From Candidatus Zymogenus saltonus (GTDB lineage Bacteria; Desulfobacterota; Zymogenia; Zymogenales; Zymogenaceae), in the NCBI GenBank assembly GCA_016929395.1, contig JAFGIX010000006.1, positions 1 through 45,623 of the forward strand: a stretch of DNA of 45,623 bases, given 5' to 3'. A model generated the notes under the pieces. The model searched no databases and had not been told where the DNA came from. It saw nothing but the letters and a program-made list of their open reading frames with translations. Positions within the stretch are counted from its first letter, which is position 1, and the number at the start of each line of letters is the position of its first letter. A program made the position numbers and the translations under genes. Below are positions 1 to 45,623 of the stretch, in pieces.

Positions 1-84
1 ATAATTAAAGTTCGGGGATGGCTCTTCTATGATAAAATATCTTCTCTTTAAACGACTAAACTGTAAGGTAAGATCGTAACTTTT

Positions 85-417
85 TCAGGTAATGAACCAC
101 AAGTGCATGGGGGCCACAATAAAAAAAGGGACGGCAAAAATAACGCCAAAGGAGAAGATTTTCCCCTTGATTAAAGAATAGATCGCAAGTGCTATCCAAT
201 ACAGGGGATAAATCCGCAAAGCTCGATTAAAATAAAATCGAATGATATTGTTATTTTTTTTAAGAGAGTGGTAAATACCGTATCCGCTCATAACAAAAAA
301 GAAGGTGAGCATTCCAAAGCTCCAGCCCTTTACCGTAACGAATTTCCCAATGTAATGAAGAAAGATCACATTGAACAGTGCGATCCCCTTCAGCCAGTTT
401 GTCTTGTCCCTGTCCAT
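85..417 (-). pseudogene. Acyltransferase-3 family protein, N-terminal fragment
   Basis: The 110-residue product looks like the amino end of the acyltransferase 3 (OafA/YrhL-type) membrane O-acyltransferases. It has a first membrane helix beginning LKGIALFNVIFLHYIG, the FFVMSGYGIY motif, an FNRALRIYPLYW motif, and a break right after HLWFIT. That is about a quarter to a third of the usual 330-400 residues. A TGA stop follows, and I could not find a frame in the remaining 84 bases that continues the family pattern. The start is well supported: an AGGAGAGA ribosome site lies just ahead of the ATG. The 5' half therefore looks genuine, and the gene is probably broken by a nonsense mutation or rearrangement. 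The window edge prevents a firm conclusion. It lies 89 bases downstream of the NUDIX gene on the same strand. Confidence 0.6.
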
Positions 418-506
418 TTCTCTCTCCTGTATTTATTTCTTGATCTTTTATAAAATAAGCGTTAATAACAACTTTTCCCCCTGACACTCACCGTCACCCC
501 CCCCTC

Positions 507-959
507 TCACCCCACCAGGCCGAAGCGTCTCAGTATCTCTTTTGTGTCTTCGTGGAGCTCGTCCAAAACATCGTCGAGCCCGTCGAGCCGATCCACCCAG
601 ATCGCCTCCCCCACGTCGCTTGCCGGCCTCAACTTCCCGCCGGTGACGAATCCCCTCTTGACCACATAGACCACGTGGAGGCTAACCCCGTTTTCATCCT
701 CCACTATCCTCTCGGTCACCACCGGCGTCCCGGGGTCTAGCCTTACGTCAAGGCCGGTCTCCTCCTTTACCTCCCGCACGATGCCGGAGTCGATCTCCTC
801 ACCCAGCTTCAGCATCCCCCCCGGGAGGATCCACCTCCCCTTCCAGAAGCCGCCCCTCTCCGGTTTGTGCCTGACAAGGAGGAGCCTCCCCCCGTCGTCC
901 CCGACTAGCGCCCCTACGCCGATGTCTATGTAGCCGTTGCCGGATTCATCCGAAGTCAT
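507..959 (-). CDS. NUDIX hydrolase
   Basis: This 150-residue protein hydrolyses a nucleoside diphosphate linked to another moiety; the substrate cannot be told from sequence. The Nudix box is complete, G48-x5-E54-x7-R62-E63 followed by VKEETGL, so the metal-binding helix is intact. Length is normal for a single-domain cytosolic NUDIX protein. The region ahead (RHKPERGGFWKGRWILPGG) resembles the ADP-ribose/MutT-like group, where the box is preceded by a W-x-LPGG turn. The ATG at 959 has only a weak GGGA upstream, so the start is less certain than the gene. It is divergent from the membrane protein at 1279 and precedes the broken acyltransferase. Confidence 0.9.
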   Translation of the reverse strand: MTSDESGNGYIDIGVGALVGDDGGRLLLVRHKPERGGFWKGRWILPGGMLKLGEEIDSGIVREVKEETGLDVRLDPGTPVVTERIVEDENGVSLHVVYVVKRGFVTGGKLRPASDVGEAIWVDRLDGLDDVLDELHEDTKEILRRFGLVG

Positions 960-1278
960 ATTTCAGAGTCCCAAAGCCAAAAATAATTACTTTCTACAAA
1001 AATAATTAAAAATTTAAATTTTTTACTGGTAAAAATGTTTAACTTTATGTAAAATTTGTCCATAGGCCGCTATTATATATAACATTTGGCCGTTAAATGC
1101 GCAAAACAAAAAGTCTGCGCTTTATGAAATAAAAAATAAAGGCGGGGAAGCTCGACAGGGTGCTTCCCTTTTGTAAAATGACCGCTTTTATTTGCCATTA
1201 TTTGATATCATTGCCATTTTTGCGGTCGCTTTAAGACCGTAGATTTAGATGATCTTTTTTTAAACAAGGAGGAATGTT
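960..1278 (+). other. AT-rich divergent intergenic region with leader-like elements
   Basis: This 319-base gap separates the divergent NUDIX gene and the 1279 membrane-protein gene. On the plus strand it holds a weak promoter-like pair (TTGTCC at 1056, TATAAC at 1078, 16-base spacer). Next come a small hairpin (GCGCA/TGCGC near 1098-1119) and a terminator-like hairpin at 1145-1172. Two mutually exclusive stems follow: GACCGC at 1180-1185 can pair with GCGGTC at 1222-1227, or CGGTC at 1223-1227 can pair with GACCG at 1235-1239. AAGGAGG then precedes the ATG. The layout looks like a regulated 5' leader or a small RNA followed by a second promoter. Confidence 0.45.
1145..1172 (+). terminator. 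Rho-independent terminator-like hairpin in a leader
   Basis: GGGAAGC (1145-1151) pairs with GCTTCCC (1162-1168) across a ten-base loop and is followed by TTTT. No plus-strand gene precedes it, because the NUDIX gene runs leftwards from 959. It would therefore end a short transcript, either a small RNA or an attenuated leader of the 1279 gene. Confidence 0.6.
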
Positions 1279-1971
1279 ATGAACCTTTTTCTAAGCGGCG
1301 CTCTCAACAAGCTTATCAGTATTTCCCCGGATCCGAGCTACACATATGAGACGAACCAGGCGCTTATCGCGTTGAGGGATCTCAACCACTTCGAGTGGTA
1401 CCTTGTGCCGTTTCTGGCGTTTGTCGTCTACGTCTATTTTGTGGAGGTAGAGCGGAAGAGATGGGACCTGGTCATGGCCGGCCTTGCTTTCTACGGGCTG
1501 GAGTGGTTATTCGAGATATTGGACGCCCTCTTCCTGAAGTTCTTCGGGTATTCCGCCATCTGGACCGCGCCGGCGGACAGCGCCTTAATTTTGACCGTCG
1601 GCCTGAACATCGAGATAACCATGATGTTTGCCGTGACGGGATTGATCTTCGCAAAAGTCCTTCCCAAGGACAAGAAGATGAAGATTTTGGGAATACCGAA
1701 CAGGTGGTTTCTTGCGATGTGCAACGCGATCTTCTGCGTCATCATAGAGATCATCTTGAACCGCTGGAACGCCCTCATCTGGGTCTACAAGTGGTGGAAC
1801 TGGTATAATCCGATTCTCATAATTATCATCGGCTACTCAATCTACATGTTCTTCGCATTCTGGGTACACGACATGGAGTCGATGAAGAAGAGGGTTGCCG
1901 TCGTCTCGACGTTGTGGGGCGTCGTCATAGCCTGCCTGATCGTCTTTATGGGCGTCCTCAAGTGGATTTAG
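1279..1971 (+). CDS. Multi-pass membrane protein of unknown function
   Basis: I do not recognise this 230-residue protein. It has about six hydrophobic segments, roughly at residues 40-56, 64-84, 102-126, 143-163, 174-196 and 207-229. Acidic and polar residues sit inside several of them: FEW, EWLFEILD, LNIEITMM and IIEIILNRWN. The Trp-rich stretch WVYKWWNWYNP lies before the fifth segment. Buried Glu/Asn residues could suggest ion or small-molecule handling, but that is a guess. The ATG follows a strong AAGGAGG. A clean terminator lies 22 bases after the stop, so the gene appears monocistronic. Its leader carries an extra terminator-like hairpin. Confidence 0.8.
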   Translation: MNLFLSGALNKLISISPDPSYTYETNQALIALRDLNHFEWYLVPFLAFVVYVYFVEVERKRWDLVMAGLAFYGLEWLFEILDALFLKFFGYSAIWTAPADSALILTVGLNIEITMMFAVTGLIFAKVLPKDKKMKILGIPNRWFLAMCNAIFCVIIEIILNRWNALIWVYKWWNWYNPILIIIIGYSIYMFFAFWVHDMESMKKRVAVVSTLWGVVIACLIVFMGVLKWI

Positions 1972-1992
1972 CGTTGTGACCGACCGGATTAA

Positions 1993-2029
1993 GGGGAGCC
2001 GGGCGATTATTTGTCCGCTCCCCTTTTTT
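1993..2029 (+). terminator. Rho-independent terminator
   Basis: GGGGAGC (1993-1999) pairs with GCTCCCC (2017-2023), followed by a run of six T. It closes the 1279-1971 transcription unit and isolates it from the iron-sulfur gene at 2121. Confidence 0.85.
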
Positions 2030-2120
2030 ATCGAGGGAATCCATCCCCGCACAAAAGACTTCCAACACCAAAATCTTCTGCAGGGATTATTGCCGAAAAT
2101 CTTTTTAGAGCGGCAGTGAT

Positions 2121-2960
2121 ATGTTTCTAATCCCCCTTTTCATCGGCCTTGCTATCGCGACAACACTATACCTCACCATCGGCTGGTGGGGCTTCTGGGT
2201 GATCTTCCCCTGGATCGGCGCCTCCATCTCGATCGGGATCTATCTGAGAAAAATCCTGCCGAAAAACCGGAAAAAACTGGGGCGGAGGATAAGCATACTG
2301 CTGATAATGCCGGTGCTGCTGATATTCGTCCCCGTGGCCAACAACGAGAATTTCCAGCTCGAAGGAGTGATGCTAATGGTTTTCGTCGGCTTTTTCTCCA
2401 AGGGCTTTATCCACTACGCCATTGCCAAGCTCTTCGGCCCGCTTGTATGGGGGAGGGGCTTCTGCGGCTGGGCGTGCTGGACGGCCGCCGTCCTGGAGTG
2501 GCTCCCGATAAAGAGGGAGGGCGTCATCGACGAGAGGTTAAAAAAATTACGATACCTGACGCTTTCTATCTCGATACTACTCCCCCTTCTCCTCGTCTTC
2601 CTCCTGAACTACGACGTACGAGGTGACTACATCAACAGGGCCGAGCTTGGCTGGATGATTGTTGGAAACCTCGTCTACTACGGACTGGCGATACCGATGG
2701 CCTTTATCTTCAAGGACAAGAGGGCGTTCTGCAAGATAACGTGCCCGGTCTCCTTGATAATGAAGGTCCCTGCCAGATTCTCGCTAATAAAGATAAAGCC
2801 CACCGGAAACGAGTGTGTGATGTGCGGCGCATGCAGCAGGGCCTGTCCGATGGATATAGACGTGATGTCGTACATAAGCGCGGGGAAAAGCGTATCGAGC
2901 ACGGAATGCATCCTGTGCGGAGAATGCGCCCTCAGCTGTCCCAACGGCGCGATAGGCTGA
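2121..2960 (+). CDS. NapH-like membrane 4Fe-4S protein
   Basis: This 279-residue membrane electron-transfer protein resembles the NapH/NosR/CcoG-like group. Residues 1-220 hold several transmembrane helices with two conserved cysteine pairs, C115/C119 in GRGFCGWACW and C204/C208 in FCKITCP. The C-terminal 50 residues form a bacterial two-cluster ferredoxin: C232, C235, C238, C242 followed by Pro, and C263, C266, C269, C273 followed by Pro. By family analogy it passes electrons between the quinone pool or cytoplasm and a partner reductase, but no partner gene lies beside it. No clear Shine-Dalgarno precedes the ATG at 2121. An alternative is a maturation protein of the CcoG type. Confidence 0.85.
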   Translation: MFLIPLFIGLAIATTLYLTIGWWGFWVIFPWIGASISIGIYLRKILPKNRKKLGRRISILLIMPVLLIFVPVANNENFQLEGVMLMVFVGFFSKGFIHYAIAKLFGPLVWGRGFCGWACWTAAVLEWLPIKREGVIDERLKKLRYLTLSISILLPLLLVFLLNYDVRGDYINRAELGWMIVGNLVYYGLAIPMAFIFKDKRAFCKITCPVSLIMKVPARFSLIKIKPTGNECVMCGACSRACPMDIDVMSYISAGKSVSSTECILCGECALSCPNGAIG

Positions 2961-3219
2961 AGAAATTTTTTTCGTTGGTTTTGAAATCGACGACAAGGCC
3001 CCTTTCGATTATTGCAGGGCCGAGTCAAGGGGAAAAGGGATTCGTAGCAAATAGAAAACGGGGCGGGCAGCCTGAAGGATTTATAATGAATCTACGAGGA
3101 TGGGCGAGCGTCCTCCGGTAGCTAGTATATCTAAGAACCATCCCCCCGACAAGAAACCCGATGACCTTTTAGAGACTTTGGAATCAGGCTTAATCTACAA
3201 TCAACGGGGGATCGCCGTC

Positions 3220-4107
3220 TCAATCGGATTTGTCCTCAATGGCGATTACGGTGTCGCCCGCCCCCAGGAAGAAGAGGCTCTCCATCCCCGGAACTCCCCC
3301 GGAAACGCCGGAGTTTATCCCCATGAACGGGATCTTCTCCACGATTTTCCCGCTTTTCAAGTTCATCTTGATGAAGAAGCCCTCCTTGTTTCCTCCTGCG
3401 GTTCCCGCCGTAACGTACATGAAATCCCCGGCGGTCGCAAAGGAGTAGAGCCTGCTGGAATATGTAAAGGACTCCATGTTCCAGAGCACTTCCCCCCTCC
3501 GATAGTGGTATGAGGTTATCGAGTACCCGGCCGGCATCTTGCGTCTTCGGGAAAAGTAGTTCTGCGCAATAATAATACCCTCCCCTGCCTGCAAAACGTC
3601 CCCGACCACCTCCGTGTATTTTATGGCGGGCCTGATACGATCGGAGCTGTTCCAGAGGAACTTATTGTCCGTGTGATCGACCGCCCTTACCCCCTCCCGG
3701 TATCTATCGTCTATCATACACCTTTCGATCCTCACCCTGTTTTTGAAGATGTAAACCACCTTTCTGACGAGGGGGGCCGTGTCGCCCTTGACCAACGATC
3801 TCTTCTCGGGATCGAAGACAATACGATGTCTTCTCCCGAAAAGGTCTTTGAGAAGTATATATATAAGGCCGTCGCGATAGAGGAAGTTCTTCACCCCCTC
3901 TTTTTTCGGCAATACAGCCCGCATCGTCCGACTTACCAAGGGCTCCCTGAAGTAGTAAAAGCCGTGTTTCAGATCAAGGGACCAGATATGGTAATCCGAG
4001 ACGGCGAAAACCCTGTCCCTCGAGAGGGCCGGCGCACAGGAGATGCGATCCCCCGATGATATTTTGAACCTCCAAATCTCTTTCATTGTTAAATGCCTCA
4101 AGGCCAT
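3220..4107 (-). CDS. Beta-propeller (PQQ-like repeat) protein
   Basis: This protein of 295 residues appears to be made of repeated beta strands of the PQQ/WD-like propeller type. Blocks of the form W-x-F-K-I-x-S-G-D, VFAVSDYHIWSLDLKHG, MYVTAGTAGG and FIKMNLKSGKIV recur along its length. No catalytic residues or signal peptide are evident, so it may be a cytoplasmic binding or scaffold protein. I set the start at the ATG at 4107, because GGGAGG lies eight bases upstream. The open frame extends further but the extra N-terminus crosses the divergent promoter region. Its stop lies about 260 bases from the iron-sulfur gene, and it is divergent from the DUF2007-like gene. Confidence 0.65.
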   Translation of the reverse strand: MALRHLTMKEIWRFKISSGDRISCAPALSRDRVFAVSDYHIWSLDLKHGFYYFREPLVSRTMRAVLPKKEGVKNFLYRDGLIYILLKDLFGRRHRIVFDPEKRSLVKGDTAPLVRKVVYIFKNRVRIERCMIDDRYREGVRAVDHTDNKFLWNSSDRIRPAIKYTEVVGDVLQAGEGIIIAQNYFSRRRKMPAGYSITSYHYRRGEVLWNMESFTYSSRLYSFATAGDFMYVTAGTAGGNKEGFFIKMNLKSGKIVEKIPFMGINSGVSGGVPGMESLFFLGAGDTVIAIEDKSD

Positions 4108-4158
4108 TTTAAGCCTCCCTCGGCCCCATGTCAATACAGTTTTATCTGCAATCCTTAC

Positions 4159-4187
4159 TTGAAAAAATAGATTCCATAATATATAAT
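4159..4187 (+). promoter_or_regulatory. Sigma-70-type promoter for a leaderless start
   Basis: TTGAAA (4159-4164) and TATAAT (4182-4187) are separated by exactly 17 bases. The -10 box ends six bases before the ATG at 4194, so transcription should begin at or next to the start codon. There is no ribosome binding site for that ATG. Confidence 0.6.
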
Positions 4188-4193
4188 CTATAT

Positions 4194-4502
4194 ATGGAAA
4201 ATAGAAATATGGCTGATTACGAAAGAAGAAGTCCGGAGAAGTTCGTGGAGATATATTTTTCATACAACGACTGCGAGACGGACTTGATAGGCTGCCTCCT
4301 TAAACAGGAGGGGATACCCTACATCCTGAGGGATCAGAGGATAAGCCCCTATCCGATGACGATAAACTGCTTCGGCGAGCGCCGCTTCGCGGTCCCGGAA
4401 TCGGAAGTTGGGAGGGCAAGGGACCTCATCCATGACGCCATCGCCGCAGGGGCGATCATAGGAGACGGCAAGTTCAAGGAGATCAAAAAGAAGAGAGGTT
4501 AG
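4194..4502 (+). CDS. DUF2007-like putative signal-transducing protein
   Basis: A small protein (102 residues from 4194) whose core matches the DUF2007 pattern: a strand ending FVEIYFSYN, a helix DLIGCLLKQEGIPYILRD, a strand, then FAVPESEVGRARDLI. Members are ferredoxin-fold proteins thought to sense or bind, but no mechanism is established. Two ATGs are possible, 4194 and 4209. Neither has a Shine-Dalgarno, and the promoter geometry favours 4194 as a leaderless start. The stop overlaps the ribosome site of the Mut7-C gene, with a gap of only four bases, so the two are almost certainly co-transcribed and perhaps translationally coupled. Confidence 0.75.
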   Translation: MENRNMADYERRSPEKFVEIYFSYNDCETDLIGCLLKQEGIPYILRDQRISPYPMTINCFGERRFAVPESEVGRARDLIHDAIAAGAIIGDGKFKEIKKKRG

Positions 4503-4506
4503 TGAA

Positions 4507-4953
4507 TTGAAGTTCGCCGCTGACGCCCCCCTGGGCAAGCTCTCCAAGTGGCTCAGGATCATGGGGTACGACTGCGCCTATCCCGCCGTACTTGAAGACC
4601 AGGATCCCGACGACGATAGGATATTCCTGACCCGCACCACGGGAGTCAAGGGGAAGGGGGTTCTCTTTATCGGATGCAATTACATAGAAGATCAGATAGA
4701 TACCTTAAATACTCTCCTTCCTATAAAAGACAACATTAAGCCGTTTACCCGCTGCACCCTCTGCAACACGCCCCTTAAGACGATAGAAAAGGAGAGCGTT
4801 TTTACGGATGTCCCGGATTATATATATGTGACACACGATGACTTCCAAATCTGCCCGAGCTGTAAAAGGGTCTACTGGCGGGGAACCCATCGAGAGAGGA
4901 TGGAGGGGATAATCGAGGCGCTCTTCGTGAGAAAACCGAATCCCAAAAGCTAA
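4507..4953 (+). CDS. Mut7-C RNase-domain protein with zinc ribbon
   Basis: The 148-residue protein matches the Mut7-C family (PIN-like fold plus C-terminal zinc ribbon), proposed to act as a ribonuclease. The N-terminal signature is FAADAPLGKLSKWLRIMGYD, and the ribbon cysteines are C83, C86, C116 and C119, ending in YWRGTH. Asp6 of the first motif is present. The second motif usually reads LTRD but here is LTRT (Thr44), so one expected acidic residue is missing. I start it at the TTG at 4507, because AGAGG lies eight bases upstream and it follows the previous stop directly. Activity as a nuclease is therefore doubtful, although the fold assignment is firm. Confidence 0.8.
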   Translation: MKFAADAPLGKLSKWLRIMGYDCAYPAVLEDQDPDDDRIFLTRTTGVKGKGVLFIGCNYIEDQIDTLNTLLPIKDNIKPFTRCTLCNTPLKTIEKESVFTDVPDYIYVTHDDFQICPSCKRVYWRGTHRERMEGIIEALFVRKPNPKS

Positions 4954-4970
4954 ATAAACTATTTATCCCT

Positions 4971-4998
4971 TTAACTGAAAAAGTATTTGTGGTATAAT
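4971..4998 (+). promoter_or_regulatory. Extended -10 promoter for the 5086 gene
   Basis: TTAACT (4971-4976) is followed after 16 bases by TATAAT (4993-4998). The latter is preceded by TGG, forming an extended -10. This leaves a leader of about 80 bases before the 5086 gene, which has its own strong ribosome site. Confidence 0.5.
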
Positions 4999-5085
4999 TT
5001 ATAAAACAAGTTGTACATATCAACATCGCATTTCGATTCAACACGGATTTAACGTCCTTATTTTTCAAAAAAAAGGAGGCTGTAG

Positions 5086-5436
5086 ATGGCGGAAACAACG
5101 GACAAGGATCTCTGGGATGAGATAAAAAAGGGCGCCGCGGAAGGCTTCGAGGTTCTTAAGGAGGAAATGGGAAAGCTCACTAAGGAGCTCGAGAGGCATG
5201 GGAAAATAGTAAAGAAGAAGATGGACCTCTCCTCGATCCAGAGGAAGGTGCACCAGAGCTTTACGCAGCTCGGCGGCAGGGCCTACGAGCTGATCGAAGA
5301 CGGCAAGGAAAGCACCATACTAACTGATGCGGAGTTCACCGATATAGTGGCCAGAATAAAACAGTATAAAAAGGATGTGGAATCGATAGAGGCCGAGATA
5401 GAAACCATAAAGAAATCGGGCGAGAAAACAAAATAG
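5086..5436 (+). CDS. Small charged coiled-coil protein, unknown function
   Basis: A 116-residue, highly charged, almost wholly helical protein with heptad-like patterns at about residues 18-45 (FEVLKEEMGKLTKELERHGK) and 88-110 (RIKQYKKDVESIEAEIETIK). The middle, VHQSFTQLGGRAYELIEDG, resembles small bacterial proteins that carry a short amphipathic helix between two coiled coils. I cannot assign a function. It has no signal peptide or membrane segment, so it should be cytosolic. The ATG follows AAAGGAGG at a good distance, and an extended -10 promoter precedes it, so it looks like a well-expressed single gene. Confidence 0.75.
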   Translation: MAETTDKDLWDEIKKGAAEGFEVLKEEMGKLTKELERHGKIVKKKMDLSSIQRKVHQSFTQLGGRAYELIEDGKESTILTDAEFTDIVARIKQYKKDVESIEAEIETIKKSGEKTK

Positions 5437-5460
5437 CAACTATCCAAAAACCGCCTTCAG

Positions 5461-5520
5461 AGATTTGATTGACCCATTGACCTATTGACCCATTGACCCA
5501 TTGACCGATTAACCGATCAA
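5461..5520. repeat. Nine-base tandem array
   Basis: The nine-base unit TTGACCCAT, with one-base variants, is repeated about five times between 5468 and 5513, drifting into TTGACCGAT and TTAACCGAT. Read on the other strand it resembles the GTCAATCNG-rich tract near the right end of the window (45470-45570). Confidence 0.75.
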
Positions 5521-5609
5521 TATTCGCTCGATATTGGAGACGCGGCCACGCCTAAATCTATGGATGAATTATTAATGTAAGCCTGTACCCCTCCCCCATT
5601 TATATACAG

Positions 5610-5791
5610 ATGTTGTATTCCACTATCATCCCCTCCAAGGCGATCAGGCGCGAGGCCGGTCGAAACATCGATTGGACGATCTCCCCCTGGGGGAAACAGG
5701 CGCGAGGCCGGCCGAAACATCAATTGGACGATCTTCCCTTCCAGAGGAAGGGTCAAAAAAAGGTTCCAAAGTATCAATTGGACAGTCATCT
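5610..5791. repeat. 52-base-period repeat with intervening hairpins
   Basis: Two 38-base copies (5645-5682 and 5697-5734) are nearly identical, beginning CAGGCGCGAGGCCGG and ending ATTGGACGATCT. A partial third copy of the end lies at 5772-5791, and a degenerate 5' partial unit may precede 5645. After copy 1 comes CCCCC-T-GGGGG, and after copy 2 comes CCCTTCC-AGA-GGAAGGG: different sequences that both fold into a short hairpin. The 52-base period is not a multiple of three and I see no conserved protein across it. Confidence 0.65.
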
Positions 5792-6069
5792 CCATCAGGT
5801 CTTTAAACCCAAAGCGGACATAACGGCGATACTGCGGTATCGTAATCTTAGCCCTTCCCTCCAATTCCCCACACCCTGTCTCCATAGGGAGCTCTATCTT
5901 CAGCCTCAGCCCTTGTTCTCATTTTACGCAGGCTCCCGCCATAAACGTCAAACCGACGACCTGTTCGACAGCCGAATCAAAATGGAGAATAATCAGTCTT
6001 TCTAAGCTTTACCCCCAACCGGCAAACTATCGTTTAAACAGCATGGGCAACAATTTGCCGGGACGTATA

Positions 6070-7575
6070 TCACTTCGGCCCTTCAGGATTGACGGTCTCT
6101 AAACTGTTTTTTCCTTTTTCAAAACGGGAGATCTTTCCGAGCTTGTTGAAAAGGCTTGAGGCCAAAAGCCACAGGATCGTAATGCTGCCGATCCACAGAA
6201 CCGGGATCAGCGGTATGTTGTAGCGGGGGATATTGTGTGTGAAAAGGACGTGCATGATAAACAGATAATTTGCCAGGAAGAAAAAGGCAAGATATTCCCA
6301 GTTTCCCTTTACTATTGAATAAACGGTCAAGCTGAAAAAGCCGCCGAATAAAACAAGGCTGATGAGGGGCGACAGGTTATTGCCGTACAATCCAGGGTAG
6401 GCCTCCATCTCGACGAAGATCCCCTTCCACGCGATTGGAATACAGGTCAGCAGGTGACGAATGGGATGGGTCACAAGCTGCTTAACGGCCATGGAGGTCA
6501 AGACGGAATCGGCCTTCGCGGAATCATTGTACTTCTCTATCAGCTCCCTCCTGAGCGCCCTTGCCCTGTTGCGGTAGCCGTCCGGATTGCTCCTGTACAG
6601 ACGAGAGATCTCCTCGTCATTGAAGTACCTGTCTTTCAATTTTTGTGCGAACACGGTGGGCGTCCAGAGAAGGAAGTGGGCGAGATACTCCTTGCTGTTC
6701 ATCATGGAATAATTCGCCCTTACCATAAGAACACTCCCTCCTCGCTCCGCAATAAAGGCCCTGTTAAAGTGAGAGTAGTTTCTCAACATCCACGGCGAGA
6801 CAACGGCAAAATATGAAACCAGAAAAATGACAAGAAAAACGCCGCCCTTTTTAAGAGGAACCTTTTTCTTATATAGATAAAGAATCATAAATCCGAGCAG
6901 GAGCGGCCATGCGAGCTGAAACGTCGCCTTCGTCAAGGTCAGCATCCCGAAGAGTATTCCAGAAAGCAGGTAATATCTTTTACGTTCGTCCCTCACCGAC
7001 AACATCAGGGCGATGGATGCCGCAAGGATGAGGAGTGCGGTAAGGTTTTCCGTCAGGAAGTGACGGATATTCAACAGAAGGGCTGGACTGAATCCGACCC
7101 CGAAGAGGACCGCGATCGACAGGAGCCTGCTTTTCGTGAAACGGAGGACGACACACATCGAAATCAGCGCCGCAAAAAGCAGTATAAGCATCTCCATATA
7201 GCTGGGGGACTTTGACGGAACCTGAAAACTGACATCTTCCGAGACGAAATTTCCCTGCGGGAGATTTCGCAGAGATGGGCTGAGCAACATCGCCAGGGCG
7301 AGAACGGCCGGGTAGCCCGGTTCCCGATACGAGGTCGGTGTGATATTTTCAAGCCCCGAAGTACCTACCGAAGCCATGGAGAGCGTTCCATGCCTCCCAA
7401 GATTAAAAGCCATCAGGCCTATACCGGCGGCATCCGCCTTTAAAACTATCGGGGGCTCGGGAATCATCCTGTAGGAATAGATGACAAAAACAATGACAAA
7501 AAAAAGTATAAAGAGGCAAAAAATCGTATTCACGATTTTTCTTTTATAATTTATCAACAAATTCCACTTAGCCAT
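6070..7575 (-). CDS. GT39-like integral membrane glycosyltransferase
   Basis: A 501-residue membrane protein with an N-terminal helix, an extracytoplasmic loop and about ten further helices. This is the layout of dolichyl/undecaprenyl-phosphate-sugar mannosyltransferases of the GT39/ArnT/RgtA kind. The first loop has an acidic KADAAGIG segment where the family has its catalytic Asp, and the REPGYPAVLALAMLL motif follows at about residue 83, as in these enzymes. It probably transfers a sugar from a polyprenyl carrier to lipid A, lipid or protein on the outer side of the inner membrane; the acceptor cannot be told. The ATG at 7575 has only a weak GGA upstream. It stands alone, downstream of no obvious partner. 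Confidence 0.75.
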   Translation of the reverse strand: MAKWNLLINYKRKIVNTIFCLFILFFVIVFVIYSYRMIPEPPIVLKADAAGIGLMAFNLGRHGTLSMASVGTSGLENITPTSYREPGYPAVLALAMLLSPSLRNLPQGNFVSEDVSFQVPSKSPSYMEMLILLFAALISMCVVLRFTKSRLLSIAVLFGVGFSPALLLNIRHFLTENLTALLILAASIALMLSVRDERKRYYLLSGILFGMLTLTKATFQLAWPLLLGFMILYLYKKKVPLKKGGVFLVIFLVSYFAVVSPWMLRNYSHFNRAFIAERGGSVLMVRANYSMMNSKEYLAHFLLWTPTVFAQKLKDRYFNDEEISRLYRSNPDGYRNRARALRRELIEKYNDSAKADSVLTSMAVKQLVTHPIRHLLTCIPIAWKGIFVEMEAYPGLYGNNLSPLISLVLFGGFFSLTVYSIVKGNWEYLAFFFLANYLFIMHVLFTHNIPRYNIPLIPVLWIGSITILWLLASSLFNKLGKISRFEKGKNSLETVNPEGPK

Positions 7576-7656
7576 CGCTCAATTCCATAAGCTGTTTTGA
7601 GATGATCTTACTGGCTTAAAGGCCTGACTTCGCCCGCCGTTTGCGGGAAAATATCC

Positions 7657-8067
7657 CTACCCCAGCCTCTTGACCACATCCTCCCTCGATACAATACCCA
7701 GAACCTCCATATCGCTGTCCACCACGGGAAAGCTCCTTAACTTTGTTTCGACCATCAGCTCCAGGACTCTGGTAAGGGGGGTCTCGGGAGAAACGGTAAG
7801 GGGCGTTTCGTTCATAACGGTCTCAACGGCGTCGTCCAAAAGGGCGTCGTAGTTGGGTATCATTGACTTAGGGGTGATTATAAAATGCTTTATAAAATCG
7901 AGCTTCGTTACAATCCCTACCAGCTTTCCCTCCTCGATCACCGGCAAAGAGTTATAGTCGTGTCTCTCAAAGAGCGACTTTACCTCCCTCAATCCCGTGT
8001 TCGGCTCAATAGAGACCACGTCTTTTGTCATTGCGTCTTTGACGTAGAGCAAAATGAAATTCTTCAT
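7657..8067 (-). CDS. Tandem CBS-domain protein
   Basis: The 136-residue protein consists of two CBS domains and little else. The first runs from about residue 8 (VKDAMTKDVVSIEPNTGL) to 62 (LVGIVTKLDFIKH), the second from about 78 (VETVMNETPLTVSPETPL) to 133 (VLGIVSREDVVKRL). Paired CBS domains form a Bateman module that binds adenosine nucleotides (AMP, ATP, SAM) and regulates a partner. I chose the ATG at 8067 because GGAGGG lies seven bases before it; an upstream ATG at 8130 lacks one. The gene is divergent from the aldolase homologue at 8231, and a perfect palindrome lies between them. Confidence 0.88.
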   Translation of the reverse strand: MKNFILLYVKDAMTKDVVSIEPNTGLREVKSLFERHDYNSLPVIEEGKLVGIVTKLDFIKHFIITPKSMIPNYDALLDDAVETVMNETPLTVSPETPLTRVLELMVETKLRSFPVVDSDMEVLGIVSREDVVKRLG

Positions 8068-8123
8068 GTAAATCCCTCCAATGGATCCGTATCTTGAATA
8101 ACAAGTCTGGCACAGATTAAGGT

Positions 8124-8137
8124 ATCTCAATTGAGAT
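8124..8137. promoter_or_regulatory. 14-base perfect palindrome, candidate operator
   Basis: ATCTCAATTGAGAT is a perfect inverted repeat in the 163-base gap between the divergent CBS and aldolase-like genes. On the minus strand it sits between a possible TTGATT and TACCTT promoter pair for the CBS gene. On the plus strand it lies about 30 bases ahead of a TTGACA at 8167. This is a typical position for a repressor site. Confidence 0.4.
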
Positions 8138-8230
8138 GAAAAATCAACTCCAAAGATGGCCTTAAGTTGACAAAAACCTCAATATATGATAAACAAGAAA
8201 CATTCAGCTTATTTTAATAGGAGTATTGAT

Positions 8231-9082
8231 ATGCCGATAATCGACGCTATAGATCTCTACCAAGATGCGAAGGAAAAAGGGTATGCGGTGGGAGCCTTCG
8301 ACACAAACGTCGGAAATCCCGACTTCATCATGTCGATAATAGACGCTGCAGAGGAGCTCGACCGCCCCGTCATAATCCAGGGAGGGGCAAAACCGCTGTC
8401 AGAGCTCTACGACATCAGGGCCTTTGGGCGGGCCATAGTCTCCTTAGCCCAGGACAGGGACGCCCGGGTCGTCCTGCATCTTAATCAAGTTACCGATCTC
8501 GATCAGATTAGGGCTGCGCTGGACTGCGGCTTTAACTCCGTAATGATAAGTACGGGTAAAATGTCCTTGAAAGAAAACATAGAATTTACAAAAAAAGCGG
8601 TCGAGATCGCGGAGGTCTATAACGCCGCAGTCGAGGGGAAACTTGGGAAGCTCGGGGGGCGGGAGGACGTGGAAGAGACTCCCCAATCGAGGACCGACCC
8701 AAAAGAGGCCGCGCAATTCATAAAGGAGACCGGAATAGACGTCTTTGCCCCCTCCATCGGCACCGTCTACGGTCTGCACGAAGAAAAGCCCAAGCTGGAT
8801 TTGGACCTCCTCTCGAAGCTTCAGGCCGACCTCGATATAGGGATGGTCATTCACGGCGCCTCCGGCCTGACGGTGAGGAATTACAGGGACCTTATAGAGA
8901 GGGGCGCCGTCAAGATAAACGTATCGACCGCCATGAGAACGGCTTACTTGAAAAACATCAAGAACGCCCTCAAAAAGGCCCCGGAGAGCACCCTCCCCTA
9001 CGAGATCACGGCCATGGCGAGGAACGAGATAAAAAAGATCGTGATGGAGCTTATGCGCGTATTTGCGGGGCAGTGGGAATGA
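8231..9082 (+). CDS. Class II aldolase-like protein (KbaY/GatY/Fba family) without the active site
   Basis: The 283-residue protein aligns along its whole length with class II ketose-bisphosphate aldolases: VGAFDTNVGN near residue 20, VLHL at 81-84, LGKLGGRED at 138-146, GLHEEKPKLD at 181-190, VIHGASG at 206-212, INVST at 229-233. The catalytic and zinc positions have changed. The family HLDH reads HLNQ (N85 for Asp, Q86 for zinc His), VEAELG reads VEGKLG (K137 for Glu), IGTxHG reads IGTVYG (Y180 for zinc His), and only H208 remains. It should not catalyse a zinc-dependent aldol cleavage, so it may be regulatory or have another chemistry. I chose the ATG at 8231 because AGGAG precedes it. It is divergent from the CBS gene. 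Confidence 0.85.
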   Translation: MPIIDAIDLYQDAKEKGYAVGAFDTNVGNPDFIMSIIDAAEELDRPVIIQGGAKPLSELYDIRAFGRAIVSLAQDRDARVVLHLNQVTDLDQIRAALDCGFNSVMISTGKMSLKENIEFTKKAVEIAEVYNAAVEGKLGKLGGREDVEETPQSRTDPKEAAQFIKETGIDVFAPSIGTVYGLHEEKPKLDLDLLSKLQADLDIGMVIHGASGLTVRNYRDLIERGAVKINVSTAMRTAYLKNIKNALKKAPESTLPYEITAMARNEIKKIVMELMRVFAGQWE

Positions 9083-9773
9083 CTGTGTAAAGGGCGCGGC
9101 ACACTCGCGGCCCAATTATAACAATTCTTTCTAAAAAGGCGAATTTAACATGGGAGGGGTAAGCAGTAATATGTAATGTGGGGAATAAGGTGATGCGGGA
9201 TCGGCTCCTTCTTACGAGCGAATTTGCGGGCAATTATAAAAATTCACAAACAGTTTACACGAGACAAGGATACCTGGTTTAACTCCTAAAAGTGCATGAC
9301 TAAAATCGCCGCGGCAATCGGGATTAATAAACCAGCTGTAAAAAATGTACGGCACAATCTAAGCGAGCGAGGATGCCTAAAAAAGCGGGGGCGCGTCTTC
9401 TAAAGAGGGAACGATCCCGTTTTTTATTGATCGCCCTCGCCCTCTCCGCCCGGCGGCCTGACCGGTGGAGTTTGAAGCCTCATTTTATTCTCCCGGCTCA
9501 TCGCGGGTACCCGGCTTTTAATCCATATAGTCCCGCCTTTTTGCTTTCCACCTTTTTTTATATAGCAATTTCAAACACTGCCGTCCCGCGCGGCCTTCGG
9601 CCACCCTGTCAGATCTTTTAAATGAGACCGACCTATCGACTCCGCGCGAATCTCCATGGGAAAAGGAGCGCAACTTTTTTCTTGACAACTTCTCCCGGTT
9701 TATATATAAAGATAGTTAGCTGCGCCTAATATTGTTATTTGTATCGAATATATAAAATCGAAGGGGGCACGAA
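9083..9773. other. 691-base gap, mostly featureless
   Basis: No gene is evident. A plus-strand open frame at 9373-9621 lacks a ribosome site and family resemblance. GC-rich inverted segments occur after the aldolase stop (GGGC...GCCC near 9091-9113) and around 9595 (GGCC TTC GGCC), but none is followed by a good T run. The only strong signal is the promoter at 9682-9710. Confidence 0.45.
9682..9710 (+). promoter_or_regulatory. Strong sigma-70-type promoter
   Basis: TTGACA (9682-9687) is a perfect -35 box, followed after 17 bases by TATAAA (9705-9710). It lies 63 bases ahead of the GTG start of the ATC-hydrolase family gene. Confidence 0.7.
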
Positions 9774-10490
9774 GTGGGCCGAAAGAAAGATACGGTATCG
9801 TCGAAAACAATATTGATGTTCAACATCTTTATTGCCCTCATTCAGAAGAAGATATTAAGAGAGCGCTACGGGAAAGAGAAGACGGACGCATGGCTTAAGA
9901 GGTCCCGGGGGATTTTTAAATCGCTCTACCGAAAGATGCCGGACATCGGCGGCGGGGAGAATATGCTCTACAAGAACCTCGCGATGTCTACCTTCCTGAT
10001 GCCGATGGCCGTCGTCATGAAACAGGAGGGTCTTCCGACGAGGGAGATAGGCGAGCATATCTTCAACGTCGCGGAGAGATCCAACGAGCTCTTCCTTCCG
10101 CTGATGAAGGCGCTCTCCTATGCCGATAAAAGCCAGGTCAAGAAGATGAGGCTGGCGGCCGAGAGGTCACTCAAGCGGGAATATCCCGCCGACTGGGTCT
10201 TCGAGTTCGTCGAGGGGGGAGAAAAATATCTCTATGGCTACGATATAAAGGAGTGTGCTATCCACAAGTTCTGGCGCGACCAGGGGCTCGAAGAGCTGGC
10301 CCCCTATTTATGTCTCACCGACTGGGCGAAGTGGAAGGCCATGGGGGTAAGCGTGGAGAGGACACAGACGGTCGCCAATGGCGGCGACCTCTGCGACTTC
10401 AGGTATTGTAAGGAGAAAAAGGAGTGCCCCTCCGGCTGGCCGCCGGAGTCGAACGTCGAGTGGACGGGGAAGTTCGAGCGGGGGAGATAG
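9774..10490 (+). CDS. L-2-amino-thiazoline-4-carboxylic acid (ATC) hydrolase family protein
   Basis: The 238-residue protein matches the ATC hydrolase family. The family is named for the enzyme that opens ATC to N-carbamoyl-L-cysteine in microbial cysteine formation, but many members sit in other contexts. The diagnostic C-terminal block is present: YGYDIKECAIHKFWRDQG at about residue 158, ELAPYLCLTDW at about 178, then ERTQTVANGGDLCDFRY near 200. The conserved cysteines in ECA, YLCL and DLCDF are kept. The N-terminus is a helical region with no signal peptide. It starts with GTG at 9774, supported by AGGGGG eight bases upstream. No N-carbamoyl-cysteine amidohydrolase lies next to it, so the substrate is open. 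Confidence 0.8.
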   Translation: MGRKKDTVSSKTILMFNIFIALIQKKILRERYGKEKTDAWLKRSRGIFKSLYRKMPDIGGGENMLYKNLAMSTFLMPMAVVMKQEGLPTREIGEHIFNVAERSNELFLPLMKALSYADKSQVKKMRLAAERSLKREYPADWVFEFVEGGEKYLYGYDIKECAIHKFWRDQGLEELAPYLCLTDWAKWKAMGVSVERTQTVANGGDLCDFRYCKEKKECPSGWPPESNVEWTGKFERGR

Positions 10491-10552
10491 AGACAATTAA
10501 TTGATTTTTCTATCTTGCCAAATCATTAGTTGTACAATAGGAGGATATTAAG

Positions 10553-11125
10553 ATGGCCGACAAAGAAATTGATCCCCTGAAGGATTATAAGGGCTTCTTT
10601 GAAGAATTTCAAAATGAAAATCCGAGAGGGGCGGTAATTCTCGCCGGTGCTTTTTTTGACGCCCAATTAAGGGAGTTACTATCAAAGTTCTTTATTGACG
10701 AAAAAAAAGAAGTTGATGAGCTCCTTGGTTCCGAAGAAAAGTCGGATCGGCCCCTCTCTTCGTTTGGTTCCAGAATAAGGGCGGCATACTGCCTAGGATT
10801 GATAAGTCGAATGGAGTACGATGACTTAAAGATGATTCAAAAGATCAGGAATAAGTTTGCTCACAAAATGCATGGCTACAGCTTTAACGATCCAAAGATA
10901 GTTAGTTGGTGTCAAGAGTTGAAATTGGCAAGGATGATAGGTAATATAGATAATTCTACCTATAAACTTCCAACCTCGCACGAAAATTTGTTTGTAATAA
11001 GCGTAACTATGCTTGCTATGTGGCTTGCTATGAAAACTTTACGTGTAGAAAAGGAACGGAGATCAGTACCACCAGACACTAAAATAGGTCGTTTGTTAAG
11101 GGAAGAAGAGGAACAAAAAACATAA
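10553..11125 (+). CDS. MltR-like (mannitol repressor family) protein
   Basis: A 190-residue helical protein resembling the MltR/DUF4145-type fold: GAVILAGAFFDAQLRELLSKFF near residue 26, SSFGSRIRAAYCLGLISRMEYDDL near 68, then MIQKIRNKFAHKMH near 97. Stand-alone MltR homologues often accompany mobile or defence genes and are not proven repressors. No mannitol genes are present. The coding sequence is clearly richer in A and T than its neighbours, with AAA, AAT and ATT codons frequent, which suggests recent transfer. A strong AGGAGG precedes the ATG. It converges on the CHAT locus across a structured intergenic region. Confidence 0.75.
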   Translation: MADKEIDPLKDYKGFFEEFQNENPRGAVILAGAFFDAQLRELLSKFFIDEKKEVDELLGSEEKSDRPLSSFGSRIRAAYCLGLISRMEYDDLKMIQKIRNKFAHKMHGYSFNDPKIVSWCQELKLARMIGNIDNSTYKLPTSHENLFVISVTMLAMWLAMKTLRVEKERRSVPPDTKIGRLLREEEEQKT

Positions 11126-11198
11126 TTTTAAGCTATAAAAGAATAATGCATTTCTAATTTGAAATTTAAGAACCTTCTGTTCAGGTTTGTCGGCCAAC

Positions 11199-11257
11199 TG
11201 CCCCCTAACAATTACCAGAGGCCGAGCGGCGAACCCGCCCGAGGGCCTCAAGGGGCA
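11199..11257. ncRNA. Nested stem-loop, possible structured RNA
   Basis: Three nested helices can form. TGCCCC (11199-11204) pairs with GGGGCA (11252-11257), GAGGCC (11218-11223) with GGCCTC (11244-11249), and GGCG (11228-11231) with CGCC (11236-11239) closing an AACC loop. All pairs are Watson-Crick. I do not recognise the fold as a known riboswitch class. Confidence 0.4.
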
Positions 11258-11291
11258 TTGTCAACCAATTCTCACCCGAGCACAAATAAAC

Positions 11292-11337
11292 GCCCGCTCT
11301 TATTATTGCAGACATGGCGGCTGCAAAAAGAGCGGGC
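11292..11337. terminator. Long two-part hairpin, possible terminator of the CHAT operon
   Basis: GCCCGCTCT (11292-11300) pairs perfectly with AGAGCGGGC (11329-11337). Inside it TTGCAG (11306-11311) pairs with CTGCAA (11321-11326). On the minus strand the stem is followed by GTTTATTTG, weakly T-rich, so it may end leftward transcription from the CHAT locus; on the plus strand no T run follows. Confidence 0.45.
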
Positions 11338-11482
11338 TTATAGCATCTTCGACCCCGGGAAAGCGTAAAGAAGAAAGAAGAAAATCCCCCATCCACCTAA
11401 TGAGTCCCCTGCCCTCCTTTAAGACGCTATACCGCCTTTAAGCACATCAAAGATTAGAAACGACCAAGCCTAAGAAACAGGA

Positions 11483-11956
11483 CTACTCCGACGGCTCGTT
11501 GACGGTGACGGTAAAGAGCTTCCTCGACGCGTTTCCGTCCACGTCCTCGATGTATATCTCCGTCCTGTGTTTTCCCGCGGGGAACTCCGCCTCGGGAACG
11601 TCCAGCTTCGTCCCCTTGACGTAGCTCTGAACCCTCGACGTGATGTTTATCGTCACGACCTTGAGATAGTTCACCTTGAGGCTCTTCATGTTTACTTCGG
11701 CGCCGCCCGACTTCTTAACAATCTCTACGTAGAGCCTGAAGGGGCCGTTCAGAACCGAGCCGTTTTCGGGGCTGTTGATTCTTATTGTGGGGCCGTTGTC
11801 GATCTCCTCCACGACCGCCCGGGTGACGCTCATTCTCGCCTCTTCCGGGGTCACAAGCATCACCACATCCCCTCCGGTCACAGCGGTGGGAGCGATCAGA
11901 AAGATAATCAGAATAAAAAAGATCGGTGACCTTGAAATCAGGGTTTTTACATTCAT
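11483..11956 (-). CDS. Exported Ig-like domain protein
   Basis: A 157-residue protein with an N-terminal signal peptide (basic start, then FFILIIFLIAPTAVTGG). One beta-sandwich domain follows, recognisable by PTIRINSPENGSVLNGPFRLYVEI near residue 51 and a closing GKHRTEIYIEDVDGNASRKL strand pair. Such Pro-Glu-Asn-Gly openings are typical of bacterial Ig-like and cadherin-like modules. No catalytic motif is seen. The ATG follows GGGGGGA eight bases upstream. It lies 111 bases downstream of the CHAT-TPR gene on the same strand with no terminator between, so both are probably one transcript. A role as partner or substrate of the CHAT protein is inference. Confidence 0.75.
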   Translation of the reverse strand: MNVKTLISRSPIFFILIIFLIAPTAVTGGDVVMLVTPEEARMSVTRAVVEEIDNGPTIRINSPENGSVLNGPFRLYVEIVKKSGGAEVNMKSLKVNYLKVVTINITSRVQSYVKGTKLDVPEAEFPAGKHRTEIYIEDVDGNASRKLFTVTVNEPSE

Positions 11957-12067
11957 CTTTTTATCCCCCCATAATTAATTAATGGTTAGGTAACACCTTT
12001 ATTATACTCTGTGTGCATTGTAAGTCAATATCCTCTATACCGATTACGTCCAAAAAATGTCCCCACA

Positions 12068-15000
12068 TTATTCCCAGTCCCCCATTATGACGAAGGGCGC
12101 CCAGTAAAAGGGGTGGGAGAATTTCTCGGCAGATTTCAGGGACAGCTGGGCCTTTCTCAGGGCGGTCGGTTTATCCATTCCCGTCTTCAGGTTTTCGTAA
12201 AGTTCTATCATAAAGAGGGCGGTGGAGTTGTCCGCCACCTCCCACAGCGTCACGACCAGAGAGGGCGTCCCGGCGTATATGAATCCCCGGGAGAGCCCGA
12301 TAAGCTCGTCCCCGCGCATGATCTGGGAGAGTCCCGTCTCGCAGGCCGAAAGTACCACGAGAGACGCATTCTTGAGGTTTAACCCGAACAGCTCGTTAAC
12401 CATCAAAAGCCCGTCGTTTTCCCTGTCCCCGGTTAGATAGAGGGCGGAGGAGAGGGGACTTTCCCCCTTGAACTTCCCGTGACACGCAAGGTGGATGATC
12501 CGATAATCGGAGAACCTCTTCTTTCCGAGGGTCTCGGTGGCCCCGTTCCTTATATAGGCATCTACATCGGCCATCACCTCGTTTATCTCCCCCACCTCCC
12601 GCTCGGCAAATGGGAGCGGGTCGTATTTCGTCTTCGGGTTTCCGAGAGCCAGAACCTTGCCCTCCGGCTTCTTCCTCTTGTCGACGATGAACCTCAAGAC
12701 GCTGGCGCTCGGATCGACTATCAGAGTGTATCTGTCGATCAGGTAATCCTTTCCGTCGTAGAGGGCGGAAAAGGGGAGGTAGTGAAGGGGGCCGTGGGGT
12801 ATCACTATCAGCTTCTCCTCGTCGGCATCTTTAAGGACATCCGAGAGGATGAGATCGTACATCTTCTTCGACTTTATCTTAAAGTCTTCGAGGTCGAGAC
12901 TATTCAGGGAGCTCTTGAACTCCTTCACTTTTTCAAGCGCCTCGTCCCTCGTTATCTTCACGGTCGTAACGGTGAAGTCGGACCTTGTAACGGAAAAGAC
13001 GAACAGGTCGTATTCGGTGGTTGTATAAAACTCCAGGATCCGTGTCCCCTCCGGAATTAGTGCCTGAACTTCTTTCAGCGTCATCGGATTTACCGAGACC
13101 AGCGAGGCCAGCTCCGGGTTGCTTACCTTCATCTCATCGATAAGCTCGTTGTACTCCTTTTTGACCTCCGTTATCTTTCTGGTCTTTATTTTGTCCGTAA
13201 GTATCTCGCCCGATTCACCTTCCGGGACATTTTCGTCGGGGGAGCCATCGCCGTCTTCATCATACAGCCTTGCCAGCGTCTCCCTCAGGTTTTCCTCCCG
13301 CTTTATCAGCTCCCTGTCCGATTCCCCGCCGACCACGACGTTTTTCGTCCCCAGCATATCGAGAAACGACCTCGAGCGGGAGCGCTCCATGTAATCGAAC
13401 GCGTCGTCGTACCGCTTAAGCTGTATAAGCGTCCAGATCATGTATTCGTAGGCGTCTATCTTCCCCTTGGCATAGGTGGTGCGGTGGGCCTCGCCCCCGA
13501 TCTCTCCCCTGACCTTCTCAACTGCGTCTATCGCGATCTTGTAGTAGTCCACGGCCTTTTCGTAATCTTTCAGGTGCATATAGCTGTAGCCGAGATATGC
13601 GGCGCTGAAGCCCAAATAGTTGATGTTGTCAATCTCCGCTCCCTTCTTCAGGGCAGGCTTGAGATATTTTATCGCCTTCTTGTAGTCCTCCTTCCCGGCG
13701 TATAGCATCCCTAATATCAGGGGGTCCTTGGCGACTTCAAGGGTCGGCGCGTGCTTCTTGGTTATTCTCAAGACCTTGGAATAGTAGTACGCCATCTTTA
13801 CCTTGTTTCCGGTCAGGTAGTAAGAAAAGCCTATCCCGGCAAGGGCGAATCCCTCCCCCACGGGATCCCCTGTCTCCCTGAAGATCTCCAGGGCCTGAGT
13901 GTATATCTCCCTGGCCTCGAGGGGGGTCTCAACGTTGTTTTTCAAGCTCGCGATCCCGACAAGGCAGTAGGCCTCGCCGCTCTTGTTATTTAGCTCCCTG
14001 TATAACTTCAGGGATCTTTCATAATAGGGGAGCGCGTTTTTGTAATCGGAGAGGCTGGTATACGTCCCGGCGATATCCCTTGAGATCTCGGCCTGATAAG
14101 CTTTATCGGAAAGCTCTTCGGAGATGGCAAGCGCCTCGCTGAAGCAAGACAGCGCCTTCTCGTACTGGGCCATTATATCGTATACCTTCCCGATCAGCTT
14201 CAGGCACAAGGCCTCGTCCCGCCTGTTGTGCGCCTTCCTAGAGATTTCCAATCCCTTCTCAAAACTCTCTATGGACTCCTTGTGCTTGACGCTTTCCTCT
14301 AAAAGAACGCCTGTATATATGTTGATCATGACCACAACCCGATAGTCTTCGGACTCGTCGAAAATCTCAAGGGCCCTCCTGAAGGCCGAGAGCGCATCGT
14401 CCTTTCGGCCGAGCCTCTTGTAAACGTTACCCAAATCGATCAAGGTGTCCCCCGCGCCCCTCTTGTCTACTAACTTCTCGTAGAGCTCAAGTCCCTTTTC
14501 GTAATAGACGAGGGCGCTTTCGTGATCCGAAAGGGCGGAATACGCGGCGCCTATATCCCTTAAGAGCCTGGCCTCACCGCTTTTATCGCCCAGCTCTCGG
14601 GCAATTACCAGGGCCTCTTCAAAGTAAAGAAGCCCCTTGTCGCGCTTCCCCATCAGATTGTAGAGCTTTCCCATGCTTATCAGGCATCTCGTCTCATTAC
14701 CTTTATCAGAAAGCTCCCTGTATATCTTGAGGGCCTCCTCAAAGCTTGAGACGGCCTCTTGATATTTGGTTTGCTCCTGCAAAGCATCGCCCAAATATCT
14801 ATATACCCTTGCAAGGCTCGACTTGTCATCGACCTCGCTGAAGGATACTATCGCCTCCCGGTACCTGTAGACCGCCTCATCCAGCCGATTTTGGGCGCTT
14901 AGCGCAACCCCCATCCTTATCAGGGTGTCTCCCATCCCCCTTTTGTCCCCCCCCTTCTTGAACTGGTCGAGGGCCTTCTCGTAGTTTTCGAGCGCCGAGG

Positions 15001-15136
15001 TGTAATCAGATTTCCCCATGAACTCATTTCCCTTATCGAAGTAGATATTTTTGTTTTCCTCGCCGGCGGCCGGGCCCGCTGAGATTGTGCCTATGAAAAC
15101 AAAAAGTGCCAGAAGAACCGGAGCGATCCTTTTCAT
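12068..15136 (-). CDS. Exported TPR-CHAT (caspase-like) protein
   Basis: A 1022-residue protein with three parts. Residues 1-25 form a signal peptide ending AGPAAGEE. About 28-580 are a long series of tetratricopeptide repeats (SALENYEKALDQFKKGGD and similar, many with a GDKSGEARLLRDIG pattern typical of the 40-residue TPR form). About 720-1022 form a CHAT domain, the clan CD caspase-like peptidase. The presumed catalytic pair is present: His in HLACHG near residue 884 and Cys in LSACETG near 931. A linker near 622-634 reads DEDGDGSPDE, a calcium-loop-like acidic segment. Such proteins cut or scaffold partners; here the export signal places it outside the cytoplasm. GGGAGG precedes the ATG. 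The downstream exported gene is likely in the same operon. Confidence 0.9.
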   Translation of the reverse strand: MKRIAPVLLALFVFIGTISAGPAAGEENKNIYFDKGNEFMGKSDYTSALENYEKALDQFKKGGDKRGMGDTLIRMGVALSAQNRLDEAVYRYREAIVSFSEVDDKSSLARVYRYLGDALQEQTKYQEAVSSFEEALKIYRELSDKGNETRCLISMGKLYNLMGKRDKGLLYFEEALVIARELGDKSGEARLLRDIGAAYSALSDHESALVYYEKGLELYEKLVDKRGAGDTLIDLGNVYKRLGRKDDALSAFRRALEIFDESEDYRVVVMINIYTGVLLEESVKHKESIESFEKGLEISRKAHNRRDEALCLKLIGKVYDIMAQYEKALSCFSEALAISEELSDKAYQAEISRDIAGTYTSLSDYKNALPYYERSLKLYRELNNKSGEAYCLVGIASLKNNVETPLEAREIYTQALEIFRETGDPVGEGFALAGIGFSYYLTGNKVKMAYYYSKVLRITKKHAPTLEVAKDPLILGMLYAGKEDYKKAIKYLKPALKKGAEIDNINYLGFSAAYLGYSYMHLKDYEKAVDYYKIAIDAVEKVRGEIGGEAHRTTYAKGKIDAYEYMIWTLIQLKRYDDAFDYMERSRSRSFLDMLGTKNVVVGGESDRELIKREENLRETLARLYDEDGDGSPDENVPEGESGEILTDKIKTRKITEVKKEYNELIDEMKVSNPELASLVSVNPMTLKEVQALIPEGTRILEFYTTTEYDLFVFSVTRSDFTVTTVKITRDEALEKVKEFKSSLNSLDLEDFKIKSKKMYDLILSDVLKDADEEKLIVIPHGPLHYLPFSALYDGKDYLIDRYTLIVDPSASVLRFIVDKRKKPEGKVLALGNPKTKYDPLPFAEREVGEINEVMADVDAYIRNGATETLGKKRFSDYRIIHLACHGKFKGESPLSSALYLTGDRENDGLLMVNELFGLNLKNASLVVLSACETGLSQIMRGDELIGLSRGFIYAGTPSLVVTLWEVADNSTALFMIELYENLKTGMDKPTALRKAQLSLKSAEKFSHPFYWAPFVIMGDWE

Positions 15137-15198
15137 ATTGACCTCCCATTTCTCTTTATAGAGAAGGTAATTAGTCTTAAATCCCCCGTTTATCCGTT

Positions 15199-15226
15199 AT
15201 TTTAGTACAAAAAAGTCTTATGTAAA
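15199..15226 (-). promoter_or_regulatory. Promoter of the CHAT gene
   Basis: Read on the minus strand, TTTACA (15226-15221) and TAAAAT (15204-15199) are separated by 16 bases, about 60 bases ahead of the CHAT ATG. Confidence 0.5.
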
Positions 15227-15321
15227 GTGTTTTTTATCCGTTTGTACAACTCCAATAGGCATGTGTAACGCAATATCTCTGAGGCCGGCCCCCCTCTTCC
15301 AATCATTTTTTATATCAATAC

Positions 15322-15350
15322 TTTACTTATTTTAAAAATAAGGCTATTAT
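15322..15350 (+). promoter_or_regulatory. Promoter of the 15417 gene
   Basis: TTTACT (15322-15327) and TATTAT (15345-15350) are separated by 17 bases, with a leader of about 60 bases. The spacer holds the palindrome TTATTTTAAAAATAA. Confidence 0.5.
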
Positions 15351-15416
15351 TATGGCTATCAATCTATTTACACACCGCACGTTACAGTTTTCAATCCAAT
15401 TTATCGGGAGGCCAAT

Positions 15417-15809
15417 ATGAAGCGAAAATTAGCCGCTTCGATCGTCTTAATATCCCTATTCCTCATCGCAACAATCTCCCTTGCCGGAGGAATGGAATCC
15501 TACTACAAGATGAAGGGGGTCGTCAAAAAGGACGGCGTGGACACCTACGGGCAGGTCTTCAAGAAGGCAACGGAGCCGAGCAAGTACCTCGTCCTTGCGG
15601 GTGACGTGGCATTTCTCGTCGATGTCACCGCAGAGACGGTCCACGACGTTGCCGTAAACAGCGTGGACGACAAGGTAAGGCCGGCGAAGATAAGCATCGG
15701 GATCATTTCGGAGGTTTCCGGCGCCAACTTCCGCTCCAAAACTGAGGCGGGGAGGCTGGGCTTCTCCTTCTCCTCCAAGGGGAGCAGATACGTCGTTGTG
15801 GTCGAGTGA
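15417..15809 (+). CDS. Small exported protein of unknown function
   Basis: I do not recognise this 130-residue protein. It begins with a clear signal peptide (KRK, then LAASIVLISLFLIATISLAGG). The mature part starts with ESYYKMKGVVKKDGVDTYGQVFKKA and continues as alternating beta strands ending in RYVVVVE. There are no cysteines after the signal and no repeats, so a small periplasmic beta-rich domain is likely. The ATG has GGGAGG upstream and its own promoter. It is divergent from the exported CHAT-TPR gene, sharing a 280-base control region, so the two may be co-regulated. Confidence 0.7.
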   Translation: MKRKLAASIVLISLFLIATISLAGGMESYYKMKGVVKKDGVDTYGQVFKKATEPSKYLVLAGDVAFLVDVTAETVHDVAVNSVDDKVRPAKISIGIISEVSGANFRSKTEAGRLGFSFSSKGSRYVVVVE

Positions 15810-16033
15810 TGACAGCTGGTTGGTAAGGGAATTGCGAGCGGATGCACCTTCGGAAGTTCACGGTTGAGACGTCGACTCACGTCCGGCAAAATTAAACAGA
15901 TCGTTGTTTGAAATTCGGGGGCTTTCCCTCAAGGGATTTCTTCCACTTGTATCTTGGAGCTGCAGCGATTTCGATGTAAGCGGATTCGGACATATACCTT
16001 TATATCAATTTTCTTATTTTCACGGAGGAGTTA

Positions 16034-17356
16034 ATGGAGAAGATTCAATTTCCGAAGGGATTTCTGTGGGGCGGGGCGACCGCCTCCCACCAGGTGGAGG
16101 GCGGAAACGTCAACAATGACTGGTTCATAATGGAACAGCAGCCGGGAAAGATCATAGACGGGAGCGTATCCGGCGACGCCTGTGACCACTATAACCGCTA
16201 CCCCGAGGATTTCAAGCTTTTAAGCAAGCTCAACCACAATACCCACAGGTTCTCGGTCGAGTGGAGCCGGGTGGAACCTGCAAAGGATTACTTCTCCCAA
16301 GTCGAGATAGACCACTACAAGAAGGTCATAAAGTGCCTCAAGGATTTGAAGATCGAGCCTATGGTCACCCTCCACCACTTCACAACACCCGTCTGGCTGG
16401 CCAAGCTCGGCGGGTGGAAGAATCCCGAGGTGATTGAGCGCTTCGAGAAGTTCGCAAGGGTGATGGCCGAGTCCTTTGGAAAGGACGTAAAGCTCTGGCT
16501 CCCGATAAACGAGCCGATGGTCTACACCGTTTTATCGTATATGGACGGGGAGTACGCCCCTGCGGAGAAAAGATTTTTCAAGGCGTTCAAGGTCCTATAT
16601 AACATGATAAAGGCGCACGCGGTCTCATACGGCGCCATCAAGGATATAATCCCAAATGCCCAAGTGGGATTCAACAGGCATATGAGGGTCTTCGATCCCT
16701 TGAGGGAAAACAACCCCCGGGATGTTTGGGTCGCAAAAAATCAAGACAAGAACTTCAACCTTGACAGCCTCGAAGTTCTCTATACGGGGGAGTCGTCGGG
16801 ATTGATAAAGGTGCCTAAAAAGGACAGGGAGCTTATCCGGGAGAAGTTCGACTTCATGAGCCTCAACTACTACGCCAGGGACAGCATCAAGTTCGATCTC
16901 TTCTCCCCGGGAAGGCTCTTCGGCAAGGCCGTTTTCCCGGAAGGGGCGGAGGCCTCCCACGAAGGGGCGACGGGGGACAGGCCGGAGGGGGAGGTCTATC
17001 CCCACGGCATCTACAGGCTCCTGAAGCTCCTCTCAAAATACGGGAAGCCCCTGTACGTCACCGAAAACGGGATAGGCACCGACGACGACAAGAAGAGGAT
17101 CAGGTACGTCGTCCGGCACATAGCCGAGGTGGGAAAGGCGATAAAGGACGACATGGATGTGAGGGGATACTACCACTGGTCGACTCTCGACAACTTCGAG
17201 TGGGCGGAAGGGTACACCATGCGTTTCGGGATGATCCACGTCGACTTCAAGACCCAGAAGCGGACTGTAAAGGAATCGGCTAATGTCTTTTCGGACATTG
17301 CAAAGAAGAACTGCATCGACGAAGCCCTCCTTAAAAAATACGGGGTGACCCTATAG
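16034..17356 (+). CDS. Glycoside hydrolase family 1 (beta-glucosidase type)
   Basis: A 440-residue retaining beta-glycosidase of family GH1. The N-terminal signature FPKGFLWGGATASHQVEGG is intact. The acid/base Glu160 lies in LPINEP and the nucleophile Glu344 in YVTENG, the expected spacing. The substrate-binding HHFTTPVW (114-121) and HWSTLDNFEW near residue 375 are also present. It lacks a signal peptide, so it acts in the cytoplasm, probably on beta-linked di- or oligosaccharides; the exact sugar is not determinable. GGAGGAG precedes the ATG. The potassium-channel gene starts at or just after its stop, which suggests co-transcription, though no metabolic link is obvious. Confidence 0.93.
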   Translation: MEKIQFPKGFLWGGATASHQVEGGNVNNDWFIMEQQPGKIIDGSVSGDACDHYNRYPEDFKLLSKLNHNTHRFSVEWSRVEPAKDYFSQVEIDHYKKVIKCLKDLKIEPMVTLHHFTTPVWLAKLGGWKNPEVIERFEKFARVMAESFGKDVKLWLPINEPMVYTVLSYMDGEYAPAEKRFFKAFKVLYNMIKAHAVSYGAIKDIIPNAQVGFNRHMRVFDPLRENNPRDVWVAKNQDKNFNLDSLEVLYTGESSGLIKVPKKDRELIREKFDFMSLNYYARDSIKFDLFSPGRLFGKAVFPEGAEASHEGATGDRPEGEVYPHGIYRLLKLLSKYGKPLYVTENGIGTDDDKKRIRYVVRHIAEVGKAIKDDMDVRGYYHWSTLDNFEWAEGYTMRFGMIHVDFKTQKRTVKESANVFSDIAKKNCIDEALLKKYGVTL

Positions 17357-18381
17357 AAAAAAACTTTAATATAACGGCCAAGAGGATCTACTTCATCATT
17401 GCGTTCCTTCTTTTGATAATCGTCCTGGGAACGCTCGGCTATGTGGCGATAGAGGGGTGGGGATTCTTAGACGCCCTCTACATGACCGTAATCACGCTGA
17501 CCACGACCGGCTACAGCGAGGTGCACCCTTTAGGGACCGGCGGCCGCATCTTTACGATAGTCGTTTTGACGTCCGGTTTTTTCGCGACCGTCGTGGCCGT
17601 GGGCGCGCTGACGCATTTTCTCATAGAGAGTCGGATCATTGAAATATTTGGGAGGAGAAGGATGGCCAAGGAGATAGAGGCCCTTAAAGACCACTACATC
17701 ATATGCGGGTACGGCAGGATTGGGAAGGTTATTGCCGGGGAGCTGGCGTCAAACAACGTTCCGTTCGTCGTGGTCGACCAATCCTACGAAAAGGTCGAGG
17801 AGATTATTTCGGACGACTATATAGCCCTTTTGGGAAACTCCGTGGATGAGAACGTGCTTGTGAGCGCCGGCATCATGAGGGCGAAGGGGCTAATAGCCTG
17901 CGTGAGCACTCCGGCCGACAACGTCTACATAACCCTGACGGCAAGGGACTTGAAACCGGACATCTTCGTCATGGGGCGTGCCAACGACGACACCTCGGAG
18001 AAGAGACTGGTATCCGCCGGAGCGGACAAGGTCGTCTCTCCCTACTCCATCGGCGGCAGGCGGATGGCAAACATCATCCTTAAACCCGCCGTCGTGGAGT
18101 TCATCGACATCGCCGTGGGGAGAAAAGACCTGATGCTCGCCATCGAAGAGGTAACGGTATCTCCAGGATCTTCCCTCATAGATAAAACGATAATTGACTC
18201 CGAGATAAAAAAGAGCTACGGAGTTATAGTGGTTGCCATCCTCAAAAAGGGGAGGAAGATGATCTTCAACCCAGAGACAACCTCCAAGATCGAGGAGGGT
18301 GACGTGCTTGTAGCCCTGGGCGAATACGAGAACCTGAAGGCGTTGGCCCGGGCCTGTTTAGCAAAAGGACAAAAAAAATGA
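17353..18381 (+). CDS. Potassium channel with RCK (TrkA-N/TrkA-C) domains
   Basis: A two-helix ion-channel pore followed by a cytosolic RCK gating module. The pore runs through LYMTVITLTTTGYSEVHPLG; the selectivity filter reads TTGYS rather than the usual TVGYG. The Rossmann TrkA-N domain begins HYIICGYGRIGKVIAGELA, and a TrkA-C domain occupies the last 80 residues, starting near EEVTVSPGSSLIDKT. The start is a puzzle: the only standard codon is TTG at 17413, which removes most of the first helix. The frame is open back through IAKRIYFIIAFLL-like sequence to an ATA at 17353, inside the previous gene's stop (CTATAG) and preceded by GGTGA. I give 17353 as the likely start. The gene overlaps the cyclase by ATGA. 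Confidence 0.85.
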   Translation: MEKNFNITAKRIYFIIAFLLLIIVLGTLGYVAIEGWGFLDALYMTVITLTTTGYSEVHPLGTGGRIFTIVVLTSGFFATVVAVGALTHFLIESRIIEIFGRRRMAKEIEALKDHYIICGYGRIGKVIAGELASNNVPFVVVDQSYEKVEEIISDDYIALLGNSVDENVLVSAGIMRAKGLIACVSTPADNVYITLTARDLKPDIFVMGRANDDTSEKRLVSAGADKVVSPYSIGGRRMANIILKPAVVEFIDIAVGRKDLMLAIEEVTVSPGSSLIDKTIIDSEIKKSYGVIVVAILKKGRKMIFNPETTSKIEEGDVLVALGEYENLKALARACLAKGQKK

Positions 18382-20594
18382 AAAGCAGAACGGGTCTTGT
18401 AATTGGAATCGCCATCTCGATTCTGATCATCCTCCTTGGGAGATTCGGCATCGGATTCATAGATTCCGTCGAGAGCAAGATACTCGATTTCCGGTTCCTT
18501 GCAAGGGGCAAGATCGACCCAGGGGGGCAGGTAATAGTAATCGCCATCGACGAGAAGACACTGGACGAACTGGGGAGATGGCCCTTTCCGAGGAGCTATT
18601 TTGTCGACGTAATCAGAAATCTCAACAAGAACGGGGTCAAGGTGCTCGGATTCGACATGATCTTCAGCGAGCCCGATATATATTCGGGGATAACCACCAT
18701 CGACTATATCCAGAAGGAGGTCAAAAAGGACGAGCTTAACGACTCCAAGCTGAACAGCATCCTCTCAAACGCAAGGGACAAGCTCGACAACGACCGTCAC
18801 CTCTCGATGGAGATGAAAAATACGCCGGAGGCTATCCTTGGATATTTCTTCCACTCAAAACGAGATGCAATCGCCCACCTCACCGATGAAGATATTGAGA
18901 GGAACATAAGGAGTCTCGAAAAATCGAGGTTCAGGCTTATCCACTACGACTCGGAGGTGGCGAAAAAGACCCCCTTCAGGCAGGGGCTCTCCCCGGAGCC
19001 GAACATCCCTGCCATATCGGAGGCCGCCGACGGATTCGGCTACTTCAACGTCTTTCCGGACGGCGACGGAACTATAAGGTGGTCGCCCCTGACGATGAAG
19101 TGCGGGGATATTTTTTATCCCTCCCTGGCCCTCGAAATGGCAAGGGCCTACCTTGAAGCCCCGGCCCCTGAGATATATATATCCGAGGACGGTGCATACA
19201 AGATCGTCCTGGGAGACATAGAGATCCCCACCGACTCCAGGGGGGAGCTGCTGATCAACTACCGGGGCAGCGTAAAGACATTCCCCCACTACTCGTTTTA
19301 CGACGTCCTAAAAAACAGCGTCCCCAAGGAGGTTTTGGAAAACAAGATCGCCATCATAGGGACCGTGGCGGTGGGGACATACGACCTGAGGGTGACTCCA
19401 ATGGGAAGCGACTTCCCGGGGATGGAGGTCAACGCCAATATTATCGACAATATCCTGAACAGGGATTTTCTTTCGGTGCCCCCCTGGTCACCCTATTTCA
19501 ACCTCCTCGTGGTGATTATGATCGGGACAGTCATGGGACTTGTAACCCCCAGGGTCTCGGCCTGGCGCGGCGCCCTTGTAGCCATAGCGATTACCGGCCT
19601 GTGGGCTATCACCGCCGAGTATTTATTTCGTGAGATGGGGATTTGGATCGCCATACTCCCTCCCCTTTTGACCATAGCGCTGTGCTATACGGTCTTGACA
19701 CTGATCCGCTACATAACGGTCGAGCGGGCGGGCCGCCAGATAAAAAACGCCTTCCAGTTTTACGTCTCGGAGTCCGTTGTGAGGGAGATATTGAAAGACC
19801 CCTCGATGCTGACCCTCGGAGGCGAGAGAAAGGATATTTCCGTCCTGTTCTCCGATATCAAGGGCTTCACTTCCCTCTCGGAAGGCCTGTTGGCGGAAGA
19901 CCTGGTTCAGATATTGAACGAGTATCTGACGAAGATGACAGACGTGGTTTTCAGTCACATGGGTCTTCTGGACAAATACATCGGCGACGCCATAATGGCG
20001 GTCTACGGGGCGCCGCTGGCGCAGCCGGATCACCACCTCAGGGCCTGCCTCACCGCTTTGGATATGAGGGCCGAGCTGATGGAGCTCCAGAAGGAATGGG
20101 AGATAACCGGCAGACCGAAACTCGAGATACGCATCGGGATAAACAGCGGGCACGCCGTAGTCGGGAACATGGGCTCCAAGAAGAGATTCGACTACACGGT
20201 TCTGGGCGACAACGTGAACCTGGCGTCAAGGCTTGAAAATCTCAACAAGGTATACAACACGAAAATCCTCATCTCCGAAAACACCTACGTAAACGTAAAG
20301 GACGAAATATCGGTCAGGGAGCTCGATCTGGTCAGGGTCAGGGGCAAGACGATTCCCGTAAAGATATACGAGATGATCGGGAGAAAGGGCGTTAATCCGG
20401 AAAGAGAGGAGATGGCGGAGGCATTCCACCGGGGCCTGGAGGAAACGAGAAAAAGAAACTGGGAAGCGGCCCTTAAAATATTCGTGGATTTGAGCAACAA
20501 ATACCACCAGGATGTCCCCACATCCCTCTATATCGACAGGATAAGGGAGGCCATCTCCAATCCTCCTCCTGATGATTGGGACGGTGTGTTTTGA
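18378..20594 (+). CDS. CHASE2-domain class III adenylate cyclase
   Basis: A 738-residue membrane signalling enzyme. A first helix (about 7-27) leads into an extracytoplasmic CHASE2 sensor (about 30-355, starting KILDFRFLARGKIDPGG). Three transmembrane helices follow (about 360-450), then a class III cyclase domain (about 480-645). The metal-binding aspartates are in FSDIKGF and YIGDAIMAVYG, and the Lys of LLDKYIGD with the Asp of FDYTVLGD fits ATP rather than GTP. NLASRLE closes the motif set. A helical tail (about 665-738) may form a short TPR-like segment. It should make cAMP in response to an external signal. It overlaps the channel gene by four bases (ATGA), so the two proteins are probably made in a fixed ratio. 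Confidence 0.92.
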   Translation: MKSRTGLVIGIAISILIILLGRFGIGFIDSVESKILDFRFLARGKIDPGGQVIVIAIDEKTLDELGRWPFPRSYFVDVIRNLNKNGVKVLGFDMIFSEPDIYSGITTIDYIQKEVKKDELNDSKLNSILSNARDKLDNDRHLSMEMKNTPEAILGYFFHSKRDAIAHLTDEDIERNIRSLEKSRFRLIHYDSEVAKKTPFRQGLSPEPNIPAISEAADGFGYFNVFPDGDGTIRWSPLTMKCGDIFYPSLALEMARAYLEAPAPEIYISEDGAYKIVLGDIEIPTDSRGELLINYRGSVKTFPHYSFYDVLKNSVPKEVLENKIAIIGTVAVGTYDLRVTPMGSDFPGMEVNANIIDNILNRDFLSVPPWSPYFNLLVVIMIGTVMGLVTPRVSAWRGALVAIAITGLWAITAEYLFREMGIWIAILPPLLTIALCYTVLTLIRYITVERAGRQIKNAFQFYVSESVVREILKDPSMLTLGGERKDISVLFSDIKGFTSLSEGLLAEDLVQILNEYLTKMTDVVFSHMGLLDKYIGDAIMAVYGAPLAQPDHHLRACLTALDMRAELMELQKEWEITGRPKLEIRIGINSGHAVVGNMGSKKRFDYTVLGDNVNLASRLENLNKVYNTKILISENTYVNVKDEISVRELDLVRVRGKTIPVKIYEMIGRKGVNPEREEMAEAFHRGLEETRKRNWEAALKIFVDLSNKYHQDVPTSLYIDRIREAISNPPPDDWDGVF

Positions 20595-20730
20595 AAGAGC
20601 TTAAAAAAGTTATTGCATATCTTGCGTATTTGTATTATATGCTATATCATATATTAAAAAAGTATAACAAGAAATACAGAAAAAATGTCCCTTGACAATG
20701 CCATTGTAATAACAAGATAAGGAGCCCGAT

Positions 20731-21504
20731 ATGTTGAGGTTCTTATCGACCGTAGGGGGATGGGTCAACGAGAAGCTGGCCGAGATCGGCAAGGTTACGA
20801 TCCTGCTTCTCGACGCCGCCCGTTGGGCCTTCGTTCCCCCGTTCAGGTTTAAGAATATCTTGCGCCAGATGGAATTTGTGGGCGTTAAGTCGATAAACAT
20901 AGTGCTCTTCACCGGGGTATTTACGGGGATGGTCCTGGCCCTGCAGGGTTACCTGAGCTTCAAGCTTTTTAACGCCGAGAGCTTGGTCGGGGGCACAGTT
21001 GCCGTCGCCATGGCTAGAGAGATGGGCCCCGTTATCTCCGCCTTCATGGTAATCGCAAGGGCGGGCTCCGCCATGGCCGCAGAGCTCGGAACCATGCGCG
21101 TAACGGAGCAGATCGACGCCCTCGTTTCGATGTCGATAAATCCCGTGAAATACCTTGTTGTCCCGAGGATAATCGCAGGGATTACAATGATGCCCATACT
21201 TTCGTCGATATTTTCCCTCGCTGGCTTTCTCGGGTCTTACTTTGCGGGGGTGAAGCTTTTGGGAATAAACGCGGGAGTCTTTATGGGAAGGGTATATGAA
21301 ATTCTTGACCTGGAGGATTTTACAAACGGAATCATCAAATCAGTTTTCTTCGGACTCCTCTTTACGTTGATCGCCTGTTACTACGGATTCAACGCAAGGG
21401 GCGGCGCCGCCGGCGTGGGTACAGCGACTAACAAGGCCGTCGTGGTAAGCTGTGTGACGATAGTCATCAGCGATTATTTCTTAACGGCGATCATGTTCAG
21501 TTGA
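20731..21504 (+). CDS. mlaE: MlaE-type ABC transporter permease
   Basis: The 257-residue permease belongs to the MlaE/YrbE family, the inner-membrane core of MCE lipid transporters. These move phospholipids between inner and outer membranes. It has about five membrane helices and the family coupling segment ELGTMRVTEQIDALVSMSINP near residue 113, where EQIDAL is diagnostic. GGTVAVAMAREMGPVISAFMV precedes it. GGAGC lies before the ATG. The ATPase gene follows after 28 bases and the MCE protein after a repeat-filled gap, so the gene order is mlaE-mlaF-mlaD, whereas E. coli has mlaF-mlaE-mlaD-mlaC-mlaB. No mlaC or mlaB is seen in the window. Confidence 0.93.
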   Translation: MLRFLSTVGGWVNEKLAEIGKVTILLLDAARWAFVPPFRFKNILRQMEFVGVKSINIVLFTGVFTGMVLALQGYLSFKLFNAESLVGGTVAVAMAREMGPVISAFMVIARAGSAMAAELGTMRVTEQIDALVSMSINPVKYLVVPRIIAGITMMPILSSIFSLAGFLGSYFAGVKLLGINAGVFMGRVYEILDLEDFTNGIIKSVFFGLLFTLIACYYGFNARGGAAGVGTATNKAVVVSCVTIVISDYFLTAIMFS

Positions 21505-21532
21505 TTATCGGATATGAGGCAAGAAAAAAAAT

Positions 21533-22282
21533 ATGATTAGGATCGAGAGCCTAAACAAATCCTTCGGGGAAGAAAAGGTGCTCATTAACATAAACCTGAC
21601 AATCCCCGAGGGTAAAATAACCGTAATACTCGGAAGGAGCGGCGCCGGGAAGTCGGTTCTCTTAAAACATATGATCGGCCTGATAAAACCTGACAGCGGA
21701 AAAATATACGTCAACGGCCGGGAGATCACCGGACTTAACGAAAAGGAGCTTGACAAGGTAAGAGAGCACTTTGGGATGTTGTTTCAGGGCGGCGGCCTCT
21801 TCGATTCGATTACCGTTTGGGAAAACGTTGCCTTCCCCCTGGTGGAGAGGGGAAACACCTCCATGGAGGAGATAAAAAAGGAGGTAAAGAAGCGTATCTC
21901 CCAGGTAGGTCTCGCCGGCATGGAGACAAAACTCCCGTCGCAACTGTCGGGAGGGATGAAGAACCGGGTCGGGCTTGCCAGGGCGCTTGTTACGAATCCA
22001 GATATCATCCTCTTCGACGAGCCGACTGCCGGACTCGACCCGATCACGGAAGAATCGATTTCTAAACTGATAATACAAACACACAAGAAACATAAAAATA
22101 CATATGTCATAATAAGTCATGATATAGAGATGACCCTTAGGGTGGCCGATAAGATCGCAATCCTTTATGGAGGGAAGATCATCACCGAGGGAACTCCCGA
22201 TGAGCTGAAGAAGTCAAAAGACTCCTTCGTCTCCAAATTCGTGAACGGAAGCCTCGAAGACCTTGATCTGGAGCATCGCTGA
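21533..22282 (+). CDS. mlaF: MlaF-type ABC transporter ATPase
   Basis: A 249-residue ABC ATPase that powers the MCE lipid transporter. All motifs are present: Walker A GRSGAGKS near residue 36, Q-loop LFQGGGLFDS near 84, signature LSGGMKNRVGLARAL near 138, Walker B IILFDEPTAGLDP near 158, and switch His in ISHD near 193. The GGGLFDS after the Q-loop is typical of the Mla/Ttg2 group. The C-terminal tail (KDSFVSKFVNGSLEDL) resembles the extension by which MlaF docks on its partner subunit. It follows mlaE closely, and after its stop lies a 354-base repeat block before mlaD. Confidence 0.93.
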   Translation: MIRIESLNKSFGEEKVLININLTIPEGKITVILGRSGAGKSVLLKHMIGLIKPDSGKIYVNGREITGLNEKELDKVREHFGMLFQGGGLFDSITVWENVAFPLVERGNTSMEEIKKEVKKRISQVGLAGMETKLPSQLSGGMKNRVGLARALVTNPDIILFDEPTAGLDPITEESISKLIIQTHKKHKNTYVIISHDIEMTLRVADKIAILYGGKIITEGTPDELKKSKDSFVSKFVNGSLEDLDLEHR

Positions 22283-22636
22283 CAAAGGGGGTTGGGACAA
22301 CTCGTTATTCCCTTGGGGGGCGGGGGGGCGGGACAACATCTCATTCCCTTGAGGAGCTGGGGGCTGGGACGATATGTAATCCCCTTGGGAAGCGGTGGTC
22401 GGAACAATATGTCATTCCCTTGGAAAACGGGAATCCAGACTGTCCCCACGTATGTGGGGGTGAAATATCTTTAAGGATTCCCAATCGAGTCGGGAATGAC
22501 AGTATAAACATGAATCGAGTTCGGCTGGGTGGCACTGATAAGCTCCGGTTTTTCAGCGAGACTTTTACCCCCTTTACAGGGAAAATCGAAAAAAGTAAGG
22601 ATACTTCCATAGTATTTAATAGGAGGACAGTTTACT
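22283..22636. repeat. Dispersed repeat family 1, copy A, with 36-base tandem array
   Basis: The block between mlaF and mlaD starts with four imperfect direct repeats of about 36 bases (units carrying ATTCCCTTG at 22307, 22343, 22378 and 22414). It then holds the family element: GGGAATCCAG, a hairpin CCCCAC-GTAT-GTGGGG (22444-22459), AATATCTTT, GGATTCCCAATCGAG and GGGAATGACAGTATA (ending near 22505). The same element recurs near 34.1, 35.8, 35.9 and, inverted, 42.4 kb. The last 130 bases before mlaD hold nothing I can identify. Confidence 0.85.
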
Positions 22637-23470
22637 GTGGACAGCAAATATACCGAAATCAAAGTGGGTATTTTTGTTATCGTGGGAATTGCGATTCTAA
22701 CCGTCATCACCCTTTTTGTCGGCGAATACAAGTTCAAGGTAAGAAAGGGCTACGCCCTTGACGCCGAGTTTAAAAACGTTGCGGGCCTCGACATGAACGG
22801 CCCGGTGAGGCTTGCGGGGGTCGAGGTGGGAAGCGTAACCGATATAGGACTTACGACGGACGGCAAAAAGGCGAAGATAACGATGGACATCGATCCCGAT
22901 GTGGAGATCTACAGGGACGCCAAGGTGGAGCTAAAGAGCTACGGCGCCCTCGGGGAGAAATTCGTCATGATCTACCCCGGAAATCCCGACACCGGAAGGC
23001 TCGAATCGGGAGAAACGATAACGGACGTAATTCCGGAGGTCGATTTAAACGACGTCATGAGGAACGTCCAGGAGATATCGGACGACATCAAGGACATGTC
23101 GGGGAACCTGAGCGACGTCCTCGGCTCCGATGAGACGAAAAAGGACCTGAAGGAGATCATCGCAAACATCAAATCCTCCACCGAAAATCTGTCAAACATC
23201 ACCACCAAGCTGAACAGCGGAAACGGCACTATCGGAAAGCTCATTAACGACGACACCATTTACAACGATGTCAAGACATCCACTAAGGCGCTGAAAGACG
23301 TCGCCGATAAGATGGAAAAGGGGGAGGGAACCCTTGGGCGCCTGGCCCACGACGAGACCCTTTACGTAGAGGCGGAAAACGCCATGCGCGAGTTCAGGAA
23401 GTCGGCGGAGGGGATTCAGGAGCAAACCCCCATCTCCGTAATGGCGACGATATTCGGGCTTATCTTTTAA
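22637..23470 (+). CDS. mlaD: MlaD-type MCE-domain lipid-transport protein
   Basis: The 277-residue protein has one N-terminal membrane anchor (about 8-28, IKVGIFVIVGIAILTVITLF) and a single MCE domain (about 38-120) with the VRLAGVEVGSV core and GALGEKFVMIYPG. A helical C-terminal region follows, holding two copies of a G-x-GT-x-G-x-L-x-x-D-x-x-x-Y unit (NGTIGKLINDDTIY and EGTLGRLAHDETLY). MCE proteins form hexameric rings in the periplasm that carry lipid. It starts with GTG at 22637; AGGAGG lies ten bases upstream. It belongs with mlaE and mlaF despite the intervening repeats. A gene for an exported Pro-Leu-Phe-Tyr repeat protein comes next. Confidence 0.9.
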   Translation: MDSKYTEIKVGIFVIVGIAILTVITLFVGEYKFKVRKGYALDAEFKNVAGLDMNGPVRLAGVEVGSVTDIGLTTDGKKAKITMDIDPDVEIYRDAKVELKSYGALGEKFVMIYPGNPDTGRLESGETITDVIPEVDLNDVMRNVQEISDDIKDMSGNLSDVLGSDETKKDLKEIIANIKSSTENLSNITTKLNSGNGTIGKLINDDTIYNDVKTSTKALKDVADKMEKGEGTLGRLAHDETLYVEAENAMREFRKSAEGIQEQTPISVMATIFGLIF

Positions 23471-23788
23471 TTCGGAGAGGACTCGGGTCTCGTTTATTAG
23501 GTTCTCACGGGCCGGCAGTGGTTTATTAGGGCTATCCATTCAGCAGGCATTTTTTGCATAATCTCCCTTTTACCTGATCCTTGGTCATTTGCGGGGGTCC
23601 TTTCGACATCGTCACACCCCTCGTCTGTAATATGAATGCTACTCCCGTCGTCCCCGCTGAAGATAATGTCAGATCGCCCCGCTTGCCCCGTTGGCCCTGT
23701 TGAATATCAAACCCGTTCACGCTGTTTTGGCCGAATCGACCATGTTCACAATATTGACTATATCCACTATTTGAGTTACACTTAAACG
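23471..23788. other. 318-base gap after mlaD
   Basis: No gene is convincing. A minus-strand open frame at 23532-23720 has no family resemblance or ribosome site. The only clear element is the promoter at the right edge. No terminator follows mlaD. Confidence 0.4.
23754..23782 (+). promoter_or_regulatory. Promoter for a leaderless start
   Basis: TTGACT (23754-23759) and TACACT (23777-23782) are separated by 17 bases. The -10 ends six bases before the ATG at 23789, and there is no ribosome binding site, matching the geometry seen at 4194 and 42864. Confidence 0.5.
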
Positions 23789-25288
23789 ATGATAAAAAAG
23801 ATTAACAATGCCCTTTCAATAAAAACTTTCAAGCGAATCTCTCCGGCGGCGGCATTAATCCTTGCCCTGCTTCTTCCAATATCGGCCCAAGGCGAAGGCG
23901 CGGTAGTAACGCCCCAGGATAAAGCCGCGTCCCATCTCTCCAAAACCGAAATAATGGTTGCCCAAAACGACGGGCCGGTCGAGAAAACCGAAGTAGAGGC
24001 GGGTAATGACACAGAACCGGATTCCGAGGTCGAGGGAGGTCACGTCAACGTCTGGCCCCTCTTCTACTACAGCGACGACAAGGCGGAGGGCTCCCTCACA
24101 CTGTCGATAATCACCCCCCTCTTCTACTACCGCAAGACGGACGCCGGCACAAAGGAGTTCGGCTTCAGGCCCCTCTTCTACTACCACAGGGACGACAAAA
24201 AAGACACCACGGTCGTGGACTTCATCTACCCCATCGGGAAATACAAGCAGCGGGGCGACGATAAGAACTTCAGGATCTTCCCAATCCTCAGGGACGCAAG
24301 GCACGACCTGGCCGACGACAAGGAGAGGATCGCCCATGATTACTTCCCCCTCTTCTGGGGACGCTCCGAGGATGACGAGCTGTACGGCGGCCTCTTCCCC
24401 TTCTACGGAACCATCAAGGACAGGTTCGGCAGGGACGACATGCTCTTTGTCATGTGGCCCCTCTATTACAGGACCGTGGAGGAGGGCTTCACGTCGAACA
24501 ACTACCTCTGGCCCCTCGTCAGGACAACCGAGGGTGAAGGCGGGTGGGGAGCTAGGTTCTTCCCCATCTGGGGCCACGAGGAGATAACGGGGGAGGAGTA
24601 CAGCACCTTCTATCTCCTCCCGCTGGTCTCATTCCGGGGGAGGTACCTCGACACGGAAAATCCCCTGATGGACACCTCCATAATCCCCCTCTACAGCACC
24701 CAGTGGACGCCCCACTCCCGGACGACGACGATCATCTGGCCCCTCTTCACCTACGCCTACGACACAAACTTCAATTACAAGAAGTACGACCTCCCCTGGC
24801 CGTTCCTCAGGATAGCGAGGTCGGATGTCCTTGACGTCACCGAGTTCGCCCCGATCTTCAAATACCAGACGAGGACCGAGGGCGAGGCGACGGAGATATC
24901 GAGATACCTGATGTACCCGGTCTTCAAAGACATACACCTCACATCGCCGACGAAGACGATGGACACCTACCGCTTCATGCTCATAAATAAGTACATCAAA
25001 ACAGACTACACCGAGGGAGAAGACGAACTCTGGATATACCTCTTCCCCTTTTACAACAGCAGGAGCTACAAATCGGGGCTCGAAGAGAGCACCGCCCTTT
25101 ATCCCCTCCCCCTCTACGACGACAGCTTCAAGCGGAACTACCTCCCCCTCTTCGAGTTCTACAACAAGGGACTCGACGACGAGGGCGTTGAGACCATAAA
25201 AATCATGCACCACCTCTACATAAAGAAGATAACGGACGACTGGGAATATATCGACGCTCCCTTCTATCACAAAAAGAGGGCAAGGTAG
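23789..25288 (+). CDS. Exported protein with Pro-Leu-Phe-Tyr beta repeats, unknown function
   Basis: A 499-residue protein with a signal peptide (about 1-35, ending LPISAQGEG) and then a low-complexity linker. From residue 88 to the end there are about 15 short beta-like units, each centred on a hydrophobic-x-Pro-(Leu/Phe/Ile)-(Phe/Tyr) motif: WPLFYYSDD, TPLFYYRKT, RPLFYYHRD, FPILRDA, FPLFWGR, FPFYGT, WPLYYRT, WPLVRTT, FPIWGHE, IPLYSTQ, WPLFTYA, WPFLRIA and YPVFKDI. Alternating hydrophobic strands with charged turns suggest an outer-membrane barrel or a solenoid, but I cannot name the family. It appears leaderless. It lies downstream of mlaD and immediately upstream of the RACo-like gene, whose ATG follows its stop with no gap. 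Confidence 0.75.
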   Translation: MIKKINNALSIKTFKRISPAAALILALLLPISAQGEGAVVTPQDKAASHLSKTEIMVAQNDGPVEKTEVEAGNDTEPDSEVEGGHVNVWPLFYYSDDKAEGSLTLSIITPLFYYRKTDAGTKEFGFRPLFYYHRDDKKDTTVVDFIYPIGKYKQRGDDKNFRIFPILRDARHDLADDKERIAHDYFPLFWGRSEDDELYGGLFPFYGTIKDRFGRDDMLFVMWPLYYRTVEEGFTSNNYLWPLVRTTEGEGGWGARFFPIWGHEEITGEEYSTFYLLPLVSFRGRYLDTENPLMDTSIIPLYSTQWTPHSRTTTIIWPLFTYAYDTNFNYKKYDLPWPFLRIARSDVLDVTEFAPIFKYQTRTEGEATEISRYLMYPVFKDIHLTSPTKTMDTYRFMLINKYIKTDYTEGEDELWIYLFPFYNSRSYKSGLEESTALYPLPLYDDSFKRNYLPLFEFYNKGLDDEGVETIKIMHHLYIKKITDDWEYIDAPFYHKKRAR

Positions 25289-26965
25289 ATGGGAATGGTG
25301 CGGATCGATCTGCTGCCGGAGGGTACCTCGATAGAGGCGGATTCGGAAACCCCCCTGATTGATCTCCTTAAGGAAAACGGGATTCTGCTCAACCTCCCCT
25401 GCGGAGGCGAGGGGAGGTGCGGGAAGTGCATCGTCAAGGTCGCCCCAAAAGGCGCTCCCTCGAGCGCGGGCCTTCCATACGCGATGGTCCCCGGCGACGA
25501 CGAGAGGCGCTTTCTCTCGGACAAATCATTGGAATCGGGCCTTCGCCTCGCCTGCCGGGTTATCGTCACGGCGGATATCGAGGTCACGATCCCCCCGTCT
25601 TCCCGCCTTGCCGGGGCGGGCCGCGCCTGGGAGGGGATGGATGTCGCCGGCCTGGGCGAAGAGCAGAGGGCCGGCGGGCTCTTTCTTGCCGTGGACGTGG
25701 GAACGACCAGCATCGCCGCTGCCGTCGTGGGGGGGAGAGACGCCGCCACCGGCGCAACTGGGGGAATAATCGCCCACGCCTCGGCGCTCAACCCCCAGAC
25801 GACCTTCGGGGCGGACGTTATATCGAGGATAAACGCCGTCTCCAAGGACGAAAAGGCCCTCGAACATCAGAAGCAACTGGTGCTTGACGCCGTAAACGGG
25901 CTAATCGACAAACTAACGGCAAACCTGAGCGTTGAACCGATCGAAATAAAGGGGGCGGCCTTTGCCGGAAATCCGACCATGGAACACCTCCTTCTGGGGA
26001 TAAATCCGATCCCCATCGCCCACGCCCCCTTCACCCCCGCCTTTACCAAGGCGGTGAGAAAAAGCGCGAAAGTGCTTGGCCTCAATATCGACCCGGACGG
26101 TGAGGCGTACGTCTTTCCGGTCATCTCCGGCTACGTTGGCGGGGACACCCTCGCCTTCGTCTGGTCTTCGAGAATCCACGAGTCTAAAGACATCATCCTC
26201 GGCATAGACATCGGAACCAACGGTGAGATAGTCCTGGGAAACAAAGACAGGCTCCTTTCCTGCTCCGCGGCGGCGGGCCCAGCCTTCGAGGGCTCCCAGA
26301 TAAGGGACGGCATGAGGGCGGACTTCGGGGCGATCGAGGGGGTCGTGATAAAGGGGGATAAGGTGATGCTTAAGGTCAAGGGGGACAACGGTGGAGGCGC
26401 CCATAAAACCCCGACCGGTATCTGCGGCTCCGGGATTTTTGATGCGGTGGATCAGCTGATCAAGGCCAAGGTAGTGGGCGAGAGCGGCCGCATCCAGAAA
26501 GGGATTGCTTCCAAACGACTCTCCGAGAGGATAAAAAAGAGTGGCTCGGTCACCGAGTTCGTCCTCCACGAGGATATTGGTAAAAACGGGAGGTCAATCG
26601 GGATAACCCAGAAGGACATCAGGGAGGTGCAGCTCGCAAAGGGGGCCATCAGGAGCGGCGCCGAGATCCTCCTTGCCGAGATGGGGATAGGCTGGGGGGA
26701 GATCAAGACGGTCCTCATCGCCGGGGCGTTCGGCAACTTTCTCAAGCCCGAGAGCATCGTTGGTGTGGGGCTTCTGCCGAAGGTAATCAGAGACAGAATC
26801 AGGTTCGTCGGGGACGCGGCCCTGACCGGGGCCGTCGAGGCGGTTGTCGATACCGCCGCCAGGGAGGGAATCGAAAAGCTCGCAGAATCGATCGACTACA
26901 TCGAGCTCTCCTCCGACAAGCGGTTCAACGACATATTTATAGAGAGGCTGTCCTTTTCCGATTAA
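25289..26965 (+). CDS. RACo-like ferredoxin/ASKHA corrinoid activator
   Basis: The 558-residue protein has an N-terminal 2Fe-2S ferredoxin domain (about 1-95) with the cysteines of CGGEGRCGKC and a fourth in RLACRV. A linker and a C-terminal ATPase of the ASKHA fold (DUF4445 type) follow. The nucleotide motifs are LFLAVDVGTTSIAAAVV near 130, ILGIDIGTNGEIVLG near 303 and GICGSGIFDAV near 376. Members restore the Co(I) state of corrinoid proteins in methyl-transfer pathways, spending ATP to drive electron transfer. No corrinoid protein, methyltransferase or CODH/ACS gene occurs in the window, so its client lies elsewhere. The ATG immediately follows the stop of the exported repeat protein. Confidence 0.88.
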   Translation: MGMVRIDLLPEGTSIEADSETPLIDLLKENGILLNLPCGGEGRCGKCIVKVAPKGAPSSAGLPYAMVPGDDERRFLSDKSLESGLRLACRVIVTADIEVTIPPSSRLAGAGRAWEGMDVAGLGEEQRAGGLFLAVDVGTTSIAAAVVGGRDAATGATGGIIAHASALNPQTTFGADVISRINAVSKDEKALEHQKQLVLDAVNGLIDKLTANLSVEPIEIKGAAFAGNPTMEHLLLGINPIPIAHAPFTPAFTKAVRKSAKVLGLNIDPDGEAYVFPVISGYVGGDTLAFVWSSRIHESKDIILGIDIGTNGEIVLGNKDRLLSCSAAAGPAFEGSQIRDGMRADFGAIEGVVIKGDKVMLKVKGDNGGGAHKTPTGICGSGIFDAVDQLIKAKVVGESGRIQKGIASKRLSERIKKSGSVTEFVLHEDIGKNGRSIGITQKDIREVQLAKGAIRSGAEILLAEMGIGWGEIKTVLIAGAFGNFLKPESIVGVGLLPKVIRDRIRFVGDAALTGAVEAVVDTAAREGIEKLAESIDYIELSSDKRFNDIFIERLSFSD

Positions 26966-27102
26966 ACTTTTAGGATTAAATTTTTTGATCAGATATTTCC
27001 GATTAATTGATATTGTCAGATAGATATTGGATATTTTTTAGGACTAAAATATTGGATTAAATTGCATGATTAAATTACAGGATTAAATTATAGGAACACG
27101 CC
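26966..27102. repeat. AT-rich gap with GGATTAAATT repeats
   Basis: This 137-base gap is strongly AT-rich. The ten-base word GGATTAAATT or a near copy occurs at least four times (around 26972, 27053, 27065 and 27079). It probably contains the promoter of the DUF2339 gene, but no pair of boxes stands out. Confidence 0.5.
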
Positions 27103-29007
27103 ATGAATGACGATAAGGAAGAAAGGGGCAAGCTCACCCTCATATTCGAGGAGCTGAAGGCTATCAGGGGCGAGATCACGAAGCTGGACGCCAGGGTCAA
27201 CTCCCTGGAGGGAAGGCCGGCCCCGGAGATCAAACGAGAGGAGTTGCGGCCGGAGCCGTCTCCGCCGCCTCCACCCGGGGGGCCGGAGATGAAAATGCCG
27301 CCGCCGGAGATCAAGACGCCGAAGAGGAAGGGGGCGGAAAAGATCGAGAAGGGTTCCCTCGAGGCTAAGATCGGGGGCAAGTGGCTCAACCGCATAGGGG
27401 TGGTGGCCGTGGTCATCGGCATGGCGTTTTTCGTCAAGTACGCCTTCGACAACGACTGGATAGGCGAGACGGGGAGGGTCATTCTGGGGATTATCGTTGG
27501 CCTTGCCCTCATAGGGTGGGGGGAGTTTTTGAAAAAGAAATACAAGTACTACTCCCAGGGGGTTGTAGGGGGCGGCGTCGCCATCCTGTACGTCTCGATA
27601 TTCGCCGCGGCCGGTTACTATTCGATAATCTCCCAGACCGGCGCTTCTTTCCTGATCGTCCTGATAACGATTTTTTCCATAATGTTGTCGGTCAGGTACG
27701 ACGCCTCGGCCATCGCGGCCCTTGGATTCATAGGGGGCTTCCTGAACCCCCTCATCCTCCACCACGGCGACCTGGAGCAGCTTCCCACCCTCGCCTATCT
27801 TGTGCTCCTTGACCTCGGCATCCTGGTGCTGGCCTATTTCAAGAACTGGAAGTATCTCAACTTCTTCGCCTTTGTCGCAACCGTAATAATCTTCGGCATC
27901 TGGGCCGGGCAGAGCTACAACCCTAAAACCGACGTGGAGTCCACCCAGCTCTTCCTGACGATCTTCTTTCTGATCTTTGCATCCCTCGCCTTCTTCTACA
28001 ACATAGTCCACCGAACGAAGACCACCCTCTTCGACCTCGGCTTGGTTTTGGCCACGGCCTTTACCTTCTTCGGCACGAGCTACTTCAACCTGAAGGAGCA
28101 CTACAAAGAGTTCATGGGACTCTTTGCGGGATTCATGGGCGCCGTCTACTTCGGCATGGGGCTTTTGACCCACTGGCGAAATTACGGGGACAGGCGGCTC
28201 ATCCTGACGTTTCTCTCCGCGGCGCTGACCTTCCTTGTGTTGATGATACCGATACAGTTAGACAAGAACTGGGTAACCATCGGCTGGGCGGTGGAGGCCG
28301 CGGCCCTGACGTGGATCGGGATCAGGCTGAACAGCACCGGGATGAGGATTGCGGGGGTAGGCCTTTTGACCTTTACCATAGGGAGGCTTTTTATCTTCGA
28401 CTTTCCGGGGATCGATATCGGAGATCCCTCCTTCTACCCGTTTTTGAACGACAGGTTCTTCACGGCGCTCTTTGTCTCCATCATCCTTTTCTTCGTCGCC
28501 CTGCTGTATTACTCCAAAGGCAGGTCATACTCAAGCGTAATCGACCCGAAGGAGAGAAAGACGATGAGCACGATCCTCTTTATCGCGGCAAACGTACTCT
28601 TGATTGTCACCCTCTCGGTGGAGTCCTACGACCTCTTCGAGAGCAAGATAGTAGCGATGGGGCCGTGGCCGGCCGAGCACAACCCGGCGTACGCGGACAG
28701 GCTTTCCGCCCTCCAGTACGCCCAGATGCTTTCCCTCTCGGGAATCTGGGCCGTTTACTCGATCATCCTCGTTATCCTGGGCTTCATCAGAAAGCACACC
28801 CCGTCGAGGATATTCGCCATTGCGCTCTTCGGCATCACGATCTTCAAGGTCTTTATAATAGACCTGTCGGGACTGGAGCAGGTGTACCGCATCGTCTCCT
28901 TCATAGGCCTGGGGGTGATCCTACTTTCGGTCTCTTTCCTCTACACCCGCTACAAGGACAAGATCATAGAGGCCGTGGTGGGCGATGGAACAGAAGACGA
29001 AGAGTAA
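27103..29007 (+). CDS. DUF2339 multi-pass membrane protein
   Basis: A 634-residue protein of the DUF2339 family. The N-terminal 80 residues are cytosolic: a short coiled coil (LIFEELKAIRGEITKLDARVNSLE) and then a Pro-rich linker. After the family signature GGKWLNRIGVVAVVIGMAFFVKYAFDN there are more than fifteen hydrophobic helices to the end. The function is unknown; members are found with DUF3999 proteins and are often suggested to act in cell-envelope processes, though this is not proven. The next gene, starting 18 bases after the stop, is a DUF3999 protein, so the usual pair is preserved. A modest AGGA precedes the ATG. Confidence 0.87.
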   Translation: MNDDKEERGKLTLIFEELKAIRGEITKLDARVNSLEGRPAPEIKREELRPEPSPPPPPGGPEMKMPPPEIKTPKRKGAEKIEKGSLEAKIGGKWLNRIGVVAVVIGMAFFVKYAFDNDWIGETGRVILGIIVGLALIGWGEFLKKKYKYYSQGVVGGGVAILYVSIFAAAGYYSIISQTGASFLIVLITIFSIMLSVRYDASAIAALGFIGGFLNPLILHHGDLEQLPTLAYLVLLDLGILVLAYFKNWKYLNFFAFVATVIIFGIWAGQSYNPKTDVESTQLFLTIFFLIFASLAFFYNIVHRTKTTLFDLGLVLATAFTFFGTSYFNLKEHYKEFMGLFAGFMGAVYFGMGLLTHWRNYGDRRLILTFLSAALTFLVLMIPIQLDKNWVTIGWAVEAAALTWIGIRLNSTGMRIAGVGLLTFTIGRLFIFDFPGIDIGDPSFYPFLNDRFFTALFVSIILFFVALLYYSKGRSYSSVIDPKERKTMSTILFIAANVLLIVTLSVESYDLFESKIVAMGPWPAEHNPAYADRLSALQYAQMLSLSGIWAVYSIILVILGFIRKHTPSRIFAIALFGITIFKVFIIDLSGLEQVYRIVSFIGLGVILLSVSFLYTRYKDKIIEAVVGDGTEDEE

Positions 29008-29025
29008 CCATAATTGGGGAAGAAT

Positions 29026-30315
29026 ATGAAAAGAAATAGGTGTTTTATACATTACTTTCTGATTTTTTTGGTTGCGGCAATATTGGCACTTGCCACGGGC
29101 ATCTCGAGCGCCGTCTCCCCGTCCCGATTCGCCCTCAAGGCCCCGATCCAGGGGGAAAAGACCGGATACGTTTTTTTCAACATAACGCCCGCGGTCTACG
29201 ATGAGTCCAACGGGGACCTCTCCGACATAAGGATTTACTCCGCCGGCGGAAAGGAGATCCCCTACATCATCTGGAACAGCACGAGAAAGTTTACATCCGA
29301 GACGCTTTCTGCCGAGGTGATTAACAGGACATATGTCCCAAAGAAGAGCAGTACGTTCACCCTCGACCTCGGGGGGGAATACTTCAAGACGAACAGGTTT
29401 AGGATAACCACAACGAGCACCGACTTCACAAGGAGGGTGACCATCGAGGGTTCCCCCGACAACCGGGAGTTCGTGACGATCAAGGACAATGCATATATCT
29501 TCGACTTCACCACGGAGCACGGGGCCTCCGGCACCGAGGTATCATACCCGACGACGGACTACCGTTATCTAAGGGTCACGATATGGGACGATGGTGAGGA
29601 TCCCCTCGAAGGCCTCGGCGGGGAGATCTCCATCGCGGAAGAAACGAAGGGGGAGACGACAACTTTGAAATCGGATATAAAAAAGATAGAACAGAACAGA
29701 GAAGAGATGACAACGGAGACCGTAATCGATCTCAAGTACAAGAACATCCCCTCCGACACCATAACCTTGAAGGTCGAAGCCGGAAACTTCAGGCGCGACC
29801 TCCATATCCTCGCAGGCAACGTCGACGATCCGAACAATTACGATGAAGTCTTAGACGACCACATCTACAGTATCAATACGACGATGTTTTCAAGGGAGAG
29901 GCTGACCCTCGTATACCCGGAAGTTCAGGCGAGATACCTCAAGGTAATTATCGAGAACAGGGACGACGCGCCCCTCAAGATAAAGGGGGTCGAGGTCATG
30001 GGGACGCCTAAAAAGATAACCCTTCTTGCGGAGCCGGGCGTCTCCTATTTCCTCTATCTCCACAATCGCACGGCCGGCGCGCCCTACTACGACATCGAGG
30101 ATACCTTCTCCTACGTGGACACGGAATCCATCTCCCAATGGAGACTCGGGAAGATCGACAAGAATCCTGACTACATCCCCACGACGGACGATGTGCCCTT
30201 CTCGGAGAGGCACCCGTGGATACTCTGGGGGGCGATAGTCCTGATGGTCGTGGTGCTGGGGGGTATAATCATAAGGATGATGATGACTCTTTCAAGGGAG
30301 GGAGGCGGCGAGTAG
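29026..30315 (+). CDS. DUF3999-family exported protein
   Basis: The 429-residue protein resembles the DUF3999 family. A signal peptide (IHYFLIFLVAAILALATG) is followed by beta-sandwich domains (for example FTLDLGGEYFKTNRFRITTTS and the discoidin-like DYRYLRVTIWDDG and ARYLKVIIENRDDAPLKI). A single C-terminal membrane anchor (WILWGAIVLMVVVLGGIIIRMM) follows. The bulk therefore faces the periplasm. I chose the ATG at 29026, preceded by GGGGAAG, over a TTG four codons upstream. It follows the DUF2339 gene within the same operon and probably forms a complex with it; this is inferred from repeated co-occurrence of the families. Confidence 0.8.
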   Translation: MKRNRCFIHYFLIFLVAAILALATGISSAVSPSRFALKAPIQGEKTGYVFFNITPAVYDESNGDLSDIRIYSAGGKEIPYIIWNSTRKFTSETLSAEVINRTYVPKKSSTFTLDLGGEYFKTNRFRITTTSTDFTRRVTIEGSPDNREFVTIKDNAYIFDFTTEHGASGTEVSYPTTDYRYLRVTIWDDGEDPLEGLGGEISIAEETKGETTTLKSDIKKIEQNREEMTTETVIDLKYKNIPSDTITLKVEAGNFRRDLHILAGNVDDPNNYDEVLDDHIYSINTTMFSRERLTLVYPEVQARYLKVIIENRDDAPLKIKGVEVMGTPKKITLLAEPGVSYFLYLHNRTAGAPYYDIEDTFSYVDTESISQWRLGKIDKNPDYIPTTDDVPFSERHPWILWGAIVLMVVVLGGIIIRMMMTLSREGGGE

Positions 30316-30632
30316 CTTTGTTCGATTTCCCCCTTGATTTTGCATTTTAAAACTGGTATAAAAATTCGGGTTTTCCCCCTCGGCCCTACGGCCATTGGCA
30401 TTTAAGGACATCGTAATTTGAATAGTGTCACGGATATAAGGCCGTGAGCGGAAAGAGGCCGATAAAAATAAGATTGGGGCGGCGGGCAAGTGTATTGAAA
30501 GATGTGGAATATAAAATATAAATATCAAGACGGAGGATTCATCCTCTTCGTCAATTATTCCAAGAGGAGTTAGACTCTCTATTCTGTTCATGTTAATATT
30601 AAGATGTGAATTGACCGTAGGAGGATATTTTA
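30316..30632. other. 317-base gap ahead of the purine operon
   Basis: No gene is visible. It carries the promoter at 30495-30522 and a strong AGGAGG before purH. No PurR-like palindrome or purine-riboswitch core could be recognised. Confidence 0.45.
30495..30522 (+). promoter_or_regulatory. Promoter of the purH-purD-purE operon
   Basis: TTGAAA (30495-30500) and TATAAA (30517-30522) are separated by 16 bases and lie about 110 bases ahead of the purH ATG. Confidence 0.5.
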
Positions 30633-32207
30633 ATGGCAAAAATTAAAACAGCCTTGATAAGCGTATCTGACAAGAGCGGATTGCTGGGATTTGCAAGGAA
30701 GCTGGCCTCGATGGGCGTGAAGTTCATCTCCACCGGGGGCACAGGGAAACTTCTCTCCGAGGGTGGACTCGATGTCACCGACATATCCAAGTACACCGGC
30801 TTTCCCGAGATGATGGACGGGAGGTTGAAGACGCTTCATCCCAAGGTTCACGGGGGGCTTCTTGCAATCAGGGACAACGACGAGCACATGGAAAAGGTCA
30901 GGGAGCACGATATGACCTTAATCGATATGGTCGTCGTGAACCTCTACCAGTTCGAGAAGACGGTAGCCAATCCCGATGTCAAGATCGCCGACGCCATTGA
31001 AAATATCGACATCGGCGGGCCCACGATGATCAGGGCCGCCGCCAAGAACTATAAATACGTAACGGTCATCGAAGACCCCGCCGACTACGACGGGATTATA
31101 GCCGAGATGGAGAAGAACGACGGCGCCGTCTCCGAGGCGACCAACTTCGATCTTGCCAAGAAGGTCTTTGTCAGGACGGCGGCCTACGACGGGGCCATCT
31201 CCAACTATCTCACCTCCCTTAACGAAAACAACGAGAGGGTGCGCTTCCCGGAGAGCCTGACGCTTCAGTTTAGGAAGGTTCAGCCCCTGAGATACGGCGA
31301 GAATCCTCATCAGCAGGCGACCTTTTACAGGGACAATGAGACCTATCCCGCCACCATCCCGTCGGCCGAGGTCCTCCAGGGAAAGGAGCTTTCCTACAAC
31401 AACATAATGGATACAGACGCCGCGATGGACGTGGTCCGGGAGTTCGACGACACTGCCGCCGTCATCATAAAACACGCCAATCCCTGCGGCGTGGCGGTGG
31501 GGGGCCAAAAGCTCGTCGAGACCTACAGGAAGGCGAGGGAGACTGACCCGATCTCGGCCTTCGGCGGGATCGTTGCGTTCAACAGGGAGGTCGATCAGGA
31601 GACGGCCGAAGTACTGGTCGAGACCTTCCTCGAGGTCATCGTGGCCCCCGGCTTCTCGAAGGAGGCGAGGGACATCCTGGCCTCTAAACAGAACATGAGG
31701 CTGATCGTAGCTCCGGCGGGAAAGGTCGGCGACGAAGCAAGCTTTAACTTGAGGCGCGTCCACGGCGGCATCCTGGTGCAGGACTGGGACACCATAGACA
31801 TGGGAGTAAGGGGCGCCAAGGTGGCGACGAAACGCGCCCCCACCGAAGACGAGTGGGCCGCCCTGGAACTCGCCTGGCGGGTTACAAAGCACGTCAAGTC
31901 CAACGCCATCGTATTTGCGAGAATCGATAACAAGGTGGGACAGCTCGTGGGGGTGGGCGCGGGACAGATGAGCCGTGTCGATTCGGTCAAGATCGCCAGG
32001 ATGAAGGCCCAGCTCCCCACGGAGGGGTGCGTGATGGGCTCCGACGCCTTCTTCCCGCAGCCGGACGGCATCGAGGCGGCGGCCGAGGCCGGAATCACCG
32101 CCGTCGTTCAGCCCGGGGGAAGCATCAAGGACGACGAGGCCGTAAAGGCGGCGGACAAAAACAACATCGCCATGGTATTTACGGGGAAACGCCATTTCAG
32201 ACACTAA
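30633..32207 (+). CDS. purH: Bifunctional AICAR formyltransferase / IMP cyclohydrolase
   Basis: The 524-residue enzyme makes the last two steps of IMP synthesis, formylating AICAR and closing the ring. The N-terminal MGS-like IMP cyclohydrolase domain (about 1-195) has LISVSDKSGL, STGGTGKLL and MMDGRLKTLHPKVHGG. The AICAR transformylase domain (about 200-524) has RYGENPHQQA, the catalytic Lys-His in IIKHANPCGVA, and the closing SDAFFPQPDGIEAAAEAG and QPGGSIKDDE. Length is normal and no key motif is missing. AGGAGG precedes the ATG. purD follows after 21 bases. Confidence 0.97.
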   Translation: MAKIKTALISVSDKSGLLGFARKLASMGVKFISTGGTGKLLSEGGLDVTDISKYTGFPEMMDGRLKTLHPKVHGGLLAIRDNDEHMEKVREHDMTLIDMVVVNLYQFEKTVANPDVKIADAIENIDIGGPTMIRAAAKNYKYVTVIEDPADYDGIIAEMEKNDGAVSEATNFDLAKKVFVRTAAYDGAISNYLTSLNENNERVRFPESLTLQFRKVQPLRYGENPHQQATFYRDNETYPATIPSAEVLQGKELSYNNIMDTDAAMDVVREFDDTAAVIIKHANPCGVAVGGQKLVETYRKARETDPISAFGGIVAFNREVDQETAEVLVETFLEVIVAPGFSKEARDILASKQNMRLIVAPAGKVGDEASFNLRRVHGGILVQDWDTIDMGVRGAKVATKRAPTEDEWAALELAWRVTKHVKSNAIVFARIDNKVGQLVGVGAGQMSRVDSVKIARMKAQLPTEGCVMGSDAFFPQPDGIEAAAEAGITAVVQPGGSIKDDEAVKAADKNNIAMVFTGKRHFRH

Positions 32208-32228
32208 CGATAAATAAGGTACAGGACG

Positions 32229-33503
32229 ATGAAAGTTTTAATAGTGGGAGGCGGAGGAAGGGAACACGCCCTTGCGTGGAAGCTCGCCCAGGAAAATGCG
32301 ATCACCAAGATATTTACGGCCCCAGGAAACGGAGGGACGTCAAAGCTCGGCGAGAACGTTCCCTTATCTACGGATGACATCGAGGGACTTTCGGAATTTG
32401 CGTACGATCAGTGGATCGACCTCACGATAGTGGGACCGGAGGCGCCACTGACCAAGGGGATAGTCGATCTCTTCAATGAAAAGGGGCTCAAGATATTCGG
32501 ACCCGATAAGGCGGCTGCCCAAATCGAGGGATCAAAATCGTTTTCCAAAAATCTGATGAAGAAATACAACATTCCCACGGCGGACTTCAAGGAGTTCACA
32601 GATCCGGATGAGGCGAAGGAGTTCATCAACAGGATAGGCGCCCCCGTCGTGGTAAAAGCCGACGGCCTGGCGGCCGGAAAGGGCGTGATCATCTCGAGGG
32701 TTATAAAGGAGGCGAACGACGCTATAGACCGAATCATGATAAAGAAGGAATTCGGCGACGCCGGAGACAGGGTTGTCATAGAGGAGTTCCTCACCGGCGA
32801 GGAGGCGTCGTTTCTGGCCTTCACGGACGGCGAGACGGTAATCCCGATGGCATCCTCCCAGGATCACAAGCCGATCTACAACAACGACGAGGGCCCCAAC
32901 ACCGGGGGGATGGGAGCCTACTCCCCTGCGCCGGTGGTGACCGACGAGATCTTCGACAAGATAATGAACGAGGTGATGATCCCCACCGTCAACGGTATGA
33001 AGGCGGAGGGAGCGCCTTATACTGGCGTCCTCTACGCCGGGCTTATGATAAAGGAAGGTGAGCCGAAGGTGCTGGAGTTCAACGCCCGCTTCGGCGACCC
33101 CGAGGCCCAGCCCCTCCTCCAAAGGCTGAAGAGCGACCTCTCCCCAGTACTCCTCGCCACGATAAACGGGAACCTGAAGGGGATGACCCTCGAGTGGGAC
33201 GACCGGCCCTCTGTCTGTGTCGTGATGGCCTCCGGCGGCTACCCTGAAAAATACAAGATCGGAAAGGAGATATTCGGCATCGACATGGCAAACGAGATGA
33301 AGGACGTCGTGGTCTTCCACGCGGGAACCTCCTACATCGGAAAACATCTCAACACGAGCGGCGGGAGGGTCCTGGGGGTCACGGCGATGGGGGCGGACCT
33401 CAAAGACGCCATCGACCGCGTCTACGAGGCGGTCCACAAGATCGACTTCTACGAGGCCCACTACAGAACGGATATTGGGGCGAAGGGATTGAAATATGTC
33501 TAA
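32229..33503 (+). CDS. purD: Phosphoribosylamine-glycine ligase
   Basis: The 424-residue ATP-grasp ligase joins phosphoribosylamine and glycine (GAR synthetase). It has the N-terminal VGGGGREHALAWKLA motif, the ATP-grasp core (VVVKADGLAAGKGVIIS near residue 140, VIEEFLTGEEASFLAF near 186), GPNTGGMGAYSPAP near 224, and the metal-binding EFNARFGDPEAQPLL near 282. The C-terminal domain is complete. AGGAC lies before the ATG. It overlaps purE by eight bases, so translation is probably coupled. Confidence 0.97.
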   Translation: MKVLIVGGGGREHALAWKLAQENAITKIFTAPGNGGTSKLGENVPLSTDDIEGLSEFAYDQWIDLTIVGPEAPLTKGIVDLFNEKGLKIFGPDKAAAQIEGSKSFSKNLMKKYNIPTADFKEFTDPDEAKEFINRIGAPVVVKADGLAAGKGVIISRVIKEANDAIDRIMIKKEFGDAGDRVVIEEFLTGEEASFLAFTDGETVIPMASSQDHKPIYNNDEGPNTGGMGAYSPAPVVTDEIFDKIMNEVMIPTVNGMKAEGAPYTGVLYAGLMIKEGEPKVLEFNARFGDPEAQPLLQRLKSDLSPVLLATINGNLKGMTLEWDDRPSVCVVMASGGYPEKYKIGKEIFGIDMANEMKDVVVFHAGTSYIGKHLNTSGGRVLGVTAMGADLKDAIDRVYEAVHKIDFYEAHYRTDIGAKGLKYV

Positions 33504-33984
33504 TAGTGTCTTGATCGTCATGGGGAGCAAATCCGACAGGGATGTCATGGAGGAGGCCGTTAAGATCCTTGACTCCCTCGGAATTCCTAACAAGATGCGG
33601 ATAGCCTCCGCCCACAGGACGCCGGAGGTCGTCGGCGAGATAGCCAAAGGGGCAAGGAAAGATGGCGTCGCCGTCATCATCGCCGGGGCCGGCTACGCCG
33701 CCCATCTGGCGGGAGTGGTCGCCTCGATGACCACCATTCCCGTGATCGGGGTCCCCATCGCCTCGTCGAGCCTTGCGGGGATCGACGCCCTCCTCTCCAC
33801 GGTGCAGATGCCCCCGGGCGTCCCCGTGGCCACGGTGGGGATCGGCGCCGCCGGGGCGAAAAACGCCGCGCTCCTCGCCGCGGAGATACTGGCCGTGTCG
33901 GACGATAAAATCGCAAAGAAGCTGGAAGAATACCGCAACGAGATGAGGGAGAAGGTGATAAAGGCGGATAAGGAGCTCGGCTGA
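33496..33984 (+). CDS. purE: 5-(carboxyamino)imidazole ribonucleotide mutase, class I
   Basis: The 162-residue mutase moves the carboxyl group of N5-CAIR to make CAIR in purine synthesis. The class I motifs are present: [10 protein letters not shown] near residue 9, ASAHRTPE near 36, [14 protein letters not shown] near 67, and [20 protein letters not shown] near 95. A purK gene, its usual partner, is not in the window. AAGGGA lies inside the end of purD and serves as the ribosome site. No terminator follows; a repeat-rich region begins about 70 bases later. Confidence 0.96.
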
Positions 33985-34377
33985 TTTCACTATGTTGTTG
34001 GGGGCCGGTGGTTGGTGGTCGGGTTACTATGTAAATACTTAACAGCCAATAGAAGCTTTAAATGTCATTCCCTTAGAAAGCGGGAATCCAGAATAATGTG
34101 TCATTCCCTTGGGAAGCGGGAACCCAGCCTGTCCCCACGTATGTGGGGGCAAAATATCTTTCTGGATTCCCAATCGCGTTGGGAATGACAGAATAATAAA
34201 TCCCAATCAAGTTGGGAATGACGGTATTAGTTCCCGGTCGAGCCGGGATTGGCTTATAATCAAAAGAGATAAGAAACATATGCGCCCTGTCGATTGAAAA
34301 ATATATTTACAATTGAATCGTCCGAGCATATAATTTCCAAGATTTCCCATTTATTACTTTATTTTGCGGAGGAACTC
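33985..34377. repeat. Dispersed repeat family 1, copy B, and flanks
   Basis: From about 34058 to 34245 the block carries two GTCATTCCC...GCGGGAA units, the hairpin CCCCAC-GTAT-GTGGGG (34133-34148), AATATCTTTCTGGATTCCC and three TGGGAATGAC/GCCGGGATTG ends. It is the fullest copy in the window, in the same orientation as copies A and C. The last 130 bases before the lipoprotein gene hold only its ribosome site. Confidence 0.85.
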
Positions 34378-34848
34378 ATGAAGCCAATGAAGTCCTGCTG
34401 TCTACCGATACCATTGTTAATGTCGGCAATAATCCTGCTCCTTATCTTCGGATGCGCAACACCCCCACCTCCCGCCCCGAAAACATACCGTACGACAATG
34501 ACGGTCTCGGAATGGCCCCACTGGACGGAGATCCCGACGAATAAGAGCGAATTTGAGAGCATATGGAAGACGGTCCTTGACGTCCTGACGGAAAAAGCGG
34601 CGATCAACACGATGGACAAGGAGGCGGGCTATATAGTCACCGAGTGGAAGAATGCTGGTCGTGGTGATGAGTGGCGATACACGGTAAAAATATACAACGA
34701 AAGAAAGGTAGTCAAATATGGGTATGAGATCAGATGGATTGCCACACAGAAATATTTCAGTCTTCCTGATGAATTCTACAACGATATCCAGTCCCCCTGG
34801 GGAATGATCTATTATCCTTTAAAAGAAAGGCTGCAGTCGATAAAGTAG
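34378..34848 (+). CDS. Putative lipoprotein
   Basis: The 156-residue protein starts with a lipoprotein signal: hydrophobic LLMSAIILLLIFGC with the lipidated cysteine at residue 26, followed by the Pro-rich ATPPPPAPK linker. The body (WPHWTEIPTNKSEFESIWKT onwards) is a single mixed alpha/beta domain with many Trp and Tyr residues. It resembles small NlpC/BamC-like or LPS-associated lipoproteins only in outline, so I give no function. I chose the ATG at 34378 because GGAGG lies six bases before it. The product would be anchored to the outer or inner membrane. The gene sits alone inside the repeat-rich patch between purE and the cytochrome genes. Confidence 0.7.
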   Translation: MKPMKSCCLPIPLLMSAIILLLIFGCATPPPPAPKTYRTTMTVSEWPHWTEIPTNKSEFESIWKTVLDVLTEKAAINTMDKEAGYIVTEWKNAGRGDEWRYTVKIYNERKVVKYGYEIRWIATQKYFSLPDEFYNDIQSPWGMIYYPLKERLQSIK

Positions 34849-34913
34849 ATTTCCAAACCGCGGCCGGTGGCGCTGACAAGAAGAGTGCTATTAAGCAATA
34901 AATAAAAAAACAT

Positions 34914-35003
34914 CGTCATTGCGAGAGTGGCGGACAAAGGCCTCTTCAGAGACAAGGGGCTTAAGCCCCTTGTCTTCTTGTCATAGGCGGATGAAGCAAT
35001 CGG
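34914..35003 (+). repeat. Dispersed repeat family 2, copy 1
   Basis: Starts CGTCATTGCGAGAG and ends GATGAAGCAATCG. It contains a perfect 24-base palindrome (34951-34974, GACAAGGGGCTT and its complement). The second copy lies at 35638 in the same orientation, after the TPR gene. Confidence 0.75.
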
Positions 35004-35009
35004 GTTATA

Positions 35010-35621
35010 ATGAAAAACATAAGATTAATAGTAACACTTCTTATAAGCGCCCTCCTCCTGGCGCCCCTCCCGGCGGTCGCCCAGAGCGCGGAAGACTGGG
35101 TCGAGAAGGGTCTCGAGTACGGGAAAGGGGGCCAGATAGAAAAGGCGATCGACGCCTTCAACAAGGCGATAGAGATCGATCCGAACTACGCCTGGGCCTA
35201 CAACGCCAGGGGGTTTGCGTTAAGCGATCTAAAGAGACACGAGGAGGCTGTGGCCGACTACACAAGGGCGATAACCATCTCGCCGAACTTCGCCAACGCC
35301 TACTACAACAGGGGAAACGCATACAGCGACCTGAAAAGATTCGACGAGGCGATCGCGGACTACACAGTAGCTGTAAAAATCGCCCCGAGATACGCCAAGG
35401 CCTACTACGCGAGGGGAAGCGCATACGGCTCCCTGGGGAGATACAAGGAGGCGGCGGATGACTTCACCGGGGCTTTAAACATCTACCCGGATCTCATTCC
35501 GGCCTACTACGCCAGGGGAATGGCCTTCAAGGCGATGGGAAATATCGAGAGGGCCAGGACCGACTTCAAGAAAGCCTGCGCCGGCGGGATCGATAATGCC
35601 TGCGAGGAGCTGAAGAAGTAG
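35010..35621 (+). CDS. Exported TPR protein
   Basis: The 203-residue protein has a signal peptide (about 1-24, ending PLPAVAQ) and then about five tetratricopeptide repeats covering residues 28-190: VEKGLEYGKGGQIEKAIDAF, WAYNARGFALSDLKRHEEAV, AYYNRGNAYSDLKRFDEAIA and so on. TPRs mediate protein contacts; the partner is unknown. The tail GGIDNACEELKK resembles Sel1-like ends. There is no ribosome site: the ATG lies just after repeat family 2 copy 1, in TTATAATG. It is bracketed by two direct copies of that repeat, which suggests a mobile cassette. Confidence 0.8.
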   Translation: MKNIRLIVTLLISALLLAPLPAVAQSAEDWVEKGLEYGKGGQIEKAIDAFNKAIEIDPNYAWAYNARGFALSDLKRHEEAVADYTRAITISPNFANAYYNRGNAYSDLKRFDEAIADYTVAVKIAPRYAKAYYARGSAYGSLGRYKEAADDFTGALNIYPDLIPAYYARGMAFKAMGNIERARTDFKKACAGGIDNACEELKK

Positions 35622-35637
35622 CTGAGTCCTAATCGGC

Positions 35638-35715
35638 CGTCATTGCGAGGAATACCTAATATAAAAGGCCTGTCTTTTGAAAGGCGAAGCGACGAAGCAA
35701 TCTCGTTGCATTGCA
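35638..35715 (+). repeat. Dispersed repeat family 2, copy 2
   Basis: Starts CGTCATTGCGAGGAA and ends GCGACGAAGCAATCTC. It is oriented as copy 1 and follows the TPR gene by 16 bases. Confidence 0.7.
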
Positions 35716-35741
35716 GGCACTTAATATATAGTGGAAGCATT

Positions 35742-36008
35742 AAATGTCATTCCCGCGAAAGCGGGAATCCAGTGAATATCTTTCTGGATTCCCAATCAAG
35801 TTGGGAATGACAGTATAGACACCCGGCGTTGGGTGGCACAGGCAATCCGGCTTGCCAGCAGGGGTTGGGGTGATTTCTTACACCTCGAAAAACGGGAACC
35901 CAGCCTGTCCCCACGTATGTGGGGGCAAAATATCTTTCTGGATTCCCATCCGGGTTGGAAATGACAGTATAATAACTCCCAATCGAGTTGGGAATGACAG
36001 TATAGACT
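35742..36008. repeat. Dispersed repeat family 1, copies C1 and C2
   Basis: C1 (35742-35820) is the short form: ATGTCATTCCCGCGAAAGCG, GAATCC, AATATCTTTCTGGATTCCC, GTTGGGAATGACAGTATAG. C2 (about 35884-36008) has the long form with the hairpin CCCCAC-GTAT-GTGGGG (35909-35924) and two GGAATGACAGTATA ends. The last end abuts the cytochrome ATG at 36009. Confidence 0.85.
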
Positions 36009-36479
36009 ATGACCCAAAAAAAAGGCAAAAACATAGAAAAGACCGACCGGAATTGCCAATCAAATGGAACCGTTAATACCGGAAGAAATTTGAGAAGCAT
36101 CCTCCTTATTTCGGCCATAGTCCTGACGGCATCCCTTCTTGGCATAGTCGTCTCCCGCGCCCAAAAGGCGGTGGACGAGGGGCCGGAGGTCATAACATTA
36201 AAGGACTACGCCGTGACCGAGGAGGCTGTGACCTTCACCCACAAGAACCACGGCAAGACCGGCGAGGTTGGCGCCGACTGCCTGACCTGCCACCACACGT
36301 CGAACAGGCTCGTCACCCCCGGCAAGTGCTCCGAGTGCCACAAGGTCAAGGAAGAGGAGGATGTGCTGAACCACCATCAGGCCTTCCACATGCTCTGCAT
36401 CGGATGCCACAAGAAGGAGATCGTCGCCGGAAACGAAAAGCTAAATCTCACCTGCGATTCATGCCATGTCCCAAAATAA
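36009..36479 (+). CDS. Membrane-anchored tetraheme cytochrome c (c3/c7 type)
   Basis: The 156-residue protein has an N-terminal hydrophobic anchor or signal (about 29-50, RSILLISAIVLTASLLGIVV) and four CxxCH heme-binding motifs at residues 91-95, 107-111, 130-134 and 149-153. Extra histidines at FTHKNHGKTG and HHQAFH may serve as second heme ligands. It should carry electrons in the periplasm. The ATG at 36009 has no ribosome site and directly follows a repeat. A TTG at 36090, preceded by GGAAG, would also give a good signal peptide. The gene overlaps resB by 14 bases, so the cytochrome and its maturation system form one operon. Confidence 0.88.
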   Translation: MTQKKGKNIEKTDRNCQSNGTVNTGRNLRSILLISAIVLTASLLGIVVSRAQKAVDEGPEVITLKDYAVTEEAVTFTHKNHGKTGEVGADCLTCHHTSNRLVTPGKCSECHKVKEEEDVLNHHQAFHMLCIGCHKKEIVAGNEKLNLTCDSCHVPK

Positions 36480-37863
36480 CGGTAAAAACGAAAAAACGAT
36501 AAAAAGGCCCTCCGAAAAATCCGTAGTCGTGGAGGTGATCGAATATCTCTCTTCCATAAGGTTTACGGTCGTAATCCTGACGACCATAGCGATAGTGGCG
36601 GGGATCGGCACGCTTGTGGGGCAGAACCTCCCGGAGACGGCCTACATCGATCTGTACGGCGATCGCTTATACTCGATCCTGAAGCTCTTTTCCATCACCG
36701 ATATCTACCACAGCGTCTACTTCAACGCCCTTCTGGCCCTCTTCATCACGAACCTCACGCTCTGCACGCTCAAGTTCGCTCCGGCGAGGATCAGGGACGC
36801 CCTGTCAAGGGATATAAGGAGGAGGAGTTACTCCCACTCCGAGAAAATCGAGTCCGGGGTCCCGAGCGAAGAATGCGTCCTGAGGGTAAAAAAGGCGCTG
36901 GGCCGCCACGCCCTCCGGCCCTTTCACCGCGTGGTCAAAAAAAGAGCCGGTAAAAAAATTGAGCTCTTCTCGGAGCCGCACCCGATCCTTTCTCTGGGCG
37001 CGCTCGTAGTCCACATAAGCATAATCGTTATTATATTAGGCGGGCTCGTCTCTTCCCTCTTCGGCTTTTCCGGCGAGATGATCATTTCCGAGGGAAGCTC
37101 GTCCAACGAGCTTTTCGTGAGGTCGGGACATATCTACAAGCTCGACTTTGACGTCGCCCTTGAGAAGTTCACGATAGAAAGCTACAGTGACGGAACGCCG
37201 AAGGAATACCGAAGCGATATAAGATTCAAGAGGGGTGGAAGCGAAGTCGACGCCGCACTGACCGTAAACCACCCCGCCAAATTCGACGGCATCAGGTTCT
37301 ACCAGTCGGACTTCGGAAACTCTCTTGAAGAGGCCGTGATCTCCATCTACGACAAGGACGGGAAGCGACTCTTCGAGGGGAAGGCCCCGTACATGGTGCC
37401 CGTTCCTATCGAAGATCTCGGAATCGCCGTTATCCTTGCGGAGTTTTTCGACAACTACGAAAACCGAGGCCCCGCGGCCCACATCATCGTCGTCAAGGGG
37501 GAAAAAATGACCGCACTCTGGGCGAACACCGACCCCCCGGAGCTTGCCGGCCCAGCGGGCAGGGGAAAGGACGGCCTCCTCTTCGTCCTTAAGAGCTACA
37601 AGCTTATCCCCTATTCCGGCATATCGGCGAGCTACGAGCCCGGACTTCCCCTTGTATGGACGGGCTTTATCCTCCTATCGATCGGCTTTACCTTTCCCCT
37701 CCTCTCCATGTCGGGGAGATTCAAGGTCGTAATAGACGAGAGAACAGGTAAAGGCGAAAAAGCCCTGTCCATTGAGGTCTGCGGCTCGCCTGGGAGGATA
37801 AAGGGGGACTTCCCGGGGAGGTTTGACAAGTTGGTAAAAACGATCGAGGAAAATCTATGCTGA
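36466..37863 (+). CDS. resB: ResB-like cytochrome c biogenesis protein (System II)
   Basis: The 465-residue protein belongs to the ResB/Ccs1 family, which with CcsA attaches heme to apocytochromes outside the inner membrane. It has the N-terminal helix RFTVVILTTIAIVAGIGTLVGQ near residue 28, a second helix (NALLALFITNLTLCTL) near 86 and a third (ALVVHISIIVIILGGLVSSLFGF) near 180. A large periplasmic region follows, with the NHPAKFDGIRFYQSDFG motif near 265, and a fourth helix near 395. The order of segments is typical. The ATG lies inside the cytochrome gene and ccsA overlaps its end by seven bases, so the three genes are coupled. Confidence 0.93.
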   Translation: MSQNNGKNEKTIKRPSEKSVVVEVIEYLSSIRFTVVILTTIAIVAGIGTLVGQNLPETAYIDLYGDRLYSILKLFSITDIYHSVYFNALLALFITNLTLCTLKFAPARIRDALSRDIRRRSYSHSEKIESGVPSEECVLRVKKALGRHALRPFHRVVKKRAGKKIELFSEPHPILSLGALVVHISIIVIILGGLVSSLFGFSGEMIISEGSSSNELFVRSGHIYKLDFDVALEKFTIESYSDGTPKEYRSDIRFKRGGSEVDAALTVNHPAKFDGIRFYQSDFGNSLEEAVISIYDKDGKRLFEGKAPYMVPVPIEDLGIAVILAEFFDNYENRGPAAHIIVVKGEKMTALWANTDPPELAGPAGRGKDGLLFVLKSYKLIPYSGISASYEPGLPLVWTGFILLSIGFTFPLLSMSGRFKVVIDERTGKGEKALSIEVCGSPGRIKGDFPGRFDKLVKTIEENLC

Positions 37864-38675
37864 GCTCCCATATTCTAAGCGTCGTGACCTTCGTCTACGG
37901 CCTCGCATTTCTTCTTTTTATCCTACATCTCCTGTTCAAGAGGAATTTCCTCAACACTGCCGGGGACATCGCCGTTTCGGTCGGGTGCAGCGCCCACGGG
38001 GCGGCGCTGATACTCCGCTGGGCCGAGTCGTACAGGATCGGCTGGGGCCACGTGCCTCTGAGCAACCTCTACGAGTCCCTCATATTTTTCTCTTTTCTGC
38101 TGGCCGTGGTCTACCTCGTCTTTCGCCTTGCAACAAAGAGGAAATTCTTAGGCGTATTCATGATTCCCCTCCCCCTTCTGGCCCTGGGCTACGCCTCCCT
38201 CTCCCCGGATGTGGAGCGGGCCATAAGTCCCCTCGTTCCGGCCCTCCAGAGCAACTGGCTTACCATCCACGTCCTGACCTGCTTTATGGCCTACGCTGCC
38301 TTCGCCTTCTCGTTTGTCGCGGCCGTCCTGTACCTTGTCAAGAAAGAGGGGAAGGAGGGAGTCCTTCCGCCGCCGGAGGCCCTCGACGACCTCGTCTATC
38401 GGGGGATAATGGCGGGGATGCCCCTTCTGACGCTCGGAATAATCACAGGCTCCGCATGGGCCCACTACGCCTGGGGCTCGTACTGGTCGTGGGACCCGAA
38501 GGAGACGTGGTCATTGATAACGTGGATAGTCTACGCCATCTTCCTCCACCTGAGGCTCATGGGGAGGTGGCGAGGGACAAGGAGCGCCGTCCTCTCGATA
38601 GTCGGATTTTTCACGGTGATATTCACCTTTCTGGGAGTGAACTATATCCTTTCGGGCCTCCACTCATACCTTTAG
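37857..38675 (+). CDS. ccsA: CcsA/ResC-like cytochrome c assembly protein (System II)
   Basis: The 272-residue integral membrane protein is the heme-handling partner of ResB. It has about eight helices and the tryptophan-rich heme-binding motif WGSYWSWDPKETW near residue 203, preceded by WAHYA and followed by HLRLMGRWRG. Conserved His residues lie in WGHVPLSNLYES near 62 and at SGLHSYL at the C-terminus. All key elements for heme export and ligation are kept. It is the last gene of the cytochrome unit. No clear terminator follows in the 230-base gap to the phosphodiesterase gene. Confidence 0.95.
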   Translation: MLSSHILSVVTFVYGLAFLLFILHLLFKRNFLNTAGDIAVSVGCSAHGAALILRWAESYRIGWGHVPLSNLYESLIFFSFLLAVVYLVFRLATKRKFLGVFMIPLPLLALGYASLSPDVERAISPLVPALQSNWLTIHVLTCFMAYAAFAFSFVAAVLYLVKKEGKEGVLPPPEALDDLVYRGIMAGMPLLTLGIITGSAWAHYAWGSYWSWDPKETWSLITWIVYAIFLHLRLMGRWRGTRSAVLSIVGFFTVIFTFLGVNYILSGLHSYL

Positions 38676-38905
38676 AGGGAAATCTATTTGAAAAAATCGT
38701 CTTGTAACAATCGGCGTATCCCGTTCAGAACGGTCTTTGTTCATATTGACCACCATACAAATCATCCCGATAATTCTAAGATTAGAGTTGACATACCAAG
38801 GCTCAAAATGGTATTTAAGAGCGGGGGCCGGCAGCTTTTCACATCAATACACTTAGCGAACAATTTTTAAAAACCATATAGAACTCTCGATAAGGGGAAT
38901 GCCGT

Positions 38906-39667
38906 ATGTCCAAAAACGTTAAAGAATTGTTAAAGAAGCCGCCCCTGGCCATCGCCCACAGGGGGGATCCCCTCGTAAAGCCCCAGAACACTAAGGGGGC
39001 CTTTCTCTCCGCCATGGAATATGACATCGACTTCATAGAGACCGACATCAACATGACCAAGGACGGGGCGCTTGTCGTCGTCCACGACCAGAAGGTGGAC
39101 AACGTCAGCAACGGAAAGGGGTGGGTGGTAAACTTCACCCTCGATGAGTTGAAAAAGCTCGACTTCGGCTCGTGGATGGGGCCCGGGATGGGCCCGGAGA
39201 CGATATTGACCATAGCGGAGTTTATCGAGCTCACAAAAGACGGCGTCGATTGTCTCAATATCGAGATAAAGAGCGGACCCGTTAAATACGACGGGATCTG
39301 CGAAAAGCTGGTCTCCACCCTCGAAAGCTACGACATGATAGACCGGGTCATAATCTCCTCCTTCGATCACCTGCTTCTAAAAAACCTCAAGGAGATGAAA
39401 CCCGAGATATTAACCGCGATCCTCTACAACGCGGGGCTGATCGACCACATCACTCCGGCAAAGAGCGCGTTGGCCGACGGCGTTCACCCGGAGCACGCCC
39501 AGATGACGGCGGACACCGTCAAGGCCATCAAGGATGCGGGGTTTTTCATCAACGTCTGGACGGTGGACGACGAGGAAGACATGAAGAGGATGATCGATCT
39601 CGAAGTTTCGGGGATTATATCGAACTTCCCGGCAAAGCTGTGTAAAGTTATCAAGGACGGGAGGTAA
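38906..39667 (+). CDS. Glycerophosphodiester phosphodiesterase family protein
   Basis: The 253-residue TIM-barrel protein belongs to the GDPD family, which hydrolyses glycerophosphodiesters to glycerol-3-phosphate and an alcohol. The catalytic His18 is in IAHRG, the metal ligands are in ETDINMTKDG and NIEIK, and the second His lies in VVVHDQK near 59. The INVWTVDD motif near 214 is typical. The usual PENT motif reads PQNT, so Glu is replaced by Gln27. There is no signal peptide, so it acts in the cytosol. AAGGGG precedes the ATG. It appears to be a single gene. Confidence 0.9.
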   Translation: MSKNVKELLKKPPLAIAHRGDPLVKPQNTKGAFLSAMEYDIDFIETDINMTKDGALVVVHDQKVDNVSNGKGWVVNFTLDELKKLDFGSWMGPGMGPETILTIAEFIELTKDGVDCLNIEIKSGPVKYDGICEKLVSTLESYDMIDRVIISSFDHLLLKNLKEMKPEILTAILYNAGLIDHITPAKSALADGVHPEHAQMTADTVKAIKDAGFFINVWTVDDEEDMKRMIDLEVSGIISNFPAKLCKVIKDGR

Positions 39668-40068
39668 CATCTTAAGCAAGCGATCCGCCCTCGGTCGGTC
39701 CGAATCTTTACGTTGACTTCGACGTTAAATTTAAGGGGGGGAATCCCGAATTTTTTTTCGGGTGGCTCAATGGGCCTTCGCCGCCAAAGGTTCGACACAC
39801 GGCAAACTTCAACCAATATGTCCTGATTCCAGTTTTGATTTGAAACGGAGTCGGGGTGACGTTTTTAGGTTTTTGTATAAAATAGATGCATTGTATATCG
39901 GAAGACTCGAATACCACCCTCTCCCTCCCTTCCCCCCTCCCCTCGTCTCCCTTTCCCCCTGAAGATATGTACCTGTGTCTCTATTGCTTTATAAACCGCC
40001 CGTTCACAAATGGATCCGCCGGCCAGACCATCTCAAGCAGATAATTACAGACTATCCCGGCTCCCCGC
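39668..40068. other. 401-base gap with a homopyrimidine tract
   Basis: No gene is evident. It contains a hairpin CCCGAA-TTTTTT-TTCGGG (39745-39762) without a following T run. An almost pure C/T tract lies at about 39914-39961 and could form a triplex or simply be low-complexity sequence. The right end overlaps the terminus of the methyltransferase gene without a terminator. Confidence 0.45.
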
Positions 40069-40662
40069 CTACAGGTACCTCCTCACATCTCTCTTGTATT
40101 CGAGGTATTCTTTGCCGTATTGTTTTTCCAAAAACCTCTCCTCCTGGATGACCTGCAAGTGATTGCCCAATACAACGACAAAGGCCGAAACGGCGAAGAA
40201 GATCGTGGGATATATCAGAAACGTGCCTAAAAAAAACAGGTTTAGAAAGAGGAATATCGGATTTCTCGTAACAGAGAAGACACCCCCCGTCACAAGCTTA
40301 CCTGCCGTCTTCGTGTCGATCCCCACCCTCCAGGAGCGGCCGAAAGAGAAGACTGCAAAGACAAATATGATCATTGCGGCGGCTTCCAAGATTACTCCTG
40401 AAATCCTTAAAGGCATTATGGAGAAAAGGCGCAAGTCACTGAAGAGGTGGAATTCAAGCCCCAGGCATATGGACACCGCCTCGAACGTCCAGAGGGCAAG
40501 CCCAAAGAAGATAGACTTTTCAAGATACGCCCTGACCCTGCCCCTTTCCGTCCCCAAAACGATGGGATTTATTCCAGAGAGAATCAATTGAACTATTCTG
40601 CCGATAAATATGAGATAGAATATTGATAGATTAATCAACTGGAAGTAGTCAAAAGAGTCCAT
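40069..40662 (-). CDS. Isoprenylcysteine carboxyl methyltransferase-like membrane protein
   Basis: The 197-residue protein has about five membrane helices. The C-terminal half matches the ICMT/PEMT-like fold: TGGVFSVTRNPIFLFLNLFFLG near residue 122, then HLQVIQEERFLEKQYGKEYLEYKRDVRRYL, which holds the conserved Glu-Glu and the C-terminal Arg/Tyr cluster. Bacterial members methylate small lipophilic substrates using SAM; the substrate is unknown. I chose the ATG at 40662, which has GGGGG five bases upstream, over a TTG five codons before. It lies downstream of the metallophosphoesterase pair, on the same strand but with a small gap. Confidence 0.8.
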   Translation of the reverse strand: MDSFDYFQLINLSIFYLIFIGRIVQLILSGINPIVLGTERGRVRAYLEKSIFFGLALWTFEAVSICLGLEFHLFSDLRLFSIMPLRISGVILEAAAMIIFVFAVFSFGRSWRVGIDTKTAGKLVTGGVFSVTRNPIFLFLNLFFLGTFLIYPTIFFAVSAFVVVLGNHLQVIQEERFLEKQYGKEYLEYKRDVRRYL

Positions 40663-40706
40663 TCGTTCCCCCACCAAATAAATCCGAAACCCTGTATTGT
40701 ATGTCT

Positions 40707-41504
40707 CTATATATCGAGAACCTCGTTTATTCTGACGATCGACACCGCCCGGCCGCTCGCATCGTCAATCTCGACCAAGACGGCGTTTACGAGGGGCTTC
40801 CCCTTGGCCGAGGTCGAGAAGGCCTTTATTGCCGTCCTGAACTTCTTTATCTCCCTCTCTTTTTCGAAGCCGAGAACGGAGTTTGCGGCCCCCGCCATGC
40901 CGACGTCCGTTACAGCCGCCGTACCCAGCCTGCTGACGCTTTCATCGGCGGTCTGGACGAGGGTCCCGGAGCCGCAAAGGAGGGAGATCATCCCGTCGAG
41001 GTGTATAGTCATGGCGACCTTTTCCGCCGTGGTCTTGGCGAAGAAGTCGACGATAATAATATCCGTCTCCTTGTTTACCTCTTTTATCAACCCTCGTATC
41101 TTCGGGAAGGGATTTTCCGGGAGGACTCTGCCCATGAACGAATAGCCGACGATATTGACTATTCCCACCCTGCGCTTCTTTTCGCCCACCTCCTTGATCA
41201 ATACGCCGCTTCCGGGGCTCCCCTCAGGGAGGTTCTCCGGCCTCAATATTTCGGGCCTATTTGAGATCGCCGACTGGAGGTCCTTCTGATCCCAGACGTT
41301 CTCGCCGGTGGTTATGACGTCCACCCCCGCCTTGAAGAGCTCGTCCGCCTTCTCCCCGGTAAGTCCGGCCCCGCCTGCGGCGTAGTTACCGTTGGCGATA
41401 ACGAGATCGGGCCTATCCCCCGCCCTCTCAAGCCTCTCTATGTAGTGCGCCACCGCCTCCCTTCCCGGGGAGCCGACGACTACGCCGAAAAAGAGGAGCT
41501 TCAT
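40707..41504 (-). CDS. YmdB-like (TIGR00282) phosphoesterase homologue without metal ligands
   Basis: The 265-residue protein has the whole framework of YmdB, the dinuclear-metal 2',3'-cyclic-nucleotide phosphodiesterase, but all the metal positions have changed. The family GDIVG reads GVVVG (V8), NGENAAG reads NGNYAAG (N40, Y41), TTGNHVWD reads TTGENVWD (E68, N69), DFHAEATSEK reads DFFAKTTAEK (F155) and GTHTHVQTAD reads GSGTLVQTAD (G180, L182). The unchanged surroundings make a true pseudoenzyme far likelier than sequencing error. Its ATG overlaps the stop of the intact metallophosphoesterase gene by four bases (ATGA), so the two are made together and a regulatory or scaffold role is plausible. 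Confidence 0.9.
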   Translation of the reverse strand: MKLLFFGVVVGSPGREAVAHYIERLERAGDRPDLVIANGNYAAGGAGLTGEKADELFKAGVDVITTGENVWDQKDLQSAISNRPEILRPENLPEGSPGSGVLIKEVGEKKRRVGIVNIVGYSFMGRVLPENPFPKIRGLIKEVNKETDIIIVDFFAKTTAEKVAMTIHLDGMISLLCGSGTLVQTADESVSRLGTAAVTDVGMAGAANSVLGFEKEREIKKFRTAIKAFSTSAKGKPLVNAVLVEIDDASGRAVSIVRINEVLDI

Positions 41505-42343
41505 ATTCCCACTTTCCTGATATTCATCGTCTCGATGTTGAGCCTCGTGACTTCCTTCTTCAACCTGAAGAAGCCGAGATTGACCGCCTGGGTCCTTGCG
41601 ATCTCCGCGCTTATCACGCTCGGGTTGTGCACGTGGCCGAAAAACGAGTAGACCGGGTTGTGCCTGTTTATATATTTGGTGATGGCGTCGCTGGAGGGCT
41701 CGTTCCTCTTGGCGATGGTGTCGTAGGTCAGCTTGGTCTCGTCCGGCTTTCCGTCCGTTCTCTCCACCTCCTCGTGGGGCGGCACGTGGGTGATGATTAT
41801 ATCCGCTGGGGCAAGCTCCAGAAGCCTTCTGCCGTAAACCTCGGCGGAAACGATGCCCGGAAACTTCGGCACGTGATCGCCGCCGGGCATCCCGGAGACG
41901 AGGGCCACATTGATCCCCGGGGCCTTGACGACTCCGCTCTCGATTATCTCCGCCCTGCCGGAGACCTTTTCCTTCAATATGTCGGGGTAATCGTCGTTCC
42001 CGTAGAGGATATACGTCTCACAGACAAGAGACCTTGAGAATCTTTCATACTCCTCCTCTATCAAGGGGAGGATTTTTTCGTAGCGCTCCTCCCCGGGCGT
42101 GGTTATCTCCATAAAGGCCGTCTTTACCCTGTCGAGCCTTCCCTCGGACATCTCCTTCAGCCCTTCGATCAACTCGTCGATCGTGAAGGCCTTTGAGAGA
42201 ATGCCTTTGGAAAAATCCGTAAAGTCCATGAATATCAGGACGTCCCCGGCAATGAAAAGGGTGTCTTCTGGACCGACCAGCTTCGACAACGCCTCGAACT
42301 CCCCGTGGACATCACCCACGATAACTATTTCTCTGTCACTCAT
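41501..42343 (-). CDS. Calcineurin-like metallophosphoesterase
   Basis: The 280-residue protein has an intact dinuclear metal site: D11 and H13 in VGDVHGEF, D34 in AGDVLIF, N116 in YGNDD, H186 in ITHVPPH, and H237/H239 in FGHVHN. The GNHD motif reads GNDD, so the usual His that helps bind phosphate is Asp. It should hydrolyse a phosphoester in the cytosol; the substrate is not known. I chose the ATG at 42343 because GGAG lies seven bases before it; a further upstream ATG lies within a dispersed repeat. It is coupled by ATGA to the metal-less YmdB homologue. Confidence 0.9.
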   Translation of the reverse strand: MSDREIVIVGDVHGEFEALSKLVGPEDTLFIAGDVLIFMDFTDFSKGILSKAFTIDELIEGLKEMSEGRLDRVKTAFMEITTPGEERYEKILPLIEEEYERFSRSLVCETYILYGNDDYPDILKEKVSGRAEIIESGVVKAPGINVALVSGMPGGDHVPKFPGIVSAEVYGRRLLELAPADIIITHVPPHEEVERTDGKPDETKLTYDTIAKRNEPSSDAITKYINRHNPVYSFFGHVHNPSVISAEIARTQAVNLGFFRLKKEVTRLNIETMNIRKVGI

Positions 42344-42397
42344 TAACACTCCGCTCTTGATAGTTAAAAAATAATTTCGGCTCACACATCGTATTAC

Positions 42398-42560
42398 GTC
42401 ATTCCCAACTCGATTTGGAATCCATGCTGTCATTCCCAACTTGGCCGGGAATCTATGCTGTCATTCCCAACTTGATTGGGAATCCAGTGAATATTATTCT
42501 GGTTCCCCGCTTTCGCGGGGAGACGCCTGGATTCCCGTTTTGACGGGAACAACAATATAT
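42398..42560 (-). repeat. Dispersed repeat family 1, copy D (inverted)
   Basis: On the minus strand the family ends recur: GTCATTCCCAACTCG, GTCATTCCCAACTTGGCCGG, GTCATTCCCAACTTGATTGG and then AATCCAGTGAATATTATTCTGG. A hairpin CCCCGCTTTCGCGGGG and GGATTCCCGTTTTGACGGGAA follow. It lacks the CCCCACGTATGTGGGG hairpin of the long copies. Confidence 0.8.
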
Positions 42561-42827
42561 ATAGGGAATGGTTAATGGAATGACATTCAATGCTTCGATT
42601 GGCCATCAAATATATCCTATATACCCCATTCACTATGTCCCCTATATGCTTATATCCGACGGGGTCTCTACTCATCAACTAATCGAGGGATTTCTCAATT
42701 AGTCATGCCTAACCTAATCTGTTTAGGGCGATTTGTCAAGAAATTTACGAAAAGCGATCCGAATAAAAAACGGGGCCGTTTTTTTGCTCTCCGAGACGAA
42801 AAATAGTGTATAAATGCCTTATAGGCC

Positions 42828-42856
42828 TTGACAGAAAATGTCCGTGTCGATAAAAT
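42828..42856 (+). promoter_or_regulatory. Near-consensus promoter for a leaderless start
   Basis: TTGACA (42828-42833) and TAAAAT (42851-42856) are separated by exactly 17 bases. The -10 ends seven bases before the ATG at 42864, which has no ribosome binding site, so the transcript probably starts at the start codon. Confidence 0.7.
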
Positions 42857-42863
42857 TCTTCGA

Positions 42864-43625
42864 ATGAAAAGATTAATGATCGTGGCCGACGACTTTGGCC
42901 TCTCAAAAGAGATAAACAGGGGCGTCGAGATAGGCGTTAAGGCCGGCGCCCTCTCTTTCGCGTCGCTTATGGTGGACGGGGACTTTGTGGAGAACGCTGT
43001 TATGATCGCAGAGAAGAACCCGGCGTTTACCGTGGGACTCCACGTCGATGTGAGCGGGCTCCTCGGGATTGATGATGCCGTGTGGCGGGGGGCGAGGGAA
43101 GAGAGCCTGATGAAGCTTGTCTCGGAAGGTTCCACCGTCGCCGCATTTATCGAGGAATGCCGGCGGCAGATAAGGAAATTTTTCGATCTCGGATTTGCCC
43201 CTACGTTTATCAATACCCACTTCCACATTCACACCCTCCCCCCGTTTTTCAAGGAATTCGTCGAGCTATCAGCCATCAACGGCTTCAAATATATGAGGCT
43301 TTCCAAGACGACCCCCCTCCTCTCCCACCCCGATATTCCGATCGAGGGGAGGCTCTCGGACATGACGGAAATCCTTGATAGGAGGGGCATCGCCCACCCG
43401 GATGAATATATCGTAGGCAACTTTCACTTTTTCCCGCCGGAGCTGGAGCATGAGGTGACCGAAATAATGGTTCACCCGACGGACTCCCCCGGAGGCAAGG
43501 GCGGGCCGATCTCAACAATCTATTACCTCGACCTAATAAAGCTCCTCTCGTGGGGTGATTACTATAGATACGTGCGATACCGGGGGCAATTCGAGGAGCT
43601 GACCATAAACGGTACGGTAAGATGA
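42864..43625 (+). CDS. YdjC/HpnK-type carbohydrate deacetylase family protein
   Basis: The protein of 253 residues belongs to the ChbG/HpnK (YdjC) family of metal-dependent deacetylases acting on N-acetylated sugars or hopanoid glycolipids. The motifs are present: ADDFGLS with Asp9/Asp10, GLHVDVSG with its His near residue 62, and NTHFHIHTLPP near 125. Near the end lies MVHPTD. I start it at the ATG at 42864; the TTG at 42828 lies in the promoter's -35 box. No hopanoid or chitobiose genes are nearby, so the substrate is open. The stop overlaps the ATG of the minimal zincin by ATGA. Confidence 0.87.
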   Translation: MKRLMIVADDFGLSKEINRGVEIGVKAGALSFASLMVDGDFVENAVMIAEKNPAFTVGLHVDVSGLLGIDDAVWRGAREESLMKLVSEGSTVAAFIEECRRQIRKFFDLGFAPTFINTHFHIHTLPPFFKEFVELSAINGFKYMRLSKTTPLLSHPDIPIEGRLSDMTEILDRRGIAHPDEYIVGNFHFFPPELEHEVTEIMVHPTDSPGGKGGPISTIYYLDLIKLLSWGDYYRYVRYRGQFEELTINGTVR

Positions 43626-43984
43626 AGAGGAGATTCGACTACTATATATACAGGGCGCTCGAAGAGCTGCCGGACGAGTTCAAGGAGAAGATGAACAACC
43701 TCGTAATCTCGGTGGAATCCTATCCGAGCAGGGCAGACTTAGCGTCCGTGGGGATTGACGACAAGCATATGCTCCTGGGCATCTTTCGGGGCGTGCCGTT
43801 CGGGGCCGTCAGCTCCTTCTACTCCGGCCCCGTGATGCCCTCCGAGATCGTCCTCTTCCAGAAGAATATCGAGTCCTTGGCGGATACGGAGAATGAGCTG
43901 ATAGAGCAGATCCGCATAACACTCCTCCACGAGATCGGGCATTACTTCGGGATGTCCGAGGAGGAGCTTGAACCTTACATGTAA
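43622..43984 (+). CDS. Metallopeptidase family (minimal MMP-like) protein
   Basis: The 120-residue protein is a minimal zincin. The zinc motif HEIGHYFGMSEEE is at residues 103-115: H103 and H107 bind zinc, E104 is the base, and a further acidic cluster follows (minimal MMP-like domain family). No signal peptide or membrane segment is present. The family is common in Actinobacteria and other phyla and its substrate is unknown. The ATG overlaps the previous stop by four bases, so it is translationally coupled to the deacetylase family gene. Confidence 0.88.
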   Translation: MKRRFDYYIYRALEELPDEFKEKMNNLVISVESYPSRADLASVGIDDKHMLLGIFRGVPFGAVSSFYSGPVMPSEIVLFQKNIESLADTENELIEQIRITLLHEIGHYFGMSEEELEPYM

Positions 43985-44187
43985 CGGGAAGGGGGCCTAA
44001 ATATTCTTGCGGTATCACCGCCGAGGCTCTTTTGTTTAAGATTGGGGTCAAACTCTTTATGGTTGGATGTGATCGGCTTAAGCCCAATTTTCCCGCCAAG
44101 GCTTGAGAAATAAATTAAACCGTTTTTTTGAACAAACCGAAATATCTTAGCAGGTTAGTAAAAACCTAAATTAAAAGGAGGCATAAC

Positions 44188-44397
44188 ATGTCTGAAAGAG
44201 TTGCCAGAGTGTCCGAGGTTATCTCCGGCTCCAGCGTCAGTTTCGACGACGCCATCAAGAAGGGATTGAAGAGGGCAACCTCCACCCTGAGAAACATCGT
44301 GGGGCTGAAGGTCAAGGAGTTCAGGATACACGTTGAAGACGGCGAGATCGAGGAGTACCGGGTGAATATGGATATTATCTTCCTCCTTGAGGAATAG
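44188..44397 (+). CDS. Dodecin-like protein lacking flavin-binding residues
   Basis: The 69-residue protein matches dodecin along its full length: SSVSFDDAIKKGLKRATSTLRNI, then KVKEFRIHVEDGEIEEYRVNM. Dodecins form hollow dodecamers that store flavins using a Trp and a Gln. Here the Trp position (family LRNLDWFEV) is Gly39 and the Gln position (family HYQVTLKV) is Arg58, so typical flavin stacking should not occur. It may bind another ligand or only keep the cage. AAAGGAGG lies before the ATG, and a strong terminator follows, so it is a separate, probably well-expressed transcript. Confidence 0.88.
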   Translation: MSERVARVSEVISGSSVSFDDAIKKGLKRATSTLRNIVGLKVKEFRIHVEDGEIEEYRVNMDIIFLLEE

Positions 44398-44503
44398 CAG
44401 ATCTTCACTAAGGGAGGCTTAATCCCCCTGTCAGCATCCCCCCGCGGATAGCCCAGTGCGATCCCAATCGACTAATCGATCTCCACTCCGTGGTCATAAA
44501 TTT

Positions 44504-44536
44504 AGGGGGCGGTCATAAGATCCGCCCCCTTTTTTT
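44504..44536 (+). terminator. Rho-independent terminator
   Basis: AGGGGGCGG (44504-44512) pairs with CCGCCCCCT (44522-44530), followed by six T. It ends the dodecin-like transcript. Confidence 0.9.
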
Positions 44537-44609
44537 ATCGTCTTGCCCTTTGTGGTAAAACCCCCCCTATCATTTGCAGGAGCCTTTTCGACGACAACGG
44601 CCGTTGAGG

Positions 44610-45338
44610 CTACATCCACTCCGAGGGCTCGATGAGGCCGCCGAAGATAATGTAGTATATTGTGTACGCAACAATTATGACGACTCCGGCACTACAGAGG
44701 AACAGGGTCAGCCTCTTCGTCATTATCTTTCGGACGCCCTTGAGGGAGACGATGCCGGAGATTACGATCAGCAAAACGAAGTAGACAAGCACTTCGTAGG
44801 CGGTCTGGCCCTCCAGGGCGGAGGAGGCCGCGTAGAACCCGAAGAGGAGGGCCGAGACGAGGAGGACGGAAAGCTCTCCCCCCACTATCTTCTCGCCGTC
44901 CGTCGATTTGAGCTCCATAACAAAGAGGGTTCCCAGAAGCCCGAAGAACCCGATGTCATAGAGCCAGTGCCCAAGCGACTCATCGTAGAAGTAGATGACG
45001 TCGGAGAGCAATTTGCCAGCCTCCTCTCCACCATCTTGGATGTTGTGGATGGCGTTTGCCCCGAAGTGAATGCCGTGTCCCTCGAAGAGGATCATCCCGA
45101 AGAGCACAAGAACCACAAGGGAGGGGACCCCGGCCTTTCCCCCCGATTCGACCACCTCCTTTGAGATAAGAAGGAACATCACGGCCATGAAGGGCGCCCA
45201 CAGGAGGATGTCCATAAAGTCGTTGGGACAGAGGCCGGTGTTTCCGATCACTTTGAAGCCGAATACGAAGACGGGGGCGATGACGATAAGGATGGCCCCG
45301 AGGGAGAATATCAGGAGGAGCAACGTTAATCTTTTCAT
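44610..45338 (-). CDS. His-rich multi-pass membrane protein, unknown function
   Basis: I do not recognise this 242-residue protein. It has about seven hydrophobic segments. The second half of the N-terminal part holds a conserved-looking cluster EGHGIHFGANAIHN (about 87-100) and then YFYDESLGHWLYDIG (about 117-131). Spaced His, Asp and Glu residues at membrane borders could form a metal site, as in membrane hydroxylases or ceramidases, but there is no exact match to a known motif. GGAG lies seven bases before the ATG. It converges on the dodecin gene; the terminator between them could serve both. Confidence 0.7.
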   Translation of the reverse strand: MKRLTLLLLIFSLGAILIVIAPVFVFGFKVIGNTGLCPNDFMDILLWAPFMAVMFLLISKEVVESGGKAGVPSLVVLVLFGMILFEGHGIHFGANAIHNIQDGGEEAGKLLSDVIYFYDESLGHWLYDIGFFGLLGTLFVMELKSTDGEKIVGGELSVLLVSALLFGFYAASSALEGQTAYEVLVYFVLLIVISGIVSLKGVRKIMTKRLTLFLCSAGVVIIVAYTIYYIIFGGLIEPSEWM

Positions 45339-45464
45339 TTTATTTCTCCAAAAGTATTAAACAAAAAATCTGAAAATCTTTTATATTTTTTTGGCCCGTT
45401 CAGGAATGTCTGTTGCCCCTTTATGGCCAAAGGGATCGAAAAAAGACCATATATCAATCACGCA

Positions 45465-45570
45465 ATAATCAACCGGCAATCTGACAACAGGCAACCGGCA
45501 ATCTGTCAATCGGTCAATCAGTTAATAAGGCAATCTGTCAATCAGATAATCAGGCAATCTCAACACGACC
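45465..45570. repeat. Short-period CAATC-rich tract
   Basis: The tract is built of repeated words GGCAATCTG, GTCAATCGG and GTCAATCAG with a period of about nine to ten bases. It resembles the array at 5461-5520 read on the other strand. No gene is visible from 45339 to the window end. Confidence 0.65.
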
Positions 45571-45623
45571 TTTTCGGATTCCAGACTGCCATCGGCCGGC
45601 CCTACCAAAACGGTCTCCCCCCC

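Follow-up and report, generated by a model that had tools for sequence, protein, structure and literature searches.

The stretch of DNA analysed here, referred to as the window, comprises 45,623 nucleotides of Candidatus Zymogenus saltonus (contig JAFGIX010000006.1) and carries on its reverse strand two overlapping genes that we read as a Zymogenaceae-specific module, in which a metallophosphoesterase (MPE) enzyme would be produced together with a non-catalytic paralogue of YmdB that probably binds it. We place the probability of this reading at roughly 55%. An earlier, sequence-only reading of the window had proposed a pairing of enzyme and pseudoenzyme, and this is right in kind: the ligands predicted for the MPE are intact, the paralogue has lost its metal centre, and the two genes adjoin in all four family genomes. 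The combination of an MPE with a metal-less YmdB is new and lineage-restricted, while pseudoenzymes of the MPE fold are as such already known.

The upstream gene encodes a calcineurin-type metallophosphoesterase of 280 amino acids (PF00149) and extends on the reverse strand over positions 41501-42343, with its ATG start at 42343 preceded by a GGAG (42349-42352, reverse strand) that, from its position, is a probable ribosome-binding site. The YmdB paralogue, of 265 amino acids (PF13277), occupies 40707-41504 of the same strand, and the stop codon of the first gene and the start codon of the second are combined in an ATGA at 41504-41501, exactly as originally described. Three copies of a 25-base palindromic repeat, GTCATTCCCAACTTGATTGGGAATC, lie immediately upstream of the MPE gene (42398-42484). 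Together with variants in which changes in one arm are matched in the other, this REP-like interspersed element is present in nine copies in the window (also at 22476-22500, 34165-34222, and 35787-35998) and about 149 copies in the genome, against none for a reversed-pattern control. Further upstream is a divergent ydjC-like gene (42864-43625, forward strand). As ydjC-like genes are also found near the pair in two other genomes (G002 and G003), a loose functional link is possible.

The MPE is recognized by PF00149 with an E-value of 1.5e-6 and 29.2 bits (cut-off 21.5), and scores of the upstream protein with this model range from 29 to 37 bits. The residues D11, H13, D34, N116, H186, H237, and H239, which the sequence-only reading had picked out as its metal site, were all found and are invariant across the four Zymogenaceae genomes that carry the pair; the corresponding motifs (D-x-H, GD, GN, H, and G-H-x-H) are equally present, with invariant ligands, in a relative from Nonomuraea. 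We infer that the protein would carry out phosphodiesterase or phosphatase chemistry on some phosphoester. The usual GNH(D/E) motif reads GNDD in the Zymogenaceae proteins, leaving no histidine after GN, and GNVD in the Nonomuraea relative. This histidine is the general acid in many members of the superfamily, though not in all, and GNxD variants are known in other MPE groups. Between the D34 and N116 motifs lies an insertion of approximately 70 residues (37-105; 42029-42235, reverse strand) that is common to all four orthologues and the Nonomuraea relative, and that is predicted to be mainly helical by a low-confidence AlphaFold2 model (pLDDT 47.5) read for secondary structure only. The models of both proteins were built from three input rows and reached pLDDT values of 47-48, so that they inform on secondary structure and give no basis for judging an interface. 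A Foldseek search with the low-confidence MPE model (pLDDT 47.5) gave no significant match, and a profile search of the PDB with the MPE alignment gave no credible relative.

The second protein belongs to the YmdB family over its entire length. It matches PF13277 across 253 of 253 positions (1.1e-79, 267.7 bits) and aligns end to end with Bacillus subtilis YmdB (4B2O; phmmer 2.8e-55). The metal centre of the B. subtilis protein is formed by D8, E39, N40, N67, H150, H175, and H177, with H68 and D71 as catalytic residues (PMC10406935). At the eight canonical positions (D-E-N-N-H-H-H-H) the window protein has V8, N40, Y41, E68, N69, F155, G180, and L182, retaining none of the eight, while D72 corresponds to D71 of B. 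subtilis and is a glycine in one orthologue. Across the four genomes the residues at these positions are V/V/V/V, N/N/D/N, Y/H/H/F, E/E/Q/E, N/N/N/N, F/Y/F/F, G/G/G/G, and L/L/H/L. The claim that every metal ligand had been replaced therefore holds for the window and two other genomes, and for seven of eight positions in G002, where the eighth is still histidine. Each of these positions is at least 95% conserved in a set of 63 canonical YmdB sequences drawn from Desulfobacterota, Bacillota, Fusobacteriota, and Alphaproteobacteria, in whose alignment 48 positions reach that level. Of the 40 other, equally conserved positions 34 are kept in all four paralogues, against none of the eight ligands (Fisher p = 8e-6), a loss that goes beyond chance. 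As judged from the alignment, the losses fall largely within the active site, and the few other conserved positions lost include R121 and E157. The paired copies have in turn acquired residues seldom or never found in canonical YmdB (L92, P129, N131, P134, E218, K227, and F229), and the emptied pocket is mostly aromatic or aliphatic at positions 8, 41, 155, and 182, with the polar N40, E68, and N69. With TIGR00282 the four paired copies score 224, 223, 208, and 204 bits, all below the NCBI cut-off of 254, compared with 280.5 bits for the canonical YmdB of the same genome as the window. The paralogue thus characterized probably lacks phosphodiesterase activity.

It had further been suggested that V8, N40, Y41, E68, and F155 would define a subfamily if they recurred in orthologous pairs, and that orthologues with restored ligands, or a pair that was not conserved, would speak against the proposal. 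The Zymogenaceae set consists of four genomes in three genera: the window genome, one congener (G001), and two from other genera (G002 and G003). The pair is conserved in all four, with the MPE first and the ATGA overlap in each, and the search for orthologues with restored ligands across these genomes returned nothing beyond the single histidine of G002. The proposed list of substitutions serves only in part as a subfamily signature: V8 recurs in 4/4 genomes, and E68 (Q in the other), F155 (Y), and N40 (D) in 3/4 each, while a different residue is often found at position 41 (Y, H, H, F in the four genomes); N69 and G180, each 4/4, are further recurrent substitutions. Identities to the window proteins in the three other genomes are 71, 55, and 53% for the MPE and 72, 54, and 54% for the paralogue, and both proteins span 49-72% across the four genomes. 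Between the window genome and its congener the paralogue has a pN/pS of 0.24, compared with 0.23 in the MPE and 0.16 in canonical YmdB, with pS near saturation, values that indicate purifying selection on a paralogue that is constrained rather than decaying. The neighbours of the pair are common within the genus and otherwise differ across the three genera; they include feoB-like, MobA-like, and thioredoxin-like genes, among others, with a ydjC-like gene near the pair in three genomes (names inferred from the sequences). Outside the genus the pair is thus the constant element amid changing neighbourhoods.

Profile searches of 395 Desulfobacterota genomes gave MPE matches of comparable strength only in the four Zymogenaceae, a wider MPE profile adding one weak partial match. 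YmdB was found by the paralogue profile in 232 of these genomes, where the four paired copies scored 479-497 bits and the next best, a canonical YmdB, 261 bits. With the MPE confined to the same four genomes, the two proteins co-occur perfectly, and neither was found by these searches in the approximately 390 other Desulfobacterota genomes. A motif scan of the whole GTDB for the MPE returned only two Zymogenaceae loci; it relied on a pair of short motifs and would overlook more divergent proteins like the Nonomuraea relative, so that its result is no proof of absence from other phyla. Scanned viral contigs gave no match, and a search for work on Zymogenia in the literature collection used found nothing. 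The relative in Nonomuraea gerenzanensis (L081:5998-6765) is full length and 29% identical over 258 aligned positions. Its gene is flanked by fatty-acyl-CoA-synthetase-like and SRPBCC/ArsA-like genes, and no YmdB-like neighbour was found within 12.7 kb, from which it follows that the MPE lineage in general does not need a YmdB partner. This relative lacks annotation in the collection used, and the 11.9 Mb record that contains it is labelled a plasmid.

Each Zymogenaceae genome also has a separate, ordinary YmdB. In the window genome this second copy has all ligands canonical and is located after rny and before a tyrosyl-tRNA-synthetase-like gene; canonical YmdB follows rny in nearly all loci examined, whereas the paired copies follow the MPE, far from rny-ymdB. 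Among the matches listed, the only other genome with two YmdB copies is G321, a Desulfobacterota genome outside the family, which was considered as a possible further case of the paralogue and rejected, both copies being canonical and rny-linked. Both of these (L072, L073) are accompanied by a separate rny on the upstream side and a separate tyrS-like gene on the downstream side, suggesting either that a block has been duplicated or that the bin is mixed. Plasmid pVV8 of Thermus thermophilus HB8 (L087) was also observed to carry a YmdB; it retains every ligand, has a very long branch, and adjoins a gene for an extracellular solute-binding protein. In the tree the paired copies group in a single clade (100/100 and 100/98) with a long stem. 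Their placement relative to the canonical Zymogenaceae copies reaches a support of no more than 83/73, and a topology holding the eight Zymogenaceae YmdB sequences together, outgroups included, was not rejected (p-AU 0.57). The paralogue may plausibly have arisen by duplication inside the Zymogenaceae lineage.

The retention of both types of YmdB in every Zymogenaceae genome raises the question of whether the paralogue acts on its canonical counterpart, forming mixed oligomers or competing for partners in a dominant-negative or modulating manner, with the link to the MPE reflecting shared expression only. A YmdB-like assembly surface could have survived, as the positions that define the fold are kept. 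However, the strict coupling to the MPE, with the ATGA in 4/4 genomes and at a distance from the rny-ymdB locus, points to the MPE, and the identity of 38-44% between paired and canonical copies is low for a mixed oligomer; we consider a canonical YmdB target rather unlikely.

We prefer to think of the paralogue as a subunit. Translational coupling, to judge from the overlap, would make the paralogue along with the MPE, and the paralogue would then bind the MPE as a non-catalytic subunit; once bound, it may stabilize the MPE, shape access of the substrate, or control the enzyme through its emptied and remodelled pocket. There is precedent for such a role, since proteins of the MPE fold are known as non-catalytic subunits: Dpb2, which has an inactivated phosphoesterase domain, serves as a subunit of DNA polymerase epsilon (PMC7308368), and VPS29 provides an MPE-fold scaffold in retromer (PMC9636581). 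Three points count against the module: overlapping genes need not encode interacting proteins, the Nonomuraea MPE manages with no YmdB neighbour, and the pair is present in no more than four genomes, belonging to three genera. Another explanation is that the two proteins are co-expressed and act separately in the same pathway, the paralogue being a stand-alone binder of a nucleotide, RNA, or another protein. The co-occurrence and the overlap demonstrate that the two are linked in function, not that they touch, and the gene-order link between canonical YmdB and RNase Y, found nearly everywhere examined, makes a non-catalytic role in RNA metabolism conceivable. Nothing argues directly against separate action, but a conserved overlap is more typical of subunits, and we regard this explanation as unlikely.

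New chemistry in the old pocket would be a different fate for the same protein. The lasso-peptide epimerase MslH, whose calcineurin-like fold is structurally closest to YmdB, has a rearranged metal site and a changed function (PMC10406935), demonstrating that such a fold can turn to another reaction, and the old metal site of the paralogue holds the polar E68, N40, and invariant N69. MslH nevertheless kept a metal, a set of metal-binding residues, and the catalytic His/Asp dyad, whereas the paralogue keeps neither, having lost the ligand set and the catalytic histidine, and even D72 gives way to glycine in one orthologue; we find a new enzymatic activity decidedly improbable. Decay of the paralogue as a mere duplicate, or a local accident behind its loss of ligands, is very improbable and was rejected on its conservation across four genomes: its rate of evolution is a little above that of canonical YmdB (pN/pS 0.24 vs 0.16) and its stem in the tree is long, but full-length frames persist in three genera at approximately 50% identity under strong constraint, the substitutions recur, and what has been lost lies largely in the active site.

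Within the preferred reading, of an MPE with a non-catalytic YmdB subunit, the earlier suggestion of a nucleotide sensor or allosterically controlled phosphodiesterase can be put more specifically. Nucleotide sensing by the paralogue is possible, and the demetallated YmdB might use its vacated active site to sense a nucleotide and switch an unrelated MPE on or off, a proposal that we view as speculative and doubtful. An allosteric subunit derived from YmdB would be a role that, as far as could be found, is undescribed for this family in the literature.

YmdB is widespread and has global effects in B. subtilis, and to our knowledge no physiological substrate has been settled for it. A paralogue stripped mainly of the metal centre separates the catalytic function of the YmdB fold from any non-catalytic one, and together with the MPE it makes a small system, expressible in E. 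coli, for studying whether the paralogue binds its partner or a ligand and whether it controls the MPE.

Compared with known systems, the paralogue resembles the YmdB/TIGR00282 family (PF13277; 4B2O, 1T70, 2CV9) in full-length homology, conserved non-ligand positions, length, and architecture, and differs in that the eight metal-centre residues are replaced in the window and that it sits beside an MPE rather than beside rny. The Zymogenaceae MPE shares with the stand-alone MPE of Nonomuraea gerenzanensis its ligand motifs, helical insertion, and GN-x-D in place of GNH(D/E), and differs in having a YmdB paralogue as neighbour where the Nonomuraea gene has none. In Dpb2, among the B subunits of DNA polymerases, and in VPS29, the calcineurin fold serves as a subunit or scaffold and not as a phosphoesterase, much like the role proposed for the paralogue; these are unrelated subfamilies within eukaryotic complexes, and their partner is not another MPE.
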